Assembly (NCBI GenBank): GCA_902573465.1
Contig: CACGJX010000003.1
Span: 62,001 to 126,000, forward strand
Direction of reading: 5' to 3'
Length of the DNA: 64,000 nt
From: an uncultured Pelagibacteraceae bacterium
Lineage (GTDB): Bacteria; Pseudomonadota; Alphaproteobacteria; Pelagibacterales; Pelagibacteraceae
In this document: in pieces, positions 1 through 64,000 of the stretch
Layout: each line of letters starts with the position of its first letter
Numbering within the stretch: position 1 is the first letter of the stretch
Notes under the pieces: model-generated
Database searches by the model: none
What the model saw: the letters and a program-made list of their open reading frames with translations, nothing else
Told to the model about the DNA's origin: nothing
Translations under genes and position numbers: made by a program

Positions 1-237
1 AGATGTTATTTAACAGATAGCCCTCCTGGAACATCCTCAGAAAATCCAACTTCTGGAATGATATCAAAATTAGAAGATTTTGATTACACTATGGAACAAA
101 GTGAAGAAGGATATAAAAACTTTACTGTCATTAAATGTATGATTAAATCTATTGAGTGGCTATATCTTGCTGCTAAAGGTCACCGAAGAGCAAAGTTTGA
201 TTTGGAAAATAAAAAAGAAATCTGGTTAGTTCCTTAA
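1..237 (+). CDS. Pyridoxamine 5'-phosphate oxidase-like flavoprotein, C-terminal fragment
   Basis: An open frame enters from the left edge and ends at a TAA at 235-237, giving 78 C-terminal residues. The segment contains 'WLYLAAKGHRRAKF' and ends 'IWLVP', which resembles the C-terminus of PNPOx-like split-barrel flavoproteins, where the SGHRR-type motif and terminal W-x-x-P are typical. The start lies outside the window. These proteins bind FMN and either oxidise pyridoxamine phosphate or act as general flavin reductases; the fragment does not separate the two. It is followed by about 200 bp of AT-rich DNA in which I see no gene. Confidence 0.6.
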   Translation, partial: RCYLTDSPPGTSSENPTSGMISKLEDFDYTMEQSEEGYKNFTVIKCMIKSIEWLYLAAKGHRRAKFDLENKKEIWLVP

Positions 238-441
238 AAAATAAGTAGTTTAACTGATTACAAAACTTAAAAAGTAACTTCCCATAATTAATGAAATAAA
301 TATGAGCAAATTTAAAATCATGAGTTCGTATTTAAAAATTCACAAATTTTTTAAAAATTAAATTATTTTTTTCATCATTAGTATATAAAAATATCTAAGT
401 AAGAAATTTTAAATTAATTTAAAAGAAATATTAAGTTATTG

Positions 442-954
442 TTAAAAAATTGATTTAGAATATCTTTTCCAATTATCTTGATAATGCTTTGTGTTTTCTA
501 TAATAGCTTTTTTTTCATCTTCGGTAATTTCTCTTACAACTTTACCAGGTGAGCCAATCACTAAGGAGTTATCTGGAATTTCTTTATTTTCTGTAATTAA
601 TGCTTTTGCTCCGATTAGACAATTTTTTCCAATCTTGGCATTATTTAAAATTACGGCTCCGATTCCAATTAAACTATTATCCCCTATCGTACAGCCATGA
701 AGCATAACCATATGTCCAACGGTAACATTTTTTCCAACCCTTAAAGGATAGCCTGGATCAGTGTGTAAAACACTTCCGTCTTGTATATTAGAGCCTTCAC
801 CAATATGAATATTTTCTACATCGCCTCTCAAGGTTGCATTAAACCAAATACTAGAATTTTTTTCTAAGGTAACATCACCTATTATAGTTGCATTAGGCGC
901 TACCCAATTTTCGCCAGAGTTTTTTGGTTTTTTATCTTTTAAATCGTAAAACAT
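442..954 (-). CDS. Gamma-carbonic anhydrase-like hexapeptide-repeat protein (YrdA family)
   Basis: The 170-residue protein is built from left-handed beta-helix hexapeptide repeats from about residue 20 to 130 (for example '[14 protein letters not shown]', '[22 protein letters not shown]'). It carries the three histidines expected as metal ligands in gamma-class carbonic anhydrases (in 'VLHTD', '[10 protein letters not shown]'). Length matches the YrdA/PaaY/CaiE group. Proteins of this family are trimeric cytoplasmic metalloproteins; many have weak or no carbonic anhydrase activity, so the substrate is open. It is transcribed divergently from the thioredoxin-fold gene, with 20 bp between the two starts. 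Confidence 0.85.
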
Positions 955-974
955 AATTTATATATTATTACATT

Positions 975-1529
975 ATGCCTATACAAACTCCAATATGTGA
1001 TTTTGGTCAAAAAGCTCATGACTTTGAGCTTAAATCAACAGAGGGTAAAATCCTTTCCTTAGCAGATGTCAAAGGTGAAAAAGGTACATTAATAATGTTT
1101 ATCTGTAATCACTGTCCATATGTTAAAGCGATAACAAAAGATATTGTTGATGATTGTAATAAATTAAAAAATATGGGTATTAATTCTGTAGCTATTTGCG
1201 CTAATGATGCAGAAAATTATCCTGAGGATTCATTTGAAAATATGATTAAATTTTCAAAAGAAAATCAATTCGGTTTTCCATATTTAGTTGATGAAACTCA
1301 AGAAATTGCAAAAACTTATGATGCAGTATGTACGCCAGATTTTTTTGGTTATAACAAAGATCTGGAACTTCAATACAGGGGAAGAGTAAGAGAACTTAAA
1401 AAATTAATCCCGGTAAGAGATGGAGATAGTGATCTTTTAAAAGCAATGAAACTAATTGCAGAAACTAATAAAGGACCAAAGAAACAAATTCCTAGTGCTG
1501 GATGCGGTATTAAGTGGAAAACTAATTAA
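975..1529 (+). CDS. Thioredoxin-fold/peroxiredoxin-like family protein
   Basis: The 184-residue protein has an AhpC/TSA-like fold: 'DFELKSTEGKILSLADV' near residue 17, followed by the active-site-like 'FICNHCPYVKAI' near residue 42. The CxxC here is C-N-H-C, a pattern typical of a bacterial 'thioredoxin family' group often annotated as redoxin. There is no signal peptide, so it is probably cytoplasmic. Its stop overlaps the start of the next glycosyltransferase (TAATG). The physiological substrate is unknown; a role in thiol/disulfide or peroxide chemistry follows from the family only. Confidence 0.8.
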   Translation: MPIQTPICDFGQKAHDFELKSTEGKILSLADVKGEKGTLIMFICNHCPYVKAITKDIVDDCNKLKNMGINSVAICANDAENYPEDSFENMIKFSKENQFGFPYLVDETQEIAKTYDAVCTPDFFGYNKDLELQYRGRVRELKKLIPVRDGDSDLLKAMKLIAETNKGPKKQIPSAGCGIKWKTN

Positions 1530-2611
1530 TGTATATTCTTGTTACAAGGGCTTTTCCACCAGAATTAGGTGGAATGCAAAGTTTAATGTGGGGTTTATCT
1601 CGTGAAATGTCCAAAAATTTTATGATTAAAGTTTTTGCAGATTATCATGAAAATCACAAAAATTTTGATGAGCAAGCAAGTTTTTCAATTGAAAGAGTTG
1701 GTGGAATAAAATTTTTAAGAAAAATAAGAAAAGCTCAATTAATAAATGAATTTTTAAAAGAAAATAAAGTTGAGGGAATTATTGCAGATCACTGGAAAAG
1801 TTTAGAATTAATTAAGACTGATAAAAAAAAGTATTGTTTAATTCATGGTAAGGAAATCAACCATCCTATAAGAAGCTCACTTAATAAAAGAGCTGTAAAA
1901 GTTCTAAATAATGTAGAAAAAGTAATTGCGAATTCTGAATATACTAAAAACTTAGCAATAAATAATGGTGTAGACCAAAATAGACTAATAGTTATAAATC
2001 CTGGAGTTGATCCAGTTCAGGAATTAAATAAAAAATCACTTGAGAAAGTTGAAAGTTTATTAAAAATTAAAACACCAAGACTTATTACTGTTTCTAGATT
2101 TGATAAAAGAAAAAATCATGAAAAAGTAATTATGGCATTAAGAAATTTAAAACAACTATACCCAGATATTGTTTATATTTGTATTGGTTATGGTGACGAA
2201 GAAGAGAATATAAAAAAATTAGTTGAAGAATTAGATCTAACTTCACAAGTAATGTTCTTTAAAGATATAAGTTCTGATTTAAAAAATGCGTTAATTGCTA
2301 AATCAAATATCTTTGTAATGCCCTCTATAATAAATAAAACTTCTGTTGAAGGTTTTGGAATAGTTTATATTGAGGCTGCACAATACAGAATTCCCTCTCT
2401 TGGGGGAAAAGATGGTGGTGCATCAGATGCTATTCAACACAATAAAACTGGATTAATTTGTGACGGTAACAATTTAGATGATATTTATACATCATTAAAT
2501 TCTATGATAGAAAATAAGAAATACATTGAACTTGGAAAAAATGCTCAAGAGTATGTTTCAAAATTTCAGTGGGATAAAACTCTAGAGGAATACAAAAAAA
2601 TTCTTAATTAA
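1529..2611 (+). CDS. Glycosyltransferase family 4 (GT-B fold)
   Basis: A 360-residue protein with a GT4 layout. The N-terminal acceptor domain starts 'TRAFPPELGGMQ', the typical P-x-x-GG entry loop. The C-terminal nucleotide-sugar domain includes 'TVSRFDKRKNHEKVI' (about residue 188) and the E-x7-E-type region 'SVEGFGIVYIEAA' near residue 273. Sugar and acceptor cannot be read from sequence. It probably acts at the inner face of the membrane in glycan or glycolipid assembly. The gene overlaps the preceding stop by 1 bp and runs tail-to-tail into the GT9 gene with a 4 bp overlap. Confidence 0.85.
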   Translation: MYILVTRAFPPELGGMQSLMWGLSREMSKNFMIKVFADYHENHKNFDEQASFSIERVGGIKFLRKIRKAQLINEFLKENKVEGIIADHWKSLELIKTDKKKYCLIHGKEINHPIRSSLNKRAVKVLNNVEKVIANSEYTKNLAINNGVDQNRLIVINPGVDPVQELNKKSLEKVESLLKIKTPRLITVSRFDKRKNHEKVIMALRNLKQLYPDIVYICIGYGDEEENIKKLVEELDLTSQVMFFKDISSDLKNALIAKSNIFVMPSIINKTSVEGFGIVYIEAAQYRIPSLGGKDGGASDAIQHNKTGLICDGNNLDDIYTSLNSMIENKKYIELGKNAQEYVSKFQWDKTLEEYKKILN

Positions 2612-3549
2612 TTTAAAGATTTACTTAATCTTTCAAAAACTTTTTCTGCACTTAAATTATTAAGGTCTGTAACTTCGATTGCTTTAAAATTTTCTCTTTC
2701 GATACTAACTTTGTAAGCAGTTGTATGTTTTCCGAACAAAGTTAACCCTTTCGCGCCCACATGAGCTGCGATGTGAGCTGGTCCAGTATCATTTGCCACC
2801 ACAAAAGAGCTTTCTTTAATTAAGGATGTTAATTGAGAGATACTAAGTGCTTTTCCATTATCCAATAAAGGCTCAGCATTAATTTCCTTAGCAATATTTA
2901 TTTCTGTAGGTCCAGGAGCTGTAATGATTTTATATTCGTTACCAAATTTATCAGAAATAAGTTTTATTAGATTATTGTAATAAGGCCATTTTTTAATATC
3001 AAGATGCTGGGAGCAAAAAGGAAATAGTAAAATAAATTTATCCAGTTTAAAATTTTTTTTAATTTTACTGATCTCAGAACACGCCCAGCTAAAATCAGGA
3101 TTTAAGGTGCAAGATGTTTTCACACCTGATGCTTGTAATTGATGATTGAACCTATCTAAAACAGAATGTTTATCAAATTCTTTTTTATTTATTACTTCAG
3201 GTAAAGTTGTAATAGAGCTAGACCATATTTCTTTTTTTGCTTTAGGAAAAAGAATATTTTTGTAAAAATTTGTTCTCGATGAATTTTGTAAATCAAAAAC
3301 TTTTGAAAATTTGAATTTTTTAAGTTCTTTCATCAAAAAATACAAATAAATTAAATTATATCGAGGCAACCTTTTGTCTAAAATCACTTCATGAATAAAT
3401 GGATTTTTCTTAAATACTTCAAAATAAGCTTTTGTAGTTAACAAATAAATTTTATCATTTTTGTGATTTTCAGATATGTCTTGAATTGCACCACTTGCTT
3501 GAGCTATATCTCCTAGTGATCCATGTTTAATTATTAAAATATTAGACAT
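2608..3549 (-). CDS. Glycosyltransferase family 9 (heptosyltransferase-like)
   Basis: The 313-residue protein starts 'MSNILIIKHGSLGDI', the standard GT9 N-terminus that binds the acceptor. It has the donor-domain signature 'VVANDTGPAHIAAHVG' near residue 252. Length is slightly short for WaaC/WaaF (about 330-350) but normal for GT9. Family members transfer ADP-heptose to the lipopolysaccharide core; here the donor is not proven. It is divergent from the DUF6165 gene (32 bp gap) and probably takes part in outer-membrane glycan synthesis. Confidence 0.85.
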   Translation of the reverse strand: MSNILIIKHGSLGDIAQASGAIQDISENHKNDKIYLLTTKAYFEVFKKNPFIHEVILDKRLPRYNLIYLYFLMKELKKFKFSKVFDLQNSSRTNFYKNILFPKAKKEIWSSSITTLPEVINKKEFDKHSVLDRFNHQLQASGVKTSCTLNPDFSWACSEISKIKKNFKLDKFILLFPFCSQHLDIKKWPYYNNLIKLISDKFGNEYKIITAPGPTEINIAKEINAEPLLDNGKALSISQLTSLIKESSFVVANDTGPAHIAAHVGAKGLTLFGKHTTAYKVSIERENFKAIEVTDLNNLSAEKVFERLSKSLN

Positions 3550-3581
3550 ATTTATAACAAAATAACACAGTATTTAATTTT

Positions 3582-3971
3582 ATGAATAAAATTATAATAG
3601 AAATTTCTGTTGGTGAACTTTTGGATAAAATTTCAATTCTAGAAATCAAACAAGTTAAAATAAAAGATCCTGATAAAATTAGATATATTAATAATGAGTA
3701 TTCTATTTTAAAGAGTCAATTTGAAAAAAATGTAAAATCAGATGATAAACTTAATCAACTTTATAAGTCACTTAAAGAAATTAATTCAAAACTTTGGATC
3801 ATAGAAGATGATAAAAGACAATGTGAAAAAAACAATGAGTTTGGGGAGAAATTCATCAAACTATCTAGAGATGTTCATTTTCTTAACGACGATAGAGCAA
3901 AAATTAAACTTGAAATTAATATCCACTCAGGCTCAAAAATAAGAGAGATAAAACAATACAAAAAATATTGA
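3582..3971 (+). CDS. DUF6165-like protein
   Basis: A 129-residue, highly charged, mostly helical protein starting with 'IIIEISVGELLDKISILEIK', which I recognise as the hallmark of the DUF6165 family. Most of the chain from residue 10 to 110 looks like a helical hairpin or coiled coil. No function is known to me. Members commonly sit next to sugar-modifying or sulfotransferase genes, and here the gene lies between a glycosyltransferase and a TylF-like methyltransferase, whose ATG it overlaps by 1 bp (TGATG). A part in surface glycan modification is an inference from context. Confidence 0.7.
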   Translation: MNKIIIEISVGELLDKISILEIKQVKIKDPDKIRYINNEYSILKSQFEKNVKSDDKLNQLYKSLKEINSKLWIIEDDKRQCEKNNEFGEKFIKLSRDVHFLNDDRAKIKLEINIHSGSKIREIKQYKKY

Positions 3972-4696
3972 TGTTTAAAAAGATTTTAAAAAAAATTACA
4001 GCATTTGCAGGATATAAATTTATAAAAAAAATTGACCATGAATTAGAGAATACTTCTAAATTTAATAAAGAATTGATAAAAAACTTTTCCGAATACACCA
4101 TGACATCTAACATGAAAATTTTTTCACTTATCAAAGCATTCGAATACATAAATGAATTCAATATAGAAGGAGATTTTGTTGAGTGTGGAGTTTATACAGG
4201 TGGGAATATAATGATACTTAAAAAGTTAATAAAGCATCATAATTTAAGAAGAAATATTTACGCCTATGATACATTTGAAGGAATGACAAGTCCAACGTCT
4301 TACGATATTAAAATTGATGGAACTGTTGCAAGTAAAAAATTTTTAAAAAAAGATAGTTGGTCTAGCTGTTCATTAGAAAAAGTAAAAAAAAATTTTAAAG
4401 AAATGAACCTTGATTTAAATGATATTAAATTTGTGAAGGGAAAAGTAGAAGATACACTTAAAATTCAAGATAATTTACCAAAAAAAATATCAATTTTAAG
4501 ACTAGATACTGATTTTTATGAGAGTACTAAAATAGAATTGGAATACTTATATCCCTTAGTAGTAGATGGTGGAATATTGATTATTGATGATTACGGTAGT
4601 TGGTTAGGATCTAAAAAAGCTACAGATGAATATTTTTCAAAAAAAAGAAATTTTATGCATTTTATTGATCACTCAGCGAGAATGATAATTAAATAA
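3971..4696 (+). CDS. TylF/MycF-family O-methyltransferase
   Basis: The ATG at 3971 is preferred over the TTG used in the ORF track, giving 241 residues. It contains 'GDFVECGVYTGGNIMIL' (about residue 60), the SAM-binding loop of the TylF/macrocin O-methyltransferase family, then 'YAYDTFEGM' and the acidic metal-binding region 'RLDTDFYEST' and 'LIIDDYGSW', which fit a divalent-metal-dependent sugar O-methyltransferase. Likely role: O-methylation of a sugar on a surface glycan. It is translationally coupled to the DUF6165 gene by the overlapping TGATG. Confidence 0.8.
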   Translation: MFKKILKKITAFAGYKFIKKIDHELENTSKFNKELIKNFSEYTMTSNMKIFSLIKAFEYINEFNIEGDFVECGVYTGGNIMILKKLIKHHNLRRNIYAYDTFEGMTSPTSYDIKIDGTVASKKFLKKDSWSSCSLEKVKKNFKEMNLDLNDIKFVKGKVEDTLKIQDNLPKKISILRLDTDFYESTKIELEYLYPLVVDGGILIIDDYGSWLGSKKATDEYFSKKRNFMHFIDHSARMIIK

Positions 4697-4711
4697 TTAT
4701 TAAATATTCCG

Positions 4712-5863
4712 ATGGCACTTCATTTTTCACAAGAAGAATTTTCTAATAGAAAAAGTAAAGTATTAAATTCTATGAAAGAGCAAAACCTGGATGCTCTTTT
4801 AATGTTTAGACAAGAGTCTATGTATTGGTTGACTGGTTATGATACTTTTGGTTATGTTTTTTTTCAAACATTAGTATTAGATAAAAGTGGAAATATAATA
4901 CTGCTCACAAGAGCTCCAGATTTAAGACAGGCTCAAAATACATCTAACATAGAAAATATTAGAATTTGGGTTGATAAAGATGGATCGAATCCAACTGATG
5001 ATCTTAAAGTTATTTTAAATGAGTTAAATCTTAAAGGAAAAAAATTAGGAATTGAATATGAAGCCTATGGTTTAACTGGTCGTAATGCTCTTCGATTAAA
5101 CAAGTCTTTAGAAAATTATTGTTCTCTTGAAGATAAATCGGACTTAATAACAAAAATAAGAGTGGTTAAATCAAAAGAAGAGATTATTTATGTTAAAAAA
5201 GCTGCAGAGCTTGCAGATAAAGCTTTAGATGAAGTATGGAAACATGCAAAAGCTGGTGTTAGTGAGTCTAAAATATTGGCTGAAATGAATAAAGTTATAT
5301 TCGAAGGTGGGGGAGATTACCCTGCAAATGAATTTATAATAGGTTCTGGTAAAAATGCACTGCTTTGTCGCTATCAAGCAGAAAAACAAATTTTAGATAA
5401 TAAAGACCAATTAACTGTTGAATGGGCTGGTACCTATAGACATTACCATTCTGCAATGTTTAGAACTATTCCTATTGGTAAAGCAGATCCTAAACATTAT
5501 GAAATGCATAAAGCATGTGTTGAAGCTCTTAAAAATTGTGAAAGTAAATTAAAACCTGGTAATAAAGTTGGAGAAGTTTTTGATATTCATGCAAAAACTT
5601 TTGATGATCTTGGTTTTAAAGATGCTAGAATGAACGCCTGTGGTTACTCTTTAGGAAACACTTTTTCTCCCAACTGGATGGATTGGCCAATGCTATATGC
5701 AAAAAATCCTTATGTGATTCAGCCTGGAAATGTTTTTTTTATGCATATGATATTAATGGACTCTAAAAACCAGTTAGCAATGAATTTAGGTGAAACTTAT
5801 TTGGTTACAGAGAATGGTAATGAGAGACTTGGTAAACAAAAATTAGATTTAGTAATACTTTAA
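4712..5863 (+). CDS. M24-fold (creatinase/ectoine hydrolase DoeA-like) protein lacking metal ligands
   Basis: A 383-residue pita-bread-fold protein with an N-terminal creatinase domain (residues 10-140) and a C-terminal M24 domain (150-375). Where metallopeptidases have the first two Asp metal ligands, this one reads 'VEWAGTYRHYHSAMFRT'. Near the C-terminus the usual His and Glu ligands are replaced in 'GYSLGNTFSPNWMDW' and 'GNVFFMHMILM'. This matches the non-metallo branch that holds creatinase and ectoine hydrolase (DoeA), so a C-N hydrolase for a small compound is more likely than a prolidase. It is convergent with the ABC permease gene (4 bp overlap). The exact substrate is unknown. Confidence 0.7.
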   Translation: MALHFSQEEFSNRKSKVLNSMKEQNLDALLMFRQESMYWLTGYDTFGYVFFQTLVLDKSGNIILLTRAPDLRQAQNTSNIENIRIWVDKDGSNPTDDLKVILNELNLKGKKLGIEYEAYGLTGRNALRLNKSLENYCSLEDKSDLITKIRVVKSKEEIIYVKKAAELADKALDEVWKHAKAGVSESKILAEMNKVIFEGGGDYPANEFIIGSGKNALLCRYQAEKQILDNKDQLTVEWAGTYRHYHSAMFRTIPIGKADPKHYEMHKACVEALKNCESKLKPGNKVGEVFDIHAKTFDDLGFKDARMNACGYSLGNTFSPNWMDWPMLYAKNPYVIQPGNVFFMHMILMDSKNQLAMNLGETYLVTENGNERLGKQKLDLVIL

Positions 5864-6534
5864 TTAAAACTGTATTTCTTCTCTAAAAACTTTATCACAT
5901 TATGGATAACAAAAGTCATAAATAGATAAATCCCACCAGCTACAATAAATACCTCTATTGGTTTAAAAGTTGTAGAAATTATATATTTTGCAACACCTGT
6001 AAGGTCCATTATGGTGACTGTGCTCGCTAAAGAAGTTCCTTTCATCATCAGGATAATTTCATTTCCATAAGCTGGTAAAGATTGTCTTATGGCGATAGGT
6101 ATCTGAATTTTATAAAAAATTACTTTATTTGAGATGCCCAAACTTTTACCAGCCTCTATTATTCCGGGTTTAATTGTTTGAAATGCTGATCTTAATATCT
6201 CTGAGGTGTAAGCACCAGTGTTTAGAGCAAAAGCAATAATTGCACACCAATATGGTTCTTTTAAAATTACCCATAAAACTGTAGATCTTAAATATTCAAT
6301 CTGACCTAATCCAAAATAAATTATAAAAATTTGTACTAAAAGTGGTGTGCCTCTAAAAATATATGAATATCCGTAAGCAAATCTGTTGATAAAAATATTT
6401 TTATTTAATCTTAGAATTGCAAAAAACAATCCAATCAACAACCCTATTATTAATGAAACTGAAAGAAGTTTTAAAGTTATCACTGCTGCACTTAATAATT
6501 TAGGGAAACTATTAATCATTAACTCAAGATCCAT
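5860..6534 (-). CDS. Polar amino-acid ABC transporter permease (HisM-type)
   Basis: The 224-residue inner-membrane protein has about five transmembrane helices and the EAA-like cytoplasmic loop 'EAGKSLGISNKVIFYKIQIP' (about residue 130), where it contacts the ATPase. 'GTPLLVQIFIIYFGLG' is the typical HisM/HisQ family motif. It starts 1 bp inside the stop of the other permease gene, forming a pair that would make a heterodimeric channel. No ATPase gene lies in this operon. The substrate is probably a polar or basic amino acid, judged from the binding protein. Confidence 0.85.
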   Translation of the reverse strand: MDLELMINSFPKLLSAAVITLKLLSVSLIIGLLIGLFFAILRLNKNIFINRFAYGYSYIFRGTPLLVQIFIIYFGLGQIEYLRSTVLWVILKEPYWCAIIAFALNTGAYTSEILRSAFQTIKPGIIEAGKSLGISNKVIFYKIQIPIAIRQSLPAYGNEIILMMKGTSLASTVTIMDLTGVAKYIISTTFKPIEVFIVAGGIYLFMTFVIHNVIKFLEKKYSFN

Positions 6535-7226
6535 TAGAACCCCCTACTATATTTAACTTCTAATCTATTTATTAATTTCATACTTACAAAAGTAAGTAAT
6601 AAATACAAAACTGCAGCAAATGAATAAAAGAATAATGGATCTCTTGTAGATCCGGCAGCAATATAAGATTGTCTCATGATTTCAACTAAACCTGTAACTG
6701 AAATTAGAGAAGTGTCTTTTAGAGTTATTTGCCAAACATTACTTAGATTTGGAATAGCTAATCTTAATGTTTGAGGTAAAATTATCTTAAAAAATTTTCC
6801 AAACTTATTAAGTCCTAATACATTTGCAGCTTCAAACTGGCCTTTATCGATTGATTGAATAGCTCCTCTAAAAACCTCCGTTGAATAAGCACCAGAGATT
6901 ATTCCAATCGCAAAAGCACCTGTGATAAATGCGTTAATTTCAATATATTCGTTATAACCAAATATTGATGCAACGAACATAACTGCGCCAGTTCCACCAA
7001 AAAAGAAAAGGTAAATTACTAATAATTCTGGAACACCTCTTATTATAGTTGTGTAAGAATTGGCAATAAAATTTAAAAACTTATTTTTAGATAATTTTAA
7101 TGGAGTGAAGATCAATGCAAAAAGAAAACCTATAAACATTGCCGTTATCGAAACAGCTATAGTCATTAGGGTTGCATAAAATAATTCATCACCCCAACCA
7201 GTATCTCCAAATGCTAGAAGTTCCAT
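6534..7226 (-). CDS. Polar amino-acid ABC transporter permease (HisQ-type)
   Basis: A 230-residue membrane protein of the His/Glu/Gln/Arg permease family, with 'RGVPELLVIYLFFFGGTGA' near residue 63 and the EAA loop 'EAANVLGLNKFGKFFKIILP' near residue 132. Five membrane segments are apparent. It lies between the periplasmic binding protein gene (45 bp upstream) and the HisM-type permease, with which it overlaps by 1 bp. It should form the membrane channel together with that protein. Substrate is inferred from the neighbouring binding protein. Confidence 0.85.
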   Translation of the reverse strand: MELLAFGDTGWGDELFYATLMTIAVSITAMFIGFLFALIFTPLKLSKNKFLNFIANSYTTIIRGVPELLVIYLFFFGGTGAVMFVASIFGYNEYIEINAFITGAFAIGIISGAYSTEVFRGAIQSIDKGQFEAANVLGLNKFGKFFKIILPQTLRLAIPNLSNVWQITLKDTSLISVTGLVEIMRQSYIAAGSTRDPLFFYSFAAVLYLLLTFVSMKLINRLEVKYSRGF

Positions 7227-7271
7227 ACAGATCGGCGACTATACATGATAGTCGCCAAATCTAAAATTTAA

Positions 7272-8099
7272 TTACATAGAAGCGTCGAAACCAAACCACT
7301 TAGTAGCAATTCTACTAATGTCTCCGTTTTTTCTCGCTTTATTAATAGCGGCATTAAACTTTTTCAAAAGTTCAGTATCATCTTTTCTAATACCTACTCC
7401 AACACCATTTCCAAATGCACCACCTGAGAAAGTTGGTCCAGTTAAGACAACTGGCTTACCAGATTTTTCTGCATAATCGCTAAATGCAACAGCAGCAGCT
7501 AATGCAGCATCACATCTTCCTGATGCTAAATCTAAGTTAACTTCGTCTTGTGTTTTGTATGTTCTGACATTTACTTTTCCTACATCACCAGAGTCTAAAA
7601 AGTTTTGGTGAATCGTAGCAGTTTGTACACAAACAGTTTTACCTGCTAATGCAGCAGTAAGTGTTTTAAGATCTTTTTTAGCTGCAGCATTTGGTTTTGT
7701 AAGATTTATCCCAGCAGATGTATCTAAACCTTCAAGGCTAGATCCTTTCATGACTGCTAAAGATGCAACCTCATCTGCATATCCTTGAGAAAAGCTAATA
7801 GCTTTTTGTCTTTCTGCAGTAATTGACATTCCTGCCATTATTGCATCAAACTTTCTCATGATTAAAGCTGGAATCATTCCATCCCAATCTTGTTCAACTA
7901 TTACACATTGTTGTCCAATGTATCTGCATAGCGTGTAAGCTAATTCAACTTCGAATCCTATTAACTTACCTGCCTCATTTTTTGAGTTCCATGGAGGATA
8001 AGCACCCTCTGTTCCAATTCTTATTTTATCAGCATTGACATTTCCCATTACCAATAGAGAAAATAAAACTGAAAAAATGGTTTTCTTGAATATATTCAT
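7272..8099 (-). CDS. Periplasmic amino-acid-binding protein (lysine/arginine/ornithine/histidine type)
   Basis: The start chosen is the ATG at 8099, not the ORF-track 8135, because a strong ribosome site (AAAGGAGA) sits just upstream and the resulting N-terminus is a clean signal peptide ending about 'NVNA|DKIRIG'. The 275-residue protein then shows the SBP family 3 pattern: 'IGTEGAYPPWN', 'GFEVELAYTLCRYIG', 'WDGMIPALIMRKFDAIMAGMSIT'. Arg and Asp positions expected to hold the alpha-amino and carboxyl groups of an amino acid are present. It delivers solute to the two permeases encoded downstream. Confidence 0.85.
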   Translation of the reverse strand: MNIFKKTIFSVLFSLLVMGNVNADKIRIGTEGAYPPWNSKNEAGKLIGFEVELAYTLCRYIGQQCVIVEQDWDGMIPALIMRKFDAIMAGMSITAERQKAISFSQGYADEVASLAVMKGSSLEGLDTSAGINLTKPNAAAKKDLKTLTAALAGKTVCVQTATIHQNFLDSGDVGKVNVRTYKTQDEVNLDLASGRCDAALAAAVAFSDYAEKSGKPVVLTGPTFSGGAFGNGVGVGIRKDDTELLKKFNAAINKARKNGDISRIATKWFGFDASM

Positions 8100-8161
8100 T
8101 GTTATCTCCTTTAATAAAAAAAAATAGTATTTCACAGATTATGGATATTAAAAAGAAAAAA

Positions 8162-9202
8162 TTAATGATTTATCGATGAAGAAAAATTCCAAGAACAATC
8201 AAAACTAGGTATGTAAACTCTGGATAAATTAGTGTTTCCAAAATGATGGTTAAATACATTTAACCAATTTTCAACTTGAAGAGGTTTTTTATCCTGACTT
8301 CCTACCTGGGCAGTAATAACTCCTTTGGGTTTGAGTATTCTTACTAAAGAGTCCATATTTTTAGCAGCAAGATCTATACAAAACTGGTCATCATTTAGAT
8401 CAACAAAAATATGATCATATGTATCTTCGTTTACTGTTTTTATACTTTCGAACGCATCACCCCATACACATTTTACAGAATTCTTTTCTGTTGATTTTTT
8501 TCCTATATCACCAAGATGTTTGTTGCAAACCTCCACAACTTCTGGATCTAATTCATACCAATCTATAAAATTAAACTTTTTTGAAATACATTCCCTTGCA
8601 ACACCACCATCGCCACCACCAATTATCGCTGCTCTCTCATTTTTTTTATTTAACTTCAGACCCGCTCCAACAAAAGTTGAACTGTATAAATGTTCATCTG
8701 ATGCCGCTACCTGTATTTCACCATCAATAAATAAAGATTTTCCAAATTGTTCTAATTCTAAAATTTCAATGTGTTGACCAACTTTTGATTTAAAGTCTTC
8801 TAAAACTTCATTTACAACATATGATTTTTGTAATCCAGGTGAACTATAAATATCATGGTAAAGAGATCTGGTATCTCTATTAAATTCTTTTTTAACTATA
8901 CGCTTATGTTCAAATTCTTTTTTAACAATATCGATTGCTACCGATGGACTTATTTTTCCACAGGTAAAAAAATCAAAACTTATTATTCCATTTTCTGGAA
9001 ATGTATGAAAACTGATATGACTTTCGGCCAATAAAGCTAAAATAGTAAAACCCTGAGGTTCAAATTTATATTTAGAAATGTTTAAAATAGTTACATTAGC
9101 TGCTTTAGCTATTTTATGTATCACTTTTTCATAGATTGAAGGATCGTACTCTTTTGTAGTACCTATAATATCTAAAGTAATATGCTCCCCAACTTTAATC
9201 AT
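8162..9202 (-). CDS. SpeD-SpeE fusion: S-adenosylmethionine decarboxylase / spermidine synthase
   Basis: One 346-residue chain joins two enzymes. Residues 1 to about 115 are a prokaryotic AdoMet decarboxylase with the self-cleavage site 'AESHISFHTFPE' (the Ser becomes pyruvoyl) and the downstream catalytic Cys in 'FFTCGK'. Residues about 135-340 are a spermidine-synthase-type aminopropyltransferase: 'IDGEIQVAASDEHLYSS', 'GGGDGGVAREC', 'ELDPEVVEVC', 'VWGDAF', and the catalytic-Asp region 'FVDLNDD'. The fusion would make decarboxylated AdoMet and use it to aminopropylate putrescine, releasing methylthioadenosine. It lies 1 bp from the aldolase gene in the mtn operon, which handles that by-product. 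The usual 'DxTDP' motif is altered to 'DLNDD'. Confidence 0.88.
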   Translation of the reverse strand: MIKVGEHITLDIIGTTKEYDPSIYEKVIHKIAKAANVTILNISKYKFEPQGFTILALLAESHISFHTFPENGIISFDFFTCGKISPSVAIDIVKKEFEHKRIVKKEFNRDTRSLYHDIYSSPGLQKSYVVNEVLEDFKSKVGQHIEILELEQFGKSLFIDGEIQVAASDEHLYSSTFVGAGLKLNKKNERAAIIGGGDGGVARECISKKFNFIDWYELDPEVVEVCNKHLGDIGKKSTEKNSVKCVWGDAFESIKTVNEDTYDHIFVDLNDDQFCIDLAAKNMDSLVRILKPKGVITAQVGSQDKKPLQVENWLNVFNHHFGNTNLSRVYIPSFDCSWNFSSSINH

Positions 9203-9203
9203 C

Positions 9204-9857
9204 TTACCCTTTTTTATAGTTTTTAGCCTTATCTAAAACTTTTTTCATTTCTTCAAATGAAAGTATCTTAGGTTGTCCTAATTTTAAAGCAATAGTGTAT
9301 TGATGACAAATATTTTCTATCTCTTGTGCGAGTTCAAATGCATCCTCTAAATTTTTTCCAAAAGCAACCTGGCCGTGATTAGACATTAAACACGCACTTC
9401 TATTATCTAAAGCTTTGATAACATTTTTAGATAACTCTTCAGTTCCAAAAGTAGCGTATTCTGCACATTTAATGTCTTCTCCGCCTGCAAGAGCAATCAT
9501 ATAATGAAATGGTGGAATAGGTTTTCCATGTGAAGATACAGCCGTTGCGTGTGGAGAATGAGCATGAACAATAGCCTGTGCTTCATTTTTATTTACATAA
9601 ATATCTCGATGAAATCTCCATTCAGATGATGGTTTGTTAGTTGGGTCGTTTTTTTCATCCTCATTTAAACCCATAAAAACAATGTCTTCAGGTTTTAATG
9701 TATCATATTTTTTTCCTGATGGGGTAATTAAGTATCCGTCTATATCATTCTCCGTTCCTCTTAATGATATATTCCCAGATCTAAGAGGTGAAAGGTTTGT
9801 AGAATTTAATCTTAATGAGTACTCAATAATTTGATTTCTTTGATCTAAATTCTTCAT
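9204..9857 (-). CDS. Class II aldolase, probable methylthioribulose-1-phosphate aldolase
   Basis: The 217-residue protein is a class II aldolase/adducin-family metalloenzyme. It shows 'GNISLRG', 'YLITPSGKKYDTL', the general acid/base glutamate region 'SSEWRFHRDIY', and zinc ligands in 'IVHAHSPHAT' and 'MSNHGQVAFG'. The pattern resembles fuculose-phosphate aldolase more than MtnB dehydratase. Its place between mtnA and speDE suggests it cleaves methylthioribulose-1-phosphate to dihydroxyacetone phosphate and methylthioacetaldehyde (the DHAP shunt), since no mtnC or mtnD is seen nearby. MtnB activity is the main alternative. It overlaps mtnA by 4 bp. Confidence 0.75.
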   Translation of the reverse strand: MKNLDQRNQIIEYSLRLNSTNLSPLRSGNISLRGTENDIDGYLITPSGKKYDTLKPEDIVFMGLNEDEKNDPTNKPSSEWRFHRDIYVNKNEAQAIVHAHSPHATAVSSHGKPIPPFHYMIALAGGEDIKCAEYATFGTEELSKNVIKALDNRSACLMSNHGQVAFGKNLEDAFELAQEIENICHQYTIALKLGQPKILSFEEMKKVLDKAKNYKKG

Positions 9858-10924
9858 TTAAATAATTCTTTAAGTCCTTTCTCCGATGCTTCACACACGC
9901 CTTTTTCAGTAATTAATCCAGTAACATATTTTGCAGGAGTTACATCAAAAGCTAAATTCATAGCTTTACTTTTTTTTGGATAAATTTGTATTTTCTTTAT
10001 ATCTCCTTTTTCATCTAAACCTTTAACATGAGATAATTCATCTGAATTTCTCTCTTCGATTGGGATATCTTTACGATCTTTTATGTTCCAGTCAATTGTT
10101 GAACTTGGTAGCGCAACATAAAAAGGAATGTTGTTATCATGAGCTGCTAGTGCTTTTAGATAAGTTCCAACCTTATTACAAACATCTCCATTGGCTAGAG
10201 TTCTATCAGTTCCAACAATACACATATCAACTTCACCTCTTTGCATTAATATACCACCTGTATTATCTGCAATGATTGTGTTCTTAATTCCTTCTTCATT
10301 TAATTCATAAGAAGTAAGATTTGCTCCTTGATTTCTTGGCCTAGTTTCATCAGCCCAAACATGAATGGGAATTCCTTTTTTGTGCGCATGATAAATTGGA
10401 GAAGTTGCGGTCCCCCAATTTATTGTTGCAAGCCATCCTGCATTACAATGAGTTAATATATTAACTATATCTTTTTTTTTATTATAGATTTCCTCAATAA
10501 TTTTTAGTCCATTTAAACCTATACTTTCACAAAATTTCACATCCTCTTCACATATATCTTTTGCTTCATTCAAGGCTATTTCTAGAATTTTATCACTATT
10601 AACACCTGATAATTTATTCATCATTCTATCAATAGCCCACTTCAAATTAATTGCCGTTGGTCTTGAGCTAATTAAATCTTCTGCAGATTTTTTTAAAAAT
10701 GATTGATCATTATTTTCAATTATAGCTAAAACCAATCCATAAGCTGCTGTAGCTCCTATTAAAGGTGCTCCTCTTACCTCCATAACCTTAATTGCATTTA
10801 TTGAGTCCTTAACTGTTTTAAGGTCTTTAATAATAAATTGGTGTGGAAGTTTTGTTTGATCAATAATTTTAACAACATTATTTTCAAACCAAATAGTACG
10901 ATATTCTTTTCCTTCTATTCTCAT
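9854..10924 (-). CDS. mtnA: S-methyl-5-thioribose-1-phosphate isomerase
   Basis: The 356-residue protein has the MtnA/eIF2B-alpha-like signature: 'VMEVRGAPLIGATAAYG', 'ILTHCNAGWLATINWGTA' with the catalytic Cys, and 'ADNTGGILMQRGEVDMCIVGTDR' with the catalytic Asp. It converts methylthioribose-1-phosphate to methylthioribulose-1-phosphate in the cytoplasm. Its start shares one base with the mtnP stop, and the aldolase start overlaps its end by 4 bp, so the three are almost surely cotranscribed. Length is normal for the family. Confidence 0.93.
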   Translation of the reverse strand: MRIEGKEYRTIWFENNVVKIIDQTKLPHQFIIKDLKTVKDSINAIKVMEVRGAPLIGATAAYGLVLAIIENNDQSFLKKSAEDLISSRPTAINLKWAIDRMMNKLSGVNSDKILEIALNEAKDICEEDVKFCESIGLNGLKIIEEIYNKKKDIVNILTHCNAGWLATINWGTATSPIYHAHKKGIPIHVWADETRPRNQGANLTSYELNEEGIKNTIIADNTGGILMQRGEVDMCIVGTDRTLANGDVCNKVGTYLKALAAHDNNIPFYVALPSSTIDWNIKDRKDIPIEERNSDELSHVKGLDEKGDIKKIQIYPKKSKAMNLAFDVTPAKYVTGLITEKGVCEASEKGLKELFK

Positions 10925-11793
10925 TAATTTAAAACTCTACCAGCAACAGTTTTAAGTTTTTCTTTTGTCTTTTTTGTTCTTTTTTCAGGTGCTGTAATAA
11001 TTGCAACATCTAAACAATTATTGGTTGGATCATTAGGATCAATGTGATTTTCAAAGTTTTCTATTAAATTTTTAATCATATTTTTTGCCTTAGCAGCATT
11101 ATCTAATAAAACTTTTACTACTTGTTGAACATCAACATTTTCATGATCAGGATGCCAACAATCGTAGTCAGTGACCATTGATACAGATGCATATCTTATC
11201 TCTGCCTCTCTTGCTAATTTCGCCTCTGGCATATTAGTCATTCCAATTACATCTGCTTTCCAAGATCTATATAAATTTGATTCTGCTAAGGTTGAAAATT
11301 GAGGTCCTTCCATAACAACATAAGTACCATTTCTTTGATATTCAATTTTCTCTTTTTTTATTGCCTCTTCACATGCGTTCATCAAACCATTTGATGTTGG
11401 GTGAGCCATAGAAACGTGAGCAACAATTTCATCATCAAAAAATGTTTTTTCCCTTGCAAATGTTCGGTCAATGAATTGGTCAACAATAACAAATTTTCCT
11501 GGTGGCAACTCCTCTTTTAAAGACCCCACTGCTGAAACTGACACAATATCTGTCACACCTAACTGTTTAAGAGCATCAATATTTGCTCTAAAATTAATTT
11601 TTGAGGGAGAAACAAAGTGACCTCTTCCATGTCTTGGTAAGAAGTAAACTTCTTTATTGTTATAATTAGTTTTTAAAATTTGGTCTGAGGGTTTTCCCCA
11701 AGGAGTGTTTAAATCTAACAATTCTCTATTTTTAAATTCTTCAACATCATAAAGCCCACTACCACCAATTATTGCTAATTTATTTATTGTCAT
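10924..11793 (-). CDS. mtnP: S-methyl-5'-thioadenosine phosphorylase
   Basis: A 289-residue purine-nucleoside-phosphorylase-fold protein: 'AIIGGSGLYDVEEF' at the N-terminus, phosphate-binding 'LPRHGRGHFVSPSKINFRANI', and 'VMEGPQFSTLAESNLYRSW' with 'VIGMTNMPEAKLAREAEI' in the base/ribose pocket. It phosphorolyses methylthioadenosine, the spermidine-synthase by-product, to adenine and methylthioribose-1-phosphate. First gene of the leftward mtnP-mtnA-aldolase-speDE run and divergent (41 bp gap) from apt, which salvages the adenine released. Confidence 0.93.
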   Translation of the reverse strand: MTINKLAIIGGSGLYDVEEFKNRELLDLNTPWGKPSDQILKTNYNNKEVYFLPRHGRGHFVSPSKINFRANIDALKQLGVTDIVSVSAVGSLKEELPPGKFVIVDQFIDRTFAREKTFFDDEIVAHVSMAHPTSNGLMNACEEAIKKEKIEYQRNGTYVVMEGPQFSTLAESNLYRSWKADVIGMTNMPEAKLAREAEIRYASVSMVTDYDCWHPDHENVDVQQVVKVLLDNAAKAKNMIKNLIENFENHIDPNDPTNNCLDVAIITAPEKRTKKTKEKLKTVAGRVLN

Positions 11794-11834
11794 GTTATAA
11801 AATTAATTTATTTATACTTTTATAATTTACTCTT

Positions 11835-12362
11835 ATGAATTTAAAAGACTTTATTAGATCTATTCCAGATTATCCAAAAAAAGGTATTTTATTTAGAGAT
11901 ATCACAACACTAATTAAAAATGAGAAAGCTTTTTCAGAAACAATTGATCAGATTATAGAAAGATCAAAAAAAATGAAGTTTAATAAGATTGCTGCTATTG
12001 AGTCTAGAGGATTTGTTTTTGCCTCAGCAGTATCTTATATTTTAAAAAAACCATTCATAATGTTAAGAAAAAAAAATAAATTACCAGCTGATGTACACTC
12101 TGTTGATTTCGAATTAGAGTACGGTAAAGCTACGATAGAAGTTCATAAAGACTCTATAAGTAAAGAAGATTCTATTTTGATTGTGGATGATTTAATTGCT
12201 ACTGGTGGTACTGCACATGCTGCAGCAAAACTTGTAGAAATTTCAAAAGGAAAAGTTGCCGGATTTGTTTTTGTTATTAATCTTTTTGATCTTAATGGTT
12301 CTGACAGTTTAATTAAAAAAGGATACCAGGTAGAAAATTTAATTGAATTTCCTGGTCATTAA
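11835..12362 (+). CDS. apt: Adenine phosphoribosyltransferase
   Basis: The 175-residue protein matches Apt in length and motifs: 'IPDYPKKGILFRDITTLI', 'AAIESRGFVFASAVSY', and the PRPP-binding loop 'SILIVDDLIATGGTAHAA'. It turns adenine and PRPP into AMP. It is divergent from mtnP, which produces adenine, so the pair forms a logical salvage unit that may share one promoter region (11794-11834). It is tail-to-tail with the GT2 gene, 4 bp apart. Confidence 0.93.
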   Translation: MNLKDFIRSIPDYPKKGILFRDITTLIKNEKAFSETIDQIIERSKKMKFNKIAAIESRGFVFASAVSYILKKPFIMLRKKNKLPADVHSVDFELEYGKATIEVHKDSISKEDSILIVDDLIATGGTAHAAAKLVEISKGKVAGFVFVINLFDLNGSDSLIKKGYQVENLIEFPGH

Positions 12363-12366
12363 ATTT

Positions 12367-13239
12367 TTAAATATTTGGTCTATAGTAAGAATTTTTTCCT
12401 ATCATAGAACTTATCAACCCTAATAATCTCATCTGATATATTTTTCTTTTAAAAGTGTTGAAAGTAATTAAATAATAAAAAAATTTTATTTTTGCAGAAA
12501 TTAAATTTTTAAAAACTTTTAATAATGCAATCAAATAGCCGTAATGTTTTTTATTAAAATAAAACTTTGACCACATCCAATGCCAATTTCTTAAATACTC
12601 AATTTCATTTTTATACTTCGGATCTACTGCTTTTCCTCCTAGATGATGAATTTTAGATTTTGGAACGATATAAATGTCCTCATTTTTTTCTGTTAATCGC
12701 TTACACAAGTCCTCGTTTTCAAGATATAAAAAAAAATTCTCGTCGAAAAAATTAAAATTCTCTATTTTTTTTAATTTTTTTAGATTTAAAAGCATGGCAT
12801 ATCCGTCGACACTTTTAACTTTAAAAGGTTTATTGGAGTCAAAATAATGATCCTTTTTTATAATATAGTTTGGATATTCATCTTTGCTGGAAATTGGAGC
12901 AATAATTCCAAAATTATCAATTTGTTTTGATGCAAACATTATCTCATTCATTGAGTTATTTTCTAGAGCAACATCTGGATTCAATATTAATGCAAAATCT
13001 TTGCTCACATTTTTAATACCTAAATTATTACCTCCACCCATCCCTAAATTTTCTTTTGACAAAATACATTTTACATTCTTGTATTTAGTCTCAATTTTGT
13101 CTTTAAATTTATCATTATTAGAATTATCAATGACAACTATTTCAATTTCGCTATCAATAGAGTTAATACAATTTTCAATTACATGATCACTCTTATAACT
13201 GACTATGATCACTGAAAGATTTTGCCTAGTTATTGACAT
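12367..13239 (-). CDS. Glycosyltransferase family 2 (rhamnosyltransferase-like)
   Basis: The start is set at the internal ATG at 13239 ('MSITRQNLSVIIVSYKSD'), because the upstream 17 residues in the ORF track precede the conserved GT2 beginning. The 290-residue protein has 'IVVIDNSNND', 'NLGMGGGNNLGIK' and the DXD-like 'ALILNPDVAL', then 'FFLYLENEDLCKRL', all typical of WbbL-type rhamnosyltransferases. It faces the dTDP-sugar operon, starting 54 bp away in the opposite direction, and may use the sugar that operon makes. Confidence 0.8.
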   Translation of the reverse strand: MSITRQNLSVIIVSYKSDHVIENCINSIDSEIEIVVIDNSNNDKFKDKIETKYKNVKCILSKENLGMGGGNNLGIKNVSKDFALILNPDVALENNSMNEIMFASKQIDNFGIIAPISSKDEYPNYIIKKDHYFDSNKPFKVKSVDGYAMLLNLKKLKKIENFNFFDENFFLYLENEDLCKRLTEKNEDIYIVPKSKIHHLGGKAVDPKYKNEIEYLRNWHWMWSKFYFNKKHYGYLIALLKVFKNLISAKIKFFYYLITFNTFKRKIYQMRLLGLISSMIGKNSYYRPNI

Positions 13240-13293
13240 AATATATATATACTCGACTATACTAAAATTTATTTTTAATGTAAAAATCAAAAA

Positions 13294-14307
13294 ATGAAAA
13301 AGATCATTGTTACTGGTGGATTAGGATTTATTGGAAGCAATCTCATAGAGTTATTATTAAAAAAAAATTTTTATGTAATCAATATTGACAAAGGTACTTA
13401 CTCTTCAAATTTATATAATACAAAAGATTTCAAAAATTCAAAAAAATATAAATATGTTAAACTTGATATTTCAAATAAAAAAATCTTAAAAATATTTACA
13501 AAATACAAACCCTCAGGAATTTTCAATTTAGCTGCTGAAACACATGTAGACAGATCAATTGATAATCCAGGAAATTTCATTCAAAGTAACATTGTTGGTG
13601 TTTATAATCTCCTTGAATGTTTCAAAATTTTTTCAAAAAAATATAAATCTAGATTAATTCATATTTCTACGGATGAAGTTTACGGTGATGTTTTGAATGG
13701 AAGATCCGATGAAAATTATCCTTATCAGCCAAGTTCACCATATGCCGCTAGCAAAGCTTCATCAGATCATTTAGTAAGTTCATATATAAGAACTTATAAT
13801 TTACCTGCTATAGTAACAAATTGTTCAAATAATTATGGTCCTAAACAACATCCAGAAAAATTAATTCCGAAGCTTATATTTAATATAATAAATAATAAAC
13901 CTCTACCTATTTATGGAAAAGGTAAAAACTCTAGAGAATGGATATATGTAAAAGATCATTGTGAAGCATTAATTAAAGTTTTTCAAAAAGGAAAGCTTGG
14001 AGAGTTTTATAACATTGGATCTAATAAAAACCTAAATAACTTACAAGTTACAAAAGAGCTCATAAAGAACTCAAAAAAAATAATTACTCTTGGTAAAAAA
14101 GTTAAGATTAATTTTGTTAAAGATCGTCCTGGTCATGATATTAGATATGCTCTTAATAGTAATAAGATTAAAAAAAAATTAAGATGGTATCCAAAAACAA
14201 ATTTTTCAAAAGGAATAAAAATGACACTTAATTGGTATTTTGAAAATAAATCATATTATAAATCACTTTCAAAAAAAGATATTATAAATAGATTAGGAAA
14301 AGTATGA
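13294..14307 (+). CDS. rfbB: dTDP-glucose 4,6-dehydratase
   Basis: A 337-residue extended SDR. It starts 'IIVTGGLGFIGSN' (NAD-binding GxxGxxG), has 'AETHVDRSIDNPGNFIQSN', 'STDEVYGD' with the catalytic Asp/Glu, and 'YAASKASSDHLV' as the YxxxK site, all diagnostic of RmlB. It makes dTDP-4-keto-6-deoxyglucose in the cytoplasm. First gene of a rightward run of six overlapping or abutting genes (to 18403); it overlaps rfbA by 4 bp. Confidence 0.92.
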   Translation: MKKIIVTGGLGFIGSNLIELLLKKNFYVINIDKGTYSSNLYNTKDFKNSKKYKYVKLDISNKKILKIFTKYKPSGIFNLAAETHVDRSIDNPGNFIQSNIVGVYNLLECFKIFSKKYKSRLIHISTDEVYGDVLNGRSDENYPYQPSSPYAASKASSDHLVSSYIRTYNLPAIVTNCSNNYGPKQHPEKLIPKLIFNIINNKPLPIYGKGKNSREWIYVKDHCEALIKVFQKGKLGEFYNIGSNKNLNNLQVTKELIKNSKKIITLGKKVKINFVKDRPGHDIRYALNSNKIKKKLRWYPKTNFSKGIKMTLNWYFENKSYYKSLSKKDIINRLGKV

Positions 14308-15170
14308 TCAAAAAAGGAATTATTTTAGCTGGAGGTAAGGGTACAAGGATGAGTCCCTTAACAAAAGCGGTTAATAAACAGTTGCTGCCTATTTATGATA
14401 AACCGTTAATCTTTTATCCATTGTCAATATTAATGTTAGCTAAAATCAAAGATATCTTAATTATAGTAAATAAAGGTCAACTTAAACAATATAAAAGAAT
14501 ATTACCTAACGGTGATAATTTAGGAATTAAGATAAGTTATATGGAACAAAATGAGCCAAGAGGATTGCCTGATGCATTTGTAATTGGAGAAAAATTTATT
14601 GGAAAAGAAAATGTTGCAATGATTTTAGGTGATAATTTTTTTTATGGTCAAAATCTTTCCAGTTTACTTCAGGCAAATACAAAATTAAAAAAAGGTGCAA
14701 GAGTAGTTTTACATAAAGTATTAAAACCAGAATTATTCGGTGTAGCTAAGATAAATAAAAATAAAAAAATTATTAAGATTATAGAGAAACCAAAAAAATT
14801 TTTTTCAGACCTTGCAATAACTGGTCTTTATTTTTTTGATAATGATGTCGTAAAATATTCAAAACAATTAAAACCATCAAAAAGAGGTGAGGTAGAAATT
14901 GTTGATTTATTAAATTTTTATAAAAAAAAAAACAAACTTTCGGCAGATTTAATTGGAAGGGGTGGAGCCTGGCTAGATACTGGATCAATGGATGATTTTT
15001 ATAAAACTAGTAATTTTGTATCTGCTATTGAAAATCGGCAAGGATTAAAAATTGCTTGTCTTGAGGAAATTTCGTTTAATAATAAATGGACAAACAAAAA
15101 AAATATTAAGAAATCTATAAAATTTTATGGAAATTGTGAATATTCACAATATTTAGCTAAACTTTTATAA
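14304..15170 (+). CDS. rfbA: Glucose-1-phosphate thymidylyltransferase
   Basis: The 288-residue nucleotidyltransferase has the RmlA signature 'ILAGGKGTRMSPLTKAVNKQ', 'LPIYDKPLIFYPLS', 'AMILGDNFFYG' and the C-terminal 'GRGGAWLDTGSMDDFYKTS'. It activates glucose-1-phosphate with dTTP, the first step to dTDP-deoxysugars. It overlaps rfbB by 4 bp and abuts the epimerase gene with no spacer. Length and motifs are normal; the coding sequence is rich in A-runs, like the whole island. Confidence 0.92.
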   Translation: MIKKGIILAGGKGTRMSPLTKAVNKQLLPIYDKPLIFYPLSILMLAKIKDILIIVNKGQLKQYKRILPNGDNLGIKISYMEQNEPRGLPDAFVIGEKFIGKENVAMILGDNFFYGQNLSSLLQANTKLKKGARVVLHKVLKPELFGVAKINKNKKIIKIIEKPKKFFSDLAITGLYFFDNDVVKYSKQLKPSKRGEVEIVDLLNFYKKKNKLSADLIGRGGAWLDTGSMDDFYKTSNFVSAIENRQGLKIACLEEISFNNKWTNKKNIKKSIKFYGNCEYSQYLAKLL

Positions 15171-15689
15171 ATGAAAATTTTAAAAACAAAATTTAAAGAT
15201 TTATTAATTTTTAAGTCCAAAAATTTTTATGATAAAAGAGGATATTTTAGAGAATTAGCTTTAGAAAAAAAAATCAAAAAAAAATTACCTTTCACAGTCG
15301 TATCAAGATCAAAAAAAAATGTCCTTAGAGGTTTACATATGCAAAAAAAGTATCAACAAGGTAAGTATATTTCTTGTATCAAAGGAAAAATCTTAGATGT
15401 GGTAGTAGATTGTAGAAAAAAATCAAAGACATTTGGAAAACACTATAAAATAATTTTAAGTGAAAATAATTGTAAATCAATTTATATTCCTCCAGGTTTC
15501 ATTCATGGTTTTTTAGGTTTGGATAATGAAAATATAGTTATCTACAGCTGTACAAACTATAGAGATAAAAATTCAGAAATTGGAATTAATTGGAATGACA
15601 AAGATTTAAAAATAAACTGGAATATTAAGTCACCAATATTATCTCAAAAAGATAAGAAAAACCTCAAATTCAAAGATATAAGGTTTTAA
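15171..15689 (+). CDS. rfbC: dTDP-4-dehydrorhamnose 3,5-epimerase-like protein
   Basis: A 172-residue cupin-type sugar epimerase: 'DKRGYFREL', 'NVLRGLHMQ' with the catalytic His, 'VVVDCRKKS' with its Asp partner, and 'IYIPPGFIHGFLGL'. It should epimerise C3 and/or C5 of a dTDP-4-keto-6-deoxy sugar. The next genes encode a C-methyltransferase-like enzyme and a short reductase, so it may act as a NovW/EvaD-type epimerase rather than strictly in rhamnose synthesis. It starts directly after the rfbA stop. Confidence 0.85.
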   Translation: MKILKTKFKDLLIFKSKNFYDKRGYFRELALEKKIKKKLPFTVVSRSKKNVLRGLHMQKKYQQGKYISCIKGKILDVVVDCRKKSKTFGKHYKIILSENNCKSIYIPPGFIHGFLGLDNENIVIYSCTNYRDKNSEIGINWNDKDLKINWNIKSPILSQKDKKNLKFKDIRF

Positions 15690-15690
15690 A

Positions 15691-16506
15691 ATGCAAAATT
15701 TAAAGATGTATTGTATTTGCATACACAATGAGCTTTTCTCAAAAGTTAAAAAACTCAATTACATACCTGTAGGATTAGGTGAAGAAAAATTTGATGCTAA
15801 TTGGACAACAGATTACTTTGGACCAAATATATCTAAAAAAAATAAGTTTTATGGTGAATACACTTTTCATTATTGGTTTTGGAAAAATGAATTAATTAAT
15901 ATTAGTGAAAATGATTGGATAGGTTTTTGTGCTTATAGAAGATTTTGGCTTAATGAGAAAAAAAACAATATTAAAAATAATAATTTTCAAGACAAAATAC
16001 TAAAACAAGTTCCAGAGTTTTGGAAAGATTATCAGGTTATTTTGGGAAATAAAATTCAAGTTAACAACATAAAATGGATTAAAATTTTAAAGTATGGAAA
16101 AATTTCATTACTAAATAATCCTAAGGCTTTTTTCAAAAAAAATAGATCAATAAAATTTCATTTTGATATGTTTCATGGGAATGGTGTCTTAGATAAGGCT
16201 ATAAATGTTCTTAATGAAAATGATAGGGAGGATTTTAGAGATTTCGTTAATACTAATAACTCTTATAATCAAGGTAATATGTTTATATGTAAATCAAAAA
16301 AATTGATGATGAGATATTATGAAACTATTTTTCATTGGTTGAGCGAGTGTGAAAAAATATTTGGTTTTGATTTAAATGGATATGGAAGAATAAGGATTTA
16401 TGGATTTTTAGCTGAAAGGTTTTTACCTTTTTGGTTTAACAAATACTCAAAGTGTCTTGAATGGCCAATAATATTTAATGATTTGAGAAAGGAAAAAATA
16501 AATTGA
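15691..16506 (+). CDS. DUF4422-like putative glycosyltransferase
   Basis: A 271-residue protein without signal or membrane segments. It carries the run 'PNISKKNKFYGEYTFHYWFWKN' and 'WIGFCAYRRFW', which match the core of the DUF4422 group of capsule and O-antigen glycosyltransferases ('N-x-x-YxE...YW-x-WKN', 'YIGxCHYRRY'). The donor sugar is unknown. Placement between dTDP-sugar genes and a methyltransferase gene fits a role in adding that sugar or a neighbour. It overlaps the next gene's TTG start by 4 bp. Confidence 0.65.
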   Translation: MQNLKMYCICIHNELFSKVKKLNYIPVGLGEEKFDANWTTDYFGPNISKKNKFYGEYTFHYWFWKNELINISENDWIGFCAYRRFWLNEKKNNIKNNNFQDKILKQVPEFWKDYQVILGNKIQVNNIKWIKILKYGKISLLNNPKAFFKKNRSIKFHFDMFHGNGVLDKAINVLNENDREDFRDFVNTNNSYNQGNMFICKSKKLMMRYYETIFHWLSECEKIFGFDLNGYGRIRIYGFLAERFLPFWFNKYSKCLEWPIIFNDLRKEKIN

Positions 16507-17690
16507 AAAATAAAATTAATTTTTTGGATCTTGGATTTCAACCATTGGCAAATAATTATTTAAGAAAAAATCAATTAAACAAAAAAGAAAAAAAATATAG
16601 GTTAAAAATAGGAATTAATACTAATACAAAGCTTGTTTCTATAAATAAACCCATATCTAGCAAAATGATGTTTAATAATAAATACCCCTATAGGTCATCA
16701 ATGTCTAAAACGATGCTTAAATCTTTTAAGAATTTAGCAATATCAATTAATAAAAATTTAAAACCAAAAAAAATTCTTGAAATTGGTAGTAATGATGGAA
16801 GTTTTATTAAAAATTTTTCAAAAAAAAAAGTAATTGGAATTGAGCCTTGTTCTAATATTGAGAAAATTACAAAAAAAAAAGGCTTTAATACATATTCATT
16901 ATATTGGAATTTAAAAACTGCGAGGGAATTATTAAAAAAAGAGGGTAAAGTAGACTTAATTTACTCAGCTAATACAATAAGTCATATTGAGAATCTCGAT
17001 GAAGTTTTTAAATCCATAAATATTCTTTTAAACGATAATGGAACTTTAATTGTAGAAGACCCATCTTTATTAGAATGCTTAAAAAAAAATACTTATGATC
17101 AATTTTATAACGAACATATTTATGTCTTTTCCCTTCTGGGTATTGAAAATATTTTAAAGAAACATAACTTTGAAATTTTTCATGTTCAAAATCTAGATAT
17201 TCATGGTGGATCGAATAGATATTTTATAAAAAAAAAAATTAATAAAGGTCAAATTTTATCTAGTGTAAATAAACAGAGAAAAAAAGAATTAAGTTATGGT
17301 ATTCAAAAAATATCAACATATAAAAAATTTGCTAAGAGAGTAAAATCATCAAAAGACGAATTAAAGAGAATTTTCTCAAAAATTTCCTCAAAAAATAAAA
17401 AAGTTATTGGTTATGGAGTTACTGCTAAATCTGCAACAATATTGAATTATTGTAAAATTGGTAAAGGGCTAATTTCATACTTTATTGATACTACTAAAGA
17501 TAAACAAAATAAATATACCCCAGGGACTAAAATTCCAATATTAAAATACCAAGGATTTATTCAAAAAGATGTTGATTTTGTATTTCTTGGAGCATGGAAT
17601 TTTCAAAAAGAAATATTTAATAAAGAGAAAAAATTTATCAAAAGAGGCGGTAAATTTATTATCCATACACCAAGGCCAAAAATTTTATGA
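16503..17690 (+). CDS. Sugar C-methyltransferase-like SAM enzyme (NovU/TylC3/EvaC type) lacking zinc cysteines
   Basis: The 395-residue protein starts at a TTG preceded by AAGGA. It follows the three-part layout of deoxysugar C-methyltransferases: an N-terminal domain with 'LDLGFQPLANNYL' and 'NNKYPYRSSMS', a SAM domain with 'ILEIGSNDGSFIKNF' (about residue 92), and a C-terminal domain with 'VIGYGVTAKSATILNY' (about residue 300). The family's N-terminal zinc-binding cysteines are missing: the region reads 'GINTNTKLVSI' where Cys pairs are usual. It probably methylates a ring carbon of the dTDP-4-keto sugar made upstream. It overlaps the following gene by 4 bp. Confidence 0.7.
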   Translation: MKNKINFLDLGFQPLANNYLRKNQLNKKEKKYRLKIGINTNTKLVSINKPISSKMMFNNKYPYRSSMSKTMLKSFKNLAISINKNLKPKKILEIGSNDGSFIKNFSKKKVIGIEPCSNIEKITKKKGFNTYSLYWNLKTARELLKKEGKVDLIYSANTISHIENLDEVFKSINILLNDNGTLIVEDPSLLECLKKNTYDQFYNEHIYVFSLLGIENILKKHNFEIFHVQNLDIHGGSNRYFIKKKINKGQILSSVNKQRKKELSYGIQKISTYKKFAKRVKSSKDELKRIFSKISSKNKKVIGYGVTAKSATILNYCKIGKGLISYFIDTTKDKQNKYTPGTKIPILKYQGFIQKDVDFVFLGAWNFQKEIFNKEKKFIKRGGKFIIHTPRPKIL

Positions 17691-18403
17691 AAAAAATAGT
17701 ATTTACAGGAGGTTCGGGCAGATTTGCTAAAGAATTTAAAAAGTTAAAACACAAATATAAGATTGAATATCCTCCCAAAAACCAACTTAACATAGAAAAA
17801 TTTGAATCTATTTTGAAGTATCTTAACAAAAAAAAACCAACTCATTTAATACATTGCGCTGGATTATCAAGACCTATGAAAATTCATGAAAAGAATGTAT
17901 CTAGAAGTATATTAATAAACATAATTGGAACTTCTAACATTGTGAGAGCTTGTGCAAAAAAAAAAATTAAGCTAATTTATTTTTCAACAAACTATGTATA
18001 TCCTGGAACTAAAGGAAATTATTCTGAGACAGATCCAGTTCTTCCAATAAATAATTATGCAATTTCAAAATTAGGTGGTGAATGTGCGGTTCAAATGTAT
18101 CAAAATTCTTTAATATTAAGAATTTGTATGACAGAAAAACCATTCATACACAAAGTAGCTTTTAAGGATGTGGAAATGAACTTTATGTTCCATGAAGACT
18201 TGGCAAAAAATTTATTAAAATTAATTGATAAAAAAGGTATTATAAATATAGGTGGGAAAAAACAAATTGTTTATAAATTTGCTAAAAAAACAAATTATAA
18301 AGTAAAACCAGTATCTGCCAAAAAAATGTTAGGTAAAAAATTTCCTCTCAAACAATCAATGAATATTGAAAAATATTTAAATATCTTAAAAAATAAAGGT
18401 TAG
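17687..18403 (+). CDS. Short RmlD-like SDR sugar reductase/epimerase
   Basis: A 238-residue SDR with 'IVFTGGSGRFAKEFK' as the nucleotide loop, 'LIYFSTNYVYPG' and 'YAISKLGGECAVQ' (YxxxK). It resembles dTDP-4-dehydrorhamnose reductase but is about 50 residues shorter than usual; the C-terminal sugar-binding part is reduced. It is last in the rfbB-to-SDR run, so a final 4-keto reduction of the dTDP-sugar is the likely job. It overlaps the convergent methyltransferase gene by 4 bp. Confidence 0.72.
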   Translation: MKKIVFTGGSGRFAKEFKKLKHKYKIEYPPKNQLNIEKFESILKYLNKKKPTHLIHCAGLSRPMKIHEKNVSRSILINIIGTSNIVRACAKKKIKLIYFSTNYVYPGTKGNYSETDPVLPINNYAISKLGGECAVQMYQNSLILRICMTEKPFIHKVAFKDVEMNFMFHEDLAKNLLKLIDKKGIINIGGKKQIVYKFAKKTNYKVKPVSAKKMLGKKFPLKQSMNIEKYLNILKNKG

Positions 18404-19218
18404 TTAGTAATTAATTTAAAATATTTTTTTATAATACTATTTTCATAAATTCTATATAAATAGCTTCTTTTGGATATTTTCTTAGTTAAAAAATTTGAAA
18501 ATTTTTTTTTTTTAATTTCTTTAGAAAAATTTTTTCTTTTATATCTATAATCAACAAAATAATTTCTCAATTTTTTATTATTTTCAAGGTTTTTGGATTT
18601 ATTCAATCTTTTTTTAGCAATATTTATTACAGTAATAGAATCATAATATTCAATTGAATTAATTTTTTTAGATATAAAATTAAGTTTTTTATTTAAATTA
18701 GGATTTCTCCTATGAATAATTTCAATTATTGATAATGTAAAATTAATAAATGAATATTTGGATGGATTTCTAAAACCCTTATTTTTCATAAAACTTGTGT
18801 GAGTATCTTCAATTATTATCATCCCCCCAGGTTTGATAAAGTTAATCGACTCAACCAAAGTAGTTATTTGTTGGAGATTTGTATGACCTCCGTCATCAAT
18901 TAGAATATCAATCTTACCTATTTTTTTATAAAAACTTTTCCAAAAATCAGAACTAGATTGATCCCCATTGTAAATTTTAAAACCATTTTTCTCTAGATTT
19001 TTTGCCTCTGGATTTAATTCTATTCCAATTATTTTTGCATTTTTACCAAAAAAATTTTTCCACATGAATAATGATCCACCATCTCCTATTCCTACTTCTA
19101 CAATTTTAATTTTCTTTTTTAAAAACTTTTGAAATAGATTTTCATAAATATCAAAATAATTACTCCATTTTATAGAGTATTTTGGTGATGCTTTAAAAGA
19201 TTTAAAAATTTTACTCAT
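18400..19218 (-). CDS. Class I SAM-dependent methyltransferase
   Basis: A 272-residue protein with the SAM-binding stretch 'KIVEVGIGDGGSLFMWKNFF' (about residue 38), 'IIGIELNP', and 'IDILIDDGGHTNLQQITT' followed by 'GGMIIIEDTHTS', typical of the Methyltransf_24/MycE-like group found in sugar and macrolide methylation. The C-terminal 100 residues are very Lys/Asn-rich. It lies between the dTDP-sugar operon and tRNA-Met, on the opposite strand to the operon. The substrate is unknown; a surface glycan is the best guess. Confidence 0.7.
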   Translation of the reverse strand: MSKIFKSFKASPKYSIKWSNYFDIYENLFQKFLKKKIKIVEVGIGDGGSLFMWKNFFGKNAKIIGIELNPEAKNLEKNGFKIYNGDQSSSDFWKSFYKKIGKIDILIDDGGHTNLQQITTLVESINFIKPGGMIIIEDTHTSFMKNKGFRNPSKYSFINFTLSIIEIIHRRNPNLNKKLNFISKKINSIEYYDSITVINIAKKRLNKSKNLENNKKLRNYFVDYRYKRKNFSKEIKKKKFSNFLTKKISKRSYLYRIYENSIIKKYFKLITN

Positions 19219-19225
19219 TCTATAA

Positions 19226-19302
19226 TGGTAGCGGGAAGTGGGATCGAACCACTGACCTCGGGCTTATGAGTCCCGCGCTCTAACCAACTGAGCTACCCCG
19301 CC
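19226..19302 (-). tRNA. tRNA-Met (CAT), probably elongator
   Basis: The reverse strand reads as a 77-nt cloverleaf with encoded CCA: acceptor GGCGGGG pairing with TCCCGCT (G-U at both ends), D-stem GCTC/GAGC, anticodon loop CTCATAA (anticodon CAT), and T-arm AGTGG-TTCGATC-CCACT. The anticodon stem CGGGA/GCCCG has one A-G mismatch next to the loop. The weak but present 1-72 pair and normal D-arm favour elongator Met over initiator; a lysidine-modified Ile2 tRNA is a less likely reading. It marks the right end of the sugar island. Confidence 0.93.
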
Positions 19303-19393
19303 AATTATTATTGTTGATTTATAATATTTATTAAATTTGATTCAATAATTATTAATCATTAAATTTAAGTGAATTTGAAGAAATTTTCTAAAT

Positions 19394-19603
19394 TTAGCTA
19401 AAAACTATAAGCCCAAATAAAATCAAACCAGTAGAGGCTGCTGCAGAAAAATAAAACTTTTTTTTAGTTTCTTGTTTCTTATCCAATTTCACTCTGTTTA
19501 AAAGAACATTTATATCTGTACTTCTAGAGTTAGTTTGTGGATTGTCAGAAACAGTATATTTAGAAACAAGTTTTTGTTTAAGAGAATTTGTTAAATTTTT
19601 CAT
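19394..19603 (-). CDS. Small single-pass membrane protein, paralogue of 19646-19876
   Basis: The 69-residue protein has a polar N-terminal half and one C-terminal membrane helix ('FYFSAAASTGLILFGLIVFS'). The central 'STDINVLLNRVKLDKKQETKKKF' mirrors 'RVDINVLKSKLEAEQGKELRKNI' of the next upstream gene, so the two look like tandem duplicates. Both would put a soluble DINVL segment in the cytoplasm, anchored at the C-terminus. I do not know a family function. The gap to its neighbour is 42 bp and both are on the minus strand. Confidence 0.6.
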   Translation of the reverse strand: MKNLTNSLKQKLVSKYTVSDNPQTNSRSTDINVLLNRVKLDKKQETKKKFYFSAAASTGLILFGLIVFS

Positions 19604-19645
19604 TTGGCGTAACTAACCATTCTTTAGATTTATTAGCAAATAAAA

Positions 19646-19876
19646 TTATAGAGACAGAAATATTCCAATTGAACCTAACAAAAGAACACAAAATGAAAAA
19701 ATAAAAATATTTTTTCTAAGCTCTTTGCCTTGTTCAGCCTCTAATTTTGACTTCAAAACATTGATATCAACTCTTCCAGTACTAATTTTCTTTGGATTTA
19801 AAGGCTTTTCAGAAACATTAATATCATTTGGGGTCTCGATATTATCAGTATTCTCTGTAAAGCCTTTAGATGTCAT
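19646..19876 (-). CDS. Small single-pass membrane protein, paralogue of 19394-19603
   Basis: The start is taken at the ATG at 19876 ('MTSKGFTENTDN') because the 17 residues upstream in the ORF track are hydrophobic and unlike the paralogue. The resulting 76-residue protein has an acidic/polar N-terminus, the shared 'VDINVLKSKL' motif, a basic 'ELRKN' and a C-terminal helix 'IFIFSFCVLLLGSIGIFLSL'. Function unknown. It is divergent from the two-helix-turn-helix regulator gene, which might control it. Confidence 0.6.
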   Translation of the reverse strand: MTSKGFTENTDNIETPNDINVSEKPLNPKKISTGRVDINVLKSKLEAEQGKELRKNIFIFSFCVLLLGSIGIFLSL

Positions 19877-19924
19877 AGTCCTATTAAAACATAATATCAA
19901 AAAAAAACAATTTTCTTGGAAGTT

Positions 19925-19967
19925 CAAACTGGGTCAATAATAAATTGACACATGTCCAATTTGGGTC
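19925..19967. repeat. Imperfect 11-bp direct repeat in divergent promoter region
   Basis: CAAACTGGGTC (19925-19935) and CAATTTGGGTC (19957-19967) match at 9 of 11 bases and start 32 bp apart, about three helical turns. They lie between the small membrane-protein gene and the regulator gene, so they could be binding sites for the regulator. In an AT-rich genome the shared TGGGTC cores stand out by GC content, but chance is possible. Confidence 0.3.
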
Positions 19968-19989
19968 TTTACTGCCCTTCTTATAATTT

Positions 19990-20967
19990 ATGAGCATCCA
20001 AGTAATAGATTTTTCAAAAACCCTTACTGATGATCAAGTCTATGAGTCTATTATGTCTCACTATTCTACTCTAAGCAAAGATTGGATATCTCATCAATGG
20101 AATTGGATGAATAATGTTTATGCATCATTTAATGATCATTACAAATATATGATAATAATTTCTTTAGTTGAAAAAACTCTTCAATTTTATGACCAAATGA
20201 ATATTCAATATTCTTATGAAGAATATTATTCGAAATCATATCTACAAATAGAGAAATTTAGTATTACTGAACTTTGTGAAAAATTAGATCTACCAAAAGA
20301 AACTGTTAGAAGGAAAGTTTTAGAACTGGAAAAAGAAGGGGTTATAACACGTAGTAAAAAAAAAATAATCATTGATAGGAAAGCATTTCCGTTTGTTAAA
20401 CCTGATAACCAAATAAAATTTTCAGCAAAATATATTTACTTAGTTTCACAAGCTTTAAATAAAGATAAAGTTTATACAAAAAAACTTGATCAAAAAACTA
20501 TTGAAAATATAATAAAAAAAAAATTTTCATTATCGTGGAGATGGTTTTATAGAATGCAGATTCCTTTAATTATAGGATATCATAAATTTTTTCAAGATTT
20601 GACAACTTTTCATATTTGGGGGACGATTTGCATGAATCAGGTTTTAAATGTTTCAAGCCAACTAAATTCAGATAACAAAAAAAATTCATTAGATTACTTT
20701 ACTACAAATAATATTCTCATAGAAAATTTTGGTATAAATACGGGTATTAGTGCAATGTCAATTTCCGATATGACAAAAATTCCCCGAGCAACAATAATTA
20801 GAAAGTGTAAATATTTAATAAAAGAAGATTTGATAAAGTTAAATGAAAAAAAACAATATGTACTAACTTCTATGAATTTTAGAAAAATTTTACCTTATCA
20901 AACAGAAATTTTTAAATACAAAGCTAAATTTATTCGTAAAGTTTTAAATCTTCTTGTAATTTCTTAA
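19990..20967 (+). CDS. Putative transcriptional regulator with two winged-helix-like segments
   Basis: A 325-residue protein without signal or membrane helices. Two helix-turn-helix segments are visible. The first is 'SITELCEKLDLPKETVRRKVLELEKEG' (about residues 91-117), followed by a wing 'VITRSKKKIIID'. The second is 'MSISDMTKIPRATIIRKCKYLIKED' (about 255-279), followed by 'LIKLNEKKQYVLT'. Each is preceded by an aromatic-rich helical stretch (around 'HQWNWMNN' and 'LSWRWFYRMQ'), which suggests an internal duplication. The fold is MarR/GntR-like, but I cannot assign a named family. It is divergent from the small membrane-protein pair, with a direct repeat between. Confidence 0.6.
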   Translation: MSIQVIDFSKTLTDDQVYESIMSHYSTLSKDWISHQWNWMNNVYASFNDHYKYMIIISLVEKTLQFYDQMNIQYSYEEYYSKSYLQIEKFSITELCEKLDLPKETVRRKVLELEKEGVITRSKKKIIIDRKAFPFVKPDNQIKFSAKYIYLVSQALNKDKVYTKKLDQKTIENIIKKKFSLSWRWFYRMQIPLIIGYHKFFQDLTTFHIWGTICMNQVLNVSSQLNSDNKKNSLDYFTTNNILIENFGINTGISAMSISDMTKIPRATIIRKCKYLIKEDLIKLNEKKQYVLTSMNFRKILPYQTEIFKYKAKFIRKVLNLLVIS

Positions 20968-21006
20968 ATCTTTAATAAATTCTCTTAGAGTATTACACAG
21001 AAGGTC

Positions 21007-21858
21007 ATGGGAATAGTAACAACAATAGCGCCATTTGCGCTAGCTCTTATTATGTTAGGGCTTGGTGCCTCATTAACAGTAAAAGATTTCACAAGAGTTT
21101 TTAAGCATCCAAAAGAATTTTTTGTTGGTTTAATTTGTCAATTAGTTGTTCTTCCAGTTATTGGGTTTTTATTAATAATCATTTTAAAAACTCCTGTAGA
21201 GTTGGCATTAGGGGTAATGTTAATTGCAGCTGCACCTGGTGGAGTAACTTCAAATGTACTAACTAAATTTGCAGATGGCGATGTTGCACTTTCTATATCT
21301 CTTACTGCTTTTACTAGTTTAATAAGTATTGTTTCAGTTCCCTATATTGTTTTTTTATCAATTGATCTATTTGATGTTACTTACGTTAGAAAAGAAGTTT
21401 CAATGCTTGGTATATCATTAAAGATGTTTTTTGTTGTGACTGTGCCAGTAATAATTGGAATGATTTTTAGAAAATTTTTTAATGATTTTATAGAAAATAA
21501 TATGAAAATTATTGAGAAAATATCTATAGGATTATTTTCAATTGTTTTTATTGCTATCTATATTCAGGAATGGGATAGTATTATAATGTTCCTCACTACA
21601 GCAGGAACTATTGCTTTAGTTCTAAATATTTCCATGATGTTTATAGGTTTCTATGTTGCTAAATTTTTCGCATCAGGTGTTGCTCAACAAAGATGTATAT
21701 CTCTTGAATGTGGATTACAAAATGGAACGTTGGCTGTTTTTGTAGGAACACAGTTATTTGGTCAAAACATGACTTATATGGTTCCAACTGCAGCATATGC
21801 TTTGATTATGATGATGACTTCTGTTCTTTTTGTATTTTTTTTAAGAAGAAAAACTTAA
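21007..21858 (+). CDS. SBF-type (bile acid:Na+ symporter family) transporter
   Basis: A 283-residue hydrophobic protein with about nine membrane helices. It has the family core 'LIAAAPGGVTSNVLTKFADGDVALS' (residues about 77-101), where SBF/BASS proteins bind Na+ and substrate, and a second crossover 'SLECGLQNGTLAVFVG' near residue 237. BASS proteins import organic anions such as bile acids or pyruvate. It sits beside catabolic genes on the opposite strand (4 bp overlap at the 3' ends), so an organic acid is likely but the substrate is not readable. Confidence 0.82.
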   Translation: MGIVTTIAPFALALIMLGLGASLTVKDFTRVFKHPKEFFVGLICQLVVLPVIGFLLIIILKTPVELALGVMLIAAAPGGVTSNVLTKFADGDVALSISLTAFTSLISIVSVPYIVFLSIDLFDVTYVRKEVSMLGISLKMFFVVTVPVIIGMIFRKFFNDFIENNMKIIEKISIGLFSIVFIAIYIQEWDSIIMFLTTAGTIALVLNISMMFIGFYVAKFFASGVAQQRCISLECGLQNGTLAVFVGTQLFGQNMTYMVPTAAYALIMMMTSVLFVFFLRRKT

Positions 21859-24299
21859 TTATTTTTAAAATTTGTTTGTTTTAAAGGTTTGTAGATCACC
21901 TCTATTGGATATTTTTTTTTCTCTACTTCAATAAATAAATCTTTTTTGTGAAGCTGATCATTTGAAATGTCATTATTAATATAACCAAATGCTAAATTTT
22001 TCCTAAAATTAAAAGAATAATTACCAGACGTTGATCTACCTATAATTTTATTTTCTAAATAAATAGGCTCATCATGTAGCAATAATGGCTCACCTGGTTT
22101 GCTATCTTTTAAATTAAACATTGCAAATCTACTTTTAATTTTTTCTTTTTTAATTTTTTCTAAAGCTTTTTTGCCAATAAATTCATCCTTTTTTTTATAG
22201 CTAATTGTGAAATCTAAACCTGCTTGATATTGATTTTCCTCTGGTGAAATATCGTGTCCCCAATGTAAAAATCCACTTTCCATTCGCATAATATCCATGG
22301 CGTGCATACCACAATTAGAGAGGTTAAAATCTTTACCTTTATTAATCAGTAATTCATAAATTTTTTTAGCATCTTTAGATTTAACGTATAATTCGTAACC
22401 TAATTCTCCAACATATGACAATCTTTGAGTCCAAATTTTAATTCCTTCAATAGTGATATATTTTGCTGTACTAAATCTAAAATTATCATTTTCAAAATTA
22501 TCTTTTGAAATTGATTTCATTAAAGCTCTACTTTTTGGTCCAAAAACTCCAAAAACACAATAATCATCAGTAACGTCTTTTAACTCAACATCTTTTGCAA
22601 GGTGTTTATTTATATGAAATTTGTCTCTTTCTCGCGTAGCTGCAGAGCTTATTATTCTAAAGTGATCTTTATCGATACAAACAACTGTTAGATCTGTTTC
22701 AATACCACCATCAGGATTTAACATATGTGTATAAACACATTTTCCAATCTCATTTTTAATATTAGCTGTGCAAATTTTTTGTAATTCTCTATGAGCCTGA
22801 TTAGATTTTATCTCAAATTTCGAAAAAGGAGTTAAATCAAATAAACCAACATTTTTTATAGTATTATTTGTTTCATATTCTGCTGAAGGGTACCAATTTT
22901 GGTAATCATAACTGTATTCATACTCTGTTTTTTCTCCATCTAAAGCAAACCACATTGGTCTTTCGTATCCACCAGAAACACCAAAACACGCCCCGAAACT
23001 TTTTAGTTCTTCGTGATATGGAAGTGTTTTTATATTTCTAGAGGTTTTATGTTGTTTAAAAGGCCAATGCATGCCATATAAATCTCCTAACGACTCCGTA
23101 ATTCTTTTTTTAATAAAACCTAACTCAGAGTGAAATTTTTGAAATCTTTTTATGTCATAACAGAAAATATCCTCATTTATATGTCCATTGATTAACCACT
23201 CAGCTGTAACTTTACCAACGCCTCCTCCACTTCCAATTCCAATACTATTTAAACCACAACATACAAAAAAGTTTTTTACTTCTGGCACTTCTCCAAGCAA
23301 TGTATTTGTATCTGGAGTAAATGACTCTGGACCTGAAAAAAATTTTCTAATTCCTGCTGTTTCTAAAACTGGAAATCTTTTAATTGCTGTAGCTAAATAA
23401 GGCTCAAAATGCTCAAAATTTTCTTGAAATTCTCCAAAGGAAAAATCCTCTGGAACTTTATTAATTTTATCCCATGCTGGGATTGATTTAGACTCAAAAA
23501 TTCCAACTAATATTTTTCCAGCATCTTCTTTTATATAAGTTCTGTTATCAAAGTCTCTTATCACTGGTAAAGTTTTAGAAAGATTTTCAATTGGCTCAGT
23601 AATTATATAAAAGTGCTCTGCTGGATAAAGAGGAATGCTTACTCCAGCTTTTTCTCCAATTTGGCGTGACCACATTCCTGATGCTAAAACTATATACTCA
23701 CAATCAATTTTTTGACCATTTACTTTTACACCAGAAATTTTTCCATTTTTACTTATAATCTCATCAACGGGGGATTTTTCAAAAATCTTTGCCCCTTCCA
23801 TTCTTGCTGCTTTTGCTAACATATGTGTTACACCAGAAGGATCTGCAGCACCGTCGCCTGGCATCAAAATTCCTCCTAAAACTTCATCAGTATTTACAAT
23901 TGGATAATCTTTTTTAATTTGTTCTTTATCTAAAATTCTAACATCAACATCAAAAAGTTGTGCAGTTGTTGCTTGTCTTTGAAGCTCTTGCCATCTACCT
24001 TTGTTTTCTGCAATTGAAAGAGCACCATTCAATCTTAACCCAGCTGAATGATCAACTTTCTTTTCAAGTTCTTTATAAAGATCCAAAGTATATTTTCTAA
24101 TTTTGGTAATTGCTGCTGAGGGGCCTAATTGACTTACTAATCCAGCTGCATGCCAAGTCGTGCCTGATGTTAACTGATCTCTTTCTAAAAGGATTGTATC
24201 TTTCCAACCAAATTTAGCTAAATGATAAGCGACTGAGCAACCTACCACTCCACCTCCGATAACAACAACTTTGGTGCTACTTGGAAGTTTTTTTTCCAT
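21855..24299 (-). CDS. Dimethylglycine/sarcosine dehydrogenase-like FAD + folate-domain enzyme
   Basis: An 814-residue protein: N-terminal FAD oxidase domain ('VVVIGGGVVGCSVAYHLAKFG' and the 'SGTTWHAAGL' motif, whose His covalently carries FAD in DMGDH), a middle FAO_M domain around residue 380-440, and a C-terminal GcvT-like folate domain ('VGLFDLTPFSKFEI', 'LSYVGELGYELYV', 'DIMRMESGFLHWGHDI'). Family members oxidise N-methyl groups and pass the one-carbon unit to tetrahydrofolate. It is 4 bp downstream of ald, in the same run as the aminotransferase. Next to taurine-type uptake genes, an N-methylated amine such as N-methyltaurine is a possible substrate, besides dimethylglycine or sarcosine. 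Confidence 0.85.
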   Translation of the reverse strand: MEKKLPSSTKVVVIGGGVVGCSVAYHLAKFGWKDTILLERDQLTSGTTWHAAGLVSQLGPSAAITKIRKYTLDLYKELEKKVDHSAGLRLNGALSIAENKGRWQELQRQATTAQLFDVDVRILDKEQIKKDYPIVNTDEVLGGILMPGDGAADPSGVTHMLAKAARMEGAKIFEKSPVDEIISKNGKISGVKVNGQKIDCEYIVLASGMWSRQIGEKAGVSIPLYPAEHFYIITEPIENLSKTLPVIRDFDNRTYIKEDAGKILVGIFESKSIPAWDKINKVPEDFSFGEFQENFEHFEPYLATAIKRFPVLETAGIRKFFSGPESFTPDTNTLLGEVPEVKNFFVCCGLNSIGIGSGGGVGKVTAEWLINGHINEDIFCYDIKRFQKFHSELGFIKKRITESLGDLYGMHWPFKQHKTSRNIKTLPYHEELKSFGACFGVSGGYERPMWFALDGEKTEYEYSYDYQNWYPSAEYETNNTIKNVGLFDLTPFSKFEIKSNQAHRELQKICTANIKNEIGKCVYTHMLNPDGGIETDLTVVCIDKDHFRIISSAATRERDKFHINKHLAKDVELKDVTDDYCVFGVFGPKSRALMKSISKDNFENDNFRFSTAKYITIEGIKIWTQRLSYVGELGYELYVKSKDAKKIYELLINKGKDFNLSNCGMHAMDIMRMESGFLHWGHDISPEENQYQAGLDFTISYKKKDEFIGKKALEKIKKEKIKSRFAMFNLKDSKPGEPLLLHDEPIYLENKIIGRSTSGNYSFNFRKNLAFGYINNDISNDQLHKKDLFIEVEKKKYPIEVIYKPLKQTNFKNN

Positions 24300-24303
24300 C
24301 TAA

Positions 24304-25422
24304 TTAATTTTTGATTGCATCTCCTGGGTTAACATATTCATGTCCAAAAACATCTGCAACAGCTTTATAAGTCACATGACCCTTATGAACATTTAATCCT
24401 GCTAAAAAATTTTTATCTTCACCAAGAGCTTTTTGATAACCTTTATTGGCTAATTTGACTAAATAAGGAAGTGTTGCTTTGTTTAATGCAATAGTTGAAG
24501 TTCTAGGAACCCCTCCTGGCATATTAGCTACACAATAATGAACAACATTATCAACTATAAAAGTTGGATCATTAAAAGTTGTCGGTTTACTTGTTTCTAC
24601 ACAACCACCTTGATCAATCGCAACGTCAACAATAACAGAGCCTCTTTTCATCAATTTTAACATATCTTTAGTGACTAATTTAGGCGCCTCCGCTCCGGGG
24701 ATTAAAACTCCTCCTACTATTAAATCTGCCTCGGCTACTAACTTTTTTAAATCTATCTTATCACTTTGTTCTGGAATAATTTTATCTCCAAACATTTCAA
24801 CTAATTGTTTTAGTCTTGCTTCTGATTTATCTACAACATGAACTTTTGCTTTCATACCAGTTGCTATAGTTGCAGCATTTTCTCCTACTACACCTCCACC
24901 TAAAATTAAAACGTTGGCTGGTTCACCACCAGGAGCTCCACCCAATAATACTCCTCTACCTTTTTGGTTTTTTTCTAAACAATGTGCTCCTGCTTGAACT
25001 GACATACGTCCTGCTACAGCACTCATCGGTGCAAGTAAAGGAAGCCTTCCATTATCATCAGTGATGGTTTCATAAGCTATATTTATACTTTTTGATTTTA
25101 CTAAACCCTCCGTCAATTCTTTGGCAGCGGCCAGATGTAAATAAGTATATACGATTTGATTTTCTTTAATCATTTCAACCTCAACTTTTTGAGGTTCTTT
25201 AACTTTGACAATTATTTCTGAGTCATTAAAAATGTCATTAGCTTTTTCTATAATTTTTGCACCAGCATTTTTGTACTGTTCGTTGTCAAAACCTGCTTCA
25301 AAACCTCCATTGTTTTCGACTAGCACTTCATGTCCTTCAGAGACGAGAGTTTTTACACTATCTGGGGTTAAGCCTATTCTATTTTCTTGAGGTTTAATTT
25401 CTTTAGGTACGCCAATTCTCAT
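24304..25422 (-). CDS. ald: Alanine dehydrogenase
   Basis: The 372-residue protein starts 'MRIGVPKEIKPQENRIGLTPD' and has the NAD-binding 'VLILGGGVVGENAATIATGM' (about residue 167), 'YLHLAAAKELTE' with the catalytic His, and 'DVAIDQGGC' with the catalytic Asp. It deaminates alanine to pyruvate and ammonia. Directly downstream of an omega-amino acid:pyruvate aminotransferase (9 bp gap), it would regenerate pyruvate and release the amino nitrogen as ammonium, a pairing known from taurine degradation. Confidence 0.92.
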   Translation of the reverse strand: MRIGVPKEIKPQENRIGLTPDSVKTLVSEGHEVLVENNGGFEAGFDNEQYKNAGAKIIEKANDIFNDSEIIVKVKEPQKVEVEMIKENQIVYTYLHLAAAKELTEGLVKSKSINIAYETITDDNGRLPLLAPMSAVAGRMSVQAGAHCLEKNQKGRGVLLGGAPGGEPANVLILGGGVVGENAATIATGMKAKVHVVDKSEARLKQLVEMFGDKIIPEQSDKIDLKKLVAEADLIVGGVLIPGAEAPKLVTKDMLKLMKRGSVIVDVAIDQGGCVETSKPTTFNDPTFIVDNVVHYCVANMPGGVPRTSTIALNKATLPYLVKLANKGYQKALGEDKNFLAGLNVHKGHVTYKAVADVFGHEYVNPGDAIKN

Positions 25423-25431
25423 TAACGAAAT

Positions 25432-26778
25432 TTAGTTCTTTTTACTTTTTGCGTAATTAGTTATTCCAGTTCTAAGTTTTTCTATAATTTCATCAATATG
25501 TTTTTTTTCACAAATAAACATCGGTGCTATAATTAAACAATCACCAGTGGCTTTAAAATTTACTCCGGCATCATAACAATGTTTAAAAGTAGCTAAGCCT
25601 GCTTTACCAGGTCTACCATCAGTTTTAATATCAATACCACCCATCATTCCATAGCCTCTAATGTTATCGACTACATCAATATCTTTTAGAGAAAATAAAC
25701 CTTCTTGGAAGTAAGGAGCAAGTTCTTTTGCTCTATTGAAAATATCTTCTTTTTCAAAAATATCTTGAACAGCTAATGCTGCTGCAACAGAAACTGGTAT
25801 TCCTGAATACGTGTAACCATGAAATAATTCTATCGCACCTTTTGGAGAATTATCCATAACGGCATCGTAAATTTCTTCTTTACAAGCAACTACACCAAAT
25901 GGAACTATCCCATTGGTTGTTGCTTTTGCCATAGTCATTATGTCAGGTGTTACACCAAACTCTTGAGCTCCAAAAGCTGAGCCAGTTCTTCCCCATCCAG
26001 TAATAACTTCATCAAAAATCAAAAGTATTTTATGTTTATCACAAAGTTCTCTTAATCTTTGTAAATATCCAACTGGTGGAACTAAAGTTCCTGTTGAACC
26101 AGCAATTGGCTCAACAATACAAGCTGCAATATTTTCTGAACCAAAATTAGTACAAATTCTTTCTAAGTCATTAGCAATTTCAGCACCTGTTTCAGGTTGA
26201 CCTGATATAAATTTATGTTCATCTAAATGTGTATGTCTCATATGAACAACACCTGGCATCAAAACACTTGCATAAGCTTTAACATTATTAATCATGCCAC
26301 CTACTGATGTTGCTCCAATATTCATCCCATGATATGCACGTTCTCTTCCAACAAATCTAAATCTTTGTCCTTCACCTCTTGCTTTATGGTAAGCAATACT
26401 AATTTTGATCGCTGTTTCAACTGCAGTAGACCCACAGATTGTATAAAATATTTTATTTAAATTTCCTGGTGTATGTTTTGAAATTCTAGTCGCTAATTCA
26501 AAAGATCCCCCAAATCCTTGTTGGAAGGGTTGACAATAATCTAAAGTTTGTAATTGATTTGTTATTGCCTCAATAATTTCTTTTCTACCATGTCCTAAAG
26601 GATTGCAGAATAATCCTGAGCTAGCATCAATTTGGGTTTTACCTTGGTGATTTTTTAAATATACACCTTTTGCCTCCACTATAAGTTTTGGATTTTCTTT
26701 AAAATCTTTATTAGATGTAAATGGCATCCAATGTTCATTTAAAGAATTAGGTACAGATGTTCTTTTTTCTGAGCTCAT
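25432..26778 (-). CDS. Class III omega-amino acid:pyruvate aminotransferase (probable taurine-pyruvate type)
   Basis: The 448-residue PLP enzyme has 'HWMPFTSNKDFKENP' at the N-terminus, 'GRERAYHGMNIGATSVGGM', 'LLIFDEVITGWGRTGSAF' and the PLP-lysine region 'TMAKATTNGIVPFGV'. These are close to beta-alanine/omega-amino acid:pyruvate transaminases. Next to alanine dehydrogenase and divergent from a tauABC-like importer, it most likely takes the amino group from taurine to pyruvate, making sulfoacetaldehyde and alanine. Beta-alanine or another omega-amine is an alternative. It is first of a tight three-gene leftward operon. Confidence 0.85.
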   Translation of the reverse strand: MSSEKRTSVPNSLNEHWMPFTSNKDFKENPKLIVEAKGVYLKNHQGKTQIDASSGLFCNPLGHGRKEIIEAITNQLQTLDYCQPFQQGFGGSFELATRISKHTPGNLNKIFYTICGSTAVETAIKISIAYHKARGEGQRFRFVGRERAYHGMNIGATSVGGMINNVKAYASVLMPGVVHMRHTHLDEHKFISGQPETGAEIANDLERICTNFGSENIAACIVEPIAGSTGTLVPPVGYLQRLRELCDKHKILLIFDEVITGWGRTGSAFGAQEFGVTPDIMTMAKATTNGIVPFGVVACKEEIYDAVMDNSPKGAIELFHGYTYSGIPVSVAAALAVQDIFEKEDIFNRAKELAPYFQEGLFSLKDIDVVDNIRGYGMMGGIDIKTDGRPGKAGLATFKHCYDAGVNFKATGDCLIIAPMFICEKKHIDEIIEKLRTGITNYAKSKKN

Positions 26779-26851
26779 TTTAAAAATTTATAAATGGTTA
26801 ATTAATGAATCCTTAGACTAATTAAGACTAATAAACCACCAAAATAATTGT

Positions 26852-26868
26852 CACAACTTCAAGTTGTG
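26852..26868. promoter_or_regulatory. Perfect 8-bp-arm palindrome, candidate operator
   Basis: CACAACTT-C-AAGTTGTG is a perfect inverted repeat in the 176-bp region between the aminotransferase and tauA starts. Length and symmetry fit a dimeric regulator site. It is followed by no T-run, so it is unlikely to be a terminator. It could control both divergent operons; the cognate regulator is not identified. Confidence 0.5.
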
Positions 26869-26954
26869 TAACTAGAATGAGCATTTTTTTGTTTTACATA
26901 TAGGTCAAATTAATCTTAAAATTGGAACATATAAATAAACAAGGAAGAGGAAAA

Positions 26955-27896
26955 ATGAAAAAAATAATTAGTTTTATTCTTGGATGTTTTGTTGCTCTTA
27001 ATCTTTCAATTTCAGTTGCTAATTCAGCAGCTAATGAAGTTAGAGTTGCATACTTCTTAGAGTGGCCAAGCCCAAATTTAGAGGATATGATGAAGAAAAA
27101 CTTCGCTAAGGCTTTAGGGGTTCCTGTTAAGTGGACAAACTTTACTAACGGTGGTGCAATGACTGATGCTATGTTAGCAGGAGATATTGATATCTCTTAC
27201 TCTCAAGGTTTAGTTCCATTCATTAATGCTGTTAAATCTAAAGCACCTATCAAACTTGTAGATATTGCTATGGAATACGGAATGGGTGGTACAACATGTG
27301 TAACATCTAATGCTTCGGGTATTACAAAGGCTAACGCTACTGAACTTGAAGGTAAAAAAGTTGCTGTTCCACTAGGTACAATGGCTGAATACGTTTTTGA
27401 CGAAAGTATGAAAGTTGTTGGTGCGGACAGAAAAAAAATGGATATCATTCAAATGGACCCAGAAGAAGGTGCTGCTGCTTTAGTAAGCGGTGATGTTGTA
27501 ATGGCATGTTTATTTGGTGGTAACTCAATTAAAGCTGCAACTGCAGTTGGATCTAGATTACTTACAGTACAGGAAGCTAGAGACGCAGGTATCTTAGGTA
27601 TTGATATCACTTCAGTAACTACTAAGTTTATGAAGGAAAATCCAGGTATGCTAAGAACTTTTATTGAAGTAACACATGAGGCTAATGCGAGATATAGAGC
27701 TGGTAAAAGCGATATGAACTCAATGTCAAAAGCTTCTGAAATGAAAGTTGCTGATATGAAAGAAACTTTAAGTGGCTTTAAATTTCTAACACCAGAGGAA
27801 ACTAAACAATCTATGGAAAGTGGAAATCTTGATGCATTCTTAAAAGGAATGGGAACACCAAGAGGAAACGTAGATACTAGTTTCTTACCTTTATAA
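26955..27896 (+). CDS. tauA: Taurine-type ABC transporter periplasmic binding protein
   Basis: The start at 26955 is preferred to 26922 because AAGGAAGAGG lies just upstream and the protein then begins with a signal peptide ('MKKIISFILGCFVALNLS...', cleavage near 'ANSA|ANEVRV'). The 313-residue product follows the TauA/SsuA SBP pattern: 'VRVAYFLEWPSPNLEDMM', 'TNGGAMTDAMLAGDIDISY', 'LEGKKVAVPLGTMAEYV'. It would capture taurine or a related alkylsulfonate in the periplasm. The strong hairpin after its stop would leave more binding-protein transcript than transporter transcript. Confidence 0.82.
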   Translation: MKKIISFILGCFVALNLSISVANSAANEVRVAYFLEWPSPNLEDMMKKNFAKALGVPVKWTNFTNGGAMTDAMLAGDIDISYSQGLVPFINAVKSKAPIKLVDIAMEYGMGGTTCVTSNASGITKANATELEGKKVAVPLGTMAEYVFDESMKVVGADRKKMDIIQMDPEEGAAALVSGDVVMACLFGGNSIKAATAVGSRLLTVQEARDAGILGIDITSVTTKFMKENPGMLRTFIEVTHEANARYRAGKSDMNSMSKASEMKVADMKETLSGFKFLTPEETKQSMESGNLDAFLKGMGTPRGNVDTSFLPL

Positions 27897-27920
27897 TTTA
27901 AGGATAATTTAAATTTTAAT

Positions 27921-27957
27921 AGGCACCAATTGTAATAAATTGGTGCCTATTTTTTTA
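27921..27957 (+). terminator. Rho-independent terminator/attenuator between tauA and tauB
   Basis: The 11-bp stem AGGCACCAATT / AATTGGTGCCT (27921-27931 and 27938-27948), with a six-base loop, is followed by A and seven Ts. It lies 24 bp after the tauA stop and 28 bp before tauB. It probably stops most transcripts after the abundant binding-protein gene, with read-through serving tauBC. Confidence 0.85.
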
Positions 27958-27984
27958 TTAAAAATTCAAATATAAAGTCTCTTT

Positions 27985-28782
27985 ATGAGTGATTTAGTTT
28001 CACAAAATCTAAATATGATTTTTAAAACTCCTAAAGGAGAAACTGTTCACGCATTAAAAGATTTAAATTTTACTCTCAAAAAAGGAGAGCTTCTTACGGT
28101 TCTTGGGCCATCTGGTTGTGGAAAGACCACATTACTAAATATTACTGCAGGATTTATTAGACCAACTTCAGGAAGTATTACACTGAATAATAAAGAAATT
28201 GATGGACCAGGAGTTGAGCGAGGAATGGTTTTTCAGCAAGGTGCTTTATTTGAATGGCTAACGGTTTCTGAAAATGTCAACTTTGGATTAAGAATGAAAA
28301 AAGAAGATCCAGTCGAAACTCAAAAAAAAGTTGATGAATGGTTAGAGATAGTTGGATTAAAGGGTTTTGGGAATACACCAACTTATCAATTATCTGGAGG
28401 AATGCAGCAAAGAGTTGCCCTTGCAAGATGTTTAATCAATAACCCAGATTTGATTTTAATGGATGAACCATTAGGAGCTCTTGATGCTCTTACAAGAGAA
28501 AAAATGCAGTCCCTAGTTTTAAAAATTTGGAAAGAGACAGGTAAAACAATTATTCTTATTACTCATTCAGTTGAAGAGGCCTTGCTTCTTGGGGAAAGAT
28601 TGTATGTGATGGCTCCAAGACCAGGAAGGATACATAAAGAATATAATCTGCCGTTCGCTTCAATGGGATTAAAAGAAGATTTACGTGAAATTAAAAAAAA
28701 CAAAGAGTTTTCTCAAAAACGAGAGGAAATCCTTGAAATGATCTGGAACATGGAAGAGGAAATTATGGGGAAAGATAATTAG
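27985..28782 (+). CDS. tauB: Taurine/nitrate-type ABC transporter ATPase
   Basis: The 265-residue ATPase has Walker A 'GPSGCGKTTLLN', Q-loop 'MVFQQGALFEWLT', signature 'LSGGMQQRVALARCL', Walker B 'LILMDEPLGALD' and the switch 'ITHSVEEALLLG'. 'DEPLGALDALTREKMQ' is typical of the TauB/SsuB/NrtD group. It energises import through the downstream permease, with whose start it abuts directly. Length is normal. Confidence 0.88.
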   Translation: MSDLVSQNLNMIFKTPKGETVHALKDLNFTLKKGELLTVLGPSGCGKTTLLNITAGFIRPTSGSITLNNKEIDGPGVERGMVFQQGALFEWLTVSENVNFGLRMKKEDPVETQKKVDEWLEIVGLKGFGNTPTYQLSGGMQQRVALARCLINNPDLILMDEPLGALDALTREKMQSLVLKIWKETGKTIILITHSVEEALLLGERLYVMAPRPGRIHKEYNLPFASMGLKEDLREIKKNKEFSQKREEILEMIWNMEEEIMGKDN

Positions 28783-30708
28783 ATGTTAACTCAGATAATA
28801 ACGTTTCTTATATTATTCGCTGTAATCGGCTGTATTCTTTATGGAAGAAGATTAATAAGAACTGAAAAAGTAGATGCTGTATTTGGAAATCCAGAGAGAG
28901 CACTAGGTGGTACTCACTGGGTAATTGTTGGAAGTAGTTTTTTGCTTTTAATTTGGCTCTATTATTCTTGGGATATTGCAAAAGGATTTTATCCAAAATC
29001 TGCCAACGAACTATGCCAAGTTGCAAAAGTTAATGACTCTTTGCTTGGATTAAAATATCAATTTCCAATTGAGGAAAGGGAGTTCAAAAGTACTTCACAA
29101 ATCAAAAAAGAGAATAAAAATTTAAAATTAATTCAAAATGAGATTCAAAATTCCGAAGAACTAAATAGCCAACAAAAAACAATACTAATTAGTTATATAA
29201 GTAAAACTAATCAACTCATTCCATTACTTACAAATGAGGATTTATTAGAAATTGAGACTCAGCAAAAAATAGATGATATCACTGGAAAAATTAATCTATT
29301 AACTGAAAATTTCCAAAAATCTGATTATCCATTTGAAACAGAGCAAGAGCTAAATGAAAGACTGAAAGCGGTAGAGGAAGAAGGTGGTTGGGGTATAACT
29401 AAAGTAAATGCAGGCTCAGGTTCTATTGAAAATACATTAGAAGTGCCTTTAGTACCTGCAACGTATAAAGGTTTAAAGTTTCATACTGCTGCACAAGAAT
29501 TAAATTTAATAAGTGATGAATTTTTTAAGTTAAGAAATCATAACCCTCAATTTAAAAATAAGATTAAAGAACTTAAAGATGAAATTAAATCTTATAGAAA
29601 AAGTATAAGTGATAGTGAGGAAGTAGCTTCAACATACGCAAAAAATATTGTTAAGATTGCTAGAAGAATTGAATTTGCAAGCATCTACCCTCCAAATGCA
29701 TTAGATAAGATGCAGGCAGCAATTGTTAAATTTGATAATGCTCAAAAAAAAGAACAAGGTGGTTTGAGATTAATTGATATTTTCTTATTTCCTGCTGGAA
29801 CTATCGTTGCTAGTGGTCCAAGTTGTTCAGAACAGGGTTCAGGTAGATGGCTGCCTAAACCATCAGATACTTTTAATAAATTTATATTAATGTCAAAACC
29901 TAGTGTTGGTTACAAGGATATTCCTCTATTGTGGATACAGATGGTTGATGTGAGTAAAATGATTGGCTTCATTTTACCAGATTGGATTGCAGATATCTTG
30001 CCAGGTGAATATCCTGTTCATAGTAAAGATGGAATAGTAAAACAAAACTTTAAAGGTGGAGTTTTAAAAATTGTAACAGGTGATTTTAATTTATTTAAGG
30101 TACCTGTTCCTTATGGACATATTTGGGATTCTTTTTTAAGAGTTTTTCTTGGTCTAGTTTTTGGAATATTAATTGGTGTCCCTCTTGGTCTATTTATGGG
30201 TTTAAATAGATTTGCAAAAGGTTTTTTTGATCCTTTGATTGAGCTTTATAGGCCTGTTCCTCCTCTTGCATGGGCTCCACTTATAATTTCCGTCCTGGGA
30301 ATTGATAACACTGGAAAAGTATTCTTATTATTTATGGTTTCTTTATCTATAATGATTATTTCTGCAAGAGCAGGTGCATCAGGAACACAGTTATCAAAAA
30401 TCCATGCAGCTCACTCATTAGGAGCATCAAAAAGACAAATATTAAGACATGTTATTTTTCCAAACTCATTGCCAGAGATACTTACTGGTATAAGAGTCGC
30501 GGTTGGTATGTGTTGGGGAACTTTGGTAGCTGCAGAATTTTTAGCTGGTACTACTGGTATTGGTTTTGTTGAAAATGTAGCTAAGAAATATTTTCAATAC
30601 GAGGTGATTTGGATAACAATTTTTATCATGGGAATGCTTGGATTGTTATTTGATATAACACTTAGAAAAATAATTGATAAAACAATTCCATGGCGAGGAA
30701 AAGGTTAA
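28783..30708 (+). CDS. tauC: TauC-like ABC permease with very long N-terminal extension
   Basis: The last 200 residues of this 641-residue protein (from about 440) are an ordinary TauC/SsuC permease, with 'RPVPPLAWAPLIISVLG' and the EAA loop 'AHSLGASKRQILRHVIFPN'. TauC is normally about 250-280 residues. The extra 430 N-terminal residues hold two membrane helices (about 3-20 and 45-65) and a long hydrophilic, Glu/Lys-rich, partly coiled-coil segment (about 85-340) that would be periplasmic. A hydrophobic stretch near 380-410 leads into the permease. The added domain may act in substrate capture or sensing; I do not recognise it. Confidence 0.75.
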   Translation: MLTQIITFLILFAVIGCILYGRRLIRTEKVDAVFGNPERALGGTHWVIVGSSFLLLIWLYYSWDIAKGFYPKSANELCQVAKVNDSLLGLKYQFPIEEREFKSTSQIKKENKNLKLIQNEIQNSEELNSQQKTILISYISKTNQLIPLLTNEDLLEIETQQKIDDITGKINLLTENFQKSDYPFETEQELNERLKAVEEEGGWGITKVNAGSGSIENTLEVPLVPATYKGLKFHTAAQELNLISDEFFKLRNHNPQFKNKIKELKDEIKSYRKSISDSEEVASTYAKNIVKIARRIEFASIYPPNALDKMQAAIVKFDNAQKKEQGGLRLIDIFLFPAGTIVASGPSCSEQGSGRWLPKPSDTFNKFILMSKPSVGYKDIPLLWIQMVDVSKMIGFILPDWIADILPGEYPVHSKDGIVKQNFKGGVLKIVTGDFNLFKVPVPYGHIWDSFLRVFLGLVFGILIGVPLGLFMGLNRFAKGFFDPLIELYRPVPPLAWAPLIISVLGIDNTGKVFLLFMVSLSIMIISARAGASGTQLSKIHAAHSLGASKRQILRHVIFPNSLPEILTGIRVAVGMCWGTLVAAEFLAGTTGIGFVENVAKKYFQYEVIWITIFIMGMLGLLFDITLRKIIDKTIPWRGKG

Positions 30709-30719
30709 TTGAAAAAATT

Positions 30720-31616
30720 TTAATTTAAATCTAAATAATTTTTATAGTAATCCGAGTTATCTCTAATAAATTCTGGTAAATCAATTAAGTCTATTTGCTT
30801 TAATTGAAATTCTTTACCATACTTATTCTCCTTGGAGTCAGCTAAATGATCGTGATCAATAACTCTTCTTGCTATTAAATCTCTAATTTTTTCTGGATCT
30901 TTATTTGATAATCTATATTCATCATGATGTTCAGTATCTAATTCTTTTTGATGAATTTTTTCTGGGCTTATTACTCTAGTAAAGTGCCATCCGCCATTTT
31001 TTATAATTTTTAAGTCCATATATTTGTCATTTTTAAAAAAAGTATCTAACCTAAAAAATGGATATTTTTTTGCTTTAATTTGCCTTAACCATTCAAAATT
31101 TATTAGGTCCTTTTTTTTTACAGCTCTAGTTCCATACCAATAAATACGATCACAAAGTAAGTTAAATTTATAGTAAAATAATTTTTGCTCGAAAATAACA
31201 ATTTTACTTTTATTAGTCTTTGGTTGAAATATTTCTAAATTAGGGATTTCATCATTATCACTATAAAGAATATAATCCTCAGGTTCTGCTATATTTTCTA
31301 TTCCCTCAAAAATTTTATTTCTTTGATAAGCAATTCTTTTTATAGAGTTTGCTCTCATATTTTTTTTAGATTCAATTTTTTTTTCATCATTTTCATAAAT
31401 TACATTACTAGGCTCATTATCTAAAACTAAATATATAATTTTATCTTTAAATTTAGAGAATTTATTTATATCAAAATTTAATTTTTTCTTCTTTCCAGCA
31501 TGAGAAAATTTAGCCTCACATACAACAAATTTATCAACATAATTGTTAAGCATATTAAATCTTAAATCTAATATTAGTTCTTCATCATAGTAAGTAGTAC
31601 AATCAAATATTTTCAT
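30720..31616 (-). CDS. Glycosyltransferase family 17 protein
   Basis: The 298-residue protein has the GT17 hallmarks 'IFDCTTYYDEELILDLRFNML' at the N-terminus, 'VVCEAKFSHAGKKKKLNF', 'YILYSDNDEIPN' (DxD-like) and 'IKNGGWHFTRVISPEKI'. GT17 includes beta-1,4-mannosyl-glycoprotein N-acetylglucosaminyltransferases; bacterial members occur in surface glycan loci, with donor and acceptor mostly unknown. It is convergent with tauC (11 bp apart) and opens the second surface-sugar island. Confidence 0.8.
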   Translation of the reverse strand: MKIFDCTTYYDEELILDLRFNMLNNYVDKFVVCEAKFSHAGKKKKLNFDINKFSKFKDKIIYLVLDNEPSNVIYENDEKKIESKKNMRANSIKRIAYQRNKIFEGIENIAEPEDYILYSDNDEIPNLEIFQPKTNKSKIVIFEQKLFYYKFNLLCDRIYWYGTRAVKKKDLINFEWLRQIKAKKYPFFRLDTFFKNDKYMDLKIIKNGGWHFTRVISPEKIHQKELDTEHHDEYRLSNKDPEKIRDLIARRVIDHDHLADSKENKYGKEFQLKQIDLIDLPEFIRDNSDYYKNYLDLN

Positions 31617-31680
31617 TATAATTTAATATTCTTATCATATCTAAAATGATATAAAACTAATTCAATCATAATAATTCTAA

Positions 31681-32691
31681 ATGAAAATTAAAAAACAAAA
31701 TCTAGAAAAAATGTTAATCAAAATATTTATGAAACATAAGCTTGATAAAGATCACGCAAAATTATGTTCAGATGCCTTAATAAATGCAGAATTTGTGGAG
31801 GCTTATAGCCATGGTCTTTCAAGGCTTAAAATGTACTGTGATAGAATTCAAAAAAAATTAATTAATCCAAAACCAAAAATCAAAGATATAAAAATTACTA
31901 ATTCTATTTCTCTAATCGATGCCGATAATAGTATTGGATTTGTAGCTGCAGATTTTGCAATCAAAAAAGCAATTCATAATGCAAAAAAAACCGGTATTGG
32001 TTTGGTGGGTATCAAAAATAGTGGTCATTATGGTTTGTCAGGATATTATGCTGAACAGGCTGTTAAAAAAAATTTAATAGCTATGATATTTACTAACGCT
32101 CCTCCTGCAGTAGCACCTCACGGTTCATTAAAAAGTTTATTTGGCACGAATCCAATTTGTTTTGGCTGTCCCTCAGGGTCAAAGATTCCATTTATATTTG
32201 ATAGTTCTATATCGATGATTAATAGGGGCAAAATAAGATTTGCCGCAAGAGAAAATAAAAAAATTCCAGAAAATGTTGCTTTAGATAAATTTGGAAAACC
32301 AACTACTAATGCTAAGCGTGCACTACAAGGAGTACAGTTACCAATTGCAGGATTTAGAGGTTCTGGGCTAGCATGGATGGTTGATATTTTAAGTGGTGTT
32401 GTTACTGGAGGTAATCATGCAGGAAGAGTTAAGGATCCTTTTGATGACTTTAGTGGACCTCAAAATATTGGGCATTTAATGATAACCTTTAAATCAAATA
32501 TATTTAATATTGATTTTAATAAAAGAATTAAAGAAAATATTAAGATTATAAAAAAATTGCCAAAAATAAAAAAAGTAAAAAAAATATTTTATCCTGGTGA
32601 AAATAAATTTCTTAAATTTAGAAAAAATAAAGATCGTTTAATTAATTTAAATAAAAAAACTCAACAAGAATTAAAAGCTTTATTAGATTAA
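31681..32691 (+). CDS. Ldh/YlbC-family malate/L-lactate (sulfolactate) dehydrogenase-like oxidoreductase
   Basis: A 336-residue NAD(P)-dependent oxidoreductase of the Ldh_2 fold: 'EFVEAYSHGLSRLKMYCD', 'GIGLVGIKNSGHYGLSGYYAE' with the catalytic His, 'SLFGTNPICFGCPSG', and 'GFRGSGLAWMVDILSGVVTGG'. The family includes malate, lactate, ureidoglycolate and (R)-sulfolactate (ComC) dehydrogenases, so a 2-hydroxy acid is the substrate class. Neighbours on both sides are glycan genes on the other strand. With the HpsN-like and Tau genes in the window, sulfolactate is a tempting but unproven substrate. Confidence 0.78.
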   Translation: MKIKKQNLEKMLIKIFMKHKLDKDHAKLCSDALINAEFVEAYSHGLSRLKMYCDRIQKKLINPKPKIKDIKITNSISLIDADNSIGFVAADFAIKKAIHNAKKTGIGLVGIKNSGHYGLSGYYAEQAVKKNLIAMIFTNAPPAVAPHGSLKSLFGTNPICFGCPSGSKIPFIFDSSISMINRGKIRFAARENKKIPENVALDKFGKPTTNAKRALQGVQLPIAGFRGSGLAWMVDILSGVVTGGNHAGRVKDPFDDFSGPQNIGHLMITFKSNIFNIDFNKRIKENIKIIKKLPKIKKVKKIFYPGENKFLKFRKNKDRLINLNKKTQQELKALLD

Positions 32692-32700
32692 TATAGTTAT

Positions 32701-34560
32701 TTAAGCGTCACCAGCTTCATCAGGTTTAATAAATTTAGGCATTATAGGATCTTCCCAACCTTCAACTGGATCTATTATCATATTATTCTTAAACTCTTTT
32801 CTATCAATGTAAGGATACATGTCCTCTATAGGAGTTTTCCAACCAAATATTCTTGGCTCGTATTCATGATGATCATGACAGTCAACATCAACTACAATTG
32901 ACCCATCTGAGTTTAAAAATTCATCAATTTTTTCATCAAATTCTGAATTATTTTTTATTTCCATTGTTTTTACTCCGTAAGCTTTGGAAATTTTAATAAA
33001 ATCTGGTGGTGTGTAACCTCTTGGACCGCAAGCCTCAGATTTTCCACCAAAATTAGTTTCTTGGAAAGCTTTCGTAATGCCATAGATATGATTATTTAAT
33101 ATTATTGTTTTAATATTAATATTATAATTTATAATAGTTTGTAATTCCTGAATGTTCATATTCATACCACCATCTCCGATAATACATACTATTCTTCTTT
33201 TTGGATTTGCAAAGTATGCACCTATAGCTCCTGAAAAAGAAAAACCCATTGGTGAATTACCATTGTTAGTGAAATATCTTTGACCTTTTTTTGTTTCAAA
33301 AGCATGATTGCATGTGACTATATTTCCACCACAATCTGCAACCAAAACATCATTTTTATTCATCTTTTCTGAGAGTCTTCTTATGAAAGCATATGGCTGG
33401 ACTGTGTTGAAGTTTTTAAAAAAATCTTTTTTCACAGGATCATAAGTTTTTTTCCAATCTAAACATTTGTTTAACCAAACATTTTTATTTTCATTAGTTT
33501 TATAATTATTCTTAATTAAATAATCTTTCAAAATTTTTAGAAATTTTTTTGCATCGCAATTTATATTTTCATCAAAAGGTACTTGTTGAAATTTTTTATT
33601 TAATGTTCCCTCATCAATATCAATCATATATTTTTTTGCAGCCCTAGCAAAAGTCTTCACATTTCCACCAGTTATTCTCCCTGAAACTCTTGATCCAATA
33701 GAAATTAACAAATCAGAATTTTGTATTCCAAAATTTCTACCTGCCCCACCATAAGTTCCAACTCTTCCACAATAATATTTGAAATCACTTGTTACGACAT
33801 CTAAAGCGTTCCAGGTTGGATACATTGGTATTTTTAATAAGTCTCCTATTTTATATAAATCTTCAGAAGCATCCGCATTTTTTACACCACCACCAATTAA
33901 AAATACTGGTCTTGATGACTTATTAATATCAGTAACTAATTTTTCAATTTGTTTTTCGATCAATTGAATATCATCCTCAGACGAATTTTCTAATTTTGGG
34001 TCAAATCCTTTTAAATCATCAGTCTCAATAATTGTTTTCTGAACATCTATTGGAATATCCAATAAAATTGGTCCTGGTCTTCCAGATGTTGCTAAATATA
34101 AAGAATATTCCAGTTCGTATTTAATTGAATTTGGATCAAGAATAAGTTTGGTGTATTTAGTTACAGACTTAAAAATCGCACTCATATCTGCCTCTTGAAA
34201 CCCAATTTGTCTTACAGACTCATCTGGTTTCATAAAATTTGAATTTACTTGGCCAGTAATAAAAACTGCTGGAACAGAATCGTAAAAACAATTACCCGCT
34301 GAAGTAACAAAATTCATTCCACCAGGACCACTTGTAGCAATAGCAACCCCAGGTATTTTTTTTCCTTTTAATTTTGCGTAGCCTTCTGCAGCAAATCCAC
34401 CAGCTTGTTCATGAAGGACTGCTACATATTCTGTTTTTTTATTACGAGAAAATGCATCTATCAAATCACCATTAGCAGCTCCATAAACTACAAATATTTT
34501 GTCTACACCTAAATTGGAGTAAAAATTTATTACGTAATCTGCTAATTTAACTTTTGCCAT
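32701..34560 (-). CDS. Acetolactate-synthase-family TPP enzyme in sugar cluster (YerE-like candidate)
   Basis: The 619-residue enzyme has the three TPP-enzyme domains: catalytic Glu in 'AVLHEQAGGFAAEGYAK' (about residue 51), a central cofactor domain ('VSGRITGGNVKTF'), and the TPP motif 'IGDGGMNMNIQELQ...LNN' (about residue 460-490). It is related to acetolactate synthase large subunits but lies in a GDP-sugar operon without a regulatory subunit gene. In yersiniose synthesis, YerE, from the same family, attaches a two-carbon unit from pyruvate to a 4-keto-3,6-dideoxy sugar; the neighbours here supply exactly such a sugar as a GDP derivative. Plain acetolactate synthesis is the alternative. 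Overlaps the SDR gene by 19 bp. Confidence 0.72.
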   Translation of the reverse strand: MAKVKLADYVINFYSNLGVDKIFVVYGAANGDLIDAFSRNKKTEYVAVLHEQAGGFAAEGYAKLKGKKIPGVAIATSGPGGMNFVTSAGNCFYDSVPAVFITGQVNSNFMKPDESVRQIGFQEADMSAIFKSVTKYTKLILDPNSIKYELEYSLYLATSGRPGPILLDIPIDVQKTIIETDDLKGFDPKLENSSEDDIQLIEKQIEKLVTDINKSSRPVFLIGGGVKNADASEDLYKIGDLLKIPMYPTWNALDVVTSDFKYYCGRVGTYGGAGRNFGIQNSDLLISIGSRVSGRITGGNVKTFARAAKKYMIDIDEGTLNKKFQQVPFDENINCDAKKFLKILKDYLIKNNYKTNENKNVWLNKCLDWKKTYDPVKKDFFKNFNTVQPYAFIRRLSEKMNKNDVLVADCGGNIVTCNHAFETKKGQRYFTNNGNSPMGFSFSGAIGAYFANPKRRIVCIIGDGGMNMNIQELQTIINYNINIKTIILNNHIYGITKAFQETNFGGKSEACGPRGYTPPDFIKISKAYGVKTMEIKNNSEFDEKIDEFLNSDGSIVVDVDCHDHHEYEPRIFGWKTPIEDMYPYIDRKEFKNNMIIDPVEGWEDPIMPKFIKPDEAGDA

Positions 34561-35567
34561 AACTTATTCCACTTGATTGATTTATTTATACCATTAATAA
34601 AATTTGTTTTAAATTTATTTTTAAATTCTAAATGATATTTTTTTGATGAAATTTTTAAAACAGTATAATTTGAGTTTGTATAACTTAATTTTTTATTTTT
34701 AATCAAAATTTTTTTATTGTTGAATAATTTAGAAATTACTTTTGCTACATCCATAATTGACTTATGATCATTACCAGAGACATTGTAAATCATAGATTTA
34801 CCATATTGAATAATATTTAAAATCATTATTGCAATATCCGCTATATAACCCCACGTTCGTATCGATCTTCCACTGTCAAATAAATAAATATGTTTATTTT
34901 TATAAGCTCTCTTTATAAGTTGCGGGATAATTCTTGGGTCATTAAAATCTTGACCAGGCCCATAGGTATGTGCGGGTCTCACAATATAAACAGGTATTTT
35001 ATATTTTTCTTTAAAGACTCTACACAGTTGCTCTCCAATAATTTTGGAGTTTGCATAAACTATTTCACTATCGAAATTACCAATGGCTAGTGGTGACTTC
35101 TCATTAATCAATTTATTTTTTTTTGGTATTTTATAAACTGCAGCTGAACTTGAATATAAAACTTTTGACTTATACTTGACTGAGTGTTCAAGCACTTTCT
35201 TTAAAAGGTTAATATTCAAATTAATTGTACTAATCTCATTATCTTTCCACTTTTTTGGTTGACCATAAGTAGCAAAGTGGAAAATAAAATCAAATTTCTT
35301 ACTTAAAATTTTTTTAATTTTTTTTTCATCGTTAAGATCTGCTTTAATAAAATTTAAATTTTTATTATTTATTTTTTTTAAAATTCCTTTGTGTTTATTA
35401 AGGGAAACTGAAACAATTTTACAATTCACAAAACTTAATATCGCCTGAATGTAAGATGCTAAGAAACTATTTCCGCCTAAAATTAAAATTTTTTTTTTTT
35501 TAAATCTATTTAAACTAATAATTTTAAGTATATCTTGACAATCTTGATTTAAAAATGGGTCTAACAT
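34542..35567 (-). CDS. NAD(P)-dependent nucleotide-sugar reductase/epimerase (SDR)
   Basis: A 341-residue extended SDR. A 25-residue helical lead precedes 'KKILILGGNSFLASYIQAIL' (dinucleotide loop). It then shows 'LYSSSAAVYKIPK' and 'YANSKIIGEQLCRVF' (YxxxK), with 'RPAHTYGPGQDFNDPRIIP' in the sugar-binding part. It sits between gmd and the TPP-enzyme gene, overlapping the latter by 19 bp. In a yersiniose-like route it could reduce the newly added acetyl group (a YerF-type step) or the 4-keto group; a plain epimerase role is also possible. Confidence 0.75.
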   Translation of the reverse strand: MLDPFLNQDCQDILKIISLNRFKKKKILILGGNSFLASYIQAILSFVNCKIVSVSLNKHKGILKKINNKNLNFIKADLNDEKKIKKILSKKFDFIFHFATYGQPKKWKDNEISTINLNINLLKKVLEHSVKYKSKVLYSSSAAVYKIPKKNKLINEKSPLAIGNFDSEIVYANSKIIGEQLCRVFKEKYKIPVYIVRPAHTYGPGQDFNDPRIIPQLIKRAYKNKHIYLFDSGRSIRTWGYIADIAIMILNIIQYGKSMIYNVSGNDHKSIMDVAKVISKLFNNKKILIKNKKLSYTNSNYTVLKISSKKYHLEFKNKFKTNFINGINKSIKWNKLWQKLN

Positions 35568-35574
35568 TTACGAT

Positions 35575-36630
35575 TTAATAATTTTTTATTTCAGATTGGA
35601 TCATCTCAGTTATAAGTTGGTCAAAATTTATATTTGGCTTCCAACCTAATTTTTTTTTTGCTTTTGAGTAATCACCAACTAAATCGTGGACTTCATTGGG
35701 CCTAAAATAAGATTGGTCCTGTTTAACTATAACTTGTGATTTTTTAATCTTTTCTACATTTGACAAAGCTACTGCGTATTCTAAACCTTTTTTGTCTTTT
35801 TTCCACAAGAACTTAATATTTAATTTTTTTAAAACTAAATTTACTAAATCCTTCACTGAATAGTTTTTACCAGTAGCAATTACAAAATCGTCCGCTTTTT
35901 TTTGTTGTAGTATTTTCCATTGCGCTTCAACAAACTCTTTAGCATGTCCCCAATCTCTTTTAGAGTGCAAATTTCCTAAATATAAAGTTTTTTGTTTACC
36001 TTTTAGAATTTTTACTAATGCTATTATTGTCTTCCTGGAAATAAAGTTTTCCCCTCTTCTGGGAGACTCATGATTAAAAAGAATCCCATTCGCAGCATAC
36101 ATTGAGTAAGCTTCTCTATAATTTTTTGTTATCCAATATGAATATAACTTTGCTGTACCATAAGGTGAAACTGGAGCAAATCTACTTTTCTCATTGTAAG
36201 GTTTATCTGGACTATTTCCAAAAATTTCTGAAGTTGAAGCTTGGTAAAATTTAATCTTCTTTTTTTTATCTAATATTCTTAATGCTTCTAAAATTCTTAA
36301 AGTTCCAATAGAATCAGTTTGAGCAGTATATTCAGCTAACTCAAAAGAAACTCCAACGTTACTTTGGGCCGCTAAATTATAAATTTCGTTTGGTTTAGTA
36401 TCATTAATTATTTTAAAAACATTTGAAAAATCAGTTACATCACCATATTTCAAAATTAAATTCGGTTTTGAATGTCTGTCTTGATATATATGGTCTATTC
36501 TAGTTGTATGAATCAAACTCGTTCTTCTTTTAACCCCATAAACAAAGTAGTTTTTACTTAATAAAAATTCAGTTAAATAAGATCCATCTTGTCCTGTGAT
36601 ACCAAAAATTAATGCTATTTTTTTTTTCAT
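35575..36630 (-). CDS. gmd: GDP-mannose 4,6-dehydratase
   Basis: Start taken at the ATG at 36630; the ORF track extends two codons to a GTG. The 351-residue SDR has 'ALIFGITGQDGSYLTEFLL', 'GVKRRTSLIHTTRIDHIY', 'YQASTSEIFGNSPDKP' and 'YGTAKLYSYWITKNYREAY' with the catalytic YxxxK, then 'NHESPRRGENFISRKT', all diagnostic of Gmd. It makes GDP-4-keto-6-deoxymannose, the precursor of fucose, perosamine, rhamnose and colitose types. The ColD-like gene two positions upstream points to 3-deoxygenation rather than fucose, and no fcl is seen. Confidence 0.93.
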   Translation of the reverse strand: MKKKIALIFGITGQDGSYLTEFLLSKNYFVYGVKRRTSLIHTTRIDHIYQDRHSKPNLILKYGDVTDFSNVFKIINDTKPNEIYNLAAQSNVGVSFELAEYTAQTDSIGTLRILEALRILDKKKKIKFYQASTSEIFGNSPDKPYNEKSRFAPVSPYGTAKLYSYWITKNYREAYSMYAANGILFNHESPRRGENFISRKTIIALVKILKGKQKTLYLGNLHSKRDWGHAKEFVEAQWKILQQKKADDFVIATGKNYSVKDLVNLVLKKLNIKFLWKKDKKGLEYAVALSNVEKIKKSQVIVKQDQSYFRPNEVHDLVGDYSKAKKKLGWKPNINFDQLITEMIQSEIKNY

Positions 36631-36662
36631 AAACACTAGAATTGGACAGTTTTTATAGAATA

Positions 36663-37169
36663 TTATGTAATCTGTCTATCACGAAAAGACAAAATAGGTT
36701 TTTTAATTGGCCATTTAAAATTTATTTTCTCATCATTCCATTTTAAACTTATTTGATCTTTCACATCATTATATTTACCTTTGAAAGAATAATCATAAGA
36801 ATAAATACATTCTTTGCTTAAACAAAGCCATGAATTTAGAAACATTGGTGGTATCAAAATTGACTTTTTATTTTTATCATTCAAATAAAAGAAAGTGTGC
36901 TTAAGGTATGTTTTTGAATTTTTTCTATAGTCAACCACAACATTTAAAATCTCTCCTTTAATACAAGATATTAGTTTCCATGATTTTTTATCCCCATGGA
37001 AACCTCGCAAAACATTTTTTTTTGATTTTGTAAATTTTGAGAGGTTGAAATTGACGTTTTTGAGATATTTTTTTTCCCAATTAGTCCATATTTCACCCCT
37101 AAAATCTTTAAATGAGCCTGGTTTAAATATTTTAATTTCTTTTAATTTTTTATCACGAGAGATTTTCAT
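36663..37169 (-). CDS. RmlC-like sugar 3,5-epimerase/isomerase
   Basis: A 168-residue cupin protein of the dTDP-4-dehydrorhamnose 3,5-epimerase family: 'DFRGEIWTNW', 'NVLRGFHGDKKSWK' with the catalytic His, 'NVVVDYRKNSKTYLKHT' and 'SILIPPMFLNSWLCLS'. The usual 'PGFAHGF' is altered to 'PPMFLNSW', so the sugar pocket differs from true RmlC. It lies between the ColD-like and gmd genes, so it probably acts on a GDP-4-keto sugar, changing its C3/C5 configuration. It is 2 bp from the ColD-like gene. Confidence 0.75.
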   Translation of the reverse strand: MKISRDKKLKEIKIFKPGSFKDFRGEIWTNWEKKYLKNVNFNLSKFTKSKKNVLRGFHGDKKSWKLISCIKGEILNVVVDYRKNSKTYLKHTFFYLNDKNKKSILIPPMFLNSWLCLSKECIYSYDYSFKGKYNDVKDQISLKWNDEKINFKWPIKKPILSFRDRQIT

Positions 37170-37171
37170 AA

Positions 37172-38347
37172 TTAAATAACTAATGAATTAAGATCCTTAC
37201 AAAGTTTTCTTATTTTATTTTGATCTAAAAACTGATTGTTACCGAAGTAAACTGAAAAAAAATGCATATGCTCAGTATTTTTCAAACCAATAATATTCCT
37301 TTTATTCATAAATTTTTTTAGGTAAGGCTGACGTAATTGGTTTCCTAAACTCCCTAATCTATATTCTACAGAGTTTTTATCTAATATACTCAAAACTTTT
37401 TTAAAAAGTTTTGAATTTTTCTTTTTAAGTATTAAGTGCAAACCATAGTTACTCGAGCCTTTTAAGTTGAAATCTTTAAAAAATATATCCCCCCTTAATA
37501 ATTTTAAATATAATTTATGATTTTCATTTCTTTTTTTAATACTTTTATTTAACCTTTTTAATTGTTCAATACCTAACACTGCAGCTATCTCCGTATTTCT
37601 AAAATTAAATCCTTCAGTGTTAAAAATAAAATCATTATTTAAATTTTTATATTTCTTAATTGTTTTCTTTATAAAATATTTATCCTGTGAGTCTCTTAAC
37701 AATCCATGTCCACGTTTCATTTTTGCCAACCTGTCTACTTCTTTTGAATTAGTTGAAATCATTCCACCTTCAATAGTTGTCATATGATGTCCATAGTAAA
37801 ATGAAAAATTTGAAATCTCTCCTAATGCACCTGCTTTTTTTGAGCCTAATTTGGCACCATGAGACTCACAAACATCTTCAATTAAATAAATATTTTTATT
37901 CTTTATATACTCAAGAAATTTATTAGATAGACCAATATAACCCATTGCGTGAGTCAGAAAGATCGCCAGTGTATTTTTATTTATCTTTTTTTTTACTAAA
38001 TTTTCATTAAGAGCTAAATTTTCAAAATTTATATCAACAAAGACTGGTTTAAAACCTGCATTAATTACCGAAACTACATCTGAGTTCCATGTAAATGCTG
38101 GGAGAATTATTTCTTTCTTTTTTTTATTTAGTTCTTTAAGTATATGAATTGAAATTAAATTTGCTGAGGCACCTGAGTTTACAAATGTGCTATATTTTAC
38201 TCCTAACCACTTAGACCACCTATTCTCAAAATCTTTTACTTTAGGACCATTAGTGAACTTATTAGATCGATTTATAAAGTTTACCAACACTTTTTTATCA
38301 CTTCTCAATATGTTGTTTGACATTAAAGGCCATTTATAATTTTTCAT
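37172..38347 (-). CDS. ColD-like GDP-4-keto-6-deoxymannose 3-dehydratase (DegT fold, His in place of PLP-Lys)
   Basis: Start set at the ATG at 38347, three codons inside the ORF-track GTG. The 391-residue protein has the DegT/DnrJ/EryC1 fold: 'WPLMSNNILRSDKKVLVNF', 'TFVNSGASANLISIHIL', 'IEDVCESHGAKLGSKKAG', and at the PLP-lysine position 'NFSFYYGHHMTTIEGGM'. The Lys is replaced by His, as in ColD and in E1-type 3-dehydratases, so the enzyme should remove the C3 hydroxyl rather than transaminate. The substrate is likely GDP-4-keto-6-deoxymannose from gmd in this operon. First gene of the five-gene cluster. Confidence 0.85.
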   Translation of the reverse strand: MKNYKWPLMSNNILRSDKKVLVNFINRSNKFTNGPKVKDFENRWSKWLGVKYSTFVNSGASANLISIHILKELNKKKKEIILPAFTWNSDVVSVINAGFKPVFVDINFENLALNENLVKKKINKNTLAIFLTHAMGYIGLSNKFLEYIKNKNIYLIEDVCESHGAKLGSKKAGALGEISNFSFYYGHHMTTIEGGMISTNSKEVDRLAKMKRGHGLLRDSQDKYFIKKTIKKYKNLNNDFIFNTEGFNFRNTEIAAVLGIEQLKRLNKSIKKRNENHKLYLKLLRGDIFFKDFNLKGSSNYGLHLILKKKNSKLFKKVLSILDKNSVEYRLGSLGNQLRQPYLKKFMNKRNIIGLKNTEHMHFFSVYFGNNQFLDQNKIRKLCKDLNSLVI

Positions 38348-38420
38348 AATTTGCACATTAAATTAATAATCAGTATAATCAATTCATTTAACAATCGAAT
38401 TATTTTATTTAAAAACTTTT

Positions 38421-39353
38421 ATGAAATTATTATCTATAGTTTTCTCTTTCAGAAATGAGGAAGGTAATATTGAACCACTTGTAAAAAGAATTTCAGATAC
38501 AATGCAAAAAATAGAAAATTGGAAATATGAGTTAATTTTTGTAAATGATGACTCTAATGATAACTCAGAAAAAATCTTAATCAATCTTCAAAAAAATCAT
38601 CCTATTAAAATAATTAATATGAGTAGAAAATTTGGTGTTGATCCTTGTGTTTTAGCAGGTTTCAGAAATAGCTCTGGAGATGCAGTTGTTTATTTACATA
38701 CTGATCAGCAAGATCCTCCTGAACTTATTCCTGATTTGATAAAAAAGCATGAAGAGGGAAATGAGATTGTTCACACTGTTCGAACAAAAAGAAAAGGTGA
38801 AGGAAAATTTAGAATGTTTGTCACAAAAATTGCATACAAAACAATACATATGCTCTCAGATATTAATCTACCTATACAAGCCGGAGACTACAAACTAATT
38901 TCAAAAAAAGCTCTAAGTGTAATTTTAGATCAAAAAGAATTCCGACCATATGTAAGAGGATTGTCGGTATGGGTTGGATTTAAACAAGATTTTGTCTACT
39001 ATGAAAGGCAAGCAAGAGGAGAAGGTGAATCAAAAATGCCACTTCTTTCTGCGGGTCCTATTAATGACTATATATTAGGTATAACCAGTTACTCTCTTAA
39101 ACCTCTTTATCTAGGAATTATTTTTGGTTTTTTTGCAATTCTTATATGCTTGTTATTAATTGTTTACGCTCTTTTTTTAAAATTTAATAATTTAGCTATA
39201 CCAGGTTCTACAAGTATAATAATAGCTATTTCATTTTTTTCAGGAATATTACTTTTCACTTTAGGTATACTAGGTATTTATCTAGCCAGAGTATTCGAGC
39301 AAACAAAAGGACGCGAGCAGTACGTAATAAAAGAAATAAAAGATTATAAGTAA
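38421..39353 (+). CDS. GtrB/DPM1-like polyprenyl-phosphate glycosyltransferase
   Basis: The 310-residue protein has an N-terminal GT2 catalytic domain ('SIVFSFRNEEGNIEPLV', 'ELIFVNDDSNDNSEKIL', DxD-like 'LHTDQQDPPELIPDL', 'QAGDYKLISKKAL') and two C-terminal membrane helices (about residues 227-250 and 262-285). This is the layout of bactoprenol glucosyltransferases such as GtrB/ArnC. It would load a sugar onto undecaprenyl phosphate at the inner face. The following membrane protein may be its partner, transferring that sugar outside. Confidence 0.85.
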   Translation: MKLLSIVFSFRNEEGNIEPLVKRISDTMQKIENWKYELIFVNDDSNDNSEKILINLQKNHPIKIINMSRKFGVDPCVLAGFRNSSGDAVVYLHTDQQDPPELIPDLIKKHEEGNEIVHTVRTKRKGEGKFRMFVTKIAYKTIHMLSDINLPIQAGDYKLISKKALSVILDQKEFRPYVRGLSVWVGFKQDFVYYERQARGEGESKMPLLSAGPINDYILGITSYSLKPLYLGIIFGFFAILICLLLIVYALFLKFNNLAIPGSTSIIIAISFFSGILLFTLGILGIYLARVFEQTKGREQYVIKEIKDYK

Positions 39354-39360
39354 ATACTTA

Positions 39361-41166
39361 ATGAAAAAATATTTTCCGTGGTTTTTTTTAACGATTGGTA
39401 TTTTTCTTGCTACAATCTCATGGAATTATATTTCATTTCCGTACGACCCAACAAATACTATAATAGGTGAATATTCATTAAAAAAGATTAATCCCTTAAA
39501 TGATACTGTTAGGGGTTTATTTTTTATATTTTTTCCTCTTTTGTTATATTTCATTTTTTATTTAATATACAATAAAGAGTTCATCCATTTTAAAATTTTC
39601 GAAGAGAAATTTATAAACTCTAACAGTAATATTAATAATCTTTGTATCATTTTAATATTATTCTCAATCTTAGAATTTTATAGCTTGGACTATAAAAATT
39701 TTTTAGGGTCCCTTGATGTTCATCATGAAGGAACATTTTTGACGGCTCAAATGAATTTTTTTTATAAAGAAGGAATTTGGACCGGAACATTTTTCGATTA
39801 TGGTTTCTTGGGAAACTCAATAGGAATTTTATTTAATTCTTTATTTTCAGAATATAGCATTGGCATTCAAAGATTTTCCTTTAAAATATTAATTCTTATC
39901 AATAAAATTTTGATAATTTTAATTTGTAAAAAAATTGTAGATAGTTTAGATCCCTCAAACCATAAAGAGTCTTTTTTTCTTATCTTTAGCTTGTCAGCAT
40001 TAACTTTGGCCAGTTTTTATGAACATGTAACACCATTTCATCAAAGAATTTTTTTATTCTTAATTTTCACATTAATGTCCTTCAGTATTATTTTATCAAA
40101 ATCTAATAATATTTTCATTTTGTTAATGACAGGTGCATTTTCTTTAATAGCAATTTTATTTTATTGGGATATTGGGACTTATGTAAATGTAATTTTATTT
40201 TTTGTTTTAATCTACTTATTTACAATAAAAAGATATAGTGATTTTAATAAAATCTTAATTGGAATAATTTTTTCGTGGTTTTTATTTTTAGTACTCACTC
40301 CTAAAAACGAGTTCAGGGAATTCATTAATCAATATTTATTTATAATAAATATTTCTGACTACTTAATTGGAATAGAGTATCCTGAGCCATTTTCAAATAA
40401 ATCAACAAGACATACTAAAGCACTTTTATTAATCATATTTTCTGGTGTTTTTTTAATTAATTATTTTTTTGATAATCTTAAAAAAGAAAGCTTACAATCA
40501 AAATTCTTACTTTTTTATCTTTTTATATCATCGATAATTTTTTTTAAATCTGGATTAATGAGATCAGATAGCCCTCATATTAAATATACTTCTGGGCCTT
40601 ATACTCTTTTAATCTTTTTCTTTATTACTTATTATTTGATAAATATCACTGATAAATTGAATATTTTTAAAAACATTTATAAATTTTTTGAAAAAAAAAC
40701 AAACTTCTTACTTTTTTCTTTTTTAATATGTTGTTTATTTTTTTTCCAAAATAATTATTTCAATCTCATAAATTTATTTAATAGTGAAAAAAATTTTCAT
40801 AAAATAACAAAAGTAAAAGATGAGGTTTTTTTGAATGATGAATATTATAATTTTATAAAAATCTTTAAAGAATTAACTAAAAATGAAAATTGTGTCCAGC
40901 AATTTACTGATGACAATTCGATACCATACTTGGTAAATAAACCAACATGCACAAAGTATTATGTGCACGCACATGTGATACAAAATTGGACTGAGAGCGA
41001 TTTTATAAGAGAATTAAATGAAGCTAGGCCAAATTATATTGTTTACTCCTCTAGAATTAATTGGTTTAAATATAGAAACAACGCACCAAAAGCTGATAAA
41101 TTTATAAAAGATAATTACTCTTTATATAAAGATCTTTCACCTTGGCAAATTTATAAAAAAAGATAA
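39361..41166 (+). CDS. Polytopic membrane protein, possible GT-C glycosyltransferase
   Basis: The 601-residue protein has about ten to twelve membrane helices over residues 1-475 and a soluble C-terminal part of about 110 residues. A periplasmic loop near residue 115-130 holds 'GSLDVHHEGTF', with acidic/His residues like the catalytic loop of GT-C enzymes. I do not recognise a specific family. It starts 7 bp after the GtrB-like gene, so the pair may work as in GtrB/GtrC-type systems, where the second protein moves the lipid-linked sugar to a surface glycan. Confidence 0.6.
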   Translation: MKKYFPWFFLTIGIFLATISWNYISFPYDPTNTIIGEYSLKKINPLNDTVRGLFFIFFPLLLYFIFYLIYNKEFIHFKIFEEKFINSNSNINNLCIILILFSILEFYSLDYKNFLGSLDVHHEGTFLTAQMNFFYKEGIWTGTFFDYGFLGNSIGILFNSLFSEYSIGIQRFSFKILILINKILIILICKKIVDSLDPSNHKESFFLIFSLSALTLASFYEHVTPFHQRIFLFLIFTLMSFSIILSKSNNIFILLMTGAFSLIAILFYWDIGTYVNVILFFVLIYLFTIKRYSDFNKILIGIIFSWFLFLVLTPKNEFREFINQYLFIINISDYLIGIEYPEPFSNKSTRHTKALLLIIFSGVFLINYFFDNLKKESLQSKFLLFYLFISSIIFFKSGLMRSDSPHIKYTSGPYTLLIFFFITYYLINITDKLNIFKNIYKFFEKKTNFLLFSFLICCLFFFQNNYFNLINLFNSEKNFHKITKVKDEVFLNDEYYNFIKIFKELTKNENCVQQFTDDNSIPYLVNKPTCTKYYVHAHVIQNWTESDFIRELNEARPNYIVYSSRINWFKYRNNAPKADKFIKDNYSLYKDLSPWQIYKKR

Positions 41167-41184
41167 TTTATCGAAATATTAATT

Positions 41185-42096
41185 ATGCTATCTAACAAAG
41201 AAATTGTAGTCCCAAATAACTTACTAAATTCTGCGCACAAAAATAAAGGAATAAAAGCAGGTATTGTTAATGCGGGGAAACCCTTGCCAATGTTATCTGT
41301 TCAAGATGCAGTCAAAGAAAATTTAATTGAGCCAATATTTATTGGTGATGAAAAAGAAATTCTCAAATGTGCTAGTGATTTAAAATGGGATATTTCTAAA
41401 TATGAAATTATTAATGAACCTGTTGAAAATAATACTGCAGGTATAGCTGCAAAACTAGCTAGTGAAGGAAAAATAAGAATTATAGTAAAAGGACATATAC
41501 ATACAGATATTTTAATGAAAGAGGTTCTAAAAAGAGAATATAACTTGTTGGGAAAAACAAGGTTAAGTCATATCTGGCATATGACGCTAGAAAAAGATGA
41601 TAAACCCCTTATAATTACTGATGGTGCTTTAAATGTTTTGCCAAATGTAAAAACCAAAATGCATATTTTAAAAAACGTAATTAATTTTTCTCATAGAATT
41701 GGAATTGAAAAACCAAAAATTGCAGTGTTGTCTGCGACAGAAGAAGTTTTAGATAGTGTTCCAAGTTCTAAAGAAGCTGAAGAAATTACAAATCTTGCAA
41801 AAAAAGAAAATTTAAATGCCGATGTATTTGGGCCTTTGGCTTTTGATAATAGTATATCAAAAAAATCTGCAGCTATTAAAGGTATTAAAAATGATGTTGC
41901 GGGAATTGCTGATGTTTTATTAGTGCCCAGTGTTGAGACAGGTAATGCATTAGTTAAGATGTTAATATATTTTAGTGGTGCATGTGCTGCAGGAGTAGTT
42001 GTAGGTGGTAAAGTACCTGTGGTAATAACTAGCCGCTCTGATGAAGCGCCCGCTAGACTAGCGTCAATAGCTGCAGCTGTTGTTGCACTAGATTAA
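41185..42096 (+). CDS. Phosphate acetyl/butyryltransferase family protein
   Basis: A 303-residue PTA_PTB-fold enzyme: 'GIKAGIVNAGKPLPMLSVQDAV', 'IIVKGHIHTDILMKEVL', 'SHIWHMTL', 'ITDGALNVLPNV', and 'DVLLVPSVETGNALVKMLIYF'. These match the short phosphate acetyltransferases often annotated beside enoyl-CoA hydratases. It would interconvert acetyl-phosphate and acetyl-CoA. It is followed 62 bp later by the HpsN/HisD-like gene on the same strand. No acetate kinase or Xsc gene is visible in the window, though acetyl-phosphate from sulfoacetaldehyde would be a fitting source. Confidence 0.82.
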   Translation: MLSNKEIVVPNNLLNSAHKNKGIKAGIVNAGKPLPMLSVQDAVKENLIEPIFIGDEKEILKCASDLKWDISKYEIINEPVENNTAGIAAKLASEGKIRIIVKGHIHTDILMKEVLKREYNLLGKTRLSHIWHMTLEKDDKPLIITDGALNVLPNVKTKMHILKNVINFSHRIGIEKPKIAVLSATEEVLDSVPSSKEAEEITNLAKKENLNADVFGPLAFDNSISKKSAAIKGIKNDVAGIADVLLVPSVETGNALVKMLIYFSGACAAGVVVGGKVPVVITSRSDEAPARLASIAAAVVALD

Positions 42097-42158
42097 ATGT
42101 TTGATTGCAATAAAATTAAATTTGTCTTAAATAATTCATCAATTATAAAAATGTATTA

Positions 42159-43445
42159 ATGGCTATTACTTATTTAAAAAAGTCTCCAAAAACTTCGTCC
42201 ACTGACGATAATAAGACAACAGGGATAGTTCAAGATTTATTAAAAAATATCGAAACAACAAAAGAACAAGGCTGCATCGATTTAACTAAAAAATTCGATA
42301 AGTATGATGGGGAAATCATAGTATCAAAAGATAAAATTGAGGAAATTAAAAAAACGTTAGATCAAAAAACTAAAGATGATATTCAATTTTCATTTGAAAG
42401 GGTTAGAAAATTTGCTGAAGCACAACTTAAAAATTATGGTCAAGATTTCGAGGTAGAACTTTCTGATGGTCTGTATGCAGGTCAAAAATTAGTGCCTATT
42501 AATACAGCGGGTTGCTACATCCCAGGTGGAAGATATGCTCACATTGCATCTGCTGTAATGAGTGTAACTACAGCAAAAGTTGCTGGAGTAAAAAATATTA
42601 TTGCATGTAGTCCTCCTAAAGAAGGTGTTGGTGCCCATCCTACTATTGTGTACACAGCTGATCTCTGCGGTGCAGATGTTATTTTAAATTTAGGGGGAGT
42701 TCCTGCAATTGCAGCAATGACCAATGGATTATTTAAAAACCCCCCTGCAGATATAATTGTAGGACCAGGAAATCAATTTGTAGCTGAGGCTAAAAGAATT
42801 TTGTATGGAAAAGTTGGTATTGATTTATTTGCAGGACCAACTGAAATTGGAATTATAGCTGATGCTAAAGCTGATCCAGAAATTGTTGCGGTAGATTTAG
42901 TAGGACAAGCTGAGCATGGATATAACTCACCATGTTGGCTTTATACAACTAGTAAAGAATTAGCTGAAAAAGTAATGAAAAGAGTTCCAGAATTGATTGC
43001 AGAACTTCCAGAAGTTCCAAGAACAAGTGCTGAAGCAGCGTGGAGAGATTATGGTGAAGTAATTCTTTGTGACACTGATGAAGAAATAGTGAAAATTAGT
43101 GACGAATATGCACCTGAACATTTAGAAGTACAGACCGAAAACTTAGAATGGTTTCATGAAAGATTAACAAATTATGGTTCGTTGTTTGTGGGTGAAGAAA
43201 CAACTGTTGCTTACGGCGATAAATGTTCTGGTACAAATCATATTTTACCAACTAAAGGTGCTGGAAGATATACTGGTGGATTATTTGTTGGAAAATTTAT
43301 TAAAACTTTAAGCTTTCAAAGAATGACAAAAGAATCTACTAAATTGGTAGGTGCTGCTGCAGCTAGAATTTCTAGATATGAGGGGATGGAAGCTCATGCG
43401 AGAACAGGAGATGTAAGACTTAGAAAATATGGTTTTTCTAATTAA
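42159..43445 (+). CDS. HisD-fold dehydrogenase, probable sulfopropanediol 3-dehydrogenase (HpsN-like)
   Basis: The 428-residue protein has the histidinol dehydrogenase core: 'GCYIPGGRYAHIASAVMSV', 'VGPGNQFVAEAKRILYG', zinc-ligand region 'LVGQAEHGYNSPCW', 'YAPEHLEV' with the Glu-His pair, 'SGTNHILPTKGAGRYTGG' and the final 'EGMEAHARTGDVRLRKY'. Motif wording ('GRYAHIASA', 'AEHGYNSP', 'TGDVRLRKY') is closer to what I recall for HpsN than for biosynthetic HisD, and no other his-operon gene adjoins. HpsN oxidises (R)-2,3-dihydroxypropane-1-sulfonate to sulfolactate. True HisD is the main alternative. Confidence 0.65.
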   Translation: MAITYLKKSPKTSSTDDNKTTGIVQDLLKNIETTKEQGCIDLTKKFDKYDGEIIVSKDKIEEIKKTLDQKTKDDIQFSFERVRKFAEAQLKNYGQDFEVELSDGLYAGQKLVPINTAGCYIPGGRYAHIASAVMSVTTAKVAGVKNIIACSPPKEGVGAHPTIVYTADLCGADVILNLGGVPAIAAMTNGLFKNPPADIIVGPGNQFVAEAKRILYGKVGIDLFAGPTEIGIIADAKADPEIVAVDLVGQAEHGYNSPCWLYTTSKELAEKVMKRVPELIAELPEVPRTSAEAAWRDYGEVILCDTDEEIVKISDEYAPEHLEVQTENLEWFHERLTNYGSLFVGEETTVAYGDKCSGTNHILPTKGAGRYTGGLFVGKFIKTLSFQRMTKESTKLVGAAAARISRYEGMEAHARTGDVRLRKYGFSN

Positions 43446-43900
43446 TTCTCTGGTACAAAAATTAAACACAATCCATTATTACAAAATCTTTTTCCAGTAG
43501 CAGTAGGCCCATCTAAAAAAACGTGTCCATGATGTGCACCACAATTTGCACAATGATATTCAATTCTTTTCATTCCAAAAGAATAATCAATCTTAGTTTT
43601 AAAAGCTCCTGGCAAAGCTTCAGAAAAAGAAGGCCAACCCGTGCCACTATCGAATTTTGCTTTTGATGAAAATAACTTTGCTCCACAGTTTGCGCAATGA
43701 TAAAAACCATTTCTCTTTTCTTGAAGTAGTTTACTGGTAAACGGTCTCTCAGTGCCCTCATTAAACATTATATCTTTTTGGGCTTTAGTCAGATCAGGAT
43801 TAATAATTTTTTTTGTAGCTGATTTTAAAAATTGATAAGGCAATGATACAAAAAGTATAGAAAGTCCAAATAATTTCAAAATTTTTCTTCTTAAAAGCAT
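43442..43900 (-). CDS. msrB: Peptide-methionine (R)-S-oxide reductase, probably exported
   Basis: A 152-residue MsrB with both zinc CxxC pairs ('HCANCGAKLF', 'HCANCGAHHGHVFLDGP') and the catalytic Cys in 'GKRFCNNGLCLIF'. The first 30 residues are a signal sequence ('MLLRRKILKLFGLSILFVSLPYQF'), with a twin Arg suggesting Tat export or membrane anchoring. The protein would repair oxidised methionine in the periplasm. It is convergent with the HpsN-like gene (4 bp overlap). Confidence 0.9.
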   Translation of the reverse strand: MLLRRKILKLFGLSILFVSLPYQFLKSATKKIINPDLTKAQKDIMFNEGTERPFTSKLLQEKRNGFYHCANCGAKLFSSKAKFDSGTGWPSFSEALPGAFKTKIDYSFGMKRIEYHCANCGAHHGHVFLDGPTATGKRFCNNGLCLIFVPEN

Positions 43901-43969
43901 ATTAAATAAGATTAATTTGAAATTAAGATTTTAACATGCGCTATAATTGTCACTCAAAAATGCTTTTAA

Positions 43970-44584
43970 CTAAAGAAAATATGCCGTTTCTTTAATTATA
44001 TAAATTGTCAGCAAAGACATGAAACTAATAATGAATCCATTAATATATTTCCACGTTTTATCACTCTGAGCATATCTTGAAAAATATACCGATGAATAAC
44101 CAAGTAAAAAGAAAAATATAAAAGATGCTACTGAAGCTCCAATAGCAAAATAGATTTTTTCATCAAATAAAAAATTTTTTGAAAAATTTCCTAAAAAGAA
44201 AACTGTATCGGAATAAACATGTGCATTTAGGTAGGTGAAACCAAGTGTCTTCAATATAACCTTAGCACTAGTAATCTCTTTTTTTTCAATATTGAAATTA
44301 GCACTAACACTAAAAGATTTAATTTTTGAATATATGAAATAGATTAAAAAAATTATTAAACAGATGTTTAAAGTGAGCTCTACAAATATATTAAAATATT
44401 GATGAAAAAAGTGGAATAAAAGAATGCCTGAAAATATTAAAATTAAGTCTGAAAATGAACAAATTAAACAAACTAAAAAAACATACTGTTTTTTAAGCCC
44501 TTGCTCTATTACAAAAATATTTTGAGCACCAATTGCTAGGATTAAACTAAGCCCGGTAATAAAACCTAATACCAGGTATTCCAT
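43970..44584 (-). CDS. LysE/ArgO-family amino-acid exporter
   Basis: The 204-residue membrane protein has six apparent helices and the family's N-terminal signature 'GFITGLSLILAIGAQNIFVIEQGLKKQY', with the conserved GAQN. LysE/ArgO proteins export basic amino acids or analogues from the cytoplasm. It lies 11 bp downstream of the VOC gene on the same strand. The exact substrate cannot be read. Confidence 0.88.
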   Translation of the reverse strand: MEYLVLGFITGLSLILAIGAQNIFVIEQGLKKQYVFLVCLICSFSDLILIFSGILLFHFFHQYFNIFVELTLNICLIIFLIYFIYSKIKSFSVSANFNIEKKEITSAKVILKTLGFTYLNAHVYSDTVFFLGNFSKNFLFDEKIYFAIGASVASFIFFFLLGYSSVYFSRYAQSDKTWKYINGFIISFMSLLTIYIIKETAYFL

Positions 44585-44595
44585 CTAAACTTAAA

Positions 44596-45006
44596 TTATT
44601 CTGGATTAGCTGTTAAAGTTTTGATCTCTAGAATATTTTCGTTAGGGTCTTTTACAAAAAATGTTTCTTGCTCGTATTTTGTTCCTTTAAATCTTAGATA
44701 AGGTTCATCATAATACTTTGCACCTTTTTCTTTCAATCTATTTTTTAAAGTATCAAAATCTTTTCTTGATAAATGAACTCCAAAGTGTGGAACAGAAACG
44801 TTACCCATATCTACATCGTGTCTTTCGTTATCTAGTTTATGCTCACTTGCATGGAGAGTTAATTCATTTCCCCAAAAGTCAACATCAGCCCACTCTTGTG
44901 CTGAATTATCAAGTCGGCAGCCTAAAGTTTCACTATAAAACTTTTTTGCTGTTTCTAGATCTCCACATGGGATTGCTAGATGAAAACAATTAGTATTTTT
45001 GTACAT
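44596..45006 (-). CDS. VOC-family (glyoxalase/dioxygenase-fold) protein
   Basis: A 136-residue two-module VOC protein: 'FHLAIPCGDLETAKKFYSETLGCRL' begins the first beta-alpha-beta-beta-beta unit and 'VPHFGVHLSRKDFDTLKNRLKEKGAKY' the second, with 'TFFVKDPNENILEIKTL' at the end. His, His and Glu positions suitable for a metal are present. A good ribosome site (AAAGGAGAAA) precedes the ATG. VOC proteins include lyases, dioxygenases and resistance proteins; no specific role can be given. Confidence 0.85.
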   Translation of the reverse strand: MYKNTNCFHLAIPCGDLETAKKFYSETLGCRLDNSAQEWADVDFWGNELTLHASEHKLDNERHDVDMGNVSVPHFGVHLSRKDFDTLKNRLKEKGAKYYDEPYLRFKGTKYEQETFFVKDPNENILEIKTLTANPE

Positions 45007-45078
45007 TATTTCTCCTTTAAATACTGTTTAAAAGCACTATATAGACATTAATTATTTTTATCAAGCTGACAAAATTAG

Positions 45079-45648
45079 ATGAATGATTTTTTACAATCTA
45101 TAATAGACAGAGATCCTGCGGCAAAATCTAAGTTAAGTCTTATCTTAACTTACCCAGGGGTTAAGGCTATTTTTTTTCATAAAATTGCAAATTTTTTTGC
45201 GATTGCAAAATTTGATTTAGTTGCAAGAATCATTTCTCAATTTTCAAGATTTTTAACAGGAATAGAAATTCATCCAAAAGCAAAGATTGGAAAAAATTTA
45301 TTTATTGATCACGGTATGGGAGTTGTTATCGGCGAGACGTCTGAGATTGGAAACAATGTTACTATTTATCATAATGTTACATTAGGTGGAATTGCTCCAA
45401 GTATTAACACTAATGATCAAAGAAATACTAAAAGACATCCAACTTTAGAAGATAATGTTGTTGTTGGATCTGGTGCTCAAATTTTAGGGCCAATAACGAT
45501 TGGTAAAAATTCCTTAATCGGTGCAAATGCAGTAGTTACTAAAAATGTTCCAGAGAAATCAATAATGGTAGGAATTCCAGCTACAAGAGTTGGTGATGCT
45601 ACAAAAGGATTTCAACCTTATGCTGTTACTGATAAAGATAAAGATTAA
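45079..45648 (+). CDS. cysE: Serine O-acetyltransferase
   Basis: The 189-residue protein is a short-form CysE: '[28 protein letters not shown]' in the helical N-terminal part, then left-handed beta-helix repeats with '[26 protein letters not shown]' and '[10 protein letters not shown]', holding the catalytic His/Asp. It acetylates serine to O-acetylserine. It shares one base with the start of the cysteine synthase gene, so the two steps of cysteine synthesis are coupled. Confidence 0.93.
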
Positions 45649-46649
45649 TGTCACAAATAAAAAATAATTTTATCGAGTCGGTTGGCAATACACCTTTAAT
45701 AAAATTAAAAGCAGCTTCAGAGATCACTGGATGTAATATTTATGGAAAAGCGGAGTACCTAAATCCAGGTGGATCTGTTAAAGATAGAGCTGCTCTTGCG
45801 CTAATAAAAGATGCACAAGAAAAGAAATTAATTTCAGAAGGTGGGATTGTTGTTGAAGGAACTGCAGGTAATACTGGGATTGGTTTATGTCTCCTAGGAA
45901 ATTCCTTAGGTTATAAAACAATTATTGTAATGAATGACAACCAAACCCAAGAAAAAAAAGATACATTAAAAAATATTGGTGCAGATCTTAAACTGGTGCC
46001 ACCCAAGCCATATAAAGATGATGGTAACTATGTAAAAGTTGCGGGCCGTCTTGCTGAAGAATTAAAAAGTACAAATAATAATGGTGTAGTTTGGGCAAAC
46101 CAATTTGATAACACTGCTAATGCAAAAGGTCATTACGAAACGACTGGACCAGAGATTTGGGAACAAACCGGTGGTAAAGTAGATGGCTTTGTCTGCGCAT
46201 CAGGAACAGGTGGCACCATTGGTGGTGTAAGTAAATTTCTAAAAGAAAAAAATAAGAATATAAAAATTTATTTATCAGATCCAACAGGCTCTGCACTCTA
46301 TAATCATATTATGAATGGTGAACTTAAAGCTGAGGGTGGATCAATAACTGAAGGTATTGGTTCAAGCAGAATAACTAAAAACTTTGCTGAAGCAAAAATT
46401 GATGGTGCTTTTTCAATCAGTGATCAAGAGTCTTTACCCGTGCTTTATGATTTAATACAGAACGAGGGGTTAAGTTTAGGAACTAGTTGTGGAGTAAATA
46501 TTGCAGGTGCAATTAGATTAGGAAAAGAGCTAGGTCCGGGAAAAACAATTGTAACAATTCTCTGTGATAGATCAGATAAATACAACTCAAAGATGTTTAA
46601 CAAATCATTTTTAAAGGAAAAAAACCTACCTATTCCTAGCTGGTTATAA
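45648..46649 (+). CDS. cysK: Cysteine synthase (O-acetylserine sulfhydrylase family)
   Basis: A 333-residue fold type II PLP enzyme: 'SVGNTPLIKLKAASEITG', PLP-Lys in 'NPGGSVKDRAALALI', 'EGTAGNTGIGLCLLG', and 'CASGTGGTIGGVSKFL' binding the PLP phosphate. It makes cysteine from O-acetylserine and sulfide. Directly coupled to cysE (1-bp overlap). The sequence type lies between CysK and CysM, so the gene symbol is approximate. Confidence 0.88.
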   Translation: MSQIKNNFIESVGNTPLIKLKAASEITGCNIYGKAEYLNPGGSVKDRAALALIKDAQEKKLISEGGIVVEGTAGNTGIGLCLLGNSLGYKTIIVMNDNQTQEKKDTLKNIGADLKLVPPKPYKDDGNYVKVAGRLAEELKSTNNNGVVWANQFDNTANAKGHYETTGPEIWEQTGGKVDGFVCASGTGGTIGGVSKFLKEKNKNIKIYLSDPTGSALYNHIMNGELKAEGGSITEGIGSSRITKNFAEAKIDGAFSISDQESLPVLYDLIQNEGLSLGTSCGVNIAGAIRLGKELGPGKTIVTILCDRSDKYNSKMFNKSFLKEKNLPIPSWL

Positions 46650-46717
46650 TATCGCATACCAGGCATGTAACAAAACAGTTACATTTTTATATTAATATTA
46701 TTTAACGTCGGGAGATT

Positions 46718-47089
46718 ATGAAAAAAATTATTATAATTTTATCTTTTTTCATCTTTACATCTGCTAATGCAGAAATAAGTGATAACGATAAATCAAAAGC
46801 ATGGGATTGCGTTGGTATTTATATGGCTAACTACTTTCTGCCATCAGGTGAAAAATTTGAGTATGGAATGAAAGAAAAATCAATTTCAACTGTGAAAGTT
46901 TTAAAAACCTACGCTCTTGAAATAGGTATTCCAGAAAAAGATTGGGATGCTGGAGTAAACAAAGCAGTTGATAAACATTACGGTTCCAAATACGACAAAG
47001 CTAAAACTGACAAATGTCATACGTTTGTTGAAGCTTTGGTTCCTAATGGAGCTGAAAGAGTAAAAAAAGTAGTTCAAACTTTATATTAG
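46718..47089 (+). CDS. Small exported protein of unknown function
   Basis: The 123-residue protein has a clear signal peptide ('MKKIIIILSFFIFTSANA|EIS') after a GGGAG ribosome site. The mature part of about 105 residues is helical and has two cysteines ('AWDCVG', 'DKCHTF') that could form a disulfide. I know no family. It is the first of eleven same-strand small genes running to 50508 with gaps of 0-15 bp, so it probably belongs to one transcript. Confidence 0.65.
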   Translation: MKKIIIILSFFIFTSANAEISDNDKSKAWDCVGIYMANYFLPSGEKFEYGMKEKSISTVKVLKTYALEIGIPEKDWDAGVNKAVDKHYGSKYDKAKTDKCHTFVEALVPNGAERVKKVVQTLY

Positions 47090-47099
47090 GGAGAAATTT

Positions 47100-47384
47100 A
47101 TGGAAAAAGAAATGTTAGTAGTAGCTAAATTAAAAGAGGGAATGTTTGAAAAATTTATGGGATTTATGCAATCACCTGAAGGTTTAGCAGAAAGAGCAAA
47201 AGTTGCAGTAGTAGAAAAAACAATTGGAACAGTAACACCAGATAAAAGCACCGTTATGTTTAAGATTTTTTGTACTGACGAGGCAGCTCTATATAAATTT
47301 ATAGAGGGAACTGAAGTATCAAAACCTATTATGTCAGCAGTATTAGATAGTTACTCAGTTTATCATTTAACCAAAGCAAAATAA
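47100..47384 (+). CDS. Small ferredoxin-like-fold (dimeric alpha/beta barrel-like) protein
   Basis: A 94-residue cytoplasmic protein with the pattern strand-helix-strand-strand-helix-strand: 'EMLVVAKLKEGMFEKFMGFM' then 'TVMFKIFCTDEAALYKFIEG' and 'YSVYHLTKA'. This resembles small dimeric alpha/beta-barrel proteins (monooxygenase or ABM-like). The function is unknown. It follows the exported protein gene by 10 bp; the next gene has a similar layout. Confidence 0.55.
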   Translation: MEKEMLVVAKLKEGMFEKFMGFMQSPEGLAERAKVAVVEKTIGTVTPDKSTVMFKIFCTDEAALYKFIEGTEVSKPIMSAVLDSYSVYHLTKAK

Positions 47385-47397
47385 CTGAAAGGAAAAA

Positions 47398-47685
47398 ATG
47401 AAAAACTATATGGTAACTCACACTTTCAAATCGAAAGAAATGAAAGAAAAATTTAGTGAAACAGTAGCTTCAATGAAAATGGAAGACATTGTTAAATCAA
47501 TGACAAGTGATAAAGCAGCATGTCAAATGACTTGGAACACACCAGGTGATACAATGCAAATGTTTTGTTGGTGGAAAGCTAACAGTGAAGCGGATATTAA
47601 TAATCAATTGGGTCAAATGAATGATTTCTTTGAGCCACATAAATTTACTGAGTGTACTGACCAAGTGATGGACTATAACGCTTAA
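47398..47685 (+). CDS. Small dimeric alpha/beta barrel-like protein
   Basis: A 95-residue soluble protein: 'YMVTHTFKSKEMKEKFSETVA' and 'DTMQMFCWWKANSEADINNQL' give two beta-alpha-beta halves like the preceding protein. It has three cysteines. A good AAAGGAAAAA ribosome site lies before its ATG. I cannot assign a family; similarity in size and layout to 47100-47384 suggests an ancient duplication or a shared fold. Confidence 0.55.
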   Translation: MKNYMVTHTFKSKEMKEKFSETVASMKMEDIVKSMTSDKAACQMTWNTPGDTMQMFCWWKANSEADINNQLGQMNDFFEPHKFTECTDQVMDYNA

Positions 47686-47696
47686 AAGAGAAATTT

Positions 47697-48011
47697 ATGA
47701 AAGCAATCTATACAAGAACCATTGGTGTTTACGATGATAAACTTGATGAAGCTATGGAAATCTCTAAAGGTTTGGCAAAAGTTAGAAAAAAACATTATCC
47801 AGATCATGAAGTTTACTTTTCATTTCAAATTGGTGGTAACCCAAGGACGGTAAGAGAAACACTTGTGGGTGAGCAGTTTACTGATAAAGCATTTGAAAAT
47901 GATACAAACATGTCAGCTGATCCTGAATTCATTGAACTTCAGAAAAAAATGAAGGGTGTTTTTAAAGAAGGTACAATTCAGGATGAAATGAGAATGGTTT
48001 TTAACGATTAG
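47697..48011 (+). CDS. Small soluble protein of unknown function
   Basis: The 104-residue protein begins with a strand-helix pattern ('KAIYTRTIGVYDDKLDEAMEISKGLAKV') and a central strand ('HEVYFSFQIGGNPRTVRE'), again compatible with a ferredoxin-like fold. There is no signal peptide or cysteine. It is 11 bp from the previous gene and 8 bp from the next. No function known to me. Confidence 0.55.
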   Translation: MKAIYTRTIGVYDDKLDEAMEISKGLAKVRKKHYPDHEVYFSFQIGGNPRTVRETLVGEQFTDKAFENDTNMSADPEFIELQKKMKGVFKEGTIQDEMRMVFND

Positions 48012-48019
48012 GAGAAAAA

Positions 48020-48436
48020 ATGTTAGAAAAATTTAATGGGATATTTTATTTAATAATTTATTTAGTTCACTTTATTGGAGTTGGTGTTTACGCATTTCAA
48101 ACTATTTTTGGCACTAAAAGCTTCATGGAAAGATTTGGTATAGATCCAAGTGGAGCAATAATGATTAGAATGGCAGGAGCATTTATGCTCGCTGTATTTT
48201 TAATGTCAATCTATGTAGGTTTTATAAGACCTGGGGGTTTGGAAAACACATGGGGATTCTTAAATTTAGTTTTTATAAATAACCTATGTATTTTTTTATG
48301 TAATTTTTATTCTATTAAAATAAATAAAACAGGTGTGAATGAAAAAACTACAAACGAGGGTGTTATTGCACCGTTTGTATTTACAATTATGAGTGCAATT
48401 TTATGCTACGGTTTAGCTGATAAAATTTACACTTAA
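48020..48436 (+). CDS. Four-helix membrane protein of unknown function
   Basis: The 138-residue protein has four hydrophobic segments (about residues 8-28, 48-70, 78-97, 113-135), with the loop 'FGTKSFMERFGIDPSGAIMIRMAGAFML', reminiscent of small DUF-type integral membrane proteins with an 'R-x-x-G' helix start. The function is unknown. Its stop overlaps the ATG of the DUF1330 gene by one base (TAATG), showing translational coupling inside the small-gene run. Confidence 0.6.
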   Translation: MLEKFNGIFYLIIYLVHFIGVGVYAFQTIFGTKSFMERFGIDPSGAIMIRMAGAFMLAVFLMSIYVGFIRPGGLENTWGFLNLVFINNLCIFLCNFYSIKINKTGVNEKTTNEGVIAPFVFTIMSAILCYGLADKIYT

Positions 48437-48723
48437 TGTCTGGGTTTGCAATATTCAACATAGAGGTAAAAAAACCTGAGGAATATAAAGAGTACGTAGA
48501 AAAAGTGAAACCGATTGCTGAAAAATTTGGTGGAGAATATATTGTTAGAGGTGGTGAAACAAAAGTATTAGAAGGAACTTGGGCATATCCTAGAACAGTT
48601 GTTATTAAATTTCCAAGTTATGACAAAGCTTTAGAGTGGTATAACTCTGATGAATACAAACCAATTAAACAAATCCGTTTAGAAAACTCGATTGGTAACG
48701 GAATAATAATTAAAGGAGTATAA
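48436..48723 (+). CDS. DUF1330 family protein
   Basis: A 95-residue protein matching DUF1330: 'GFAIFNIEVKKPEEYKEYVEKVKPIAEKFGG' and 'IKFPSYDKALEWYNSDEYKPIKQIR', ending 'IGNGIIIKGV'. DUF1330 proteins are dimeric alpha/beta-barrel-fold proteins of unknown biochemical role. This is the most recognisable member of the run of small ferredoxin-like proteins. It is coupled to the membrane-protein gene upstream and 1 bp from the NTF2-like gene downstream. Confidence 0.85.
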   Translation: MSGFAIFNIEVKKPEEYKEYVEKVKPIAEKFGGEYIVRGGETKVLEGTWAYPRTVVIKFPSYDKALEWYNSDEYKPIKQIRLENSIGNGIIIKGV

Positions 48724-48724
48724 A

Positions 48725-49045
48725 ATGTCGATATTAAAAAGATATACTGATGCAATAGATAAAAAAGATGAGGCAACTATGAATGAACTTTTGCATGATG
48801 ATTTTAAATTCACGATGCATAAATCTGGAAATTCTTTAGGAAAAGCTGATGTTATAAAATGGGCAATGAGTGGAGATATCAATCAAGATAAAACTAGGGT
48901 TGTATATGAAAATGATGAAGTGGGTGTACACCATTCTTTTGTTACATTTAATGACGGAAATGTTGAAGCTGTAATGGCGGTTTATAGATATAAAGACGGA
49001 AAAATTGTTAGTTTAGAAACTGGCGCTACTCCAATGTCTAAGTAA
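48725..49045 (+). CDS. NTF2-like/SnoaL-type small protein
   Basis: A 106-residue protein with the NTF2-like pattern: an N-terminal helix pair 'LKRYTDAIDKKDEATMNELLHDDFKFTMH' followed by curved-sheet strands ('VHHSFVTFNDGNVEAVMAVYRYKDGKIVSLETG'). Proteins of this fold act as small-molecule isomerases or polyketide cyclases, or just bind ligands. No catalytic residue set is clear. It abuts the TPR gene (TAA directly followed by GTG). Confidence 0.7.
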   Translation: MSILKRYTDAIDKKDEATMNELLHDDFKFTMHKSGNSLGKADVIKWAMSGDINQDKTRVVYENDEVGVHHSFVTFNDGNVEAVMAVYRYKDGKIVSLETGATPMSK

Positions 49046-49594
49046 GTGAAAAAAATTTCATTCATTTTTATTTTTTTCTTATTTTCATCGTCTTTATTGG
49101 CTGACGATAATAAAAAAGAAATTGATAAATTATTTGTTCAATTAAAAAGTGCTTTAAACTTTGAAAATTCAAAAAAAATAGAGGATAAAATTTGGGATCT
49201 TTGGACTACTCATCCAACTAAAAATAATTTAACAAAGTTATTAGCTGATGGTTCATCTGCAATGATGGAGAATAAACTTGATGCTGCATATGATAAATTT
49301 ACTGAAGTCATTAAACTTGATCCTAATTGGGCAGAAGCTTGGAATAAAAGAGCAACGGTATTATATTTAATGGGTAAATACGAGCTATCACAAGCTGATA
49401 TTGACAAAGTGCTTTTGATGGAAAAAAGACATTTCGGTGCACTAACAGGCCAAGGTTTAGTTCAAACAGCTTTAAAAAACTACGAAAAAGCTATTGATAG
49501 TTACATTGAAGCTCATAAAGTTCATCCGTTTTTGAAGTCTCCTATGATTATGATGGAAAAGCTTCAAATCGAATTGCAGAAACAAAGTATTTAA
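49046..49594 (+). CDS. Exported TPR-repeat protein
   Basis: The 182-residue protein starts at a GTG right after the previous stop. It has a signal peptide ('KKISFIFIFFLFSSSLLA|DD') and three TPR-like helix pairs from about residue 68 ('GSSAMMENKLDAAYDKFTEVIKLDPNWAEAW', 'ATVLYLMGKYELSQADIDKVL', 'GLVQTALKNYEKAIDSYIEAHKV'). It is probably a periplasmic scaffold or protein-protein adapter. Next gene starts 2 bp later. Alternative starts are less likely because the signal peptide would be lost. Confidence 0.75.
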   Translation: MKKISFIFIFFLFSSSLLADDNKKEIDKLFVQLKSALNFENSKKIEDKIWDLWTTHPTKNNLTKLLADGSSAMMENKLDAAYDKFTEVIKLDPNWAEAWNKRATVLYLMGKYELSQADIDKVLLMEKRHFGALTGQGLVQTALKNYEKAIDSYIEAHKVHPFLKSPMIMMEKLQIELQKQSI

Positions 49595-49596
49595 AA

Positions 49597-49818
49597 ATGT
49601 TTCCAAAAAAATATTCTAACCTTTTATTTATATTAGTTATGGGATTTGGGATGAGTCTTTTAATGACACTAATAATTACTTATATAAATACTGGAATGGA
49701 TAATGAGTATGTCGACCGTTTTTTTAAAGCATGGTCAGTAAGTCTTCCAATTGCAATAATTGCTGCTCTTCTTGTAGGTCCCCCGATTAAAAAATTTGTA
49801 GATAAAATTACCAAATAA
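49597..49818 (+). CDS. DUF2798-like small membrane protein
   Basis: The 73-residue protein has two membrane helices: 'LLFILVMGFGMSLLMTLIITYINTG' and 'WSVSLPIAIIAALLVGPPIKKFV'. The second, with 'SLPIAIIAALLVGP...KFV', is the DUF2798 signature. No function is known. It lies between the TPR gene and the SMR pair on the same strand (2 bp and 15 bp gaps). Confidence 0.75.
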   Translation: MFPKKYSNLLFILVMGFGMSLLMTLIITYINTGMDNEYVDRFFKAWSVSLPIAIIAALLVGPPIKKFVDKITK

Positions 49819-49833
49819 GAATATCTTTTATTT

Positions 49834-50169
49834 GTGAGTAACGTTATAGCTTTTCTAATTCTTATACTTGCTGTCATATTAGGTACTGCAGCAAATAGTT
49901 TTGCAAAAAGTGCAAATGGTTTCACATTGTTAGTTCCTAGTTTAATTACTGCAATCACAATAATTGGTTGCATGTTTACTCTTTCAATAGTGATGAAAAC
50001 TATACCTGTTGGTATTACCTACGCATCTTTTGCTGGTTTATGTATCGTGGCGACTTCGATTGTTGGAATATATAAATTCAATCAAGTACCTGATCTATTC
50101 ACAATCATTGGTTTGATATTAATTATATCAGGAGTCTTAATTGTTAATCTGCTGGGTAAAACAGGATAA
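49834..50169 (+). CDS. SMR-family membrane protein lacking the usual Glu14 (first of pair)
   Basis: A GTG start gives 111 residues with four membrane helices and the SMR pattern: 'GTAANSFAKSANGFTLLVPS' after helix 1, 'IPVGITYASFAGLCIVAT' in helix 3, and 'GLILIISGVLIVNLL' in helix 4. Aligned by eye to EmrE, the proton- and drug-binding Glu14 is replaced by Gly in 'LAVILGTAANS'. So proton-coupled drug export is doubtful; lipid-sugar or metabolite movement, as in ArnE/ArnF-like relatives, is possible. It probably pairs with the next gene, 3 bp away. Confidence 0.8.
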   Translation: MSNVIAFLILILAVILGTAANSFAKSANGFTLLVPSLITAITIIGCMFTLSIVMKTIPVGITYASFAGLCIVATSIVGIYKFNQVPDLFTIIGLILIISGVLIVNLLGKTG

Positions 50170-50172
50170 TTT

Positions 50173-50508
50173 ATGGCAAATTTATCTGGTTATATCTTTT
50201 TAGCTTTAGCAATACTTCTTGGAATAACTTCAAATGGTTTTTTAAAATCAACTAATGGATTTACAATAATTGGGCCAACTATTTTTTGTATCATATCTAT
50301 AGTTGCTTGTATTTTTTGTTTATCTAAAGCAATGAATATTATTCCAGTTGGTTTTACTTATGCAACATATGGAGGTTTAACGATTACTGCAGTAACACTA
50401 TTTGGTGTTTTTAAATATCAGCAAATTCCAAACTTGTATGGGATTATTGGAATAAGTTTAATAATTATTGGTGTAATTCTTTTAAATACTTTGGGTAAAA
50501 CTAGCTAG
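50173..50508 (+). CDS. SMR-family membrane protein lacking the usual Glu14 (second of pair)
   Basis: A 111-residue, four-helix SMR protein of the same length as its partner: 'LAILLGITSNGFLKSTNGFTIIGPT', 'IPVGFTYATYGGLTITAVT', 'IIGISLIIIGVILLNTLGK'. Again Gly stands where EmrE has Glu14, and Tyr where EmrE has Trp63. Adjacent SMR genes usually form heterodimers. Loss of the Glu in both subunits is unusual. It is last of the small-gene run and overlaps the convergent IMPase gene by 8 bp. Confidence 0.8.
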   Translation: MANLSGYIFLALAILLGITSNGFLKSTNGFTIIGPTIFCIISIVACIFCLSKAMNIIPVGFTYATYGGLTITAVTLFGVFKYQQIPNLYGIIGISLIIIGVILLNTLGKTS

Positions 50509-51304
50509 AAACTGGTTTTAAAATTTTAAGCATTTTTTTATGTAAATTATTATTAGATGAGCAAATAATATTTCCAGCTTTCTTGGCATCATCATTTTTC
50601 CAAGTCGAGACAATCCCTTTTGCAGCCTCAATAATTGGTATTAAGGCATGAATATCCCAAATTTTATTTCCACATTGAATAACAACATCAAGTTTACCCT
50701 CAGCAAAATGAGAATAACTTAAAGCATCCGAGCATGGAAATTGCATTCTTTTTAAAATTTGAGGAATTTTTTTTTGTTTATTTAATGACAGACTGCCGTG
50801 AAATGCTGCTGACAATTTCATTTTAGAATAAGTTGCTTTTTGATTAACAAGTATTTTCTTTTTCTTTCCATTTTCTGAAACATACGCAGAATTAAATGAG
50901 GTATTAAAATAAAACTTTTTAAGAATTGGAAAATTTGCAAGACCTACAACTGGGTTACCTTTATAATTTAAAGATATCAAATTACTCCAAGTTGGATTTC
51001 CTATCACAAATGATCGAGTTCCATCTATGGGATCTATAACCCATGAATAATCGCTTTTAGTTTTTTTATAGCCAAATTCTTCACCTATAATTTGGTGATT
51101 TGGAAACCTTTTTTTAATCTCATTTCTAATGAATCGTTCAAAAGCCTTGTCAGCAGTTGTTACAGGGTCATAACCGCTTCTAAGTTTATTCGATACTTTA
51201 AAGGGTTTATTTAATTTAGAGTAATAAAATCTAGTTAATTTCTTAGCTAAACTTTCAATGAACTTAGAATAAAGTTTATAATCTGATGATTTTAAAATTT
51301 GCAC
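50501..51304 (-). CDS. Inositol-monophosphatase-family phosphatase (possible histidinol-phosphatase)
   Basis: The 267-residue protein, from a GTG start, has the IMPase metal-binding motifs 'IIGEEFGY' (about residue 77), 'WVIDPIDGTRSFV' (about 89) and 'IWDIHALIPIIEAAKGIVSTW' (about 218). The family dephosphorylates inositol-1-phosphate, histidinol phosphate (HisN type), PAP or sugar phosphates. 'GNPTWSNLISLNYKGNPVVG' resembles HisN-type proteins, so histidinol-phosphatase is possible. It is convergent with the SMR pair (8 bp overlap). Confidence 0.82.
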   Translation of the reverse strand: MQILKSSDYKLYSKFIESLAKKLTRFYYSKLNKPFKVSNKLRSGYDPVTTADKAFERFIRNEIKKRFPNHQIIGEEFGYKKTKSDYSWVIDPIDGTRSFVIGNPTWSNLISLNYKGNPVVGLANFPILKKFYFNTSFNSAYVSENGKKKKILVNQKATYSKMKLSAAFHGSLSLNKQKKIPQILKRMQFPCSDALSYSHFAEGKLDVVIQCGNKIWDIHALIPIIEAAKGIVSTWKNDDAKKAGNIICSSNNNLHKKMLKILKPVSS

Positions 51305-51369
51305 AACGCTCTAATACTATTTTATTACTATTGATTAAAGCAAAATTTTAAATAATGATTTAAAAATAC

Positions 51370-52470
51370 ATGAAATTAGAGTTAAAAGATAACAAAGTAT
51401 TTTTTGAAAATAAGGGTCATAAAAAAGAGATCCACCCATTTTGGCTTAGAGAAAGAGTTAACGGAGAAAACTTTGTTGATAAGTCTACTCAACAAAGATT
51501 ATTTGACCCAACTCAATTACCAGAAAACATTCAAATCAAAGATTTAAGCTTAAATAGTAATTTTTTAGAAATTAAATTCAATGATGGAGCTTCAACAAAG
51601 ATCTCTATAATTGATATTTTTAAGGAATTCTCAAATATTAATGATGTTAAACAAATTGAAAAAATAAAATGGGATTCTTCATTTAGAGATCAAAATACTT
51701 TCAAATTCAAAGAAAATTTATTTGAAACAGATGAGATGTACAAAGCCTTAATTAATTTTTATCAATATGGTTTTGTAATCTTTAAAAACGTGCCAACAAA
51801 AAATAATTTTATTATAAACTTTGCAAATTCTATAGGAAGTGTGAGACGTACAAACTTTGGTGAGTTTTTTAATGTAAAATCAAAACCAAATCCAAATGAC
51901 TTAGCTTACACTTCTTTACCTTTGGCTCCTCATACTGATAATCCATATAGAAATCCTGTGCCATGTATTCAAATGCTTCATTGTATAGAAAATGAAGTTA
52001 CTGGAGGTTTATCAACTCTAGTTGATGGATATACTGTTTCTGAGAAACTTAAAAAAGATTTTCCAGAATATTATAAAATTTTAACTGAGGTAAAGATACG
52101 TTTTCAATTTATTGATGAAAGTGTGATTTTAGAGGATTGGGCTGAAATGATCCAGTTAGATGAAAACAGTAATTTCAAACAAGTACGTTTTAGTCCAAGA
52201 TTAGATTTTGTCCCATTAATTGATAAAGAAAAACTAGAATTATTTTATTCTGCAAGAAAAAAAATATCTGAACTCTATAACTCAGAAAATTTTAGAATAG
52301 AATTTAAACTTCTTCCAGGGGATCTGTTAATGATGGATAACTATAGATTATTGCATGGCAGAACCACTTATGATGCTAATGAGGGAAATCGTTTTCTTCA
52401 GGGATGTTATATTGATTATGATAGCACTGAGGGAAGGCTTAAACATTTAAAAAGAAAATTTAATTATTAG
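51370..52470 (+). CDS. Gamma-butyrobetaine dioxygenase-like Fe(II)/2-oxoglutarate oxygenase (TauD/TfdA family)
   Basis: A 366-residue enzyme. The N-terminal 90 residues match the small domain of gamma-butyrobetaine hydroxylases ('HPFWLRERV', 'TQQRLFDPTQLPENI') but lack the zinc-binding cysteines. The oxygenase domain has 'LAPHTDNPYRNPVPCIQMLH' (His and Asp metal ligands), 'LLHGRTTYD' (distal His) and 'NRFLQGCYIDYD' (Arg for 2-oxoglutarate). It would hydroxylate a small quaternary-amine-type substrate such as gamma-butyrobetaine. Convergent with the flavin reductase gene (4 bp overlap). Confidence 0.82.
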   Translation: MKLELKDNKVFFENKGHKKEIHPFWLRERVNGENFVDKSTQQRLFDPTQLPENIQIKDLSLNSNFLEIKFNDGASTKISIIDIFKEFSNINDVKQIEKIKWDSSFRDQNTFKFKENLFETDEMYKALINFYQYGFVIFKNVPTKNNFIINFANSIGSVRRTNFGEFFNVKSKPNPNDLAYTSLPLAPHTDNPYRNPVPCIQMLHCIENEVTGGLSTLVDGYTVSEKLKKDFPEYYKILTEVKIRFQFIDESVILEDWAEMIQLDENSNFKQVRFSPRLDFVPLIDKEKLELFYSARKKISELYNSENFRIEFKLLPGDLLMMDNYRLLHGRTTYDANEGNRFLQGCYIDYDSTEGRLKHLKRKFNY

Positions 52471-53048
52471 GATAAATTTTCTATCTGTTTCTCAGCCTCT
52501 TTTATTGATTTTTCATAATCTAGGGACATTTGATCAGCACTTACTACCTCTACCTTTTCTATGCCAAAAAAATTTAAAATAAACTTCAACCAAGGAGTTA
52601 GAAAATCCTCATTGCTATTTAGCTTTGTCCCACCCGAAGTAATTACTAAATAAGCTTTCTTATTTTTTAGTAACCCTTCCCTTCTTCCATTGGGTTTAAA
52701 TCTAAAAGTTTCCCCTACTCTTGCTGCAAGATCTGACCAGGCTTTTAAAGTTGCTGGAGGTCCATAATTATAAATTGGAGCAGAAATGATTATAATATCA
52801 CTCTCTTTTAATTCTTTTACAAGTGTATCTGAAAGTTTGAACATTTTTTTATGGGTCTCTGTTTGATCTTTTGGATCTATTTTCATTCCTGACTCTGTTA
52901 AATTAGACACAAAAACCATTTCATCATTTAGATCTCTGTAAATAACTTCATCCTCAGGTTTTTTGATTTTATCCAAAAGTTTTTTTGCTAAAGCTCTTGA
53001 AGTTGAACCATCTTTTCTAGCACTAGAGTCTATTTGATAAATTTTCAT
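52467..53048 (-). CDS. FMN-dependent NADH-azoreductase/quinone reductase-like flavodoxin-fold protein
   Basis: The 193-residue protein begins 'KIYQIDSSARKDGSTSRALAKKLLDKI', the phosphate-binding loop of AzoR-type flavoproteins, and has 'ADIIIISAPIYNYGPPATLKAWSD'-like residues at 'IIISAPIYNYGPPATLK' and 'YLVITSGGTK' binding FMN. It would reduce quinones or azo compounds using NAD(P)H. Starts 8 bp after the ccdA gene end on the same strand. Physiological role probably redox protection. Confidence 0.85.
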   Translation of the reverse strand: MKIYQIDSSARKDGSTSRALAKKLLDKIKKPEDEVIYRDLNDEMVFVSNLTESGMKIDPKDQTETHKKMFKLSDTLVKELKESDIIIISAPIYNYGPPATLKAWSDLAARVGETFRFKPNGRREGLLKNKKAYLVITSGGTKLNSNEDFLTPWLKFILNFFGIEKVEVVSADQMSLDYEKSIKEAEKQIENLS

Positions 53049-53056
53049 AATTTAAT

Positions 53057-53764
53057 TTACCCAAAATTTTGTAAGAATGGAAAAATATTTAATAAATAAT
53101 ATCCCAAGGCTTGCAATTGGTTAGTTAATATCAAAATACCAGTAATTAGTAGAATTATTCCACCAATTTTTGATACTAAATTAATATTCTTTCTAAAATT
53201 TTTTGAAAAGATCAGGAACCTTTGTATTAAATAACCTGATAAAATAAACGGAATAGCTAATCCAATAGAATAAAAAGATAACAACAATATTCCTTGGCTT
53301 AAACTTTCCTCAGTTGCAGCTAAAACTAAAATAGATCCTAAAATAGGCCCAATACATGGTGTCCAACCAAATGCAAATGCCATTCCTATTAATATTGGGC
53401 TAAATATACTTTTATTAATATTTGTTTGAATTCTCTTTTCATAATTTAAAAATTTTAAATTTATTATTCCAATTATATGAAGCGATAAGACTATTATTAT
53501 TAATCCTGCAGCTATTCTTAACTCATAAGAATTTTCTAAAAAAATTTGTCCTAGAAAAGTTGAAGCAGCTCCAAAAGTTATAAAGACTAAAGAAAAACCA
53601 ACTGTAAATAGAATAATTGGAAATAAATTGATATTCTTTTTATCAACAAGCTCATTTATAGAACTTCCAGAAATATAAGAAATATAACCTGGTATGAGTG
53701 GTAAAACACATGGTGATAAAAAACTTATCAATCCAGCTCCAAATGCGATAATTAATTCAATCAT
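53057..53764 (-). CDS. ccdA: CcdA-type thiol-disulfide membrane transporter
   Basis: The 235-residue protein has six membrane helices and the two conserved cysteines in 'SFLSPCVLPLIPGYISY' (helix 1) and 'GWTPCIGPILGSIL' (helix 4). This is the CcdA/DsbD-membrane-domain pair that carries electrons from cytoplasmic thioredoxin to the periplasm, for cytochrome c assembly or repair enzymes such as the exported MsrB. It shares one base with the FAH-family gene upstream. Confidence 0.92.
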   Translation of the reverse strand: MIELIIAFGAGLISFLSPCVLPLIPGYISYISGSSINELVDKKNINLFPIILFTVGFSLVFITFGAASTFLGQIFLENSYELRIAAGLIIIVLSLHIIGIINLKFLNYEKRIQTNINKSIFSPILIGMAFAFGWTPCIGPILGSILVLAATEESLSQGILLLSFYSIGLAIPFILSGYLIQRFLIFSKNFRKNINLVSKIGGIILLITGILILTNQLQALGYYLLNIFPFLQNFG

Positions 53765-54609
53765 TATTTTTCTTTAACAACTTTCAATTTTTGTTCACCA
53801 AGATTATCTACTCTTAAAATCATTTCATCACCATCTTTTAAATAATCAGGTGGTGTCATCCCCATTCCTACTCCAGCAGGTGTACCTGTTGTTATAATAT
53901 CCCCTGGCATAAGAGTTATAAATTGACTGATATGTGAAATTAAGAAATTAAAATTAAAAATCATTAAACTGGTATTTCCAGTTTGTCTTCTTTTTCCATT
54001 AAGATCTAATGATAAATTTAAATTAAATAAATTATCAATTTCATCTTTTGTAACCAAATAGGGACCCACTGGTCCAAAGGTATCTCCAGATTTTCCTTTT
54101 ACCCATTGACCACCTCTATCTTTTTGCCATTCTCTTTCACTTATATCGTTACAAATACAATAACCTAATACATATTTTTGAGCTTCATCCTCTTTAACGT
54201 ATTTAGCTTTTCTTCCAATAACCATTGCAATTTCAACTTCGTGATCTAAAGACTTTGAATTTTTTGGTATTACAATATTATCATTTGGACCAACAATACA
54301 ATTTGGGGATTTATTAAAAACAATTGGCTCTTTTGGAGCATCAGAATTTGTTTCCTCTGCATGAGCCTTATAATTTAAACCTATTGCAATAAAATTTGCT
54401 GGTTTAATTACACAGGGTCCAATTCTGTGGTTCCCTTCAATCAATGGGAGTGAATTTAAATTTAGTTTTTTTATTTTGTCTAGATTTTCAAAATTTAAAT
54501 TCTCTGGTGTAAAATCAGTTATAGTATTTGAAAGGTTTCGAATATTATTTTGATTATCTAAAATTGCAGGTATTTCCTTACCATGCTCACCAACCCTTAA
54601 AAGTTTCAT
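53764..54609 (-). CDS. Fumarylacetoacetate hydrolase-family protein
   Basis: Start at the ATG at 54609; the ORF-track start is a TTG one codon earlier. The 281-residue protein has the FAH fold: 'FIAIGLNYKAHAEE', 'PIVFNKSPNCIVGPNDNI', metal ligands in 'LDHEVEIAMVIGRKAKYV', and 'PGDIITTGTPAGVGMGM'. The family cleaves or hydrates 2-keto and oxo-acids; a ureidoglycolate-lyase or acylpyruvase role is possible. Coupled with the aldehyde dehydrogenase gene (3 bp gap), suggesting a catabolic pair. Confidence 0.88.
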   Translation of the reverse strand: MKLLRVGEHGKEIPAILDNQNNIRNLSNTITDFTPENLNFENLDKIKKLNLNSLPLIEGNHRIGPCVIKPANFIAIGLNYKAHAEETNSDAPKEPIVFNKSPNCIVGPNDNIVIPKNSKSLDHEVEIAMVIGRKAKYVKEDEAQKYVLGYCICNDISEREWQKDRGGQWVKGKSGDTFGPVGPYLVTKDEIDNLFNLNLSLDLNGKRRQTGNTSLMIFNFNFLISHISQFITLMPGDIITTGTPAGVGMGMTPPDYLKDGDEMILRVDNLGEQKLKVVKEK

Positions 54610-54612
54610 CAA

Positions 54613-56055
54613 TTAACCTTTAATTCCAAGATGAGTATATTTAATGTTTAGATAATCTTTTATTGCCATTGACCCACCTTCACGTCCATAACCACTTTGT
54701 TTAATTCCCCCAAAAGGTGCTTCTGCAATAGCTACCATAGGTGTGTTAACAGCGACTGAACCTGTTTCTAATTGTTCTGACGCAAGATGTGCTGTCTCCA
54801 TTGAGTTGGTGCATACATAACTACACAAACCAAGCTCATGATTATTAGCTCTTTTAATTACATCATCGAAAGATTTAAATGATAACATTGGAACCAATGG
54901 CCCAAAAGGCTCTTGTTTCATTATTGTAAAATCATCTTTTACATCATCAAATATTGTAGGTTCATAATAAAAACCTTTGTTAAATCCTGATGGTCTCTTT
55001 CCACCCAGTAAGACTTTTGCACCCTCTTGTTTAGTTTTTTCAACTAATTCCTCTATTTCATTCAGTCTCTTTTTTGTGGTTAATGGACCTAATTGAGTTG
55101 AAGGATCCATACCGTCACCTATTTTCAATTTTTTTGTTTTCTCGATAAATAAATTTACAAATTCGTCCTTTTTTCTCTCGTGAATATAAAATCTGTTAGG
55201 TGATATACAAACTTGACCATTGTTTCTAAATTTAGCAGCAATTGCCATATCAGCTGCTTTTTTAATATCAGCATCATCAAACACAATAAAAGGTGAATGA
55301 CCTGACAACTCCATTGTTACTCTTTGAACTTTATCTGCAGCTTGTTTTAATATTAGCTTTCCAACTCTCGATGATCCAGTTATAGAAATTTTTTTGACTA
55401 TATCTGAAGCTATCAATTGTTGAGCGATACTTGGTGGATCACCTGATAAAAGACTCACTACGCCTGGTGGGACACCACATTCTCTACATATATCAACCAT
55501 CTCCATTACAATTCCTGGAGTTATTACATCAGGTTTAACTATAACAGAACACCCAGCCGCTAATGCAGTTGAAATTTTTCTAGCAGATAATACTGCAGGA
55601 AAATTCCAAGGTGTTAATGCTGCAACGACACCAACTGGTTGATAGTAAACATGTACTCTTGTATCCTCAAATCTACTTTCAACAGTTTGTCCATAAATTC
55701 TTTTTGTTTCTTCGGCATTCCATTCAAAAATATCTGCAGCACCTCCTACTTCACCTTTAGCTTCTGCGAAAGGTTTTCCAACTTCTAATGTCATCCATTT
55801 AGCAAGCACATCTTGTTTCTCTCTCATTTTGTCTGCTATTCTTCTGATGATGTAAGATCTTTGCCAAGGAGCAGTTTTTTTCCAGACTTCTAATCCTTTT
55901 GCAGCAGAATTTAATGCTCTATCAACATCCTCTGGCGTAGCTTTAGAGGCTTTTCCCAAAACTTCTTCATTTGCTGGATTAATTACTTCGTAAGTTCCTC
56001 CATCTGATGATTTTTGCCATTTACCATCGATAAATTGTCCAAATTTTTCGTACAT
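54613..56055 (-). CDS. NAD(P)-dependent aldehyde dehydrogenase (succinate-semialdehyde type)
   Basis: A 480-residue ALDH: 'ALTPWNFPAVLSARKISTALAAG' (cofactor domain), 'ITGSSRVGKLIL', catalytic Glu in 'VTMELSGHSPFIVFDDAD', catalytic Cys in 'NNGQVCISPNRFYIH', and 'EAPFGGIKQSGYGREGG' at the end. Motifs resemble GabD-like or glycolaldehyde/lactaldehyde dehydrogenases. It lies 3 bp upstream of the FAH-family gene, so both likely work in one degradation route. The substrate is not fixed by sequence. Confidence 0.9.
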   Translation of the reverse strand: MYEKFGQFIDGKWQKSSDGGTYEVINPANEEVLGKASKATPEDVDRALNSAAKGLEVWKKTAPWQRSYIIRRIADKMREKQDVLAKWMTLEVGKPFAEAKGEVGGAADIFEWNAEETKRIYGQTVESRFEDTRVHVYYQPVGVVAALTPWNFPAVLSARKISTALAAGCSVIVKPDVITPGIVMEMVDICRECGVPPGVVSLLSGDPPSIAQQLIASDIVKKISITGSSRVGKLILKQAADKVQRVTMELSGHSPFIVFDDADIKKAADMAIAAKFRNNGQVCISPNRFYIHERKKDEFVNLFIEKTKKLKIGDGMDPSTQLGPLTTKKRLNEIEELVEKTKQEGAKVLLGGKRPSGFNKGFYYEPTIFDDVKDDFTIMKQEPFGPLVPMLSFKSFDDVIKRANNHELGLCSYVCTNSMETAHLASEQLETGSVAVNTPMVAIAEAPFGGIKQSGYGREGGSMAIKDYLNIKYTHLGIKG

Positions 56056-56156
56056 AAATTCAATTTAACATTACTATAGGTTGTGTCTACTATGTAATTT
56101 TTACACATTAATTATCTTTGATTAGATGATACTCTTTTAGAAAAAAGGAGTTCAAG

Positions 56157-56474
56157 ATGAAAGCATATATAATGGGTAATTACACTGAAAAAGCTTTTCA
56201 GGGTTTTTTAAAAGATCCAACGAGTGATAGAAAAGCTGTTGTAGAACAATTAACAAAAGCTATGGGTGGAACAATGCATAGCATGGATATTGTTAGAGGT
56301 TCTTATGATTTTGTAGTTGTTACTGACGTTCCAAGTTTTGATGATTTTGCAGCAATTAAATTGGTTGTTGAAGCATCAGGAGCTGTAAAAAACTTAACAA
56401 TGCTTGAGGCAATTGATTTTACAAAAGCTACAACAAAAGCTAGTAAAATTGGTTACAAAGCCCCGGGTCAATAA
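56157..56474 (+). CDS. GYD-domain protein
   Basis: The 105-residue protein has the GYD-domain pattern 'MHSMDIVRGSYDFVVVTDVPSFDDFAAIKLVVEASGAVKNLTMLEAI' (usual 'G.yD.v.i.e.Pd...a' motif), a ferredoxin-like fold of unknown function. A strong AAAAAGGAG ribosome site precedes it and a strong terminator follows, so it looks like a well-expressed single-gene unit. It is divergent from the aldehyde dehydrogenase operon (101 bp gap). Confidence 0.82.
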   Translation: MKAYIMGNYTEKAFQGFLKDPTSDRKAVVEQLTKAMGGTMHSMDIVRGSYDFVVVTDVPSFDDFAAIKLVVEASGAVKNLTMLEAIDFTKATTKASKIGYKAPGQ

Positions 56475-56480
56475 TCTTTT

Positions 56481-56526
56481 AATATAACTTCCGGCTGCGG
56501 ACTGGAAGTTATATTAATTTTTTTTT
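56481..56526. terminator. Bidirectional Rho-independent terminator
   Basis: A 12-bp perfect stem, AATATAACTTCC / GGAAGTTATATT (56481-56492 and 56504-56515), with an 11-base loop, is followed by AA and nine Ts. It lies 6 bp past the GYD stop and overlaps the last two codons of the convergent thioesterase gene, so it can serve both transcripts. Confidence 0.88.
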
Positions 56527-56987
56527 AATTTTGAAGAAAATTTAAGATTTTCATTATTAAATTTTGAAGAATGTTTTTGGATAAAATCATCCATAATTTT
56601 TACTTTTTCATCTTCAAATTCAGAAACTTTTCTACTATTTAGATCAACATATAAAGCGAGAACTTCTATAGTTGAGGCGAGAAACTTTTTTTCTTTATGA
56701 ACCATTTCCATTTTATATTGCAGTCTTTTTTTATCGTGATCAAAATAAATTAGATTAACATCAACCTCATCATCAACTTTGAGCTCTTGATTATAGGTAA
56801 TATTTGACTCTACAATCATTGTGCTTTTACCAGTTGTTTTTGCTGAGTGCTCTCCCATTTTGAATATATTATTCAAAGTGTCTGCTCCATATTTATCAAA
56901 GATCAAAAGATAATATGATACGTTCATATGATCATTATAATCTATCCAATCTTTAATGATTTTTTGAGAACTTAAGTAAACAGACAT
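56514..56987 (-). CDS. Hotdog-fold acyl-CoA thioesterase-like protein
   Basis: The 157-residue protein has the 4HBT-type pattern: 'DWIDYNDHMNVSYYLLIFDKYGADTL' with the Asp/His region, 'VESNITYNQELKVDDEVDVNLIYFDHD' and 'LQYKMEMVHKEKKFLASTIEVLALYVDLNSRK'. Such proteins hydrolyse acyl-CoA or carnitine-thioesters; close relatives are annotated as thioesterases in carnitine metabolism. Its 3' end holds part of the terminator hairpin shared with the GYD gene. It starts 17 bp from the end of the DUF779 gene. Confidence 0.82.
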   Translation of the reverse strand: MSVYLSSQKIIKDWIDYNDHMNVSYYLLIFDKYGADTLNNIFKMGEHSAKTTGKSTMIVESNITYNQELKVDDEVDVNLIYFDHDKKRLQYKMEMVHKEKKFLASTIEVLALYVDLNSRKVSEFEDEKVKIMDDFIQKHSSKFNNENLKFSSKLKKN

Positions 56988-57004
56988 AAAAAATTAATGA
57001 ATAA

Positions 57005-57391
57005 TTAATTTTTCTTTGGGTCGTTATCCACAACCAGACAAATCTCAGATTTTGTCAAAAATCTTTTTCCAGTACCATTATCTAATGAAAACATTCCACC
57101 AATGCCATTAACAGCATCTATTGTTAAATCAGTATGTTTCCACTTTTCATATTGGTCATCGTTCATGTAAAAAGGCACTCCCCCAATTTCTCCAAGTTTT
57201 ACATCACTAGAACCAACCATATACTCATTTCTAGGATAACACATTGGTGCACTTCCGTCACAACATCCACCAGACTGGTGGAATAATAGCTCTTCACCAT
57301 GTTGAGCTTTAAGCTCTTCAATCAATTTTAGTGCTGAACTCGTTGCTTTTACTTTCATAAAAAATATGGCCCGTGATTCCTCACGGGCCAT
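57005..57391 (-). CDS. DUF779 family protein
   Basis: A 128-residue protein with the DUF779 core 'ELLFHQSGGCCDGSAPMCYPRNEY', a Cys-rich loop that could bind metal, and 'VGSSDVKLGEIGGVPFYM'. DUF779 genes regularly follow ExaC/AldB-type aldehyde dehydrogenase genes, as here (17 bp after one). The function is not established; a partner or maturation role for the dehydrogenase is an inference from gene order. Confidence 0.88.
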   Translation of the reverse strand: MAREESRAIFFMKVKATSSALKLIEELKAQHGEELLFHQSGGCCDGSAPMCYPRNEYMVGSSDVKLGEIGGVPFYMNDDQYEKWKHTDLTIDAVNGIGGMFSLDNGTGKRFLTKSEICLVVDNDPKKN

Positions 57392-57408
57392 TATATATTA
57401 GATTATTT

Positions 57409-59148
57409 TTAAAAGAAGCCTAATTTCTTTTCACTGTAAGACACGTGAAGATTTTTCACTTGTCTGTAGTGGTTAAGCATCATTTTATGTGTTTCTCTTC
57501 CAATACCAGATTGTTTGTATCCACCGAATGCAGCATGCGCAGGATAAGCGTGGTAACAGTTAGTCCATACTCTACCAGCTTGTATTTCTCTACCCATTCT
57601 GTAAGCGATATTTCCATTTCTAGTCCAAACACCAGCACCTAAACCATAAAGTGTGTCATTAGCAATTTGTAATGCTTCTGCCTCATCTTTAAACTTAGTT
57701 ACTGATACAACTGGTCCAAAAATTTCTTCTTGGAAGATACGCATCGAGTTATTCCCCTCAAAAATAGTTGGTTCAATGTAGTTTCCTTTTTCTAAACCAC
57801 TATTGATTTTTGCAACATTTCCACCACATAGAACTTTGGCACCTTCTTTCTTACCTAAATCTAGATAAGATTTGATTTTTTCCATTTGTTCTAATGATGC
57901 TTGTGCTCCAATCATTGTTTCCATTTTCAAAGGATTGTCTTGTTTTACAGCTTTTGTTCTAGCAATAGCTTTCTCCATGAACTTATCATAGATAGACTCT
58001 TGAACTAGTACTCTGCTTGGACAAGTACAAACTTCACCTTGGTTTAATGTGAACATTGCAAAACCCTCTAAACACTTATCAAAGAAGTCATCATCTTTTG
58101 CCATGACGTCTTCAAAGAAAATGTTAGGAGATTTTCCACCTAGCTCCAACGTAATTGGTATCAAGTTTTGTGATGCATACTGCATAATCAATCTACCAGT
58201 TGTTGTTTCACCAGTGAAAGCAATCTTTTTGATTCTTTTTGATGATGCTAGTGGTTTTCCAGCTTCTAAACCAAAGCCACTTACAACGTTAACTACACCT
58301 GGAGGTAATAAATCTCCAATTAGTTCCATAAGTAACATGATTGATGCTGGTGTTTGCTCGGCTGGTTTTAGCACTACACAGTTTCCTGCTGCTAAAGCTG
58401 GAGCAAGTTTCCAAGTTGCCATTAATAATGGAAAGTTCCACGGTATAATTTGTCCAACTACACCTAGTGGTTCTGGAATGTGATAAGAATATTCACTGTT
58501 ACTGATTTCAGCAACTGAACCTTCTTCTGCTCTGATTACTCCAGCAAAATATCTCCAATGATCTATTACTAGTGGTAAATCAGCAGCCATACATTCTCTT
58601 ATTGGCTTACCATTATCTAAACATTCAGCTGTTGCTAATACATTAAGATTTTTCTCAATGACATCTGCAATTTTAAGAAGAATGTTTGATCTTTCCGTAA
58701 TTGAAGTTTTACCCCAAGTTGGGAAAGCTGCGTGAGCTGCATCTAATGCTGCATCTACGTCTTTTTCATTTGATCGTGCAATCGAACAGATTACCTCATT
58801 TGAAATCGGAGATGTATTATCAAAATACTTTCCAGATTTTGGTTCTACAAACTTACCGTTTATGTAGTTCCCGTATTTTGCTTTGAACGGGAATTTTACT
58901 TTCAAATGAGAAGTATCTAATACAGATGACACTTTCATAGCTTCTGCACTCATTTTTTTTACTCCTCTTGTTTTTTTTGTTGTTTTAAGCTTATTATTTT
59001 TTCTAGATTTTTTAGAACGCTTCTTAGTCGCAGACTTTTTTGTCCTAACTTTTTTTCTCGTCTTTATTTTTTTTCTAGATGATTTGACCAATTTAATTTT
59101 TCTTTTCTTGGTCTTTGGCTTAGCTTTTTTCTTTCTTTTAGTAGCCAT
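57409..59148 (-). CDS. ExaC/AldB-type aldehyde dehydrogenase with lysine-rich N-terminal extension
   Basis: The 579-residue frame has an ordinary ALDH from residue 66 ('[10 protein letters not shown]') onward: '[22 protein letters not shown]', '[18 protein letters not shown]', catalytic Cys in '[15 protein letters not shown]', and '[17 protein letters not shown]'. 'CTCPSR' marks the AldB/ExaC acetaldehyde group, and DUF779 follows. The first 65 residues are almost all Lys, Arg, Thr and Ser in histone-H1-like runs. A strong ribosome site (AGAGGAG) sits exactly before Met66, while the upstream ATG has no clear one. So the 514-residue form from 58953 is probably the main product and the extension may be minor, or real. 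Confidence 0.88.
58961..58968 (-). promoter_or_regulatory. Internal ribosome binding site before Met66 of the aldehyde dehydrogenase frame
   Basis: On the minus strand AGAGGAGT is followed by seven As and an ATG at 58951-58953. Sequence and spacing are near ideal. It decides between two in-frame starts for the aldehyde dehydrogenase; the outer start at 59148 lacks a comparable site. Confidence 0.7.
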
Positions 59149-59200
59149 AACTAATTAAACTCGTAATATTAGTCTGTGTCTATTTCTTTAAATCTTATTT

Positions 59201-59265
59201 ACCACCTACAATTGAAGGAACACAACATCTTGTGGTGAAATTTTGCGTGATTAATATTTTTTTTT
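59201..59265 (+). promoter_or_regulatory. Candidate structured 5' leader of the homocysteine methyltransferase gene
   Basis: The leader holds two mutually exclusive pairings: ACCAC (59201-59205) with GTGGT (59232-59236), and a tight hairpin CACAA-catc-TTGTG (59221-59234). A nine-T run follows at 59257-59265, 19 bp before the ATG. The layout would suit an attenuator or small ligand-binding RNA controlling a methionine-cycle gene. I do not see a SAM-II core ('GCTAAA'). Confidence 0.3.
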
Positions 59266-59284
59266 CTATAAGTAGTCCTTAAAT

Positions 59285-60193
59285 ATGGACCAAAATTTCT
59301 TTAATAAAGTTAGAATTTTAGATGGTGGTATGGGCCAGGAACTTCTTGCTAGAGGTATGGAGCCTAATGGTACATTGTGGAGTGCTAACGCTTTACTTCA
59401 AGAAAAATACCACCAGCTTTTATTAGATACTCATTTAGATTTTATTAAAGCAGGTGCAGAAGTAATTGTCACTACAACTTTTACAACAAGAAAATCCCGT
59501 TTAAGAGATAATAATGTTTTTGATAAATATGAATATCTCAATAAAAAAGCTGGAGAAATTGCTCAAAAAGCAAAGGAAAATTATCCTAATGTTTTAGTAG
59601 CTGGTGGTTTGCCTCCACAAAACTTAACCTATGAAGCAGATAACAGTGCTGACGATGAGATGAGAGAAAATTTTAATAGTCAAGCAAAACTATTAAATCC
59701 TTATATTGATTTTTTTTATTTTGACGTCTTAAGCAGTATTAGAGAATTTAAAATTGCTATTGAAAGTATAAAAGAATTTAACAAACCCTATTTATTAGGT
59801 GCACATATTTCTGAAGGAAATTATTTACCAAGTGGTGAAAATATTTCAAAAATTATAAATGATATAGAACATTATAAATTAATGGGAATTATATTATCTT
59901 GTGTTTCACCTGAAAATTTTGAACTCAATCTTGAAGAAATAAAAAATTTAGGAGTCCCATTTGGATTTAAATTGAATGCTTTTATAAAAACAAGTTCAAA
60001 ACCTAATTATAATGATGCATATAAAAAACATAAAACTGGAAATCCGAATGAATTCCTTGGGGTAAGGAAAGATTTAACTCCAGAAAAAATGCTAGAATTT
60101 GCAAAAAAATTCAAAGATGCAGGAGCTACAATTATTGGTGGTTGTTGTGAAACTACACCTTTACATATTAAGGCTTTTTCTAAGCTTAAGTAG
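59285..60193 (+). CDS. Homocysteine S-methyltransferase family protein
   Basis: The 302-residue protein starts 'RILDGGMGQELLARGMEPNGTLWSA' and has the zinc-ligand cysteines in 'IILSCVSPENFE' and 'IIGGCCETTPLHIKAF', as in BHMT/MmuM. It would move a methyl group from a methylated donor (glycine betaine, S-methylmethionine or DMSP-like) to homocysteine, making methionine. 'TFTTRKSRLRD' replaces the typical MmuM loop, so the donor is uncertain. Preceded by a possibly structured leader; convergent with the EamA gene (8 bp overlap). Confidence 0.88.
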   Translation: MDQNFFNKVRILDGGMGQELLARGMEPNGTLWSANALLQEKYHQLLLDTHLDFIKAGAEVIVTTTFTTRKSRLRDNNVFDKYEYLNKKAGEIAQKAKENYPNVLVAGGLPPQNLTYEADNSADDEMRENFNSQAKLLNPYIDFFYFDVLSSIREFKIAIESIKEFNKPYLLGAHISEGNYLPSGENISKIINDIEHYKLMGIILSCVSPENFELNLEEIKNLGVPFGFKLNAFIKTSSKPNYNDAYKKHKTGNPNEFLGVRKDLTPEKMLEFAKKFKDAGATIIGGCCETTPLHIKAFSKLK

Positions 60194-61073
60194 TTTTTTT
60201 GTAATCAGCTTTTCTTACAAAATAAATTCCAACTGAAACAGCGATTAAAGAAATTAATACCTTTGTGGTAATTAATTCTTTTAAGAATATATAACTTAAA
60301 ATTGTTCCAAAAATTGGAATTAAGTATGATACTTGTGATTGGAAAATTAAACCATTATTAACTAAAATTCTAAATCGTAATAACCAAGCGATACCTGTTG
60401 AAACAAGACCTAAATATATTACTGACACAGTTGAGTCTAATCTTGGTGTTAAATTCCAAGGCTGTTCTAAAAAACTAACGAGTGGTATCAAAATAATTGT
60501 AGCCCAAATTAGTATAGATCCGGTTACATTTTCATTTTTTTTCTTACTAATTTTTAAAGTTAGTACACCACCAATTACATAGCAAGTTGAGCCTAAAAGA
60601 ATTAATAAAGCAGATAAAAAATTATTTTCATCGATTAACAAATTATCTGAAAATAAATACAGTATTCCAGAAAAACCTATTAAAATTCCAAATGTTTTAA
60701 TAAAATTAAACTTTTCATTTGTCGTATAAAAATGACCTAGAACAGTTGAACTTAAAGGTGTTGTTGACATTAAAATTGCTGCTAAGTTACTTTGAACTGA
60801 TTGAACTCCATAAGCAATCAAATAAAAAGGTGCTACTAAATTTATAAACCCAATCATAGCAAACCAATGCCAATCTTTTGAGAATGCTTCTATTTTAATA
60901 TTTTTATAATAACAAAGTAATAAAACTGGAATAGCTCCAAAAAAAACTCTTAAAAATGCGATGGTAACTGGACCATATGAGTATGTTGCAATTTTAATAT
61001 TAAAAAAAGCAGAAGCCCAAATTAATGCTAGCAAAATTAATAAAAGATAATCTGTAATTTTAGCTTGTCTCAT
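60186..61073 (-). CDS. EamA/DMT-family transporter
   Basis: A 295-residue protein with ten membrane helices in two EamA repeats: 'LLILLALIWASAFFNIKIATYSYGPVTIAFLRVFFGA' opens the first, and 'LSALLILLGSTCYVIGGVLTLKI' the second. DMT proteins export amino acids or other metabolites (RhaT/YdcZ-type relatives). It shares its start region with the end of the YbaK-like gene (4 bp overlap), forming a two-gene unit. The substrate cannot be read from sequence. Confidence 0.88.
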   Translation of the reverse strand: MRQAKITDYLLLILLALIWASAFFNIKIATYSYGPVTIAFLRVFFGAIPVLLLCYYKNIKIEAFSKDWHWFAMIGFINLVAPFYLIAYGVQSVQSNLAAILMSTTPLSSTVLGHFYTTNEKFNFIKTFGILIGFSGILYLFSDNLLIDENNFLSALLILLGSTCYVIGGVLTLKISKKKNENVTGSILIWATIILIPLVSFLEQPWNLTPRLDSTVSVIYLGLVSTGIAWLLRFRILVNNGLIFQSQVSYLIPIFGTILSYIFLKELITTKVLISLIAVSVGIYFVRKADYKKTT

Positions 61074-61549
61074 TCGGTAATCTCCTCAGTAACTCCATTT
61101 GTAATTTTTTTTAAATTTGTAAAATCTATTTTAAATACACAGTTTGGATGACCAGCAGCAGCAAACAATAAGTTAAATCTACTTAAAGATTTATCTATTA
61201 AAATTTCAATCTTTTTTAAATGACCAATAGGTGAAACTCCTCCAATTGTGTAACCTGTGATATTTTTTACATCTTCGGCTGAAGCCATAGATGCATCCTT
61301 TATTTTAAGTGCCTTCTTAATCCTGTTTAATGACGCCCTTTTATCGCCTGCAACTAAGCATAAAGTGAAACTATTCTCAGTTTTAAAGAGTAAACTTTTT
61401 ACAATTGCTCCTACCTCACAACCTAAAGATGAAGCTGCCTCAAGAGCAGTCCTGGCAGAGGTTTCAAGAACTATTATATTTTGAGATTCATCATAATTCT
61501 TAAGGATTTTTTCAACTCTTTGAACTGGCTCTTTGTCTAATAAACTCAT
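61070..61549 (-). CDS. YbaK/ProX-type aminoacyl-tRNA deacylase-like protein
   Basis: The 159-residue protein matches the YbaK/EbsC fold: 'NIIVLETSARTALEAASSLGCEVGAIVKSLLFKTE' at the front, the conserved 'LVAGDKRASLNRIKKAL', and 'TGYTIGGVSPIGHLKKIEILIDKSL', the GxxP motif of tRNA-editing deacylases. It probably removes a wrong amino acid from tRNA (Cys-tRNAPro type). It overlaps the EamA transporter gene by 4 bp. Confidence 0.9.
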   Translation of the reverse strand: MSLLDKEPVQRVEKILKNYDESQNIIVLETSARTALEAASSLGCEVGAIVKSLLFKTENSFTLCLVAGDKRASLNRIKKALKIKDASMASAEDVKNITGYTIGGVSPIGHLKKIEILIDKSLSRFNLLFAAAGHPNCVFKIDFTNLKKITNGVTEEITE

Positions 61550-61690
61550 TATTCAACTTTTAATTGTTAGTCAATTTGCACATTACCTATTAAACTTATG
61601 TAAAAAATGCATAGGTGATATCAATTAAAAGAGCATTATCTATCAGTCTTTTTTTGTTATTACAACGCCCAGTATTATAAAGGAGAGATT

Positions 61691-63097
61691 ATGAGTTCAA
61701 GTAATGTATTAAAGACCATTAAAGATAAAGATATTGAATACGTAGATCTAAGATTTACTGATCCTAGAGGTAAACTTCAACATGTAACCATGGATGCCAA
61801 AATGGTGGATGAAGATATGTTGAACGAAGGGATTTTTTTTGACGGTTCCTCTATAGCTGGCTGGAAAGCTATTAATGAATCTGACATGATCCTAAAGCCA
61901 GATAATTCTAGAGCGATCGTAGATCCATTCACATCTCATAATACATTAAATCTTTTTTGCGATGTTTTAGATGCAATTAAAAAGGATCCTTATGAAAGAG
62001 ATCCTAGAGGAACAGCTAAAAAAGCTGAGGCTTACTTAAAAAGTTCAGGAATTGGAGATAAAGCATTTTTTGGTCCTGAAGCTGAATTTTTTGTTTTTGA
62101 TGACGTAAGATTCAAAAATGACATGAATGAAACCGGATTTAAAATAGATAGTAAGGAAGGTCCTTACAATTCAGGAAGAGAATACGAAAACGGTAACATG
62201 GGTCATAGACCTGGAATTAAAGGTGGTTATTTCCCTGTTCCGCCTGTTGATAGTGAACAAGATATGAGGAGTGAATATCTAAAAGCTATGAAAGAAATGG
62301 GAATTAAAGTTGAAAAACACCACCATGAAGTTGCACCTAGTCAACACGAACTTGGAATGTATTTTGGAACTCTTGTGGATCAAGCGGATAACTTACAGCT
62401 TTATAAATATGCTGTTCACATGGTTTCTAACTCGTTCGGTAAGACAGCTACTTTCATGCCTAAACCAGTTAAAGGTGACAATGGTTCAGGTATGCACGTT
62501 CACCAATCGATTTGGAAAGGTGATACTGCATTATTTTCTGGTGATAAATATGCGGGCTTATCTGATACAGCATTACACTATATAGGTGGAATTTTAAAGC
62601 ATGCAAAAGCAATAAATGCTTTTTCTAATGCTACGACGAATAGTTACAAAAGACTAATTCCAGGATTTGAAGCTCCAGTTTTATTAGCTTATTCAGCTAG
62701 AAACAGATCAGCATCTTGCAGAATTCCAATCACTTTAAGTAAAAAAGCAGCTAGATGTGAAATTAGATTTGGTGATGCTGCTGGTAATCCATATTTAACT
62801 TTCTCTGCGATGTTAATGGCTGGTTTAGATGGAATTAAGAATAAAATTGATCCAGGTAAATCATTTGATAAAGATCTTTATGCTTTATCAGAGGATGAAG
62901 TTAAGAAAATTCCAACTGTTTGTGGATCTTTAAGAGAAGCGATGGAAAGTCTTGATAAAGACAGAGATTTCTTAAAACAAGGGAATGTATTTACTGATGA
63001 TCAAATAGATGCTTATATTGCATTGAAGTTTGAAGAAATACACAATTTTGAACACACACCTCATCCGATAGAGTTTGAGATGTATTACAGTTGTTAA
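61691..63097 (+). CDS. glnA: Glutamine synthetase, type I
   Basis: A 468-residue GSI: '[16 protein letters not shown]', '[20 protein letters not shown]', '[16 protein letters not shown]', '[24 protein letters not shown]', '[14 protein letters not shown]' and '[10 protein letters not shown]'. A Tyr in '[16 protein letters not shown]' lies where the adenylylation site of GlnA is found, so control by GlnE is likely. It is preceded by AAGGAGAG and a 140-bp AT-rich leader that should hold a nitrogen-regulated promoter, although I could not fix a sigma-54 or NtrC site. It makes glutamine from glutamate and ammonia. Confidence 0.97.
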
Positions 63098-63100
63098 TTT

Positions 63101-63271
63101 TTATTGTCTGGTTTTAGCAATTTTATTTTTGCCAGAACCTTTTTTAACAATGTAATCAAGTGTTCCATTTGCTCCAGTATCAACAGACTTTATGAGAGAT
63201 CTTAAAAAAGTTTTTCTCTTCTCTTTTCTGTCTTCGCTGTTTTGCAAATTTCTGATTTCAAAGACGTTCAT
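63101..63271 (-). CDS. Small basic protein, 56 residues, unknown
   Basis: This frame, below the ORF-track cut-off, runs from an ATG at 63269-63271 to a TAA at 63101-63103. It encodes 'MNVFEIRNLQNSEDRKEKRK' and so on, a basic soluble peptide with no signal or membrane helix. It fills the gap between glnA and the Fe-S genes with 3 bp to spare after glnA, and its amino-acid mix looks coding. The upstream ribosome site is weak. No function is known to me. Confidence 0.45.
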   Translation of the reverse strand: MNVFEIRNLQNSEDRKEKRKTFLRSLIKSVDTGANGTLDYIVKKGSGKNKIAKTRQ

Positions 63272-63327
63272 AGGTAGATATTATCAATCTATGCGTTTAT
63301 TGCAACTCTGGTATGTTCAAAATGGGA

Positions 63328-63660
63328 TTATACTTTAAATGACTCCCCGCAGCCACAACGCTCGGTTTCATTAGGATTATTGAAGACAAATGATGATGAA
63401 AAATCCTCTTTTTTGTAATCCATTTCAGTTCCTAAAAGATACATAACTGCCGCCGAATCAATGTAAACTTTTACTCCTTTATCCTCGATCAACTCATCAT
63501 TAGGATTTACCTCTTTTGAATATTCCATTACGTATGACATTCCTGCACAACCACCTGATTTTACGGAAACTCTAACACCTATCGCATTTTTTTCAGCGTT
63601 AGACATTATTTCTTTAATTCTTAAAGCTGCATTATCACTCAATTTAATAATAGGGTTCAT
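63328..63660 (-). CDS. HesB/IscA/SufA-family Fe-S assembly protein
   Basis: A 110-residue A-type carrier protein with the three conserved cysteines in 'VKSGGCAGMSYVMEY' and 'ERCGCGESFKV'. It accepts or delivers [2Fe-2S]/[4Fe-4S] clusters. Its start overlaps the stop of the DUF59 gene by 1 bp, fitting a suf-type operon whose further genes lie beyond the right edge. SufA, IscA and ErpA cannot be separated by eye. Confidence 0.9.
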   Translation of the reverse strand: MNPIIKLSDNAALRIKEIMSNAEKNAIGVRVSVKSGGCAGMSYVMEYSKEVNPNDELIEDKGVKVYIDSAAVMYLLGTEMDYKKEDFSSSFVFNNPNETERCGCGESFKV

Positions 63661-63956
63661 TATAAGTTTAACTCCAATTTTGCTGCATCTGACATCATAT
63701 CTTTATTCCAAGGAGGATCCCAAACCAATTCAAGATTTACATCATCTATTTCCTCTACTTGCATTGCACCCTCTTTTACCTCTTTTGGTAAACTTTCTGC
63801 AACGGGACAATTCGGTGTAGTTAATGTCATCTTAATTTCAGCCTTACGACCATTTACCTGTATATCATAAATTAAACCAAGTTCATATATGTTCACTGGT
63901 AATTCAGGATCATAAATTTTTCTAATTTCCTCAATTATTTTGTTTTTTACATCCAT
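63660..63956 (-). CDS. sufT: SufT/DUF59 (MIP18-like) Fe-S maturation protein
   Basis: The 98-residue protein is a compact DUF59 domain: 'IRKIYDPELPVNIYELGLIYDI', 'MTLTTPNCPVAESLPKEV' with the conserved Cys, and 'LVWDPPWNKDMMSDAAKLEL' at the end. SufT helps mature Fe-S enzymes. It is 1 bp overlapped with the A-type carrier gene and probably cotranscribed with a gene entering from the right edge. Confidence 0.88.
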   Translation of the reverse strand: MDVKNKIIEEIRKIYDPELPVNIYELGLIYDIQVNGRKAEIKMTLTTPNCPVAESLPKEVKEGAMQVEEIDDVNLELVWDPPWNKDMMSDAAKLELNL

Positions 63957-63958
63957 AA

Positions 63959-64000
63959 TTAATTTTCTGTGGTTATTTCTTTCCCATCATTTTCCATTGC
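63959..64000 (-). CDS. C-terminal tail of a gene entering from the right edge
   Basis: Fourteen codons of an open minus-strand frame end at a TAA (63959-63961), encoding '...AMENDGKEITTEN'. The stop lies 2 bp before the sufT ATG, typical of this genome's operons. The fragment is too short to name. By the usual suf gene order a cysteine desulfurase (SufS) or SufE-type gene is likely, which is inference only. Confidence 0.4.
   Translation of the reverse strand, partial: AMENDGKEITTEN

Follow-up and report, generated by a model that had tools for sequence, protein, structure and literature searches.

A fused AdoMet decarboxylase-aminopropyltransferase gene, speDE, in a SAR11 genome and its gene neighbourhood

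Do the AdoMet decarboxylase (SpeD) and aminopropyltransferase (SpeE) segments that share one open frame in a SAR11 genome belong to a genuine bifunctional protein, and what would such a protein do for the cell? We examined this in a stretch of 64,000 nucleotides (the window) from a genome of the Pelagibacteraceae (SAR11). A sequence-only reading had proposed that the two enzymes are fused in one chain, and both families were indeed matched along a single 346-aa frame (Pfam, NCBIfam), which runs from ATG start to stop over exactly 8162..9202 of the minus strand. The gene and its parts are as follows.

8162..9202, minus strand: speDE, fused AdoMet decarboxylase-aminopropyltransferase (ORF, Pfam and NCBIfam matches, fused frame conserved in SAR11)
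8876..9184, minus strand: SpeD domain, class 1b, residues 7-109 (PF02675, AdoMet_dc, E 2.6e-27)
8708..8848, minus strand: spermidine synthase N-terminal (tetramerisation) domain, residues 119-165 (PF17284, Spermine_synt_N, E 7.7e-8)
8183..8695, minus strand: aminopropyltransferase catalytic domain, residues 170-340 (PF01564, Spermine_synth, E 6.8e-23)
9020..9022, minus strand: codon of Ser61, predicted pyruvoyl precursor, with cleavage expected between Glu60 and Ser61 (conserved motif and alignment to class 1b)
8387..8401, minus strand: DLNDD, residues 268-272, corresponding to D-S-S-D-P (aligned with 2hte, 2pwp and 3bwb)

E-values of this order place the three domain matches far beyond chance. 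The SpeD half also passes TIGR03330 (SAM_DCase_Bsu) at 96.7 bits against a cut-off of 75.65 and can be aligned with the class 1b structures 2iii and 1tlu, while the SpeE half aligns with the Plasmodium spermidine synthase (SpdSyn) 2hte over 216 residues. The SpeE half clearly matches the speE equivalog models of NCBIfam but stays below their cut-offs (122 bits for a cut-off of 260, 98 bits for one of 249.55); it is a divergent, shortened member, so the family name assigns no specific acceptor. The motifs picked out by the sequence-only reading all lie in the one frame, 'AESHISFHTFPE' at residues 59-70, 'GGGDGGVAREC' at 195-205 and 'DLNDD' at 268-272. The gene is the genome's sole AdoMet_dc match and its sole Spermine_synth match over cut-off. 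A PDB search found no structure of a SAR11 SpeD-SpeE fusion, and a structure prediction of the protein, built on a shallow alignment of 18 sequences, was too poor for use (mean pLDDT 46.7, pTM 0.40). An Rfam scan of the window returned one tRNA and nothing else.

A known SAR11 enzyme and its proposed role

The observation of a fused gene was correct, and the enzyme is already known as the standard fusion of SAR11. The Ca. Pelagibacter fusions of HTCC1062 and HTCC7211 have been expressed: their decarboxylase works, they restore spermidine to an E. coli speD mutant, and the transferase yields spermidine, spermine and thermospermine, together with norspermidine from diaminopropane (PMC11107197). 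PMC8437039 likewise discusses the fusion, including how broad its substrate range is, and SpeD-SpeE fusions of this kind go back to Green et al. (2011, Mol Microbiol 81:1109), as cited in PMC12803844 and PMC8437039. speDE has SpeD at the N-terminus and SpeE at the C-terminus of one frame in a Pelagibacterales genome; the HTCC1062 (WP_011282223) and HTCC7211 (WP_008544956) proteins agree with it in domain order and bacterial lineage, with no known difference. All three are almost certainly orthologues, judging by key motifs shared across 148 of 148 family copies. Those copies were collected with SpeD-part motifs, GGGDGG and a C-terminal PSFDC as patterns, so their invariance at these sites follows in part from the way they were picked. 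There is little surprise in the finding, as earlier papers on the same lineage describe the fusion, its activity and how wide its range of acceptors is.

We are highly confident that speDE is the fused enzyme already described in Ca. Pelagibacter, serving spermidine synthesis, with MTA presumably processed by the products of the mtnP-mtnA-aldolase genes. By this route the proenzyme would cleave itself before Ser61 to generate the pyruvoyl cofactor, the SpeD half would decarboxylate AdoMet, and the SpeE half would use putrescine as aminopropyl acceptor and, to judge from the assayed orthologues, spermidine and diaminopropane as well. Putrescine would probably be made from arginine, as suggested by the gene content of a cluster elsewhere in the genome (C5:30699-33703) with ODC/ADC-type decarboxylase, deoxyhypusine-synthase-like and agmatinase-family genes; a matching cluster has been published for Ca. 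Pelagibacter (PMC9992855). The by-product MTA would be handled by the co-directional mtnP, mtnA and aldolase genes.

It is quite unlikely that the main cellular role is instead breakdown, with the transferase running in reverse on imported spermidine or norspermidine and the SpeD half secondary. A reversible SpeE has been proposed in HTCC7211 from metabolite changes (PMC8437039), but in the available portion of that paper the reverse reaction comes without a purified-enzyme demonstration, biosynthetic activity has been demonstrated (PMC11107197), and purifying selection acts on the residues of SpeD as it does on those of SpeE. Spermidine synthesis is thus the role we prefer, and its significance is that SAR11 are among the commonest surface-ocean bacteria and that one fused enzyme covers the synthesis, as already published. 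What is added here is modest, namely that DLNDD and a short tail are fixed family-wide and that the neighbouring genes suggest a DHAP shunt as the fate of MTA.

Gene neighbourhood and a possible route for MTA

The genes flanking speDE lie on the same strand.

10924..11793, minus strand: mtnP, MTA phosphorylase (NF006492, 446 bits, and TIGR01694, 315 bits, both above cut-off)
9854..10924, minus strand: mtnA, S-methyl-5-thioribose-1-phosphate isomerase (TIGR00512, 423 bits, above cut-off)
9204..9857, minus strand: class II aldolase of fuculose-phosphate or ribulose-phosphate type, a candidate for the DHAP-shunt aldolase (upstream of speDE, 1 base away)
7272..8135, minus strand: binding protein of a basic amino acid (Lys/Arg/Orn type) ABC transporter (TIGR01096, 229 bits, below the cut-off of 256)
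6534-7226 and 5860-6534, minus strand: permease-like genes, following the binding-protein gene

Upstream, mtnP, mtnA and the aldolase are spaced from one another and from speDE by no more than a few bases, or overlap by as little; downstream stand the binding protein and then the two permease-like genes. Almost all relatives with sufficient flanking sequence share this arrangement. The aldolase matches PDB 1fua at E 2e-45, and its NCBIfam scores, all below cut-off, are 192 bits for fuculose-phosphate aldolase, 176 for ribulose-1-phosphate aldolase and 67 for mtnB. No match over cut-off to acireductone dioxygenase, which catalyses the oxygen-dependent step in methionine salvage, was found in 40 family genomes. 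The cluster of mtnP, mtnA and a fuculose-phosphate-aldolase-like gene and the absence of acireductone dioxygenase therefore suggest, at the level of gene content, that MTA in SAR11 may enter a DHAP shunt rather than classical methionine salvage. Such a shunt is known in Rhodospirillum and some E. coli (PMC6302742, PMC10986504), and a limited literature search found no paper reporting it for SAR11.

As a separate observation, the conserved transporter genes downstream of speDE (5860-8135, minus strand) could supply arginine for putrescine.

Catalytic motifs of the two halves

The segments of speDE conserved around cleavage and active sites are ESHxSFHxFPE, FFTC, GGGDGG, E217, GDAF, D268 with D271, and Q299. 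ESHxSFHxFPE is kept in 148 of 148 family copies (which were in part chosen by SpeD motifs) and aligns with ESH..HT.PE in class 1b enzymes of solved structure; residues E60-S61-H62, H66 and C81 align with 2iii and 1tlu and are invariant in the family. The proposal that self-cleavage would leave a short beta chain and an alpha chain still carrying SpeE is supported by the conserved E60-S61 site, cleavage itself being predicted from homology to class 1b (1tlu, 2iii). The beta chain would have 60 residues (6.7 kDa) and the alpha chain, with SpeE, 286 residues (32.4 kDa). Direct passage of decarboxylated AdoMet from one half to the other, which the sequence-only reading also proposed, is a purely hypothetical benefit of such a chain.

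Neofunctionalised SpeD homologues exist in bacteria, archaea and pelagiphages, and the SpeD half could in principle be an arginine or ornithine decarboxylase, the fusion then yielding a diamine precursor rather than dcAdoMet. This is highly improbable, given that this SpeD is the genome's only one and is fused to SpeE, that it exceeds the SAM_DCase_Bsu cut-off, that an E. coli speD mutant regains spermidine with Pelagibacter orthologues (PMC11107197), and that the genome has separate ODC/ADC and agmatinase-family genes. An AdoMet decarboxylase thus remains our assignment for the SpeD half.

In the SpeE half, the dcAdoMet site GGGDGG occupies residues 195-200, and DLNDD aligns on the DSSDP and DTTDP of the Plasmodium and trypanosomal spermidine synthases. 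Asp268 and Asp271 fall on the two active-site aspartates of D-x-x-D-P, with the proline missing. The counterpart of Asp268 is the catalytic base (human Asp173; PMC12812037), and that of Asp271 is Plasmodium Asp199, which binds putrescine at its far amine (PMC4342090). DLNDD is invariant in all 148 family copies (126 distinct sequences), as are ESHxSFH and GDAF; DLNDD and GDAF played no part in choosing these copies. The motif had been described as changed, which holds against canonical SpeE, where the proline is present, but not within the family, where DLNDD is the rule. We conclude that DLNDD is a family trait in which the catalytic Asp pair is kept. The further idea that it may alter the amine accepted was overstated, since both aspartates are kept and the motif is family-wide, although the acceptor range of the published orthologues is indeed broad.

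The same alignments show other departures in the SAR11 fusion: the Tyr-His-Glu of the Plasmodium and trypanosomal enzymes becomes Tyr-Ser-Ser (Ser-Ser after the Tyr79 position), the Tyr of IPTY (Tyr241 position) becomes Phe, and the SpeE half ends about 54 residues before the C-terminus of Plasmodium SpdSyn (in 2hte, a chain of 283 residues, the match stops at 229). Nothing ties the broad acceptor range of the orthologues to DLNDD over the Phe at Tyr241, the Ser-Ser after Tyr79 or the missing tail. A wider scheme, which we regard as rather unlikely, is that the shortened DLNDD transferase is adapted to broad and reversible transfer and that its cluster is coupled to an MTA-draining DHAP shunt; SAR11 would then use a single enzyme for the synthesis as well as the breakdown of polyamines and would regain ribose carbon as DHAP.

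Conservation of the fused frame and related fusions

Uninterrupted copies of the fused frame are present in 30 of 36 other genomes of the same genus (74-98% identity), and completeness, mostly 55-90%, can explain its absence from the rest. Across the order, 160 of 198 genomes carry it; among them are four sister genera, where identity is about 62-65%. The closest contigs, 80 independent GenBank contigs from uncultured Pelagibacteraceae (SAR11), match essentially the full length of the protein at 91-99% identity, and no internal stop was found in any listed copy. Synonymous divergence far exceeds non-synonymous divergence in each of three segments, SpeD, linker and SpeE. Because the frame is conserved across the order and all three segments carry this mark of selection, the comparative record indicates that the fusion is real, old and selected. 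The sequence-only reading had named a frameshift artificially joining two genes as what would overturn it; although the window's draft assembly is in 29 contigs, the chance that a sequencing or assembly error made the fusion is practically negligible, the same frame recurring in the genus, the order and the 80 contigs with its linker under purifying selection.

In 24 sampled genomes of another family (f2) no full-length match was found. Two nearly complete genomes of the same family as the window (G351 and G371, genus g227) have no match to the fusion, possibly through loss of the route. A phage or mobile origin of speDE was considered and rejected: peptide patterns of the protein found no relative among IMG/VR viral contigs.

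Stand-alone class 1b SpeD and SpeE are encoded by separate genes, although each domain of speDE matches its family; canonical SpeE reads D-x-[ST]-D-P where speDE has DLNDD, and extends about 54 residues further at the C-terminus. Independent fusions in other Alphaproteobacteria (L117, L118, L120 and L125) also carry SpeD then SpeE in one frame, but are only about 24-30% identical to speDE. Unlike speDE, the first three retain DSTDP and a full C-terminal tail, and L125 has DLPDE and an altered GGGDGG. The fusion represented by L125 and L119 (Alphaproteobacteria, genomes G183 and G287) reads GSSEG at the dcAdoMet site and DLPDE at the acceptor loop; both genomes carry further SpeD/SpeE-like matches, and this fusion may serve another function.

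Animal spermine synthase (PDB 3c6k), like speDE, joins a class 1b SpeD-like N-terminal domain to an aminopropyltransferase, and is held to derive from the same kind of bacterial fusion, having been traced to an AdoMetDC-SpmSyn protein (PMC12803844). Its sequence match to speDE, over residues 123-231, is weak, and the animal enzyme is without decarboxylase activity, whereas the SAR11 enzyme retains the cleavage site.
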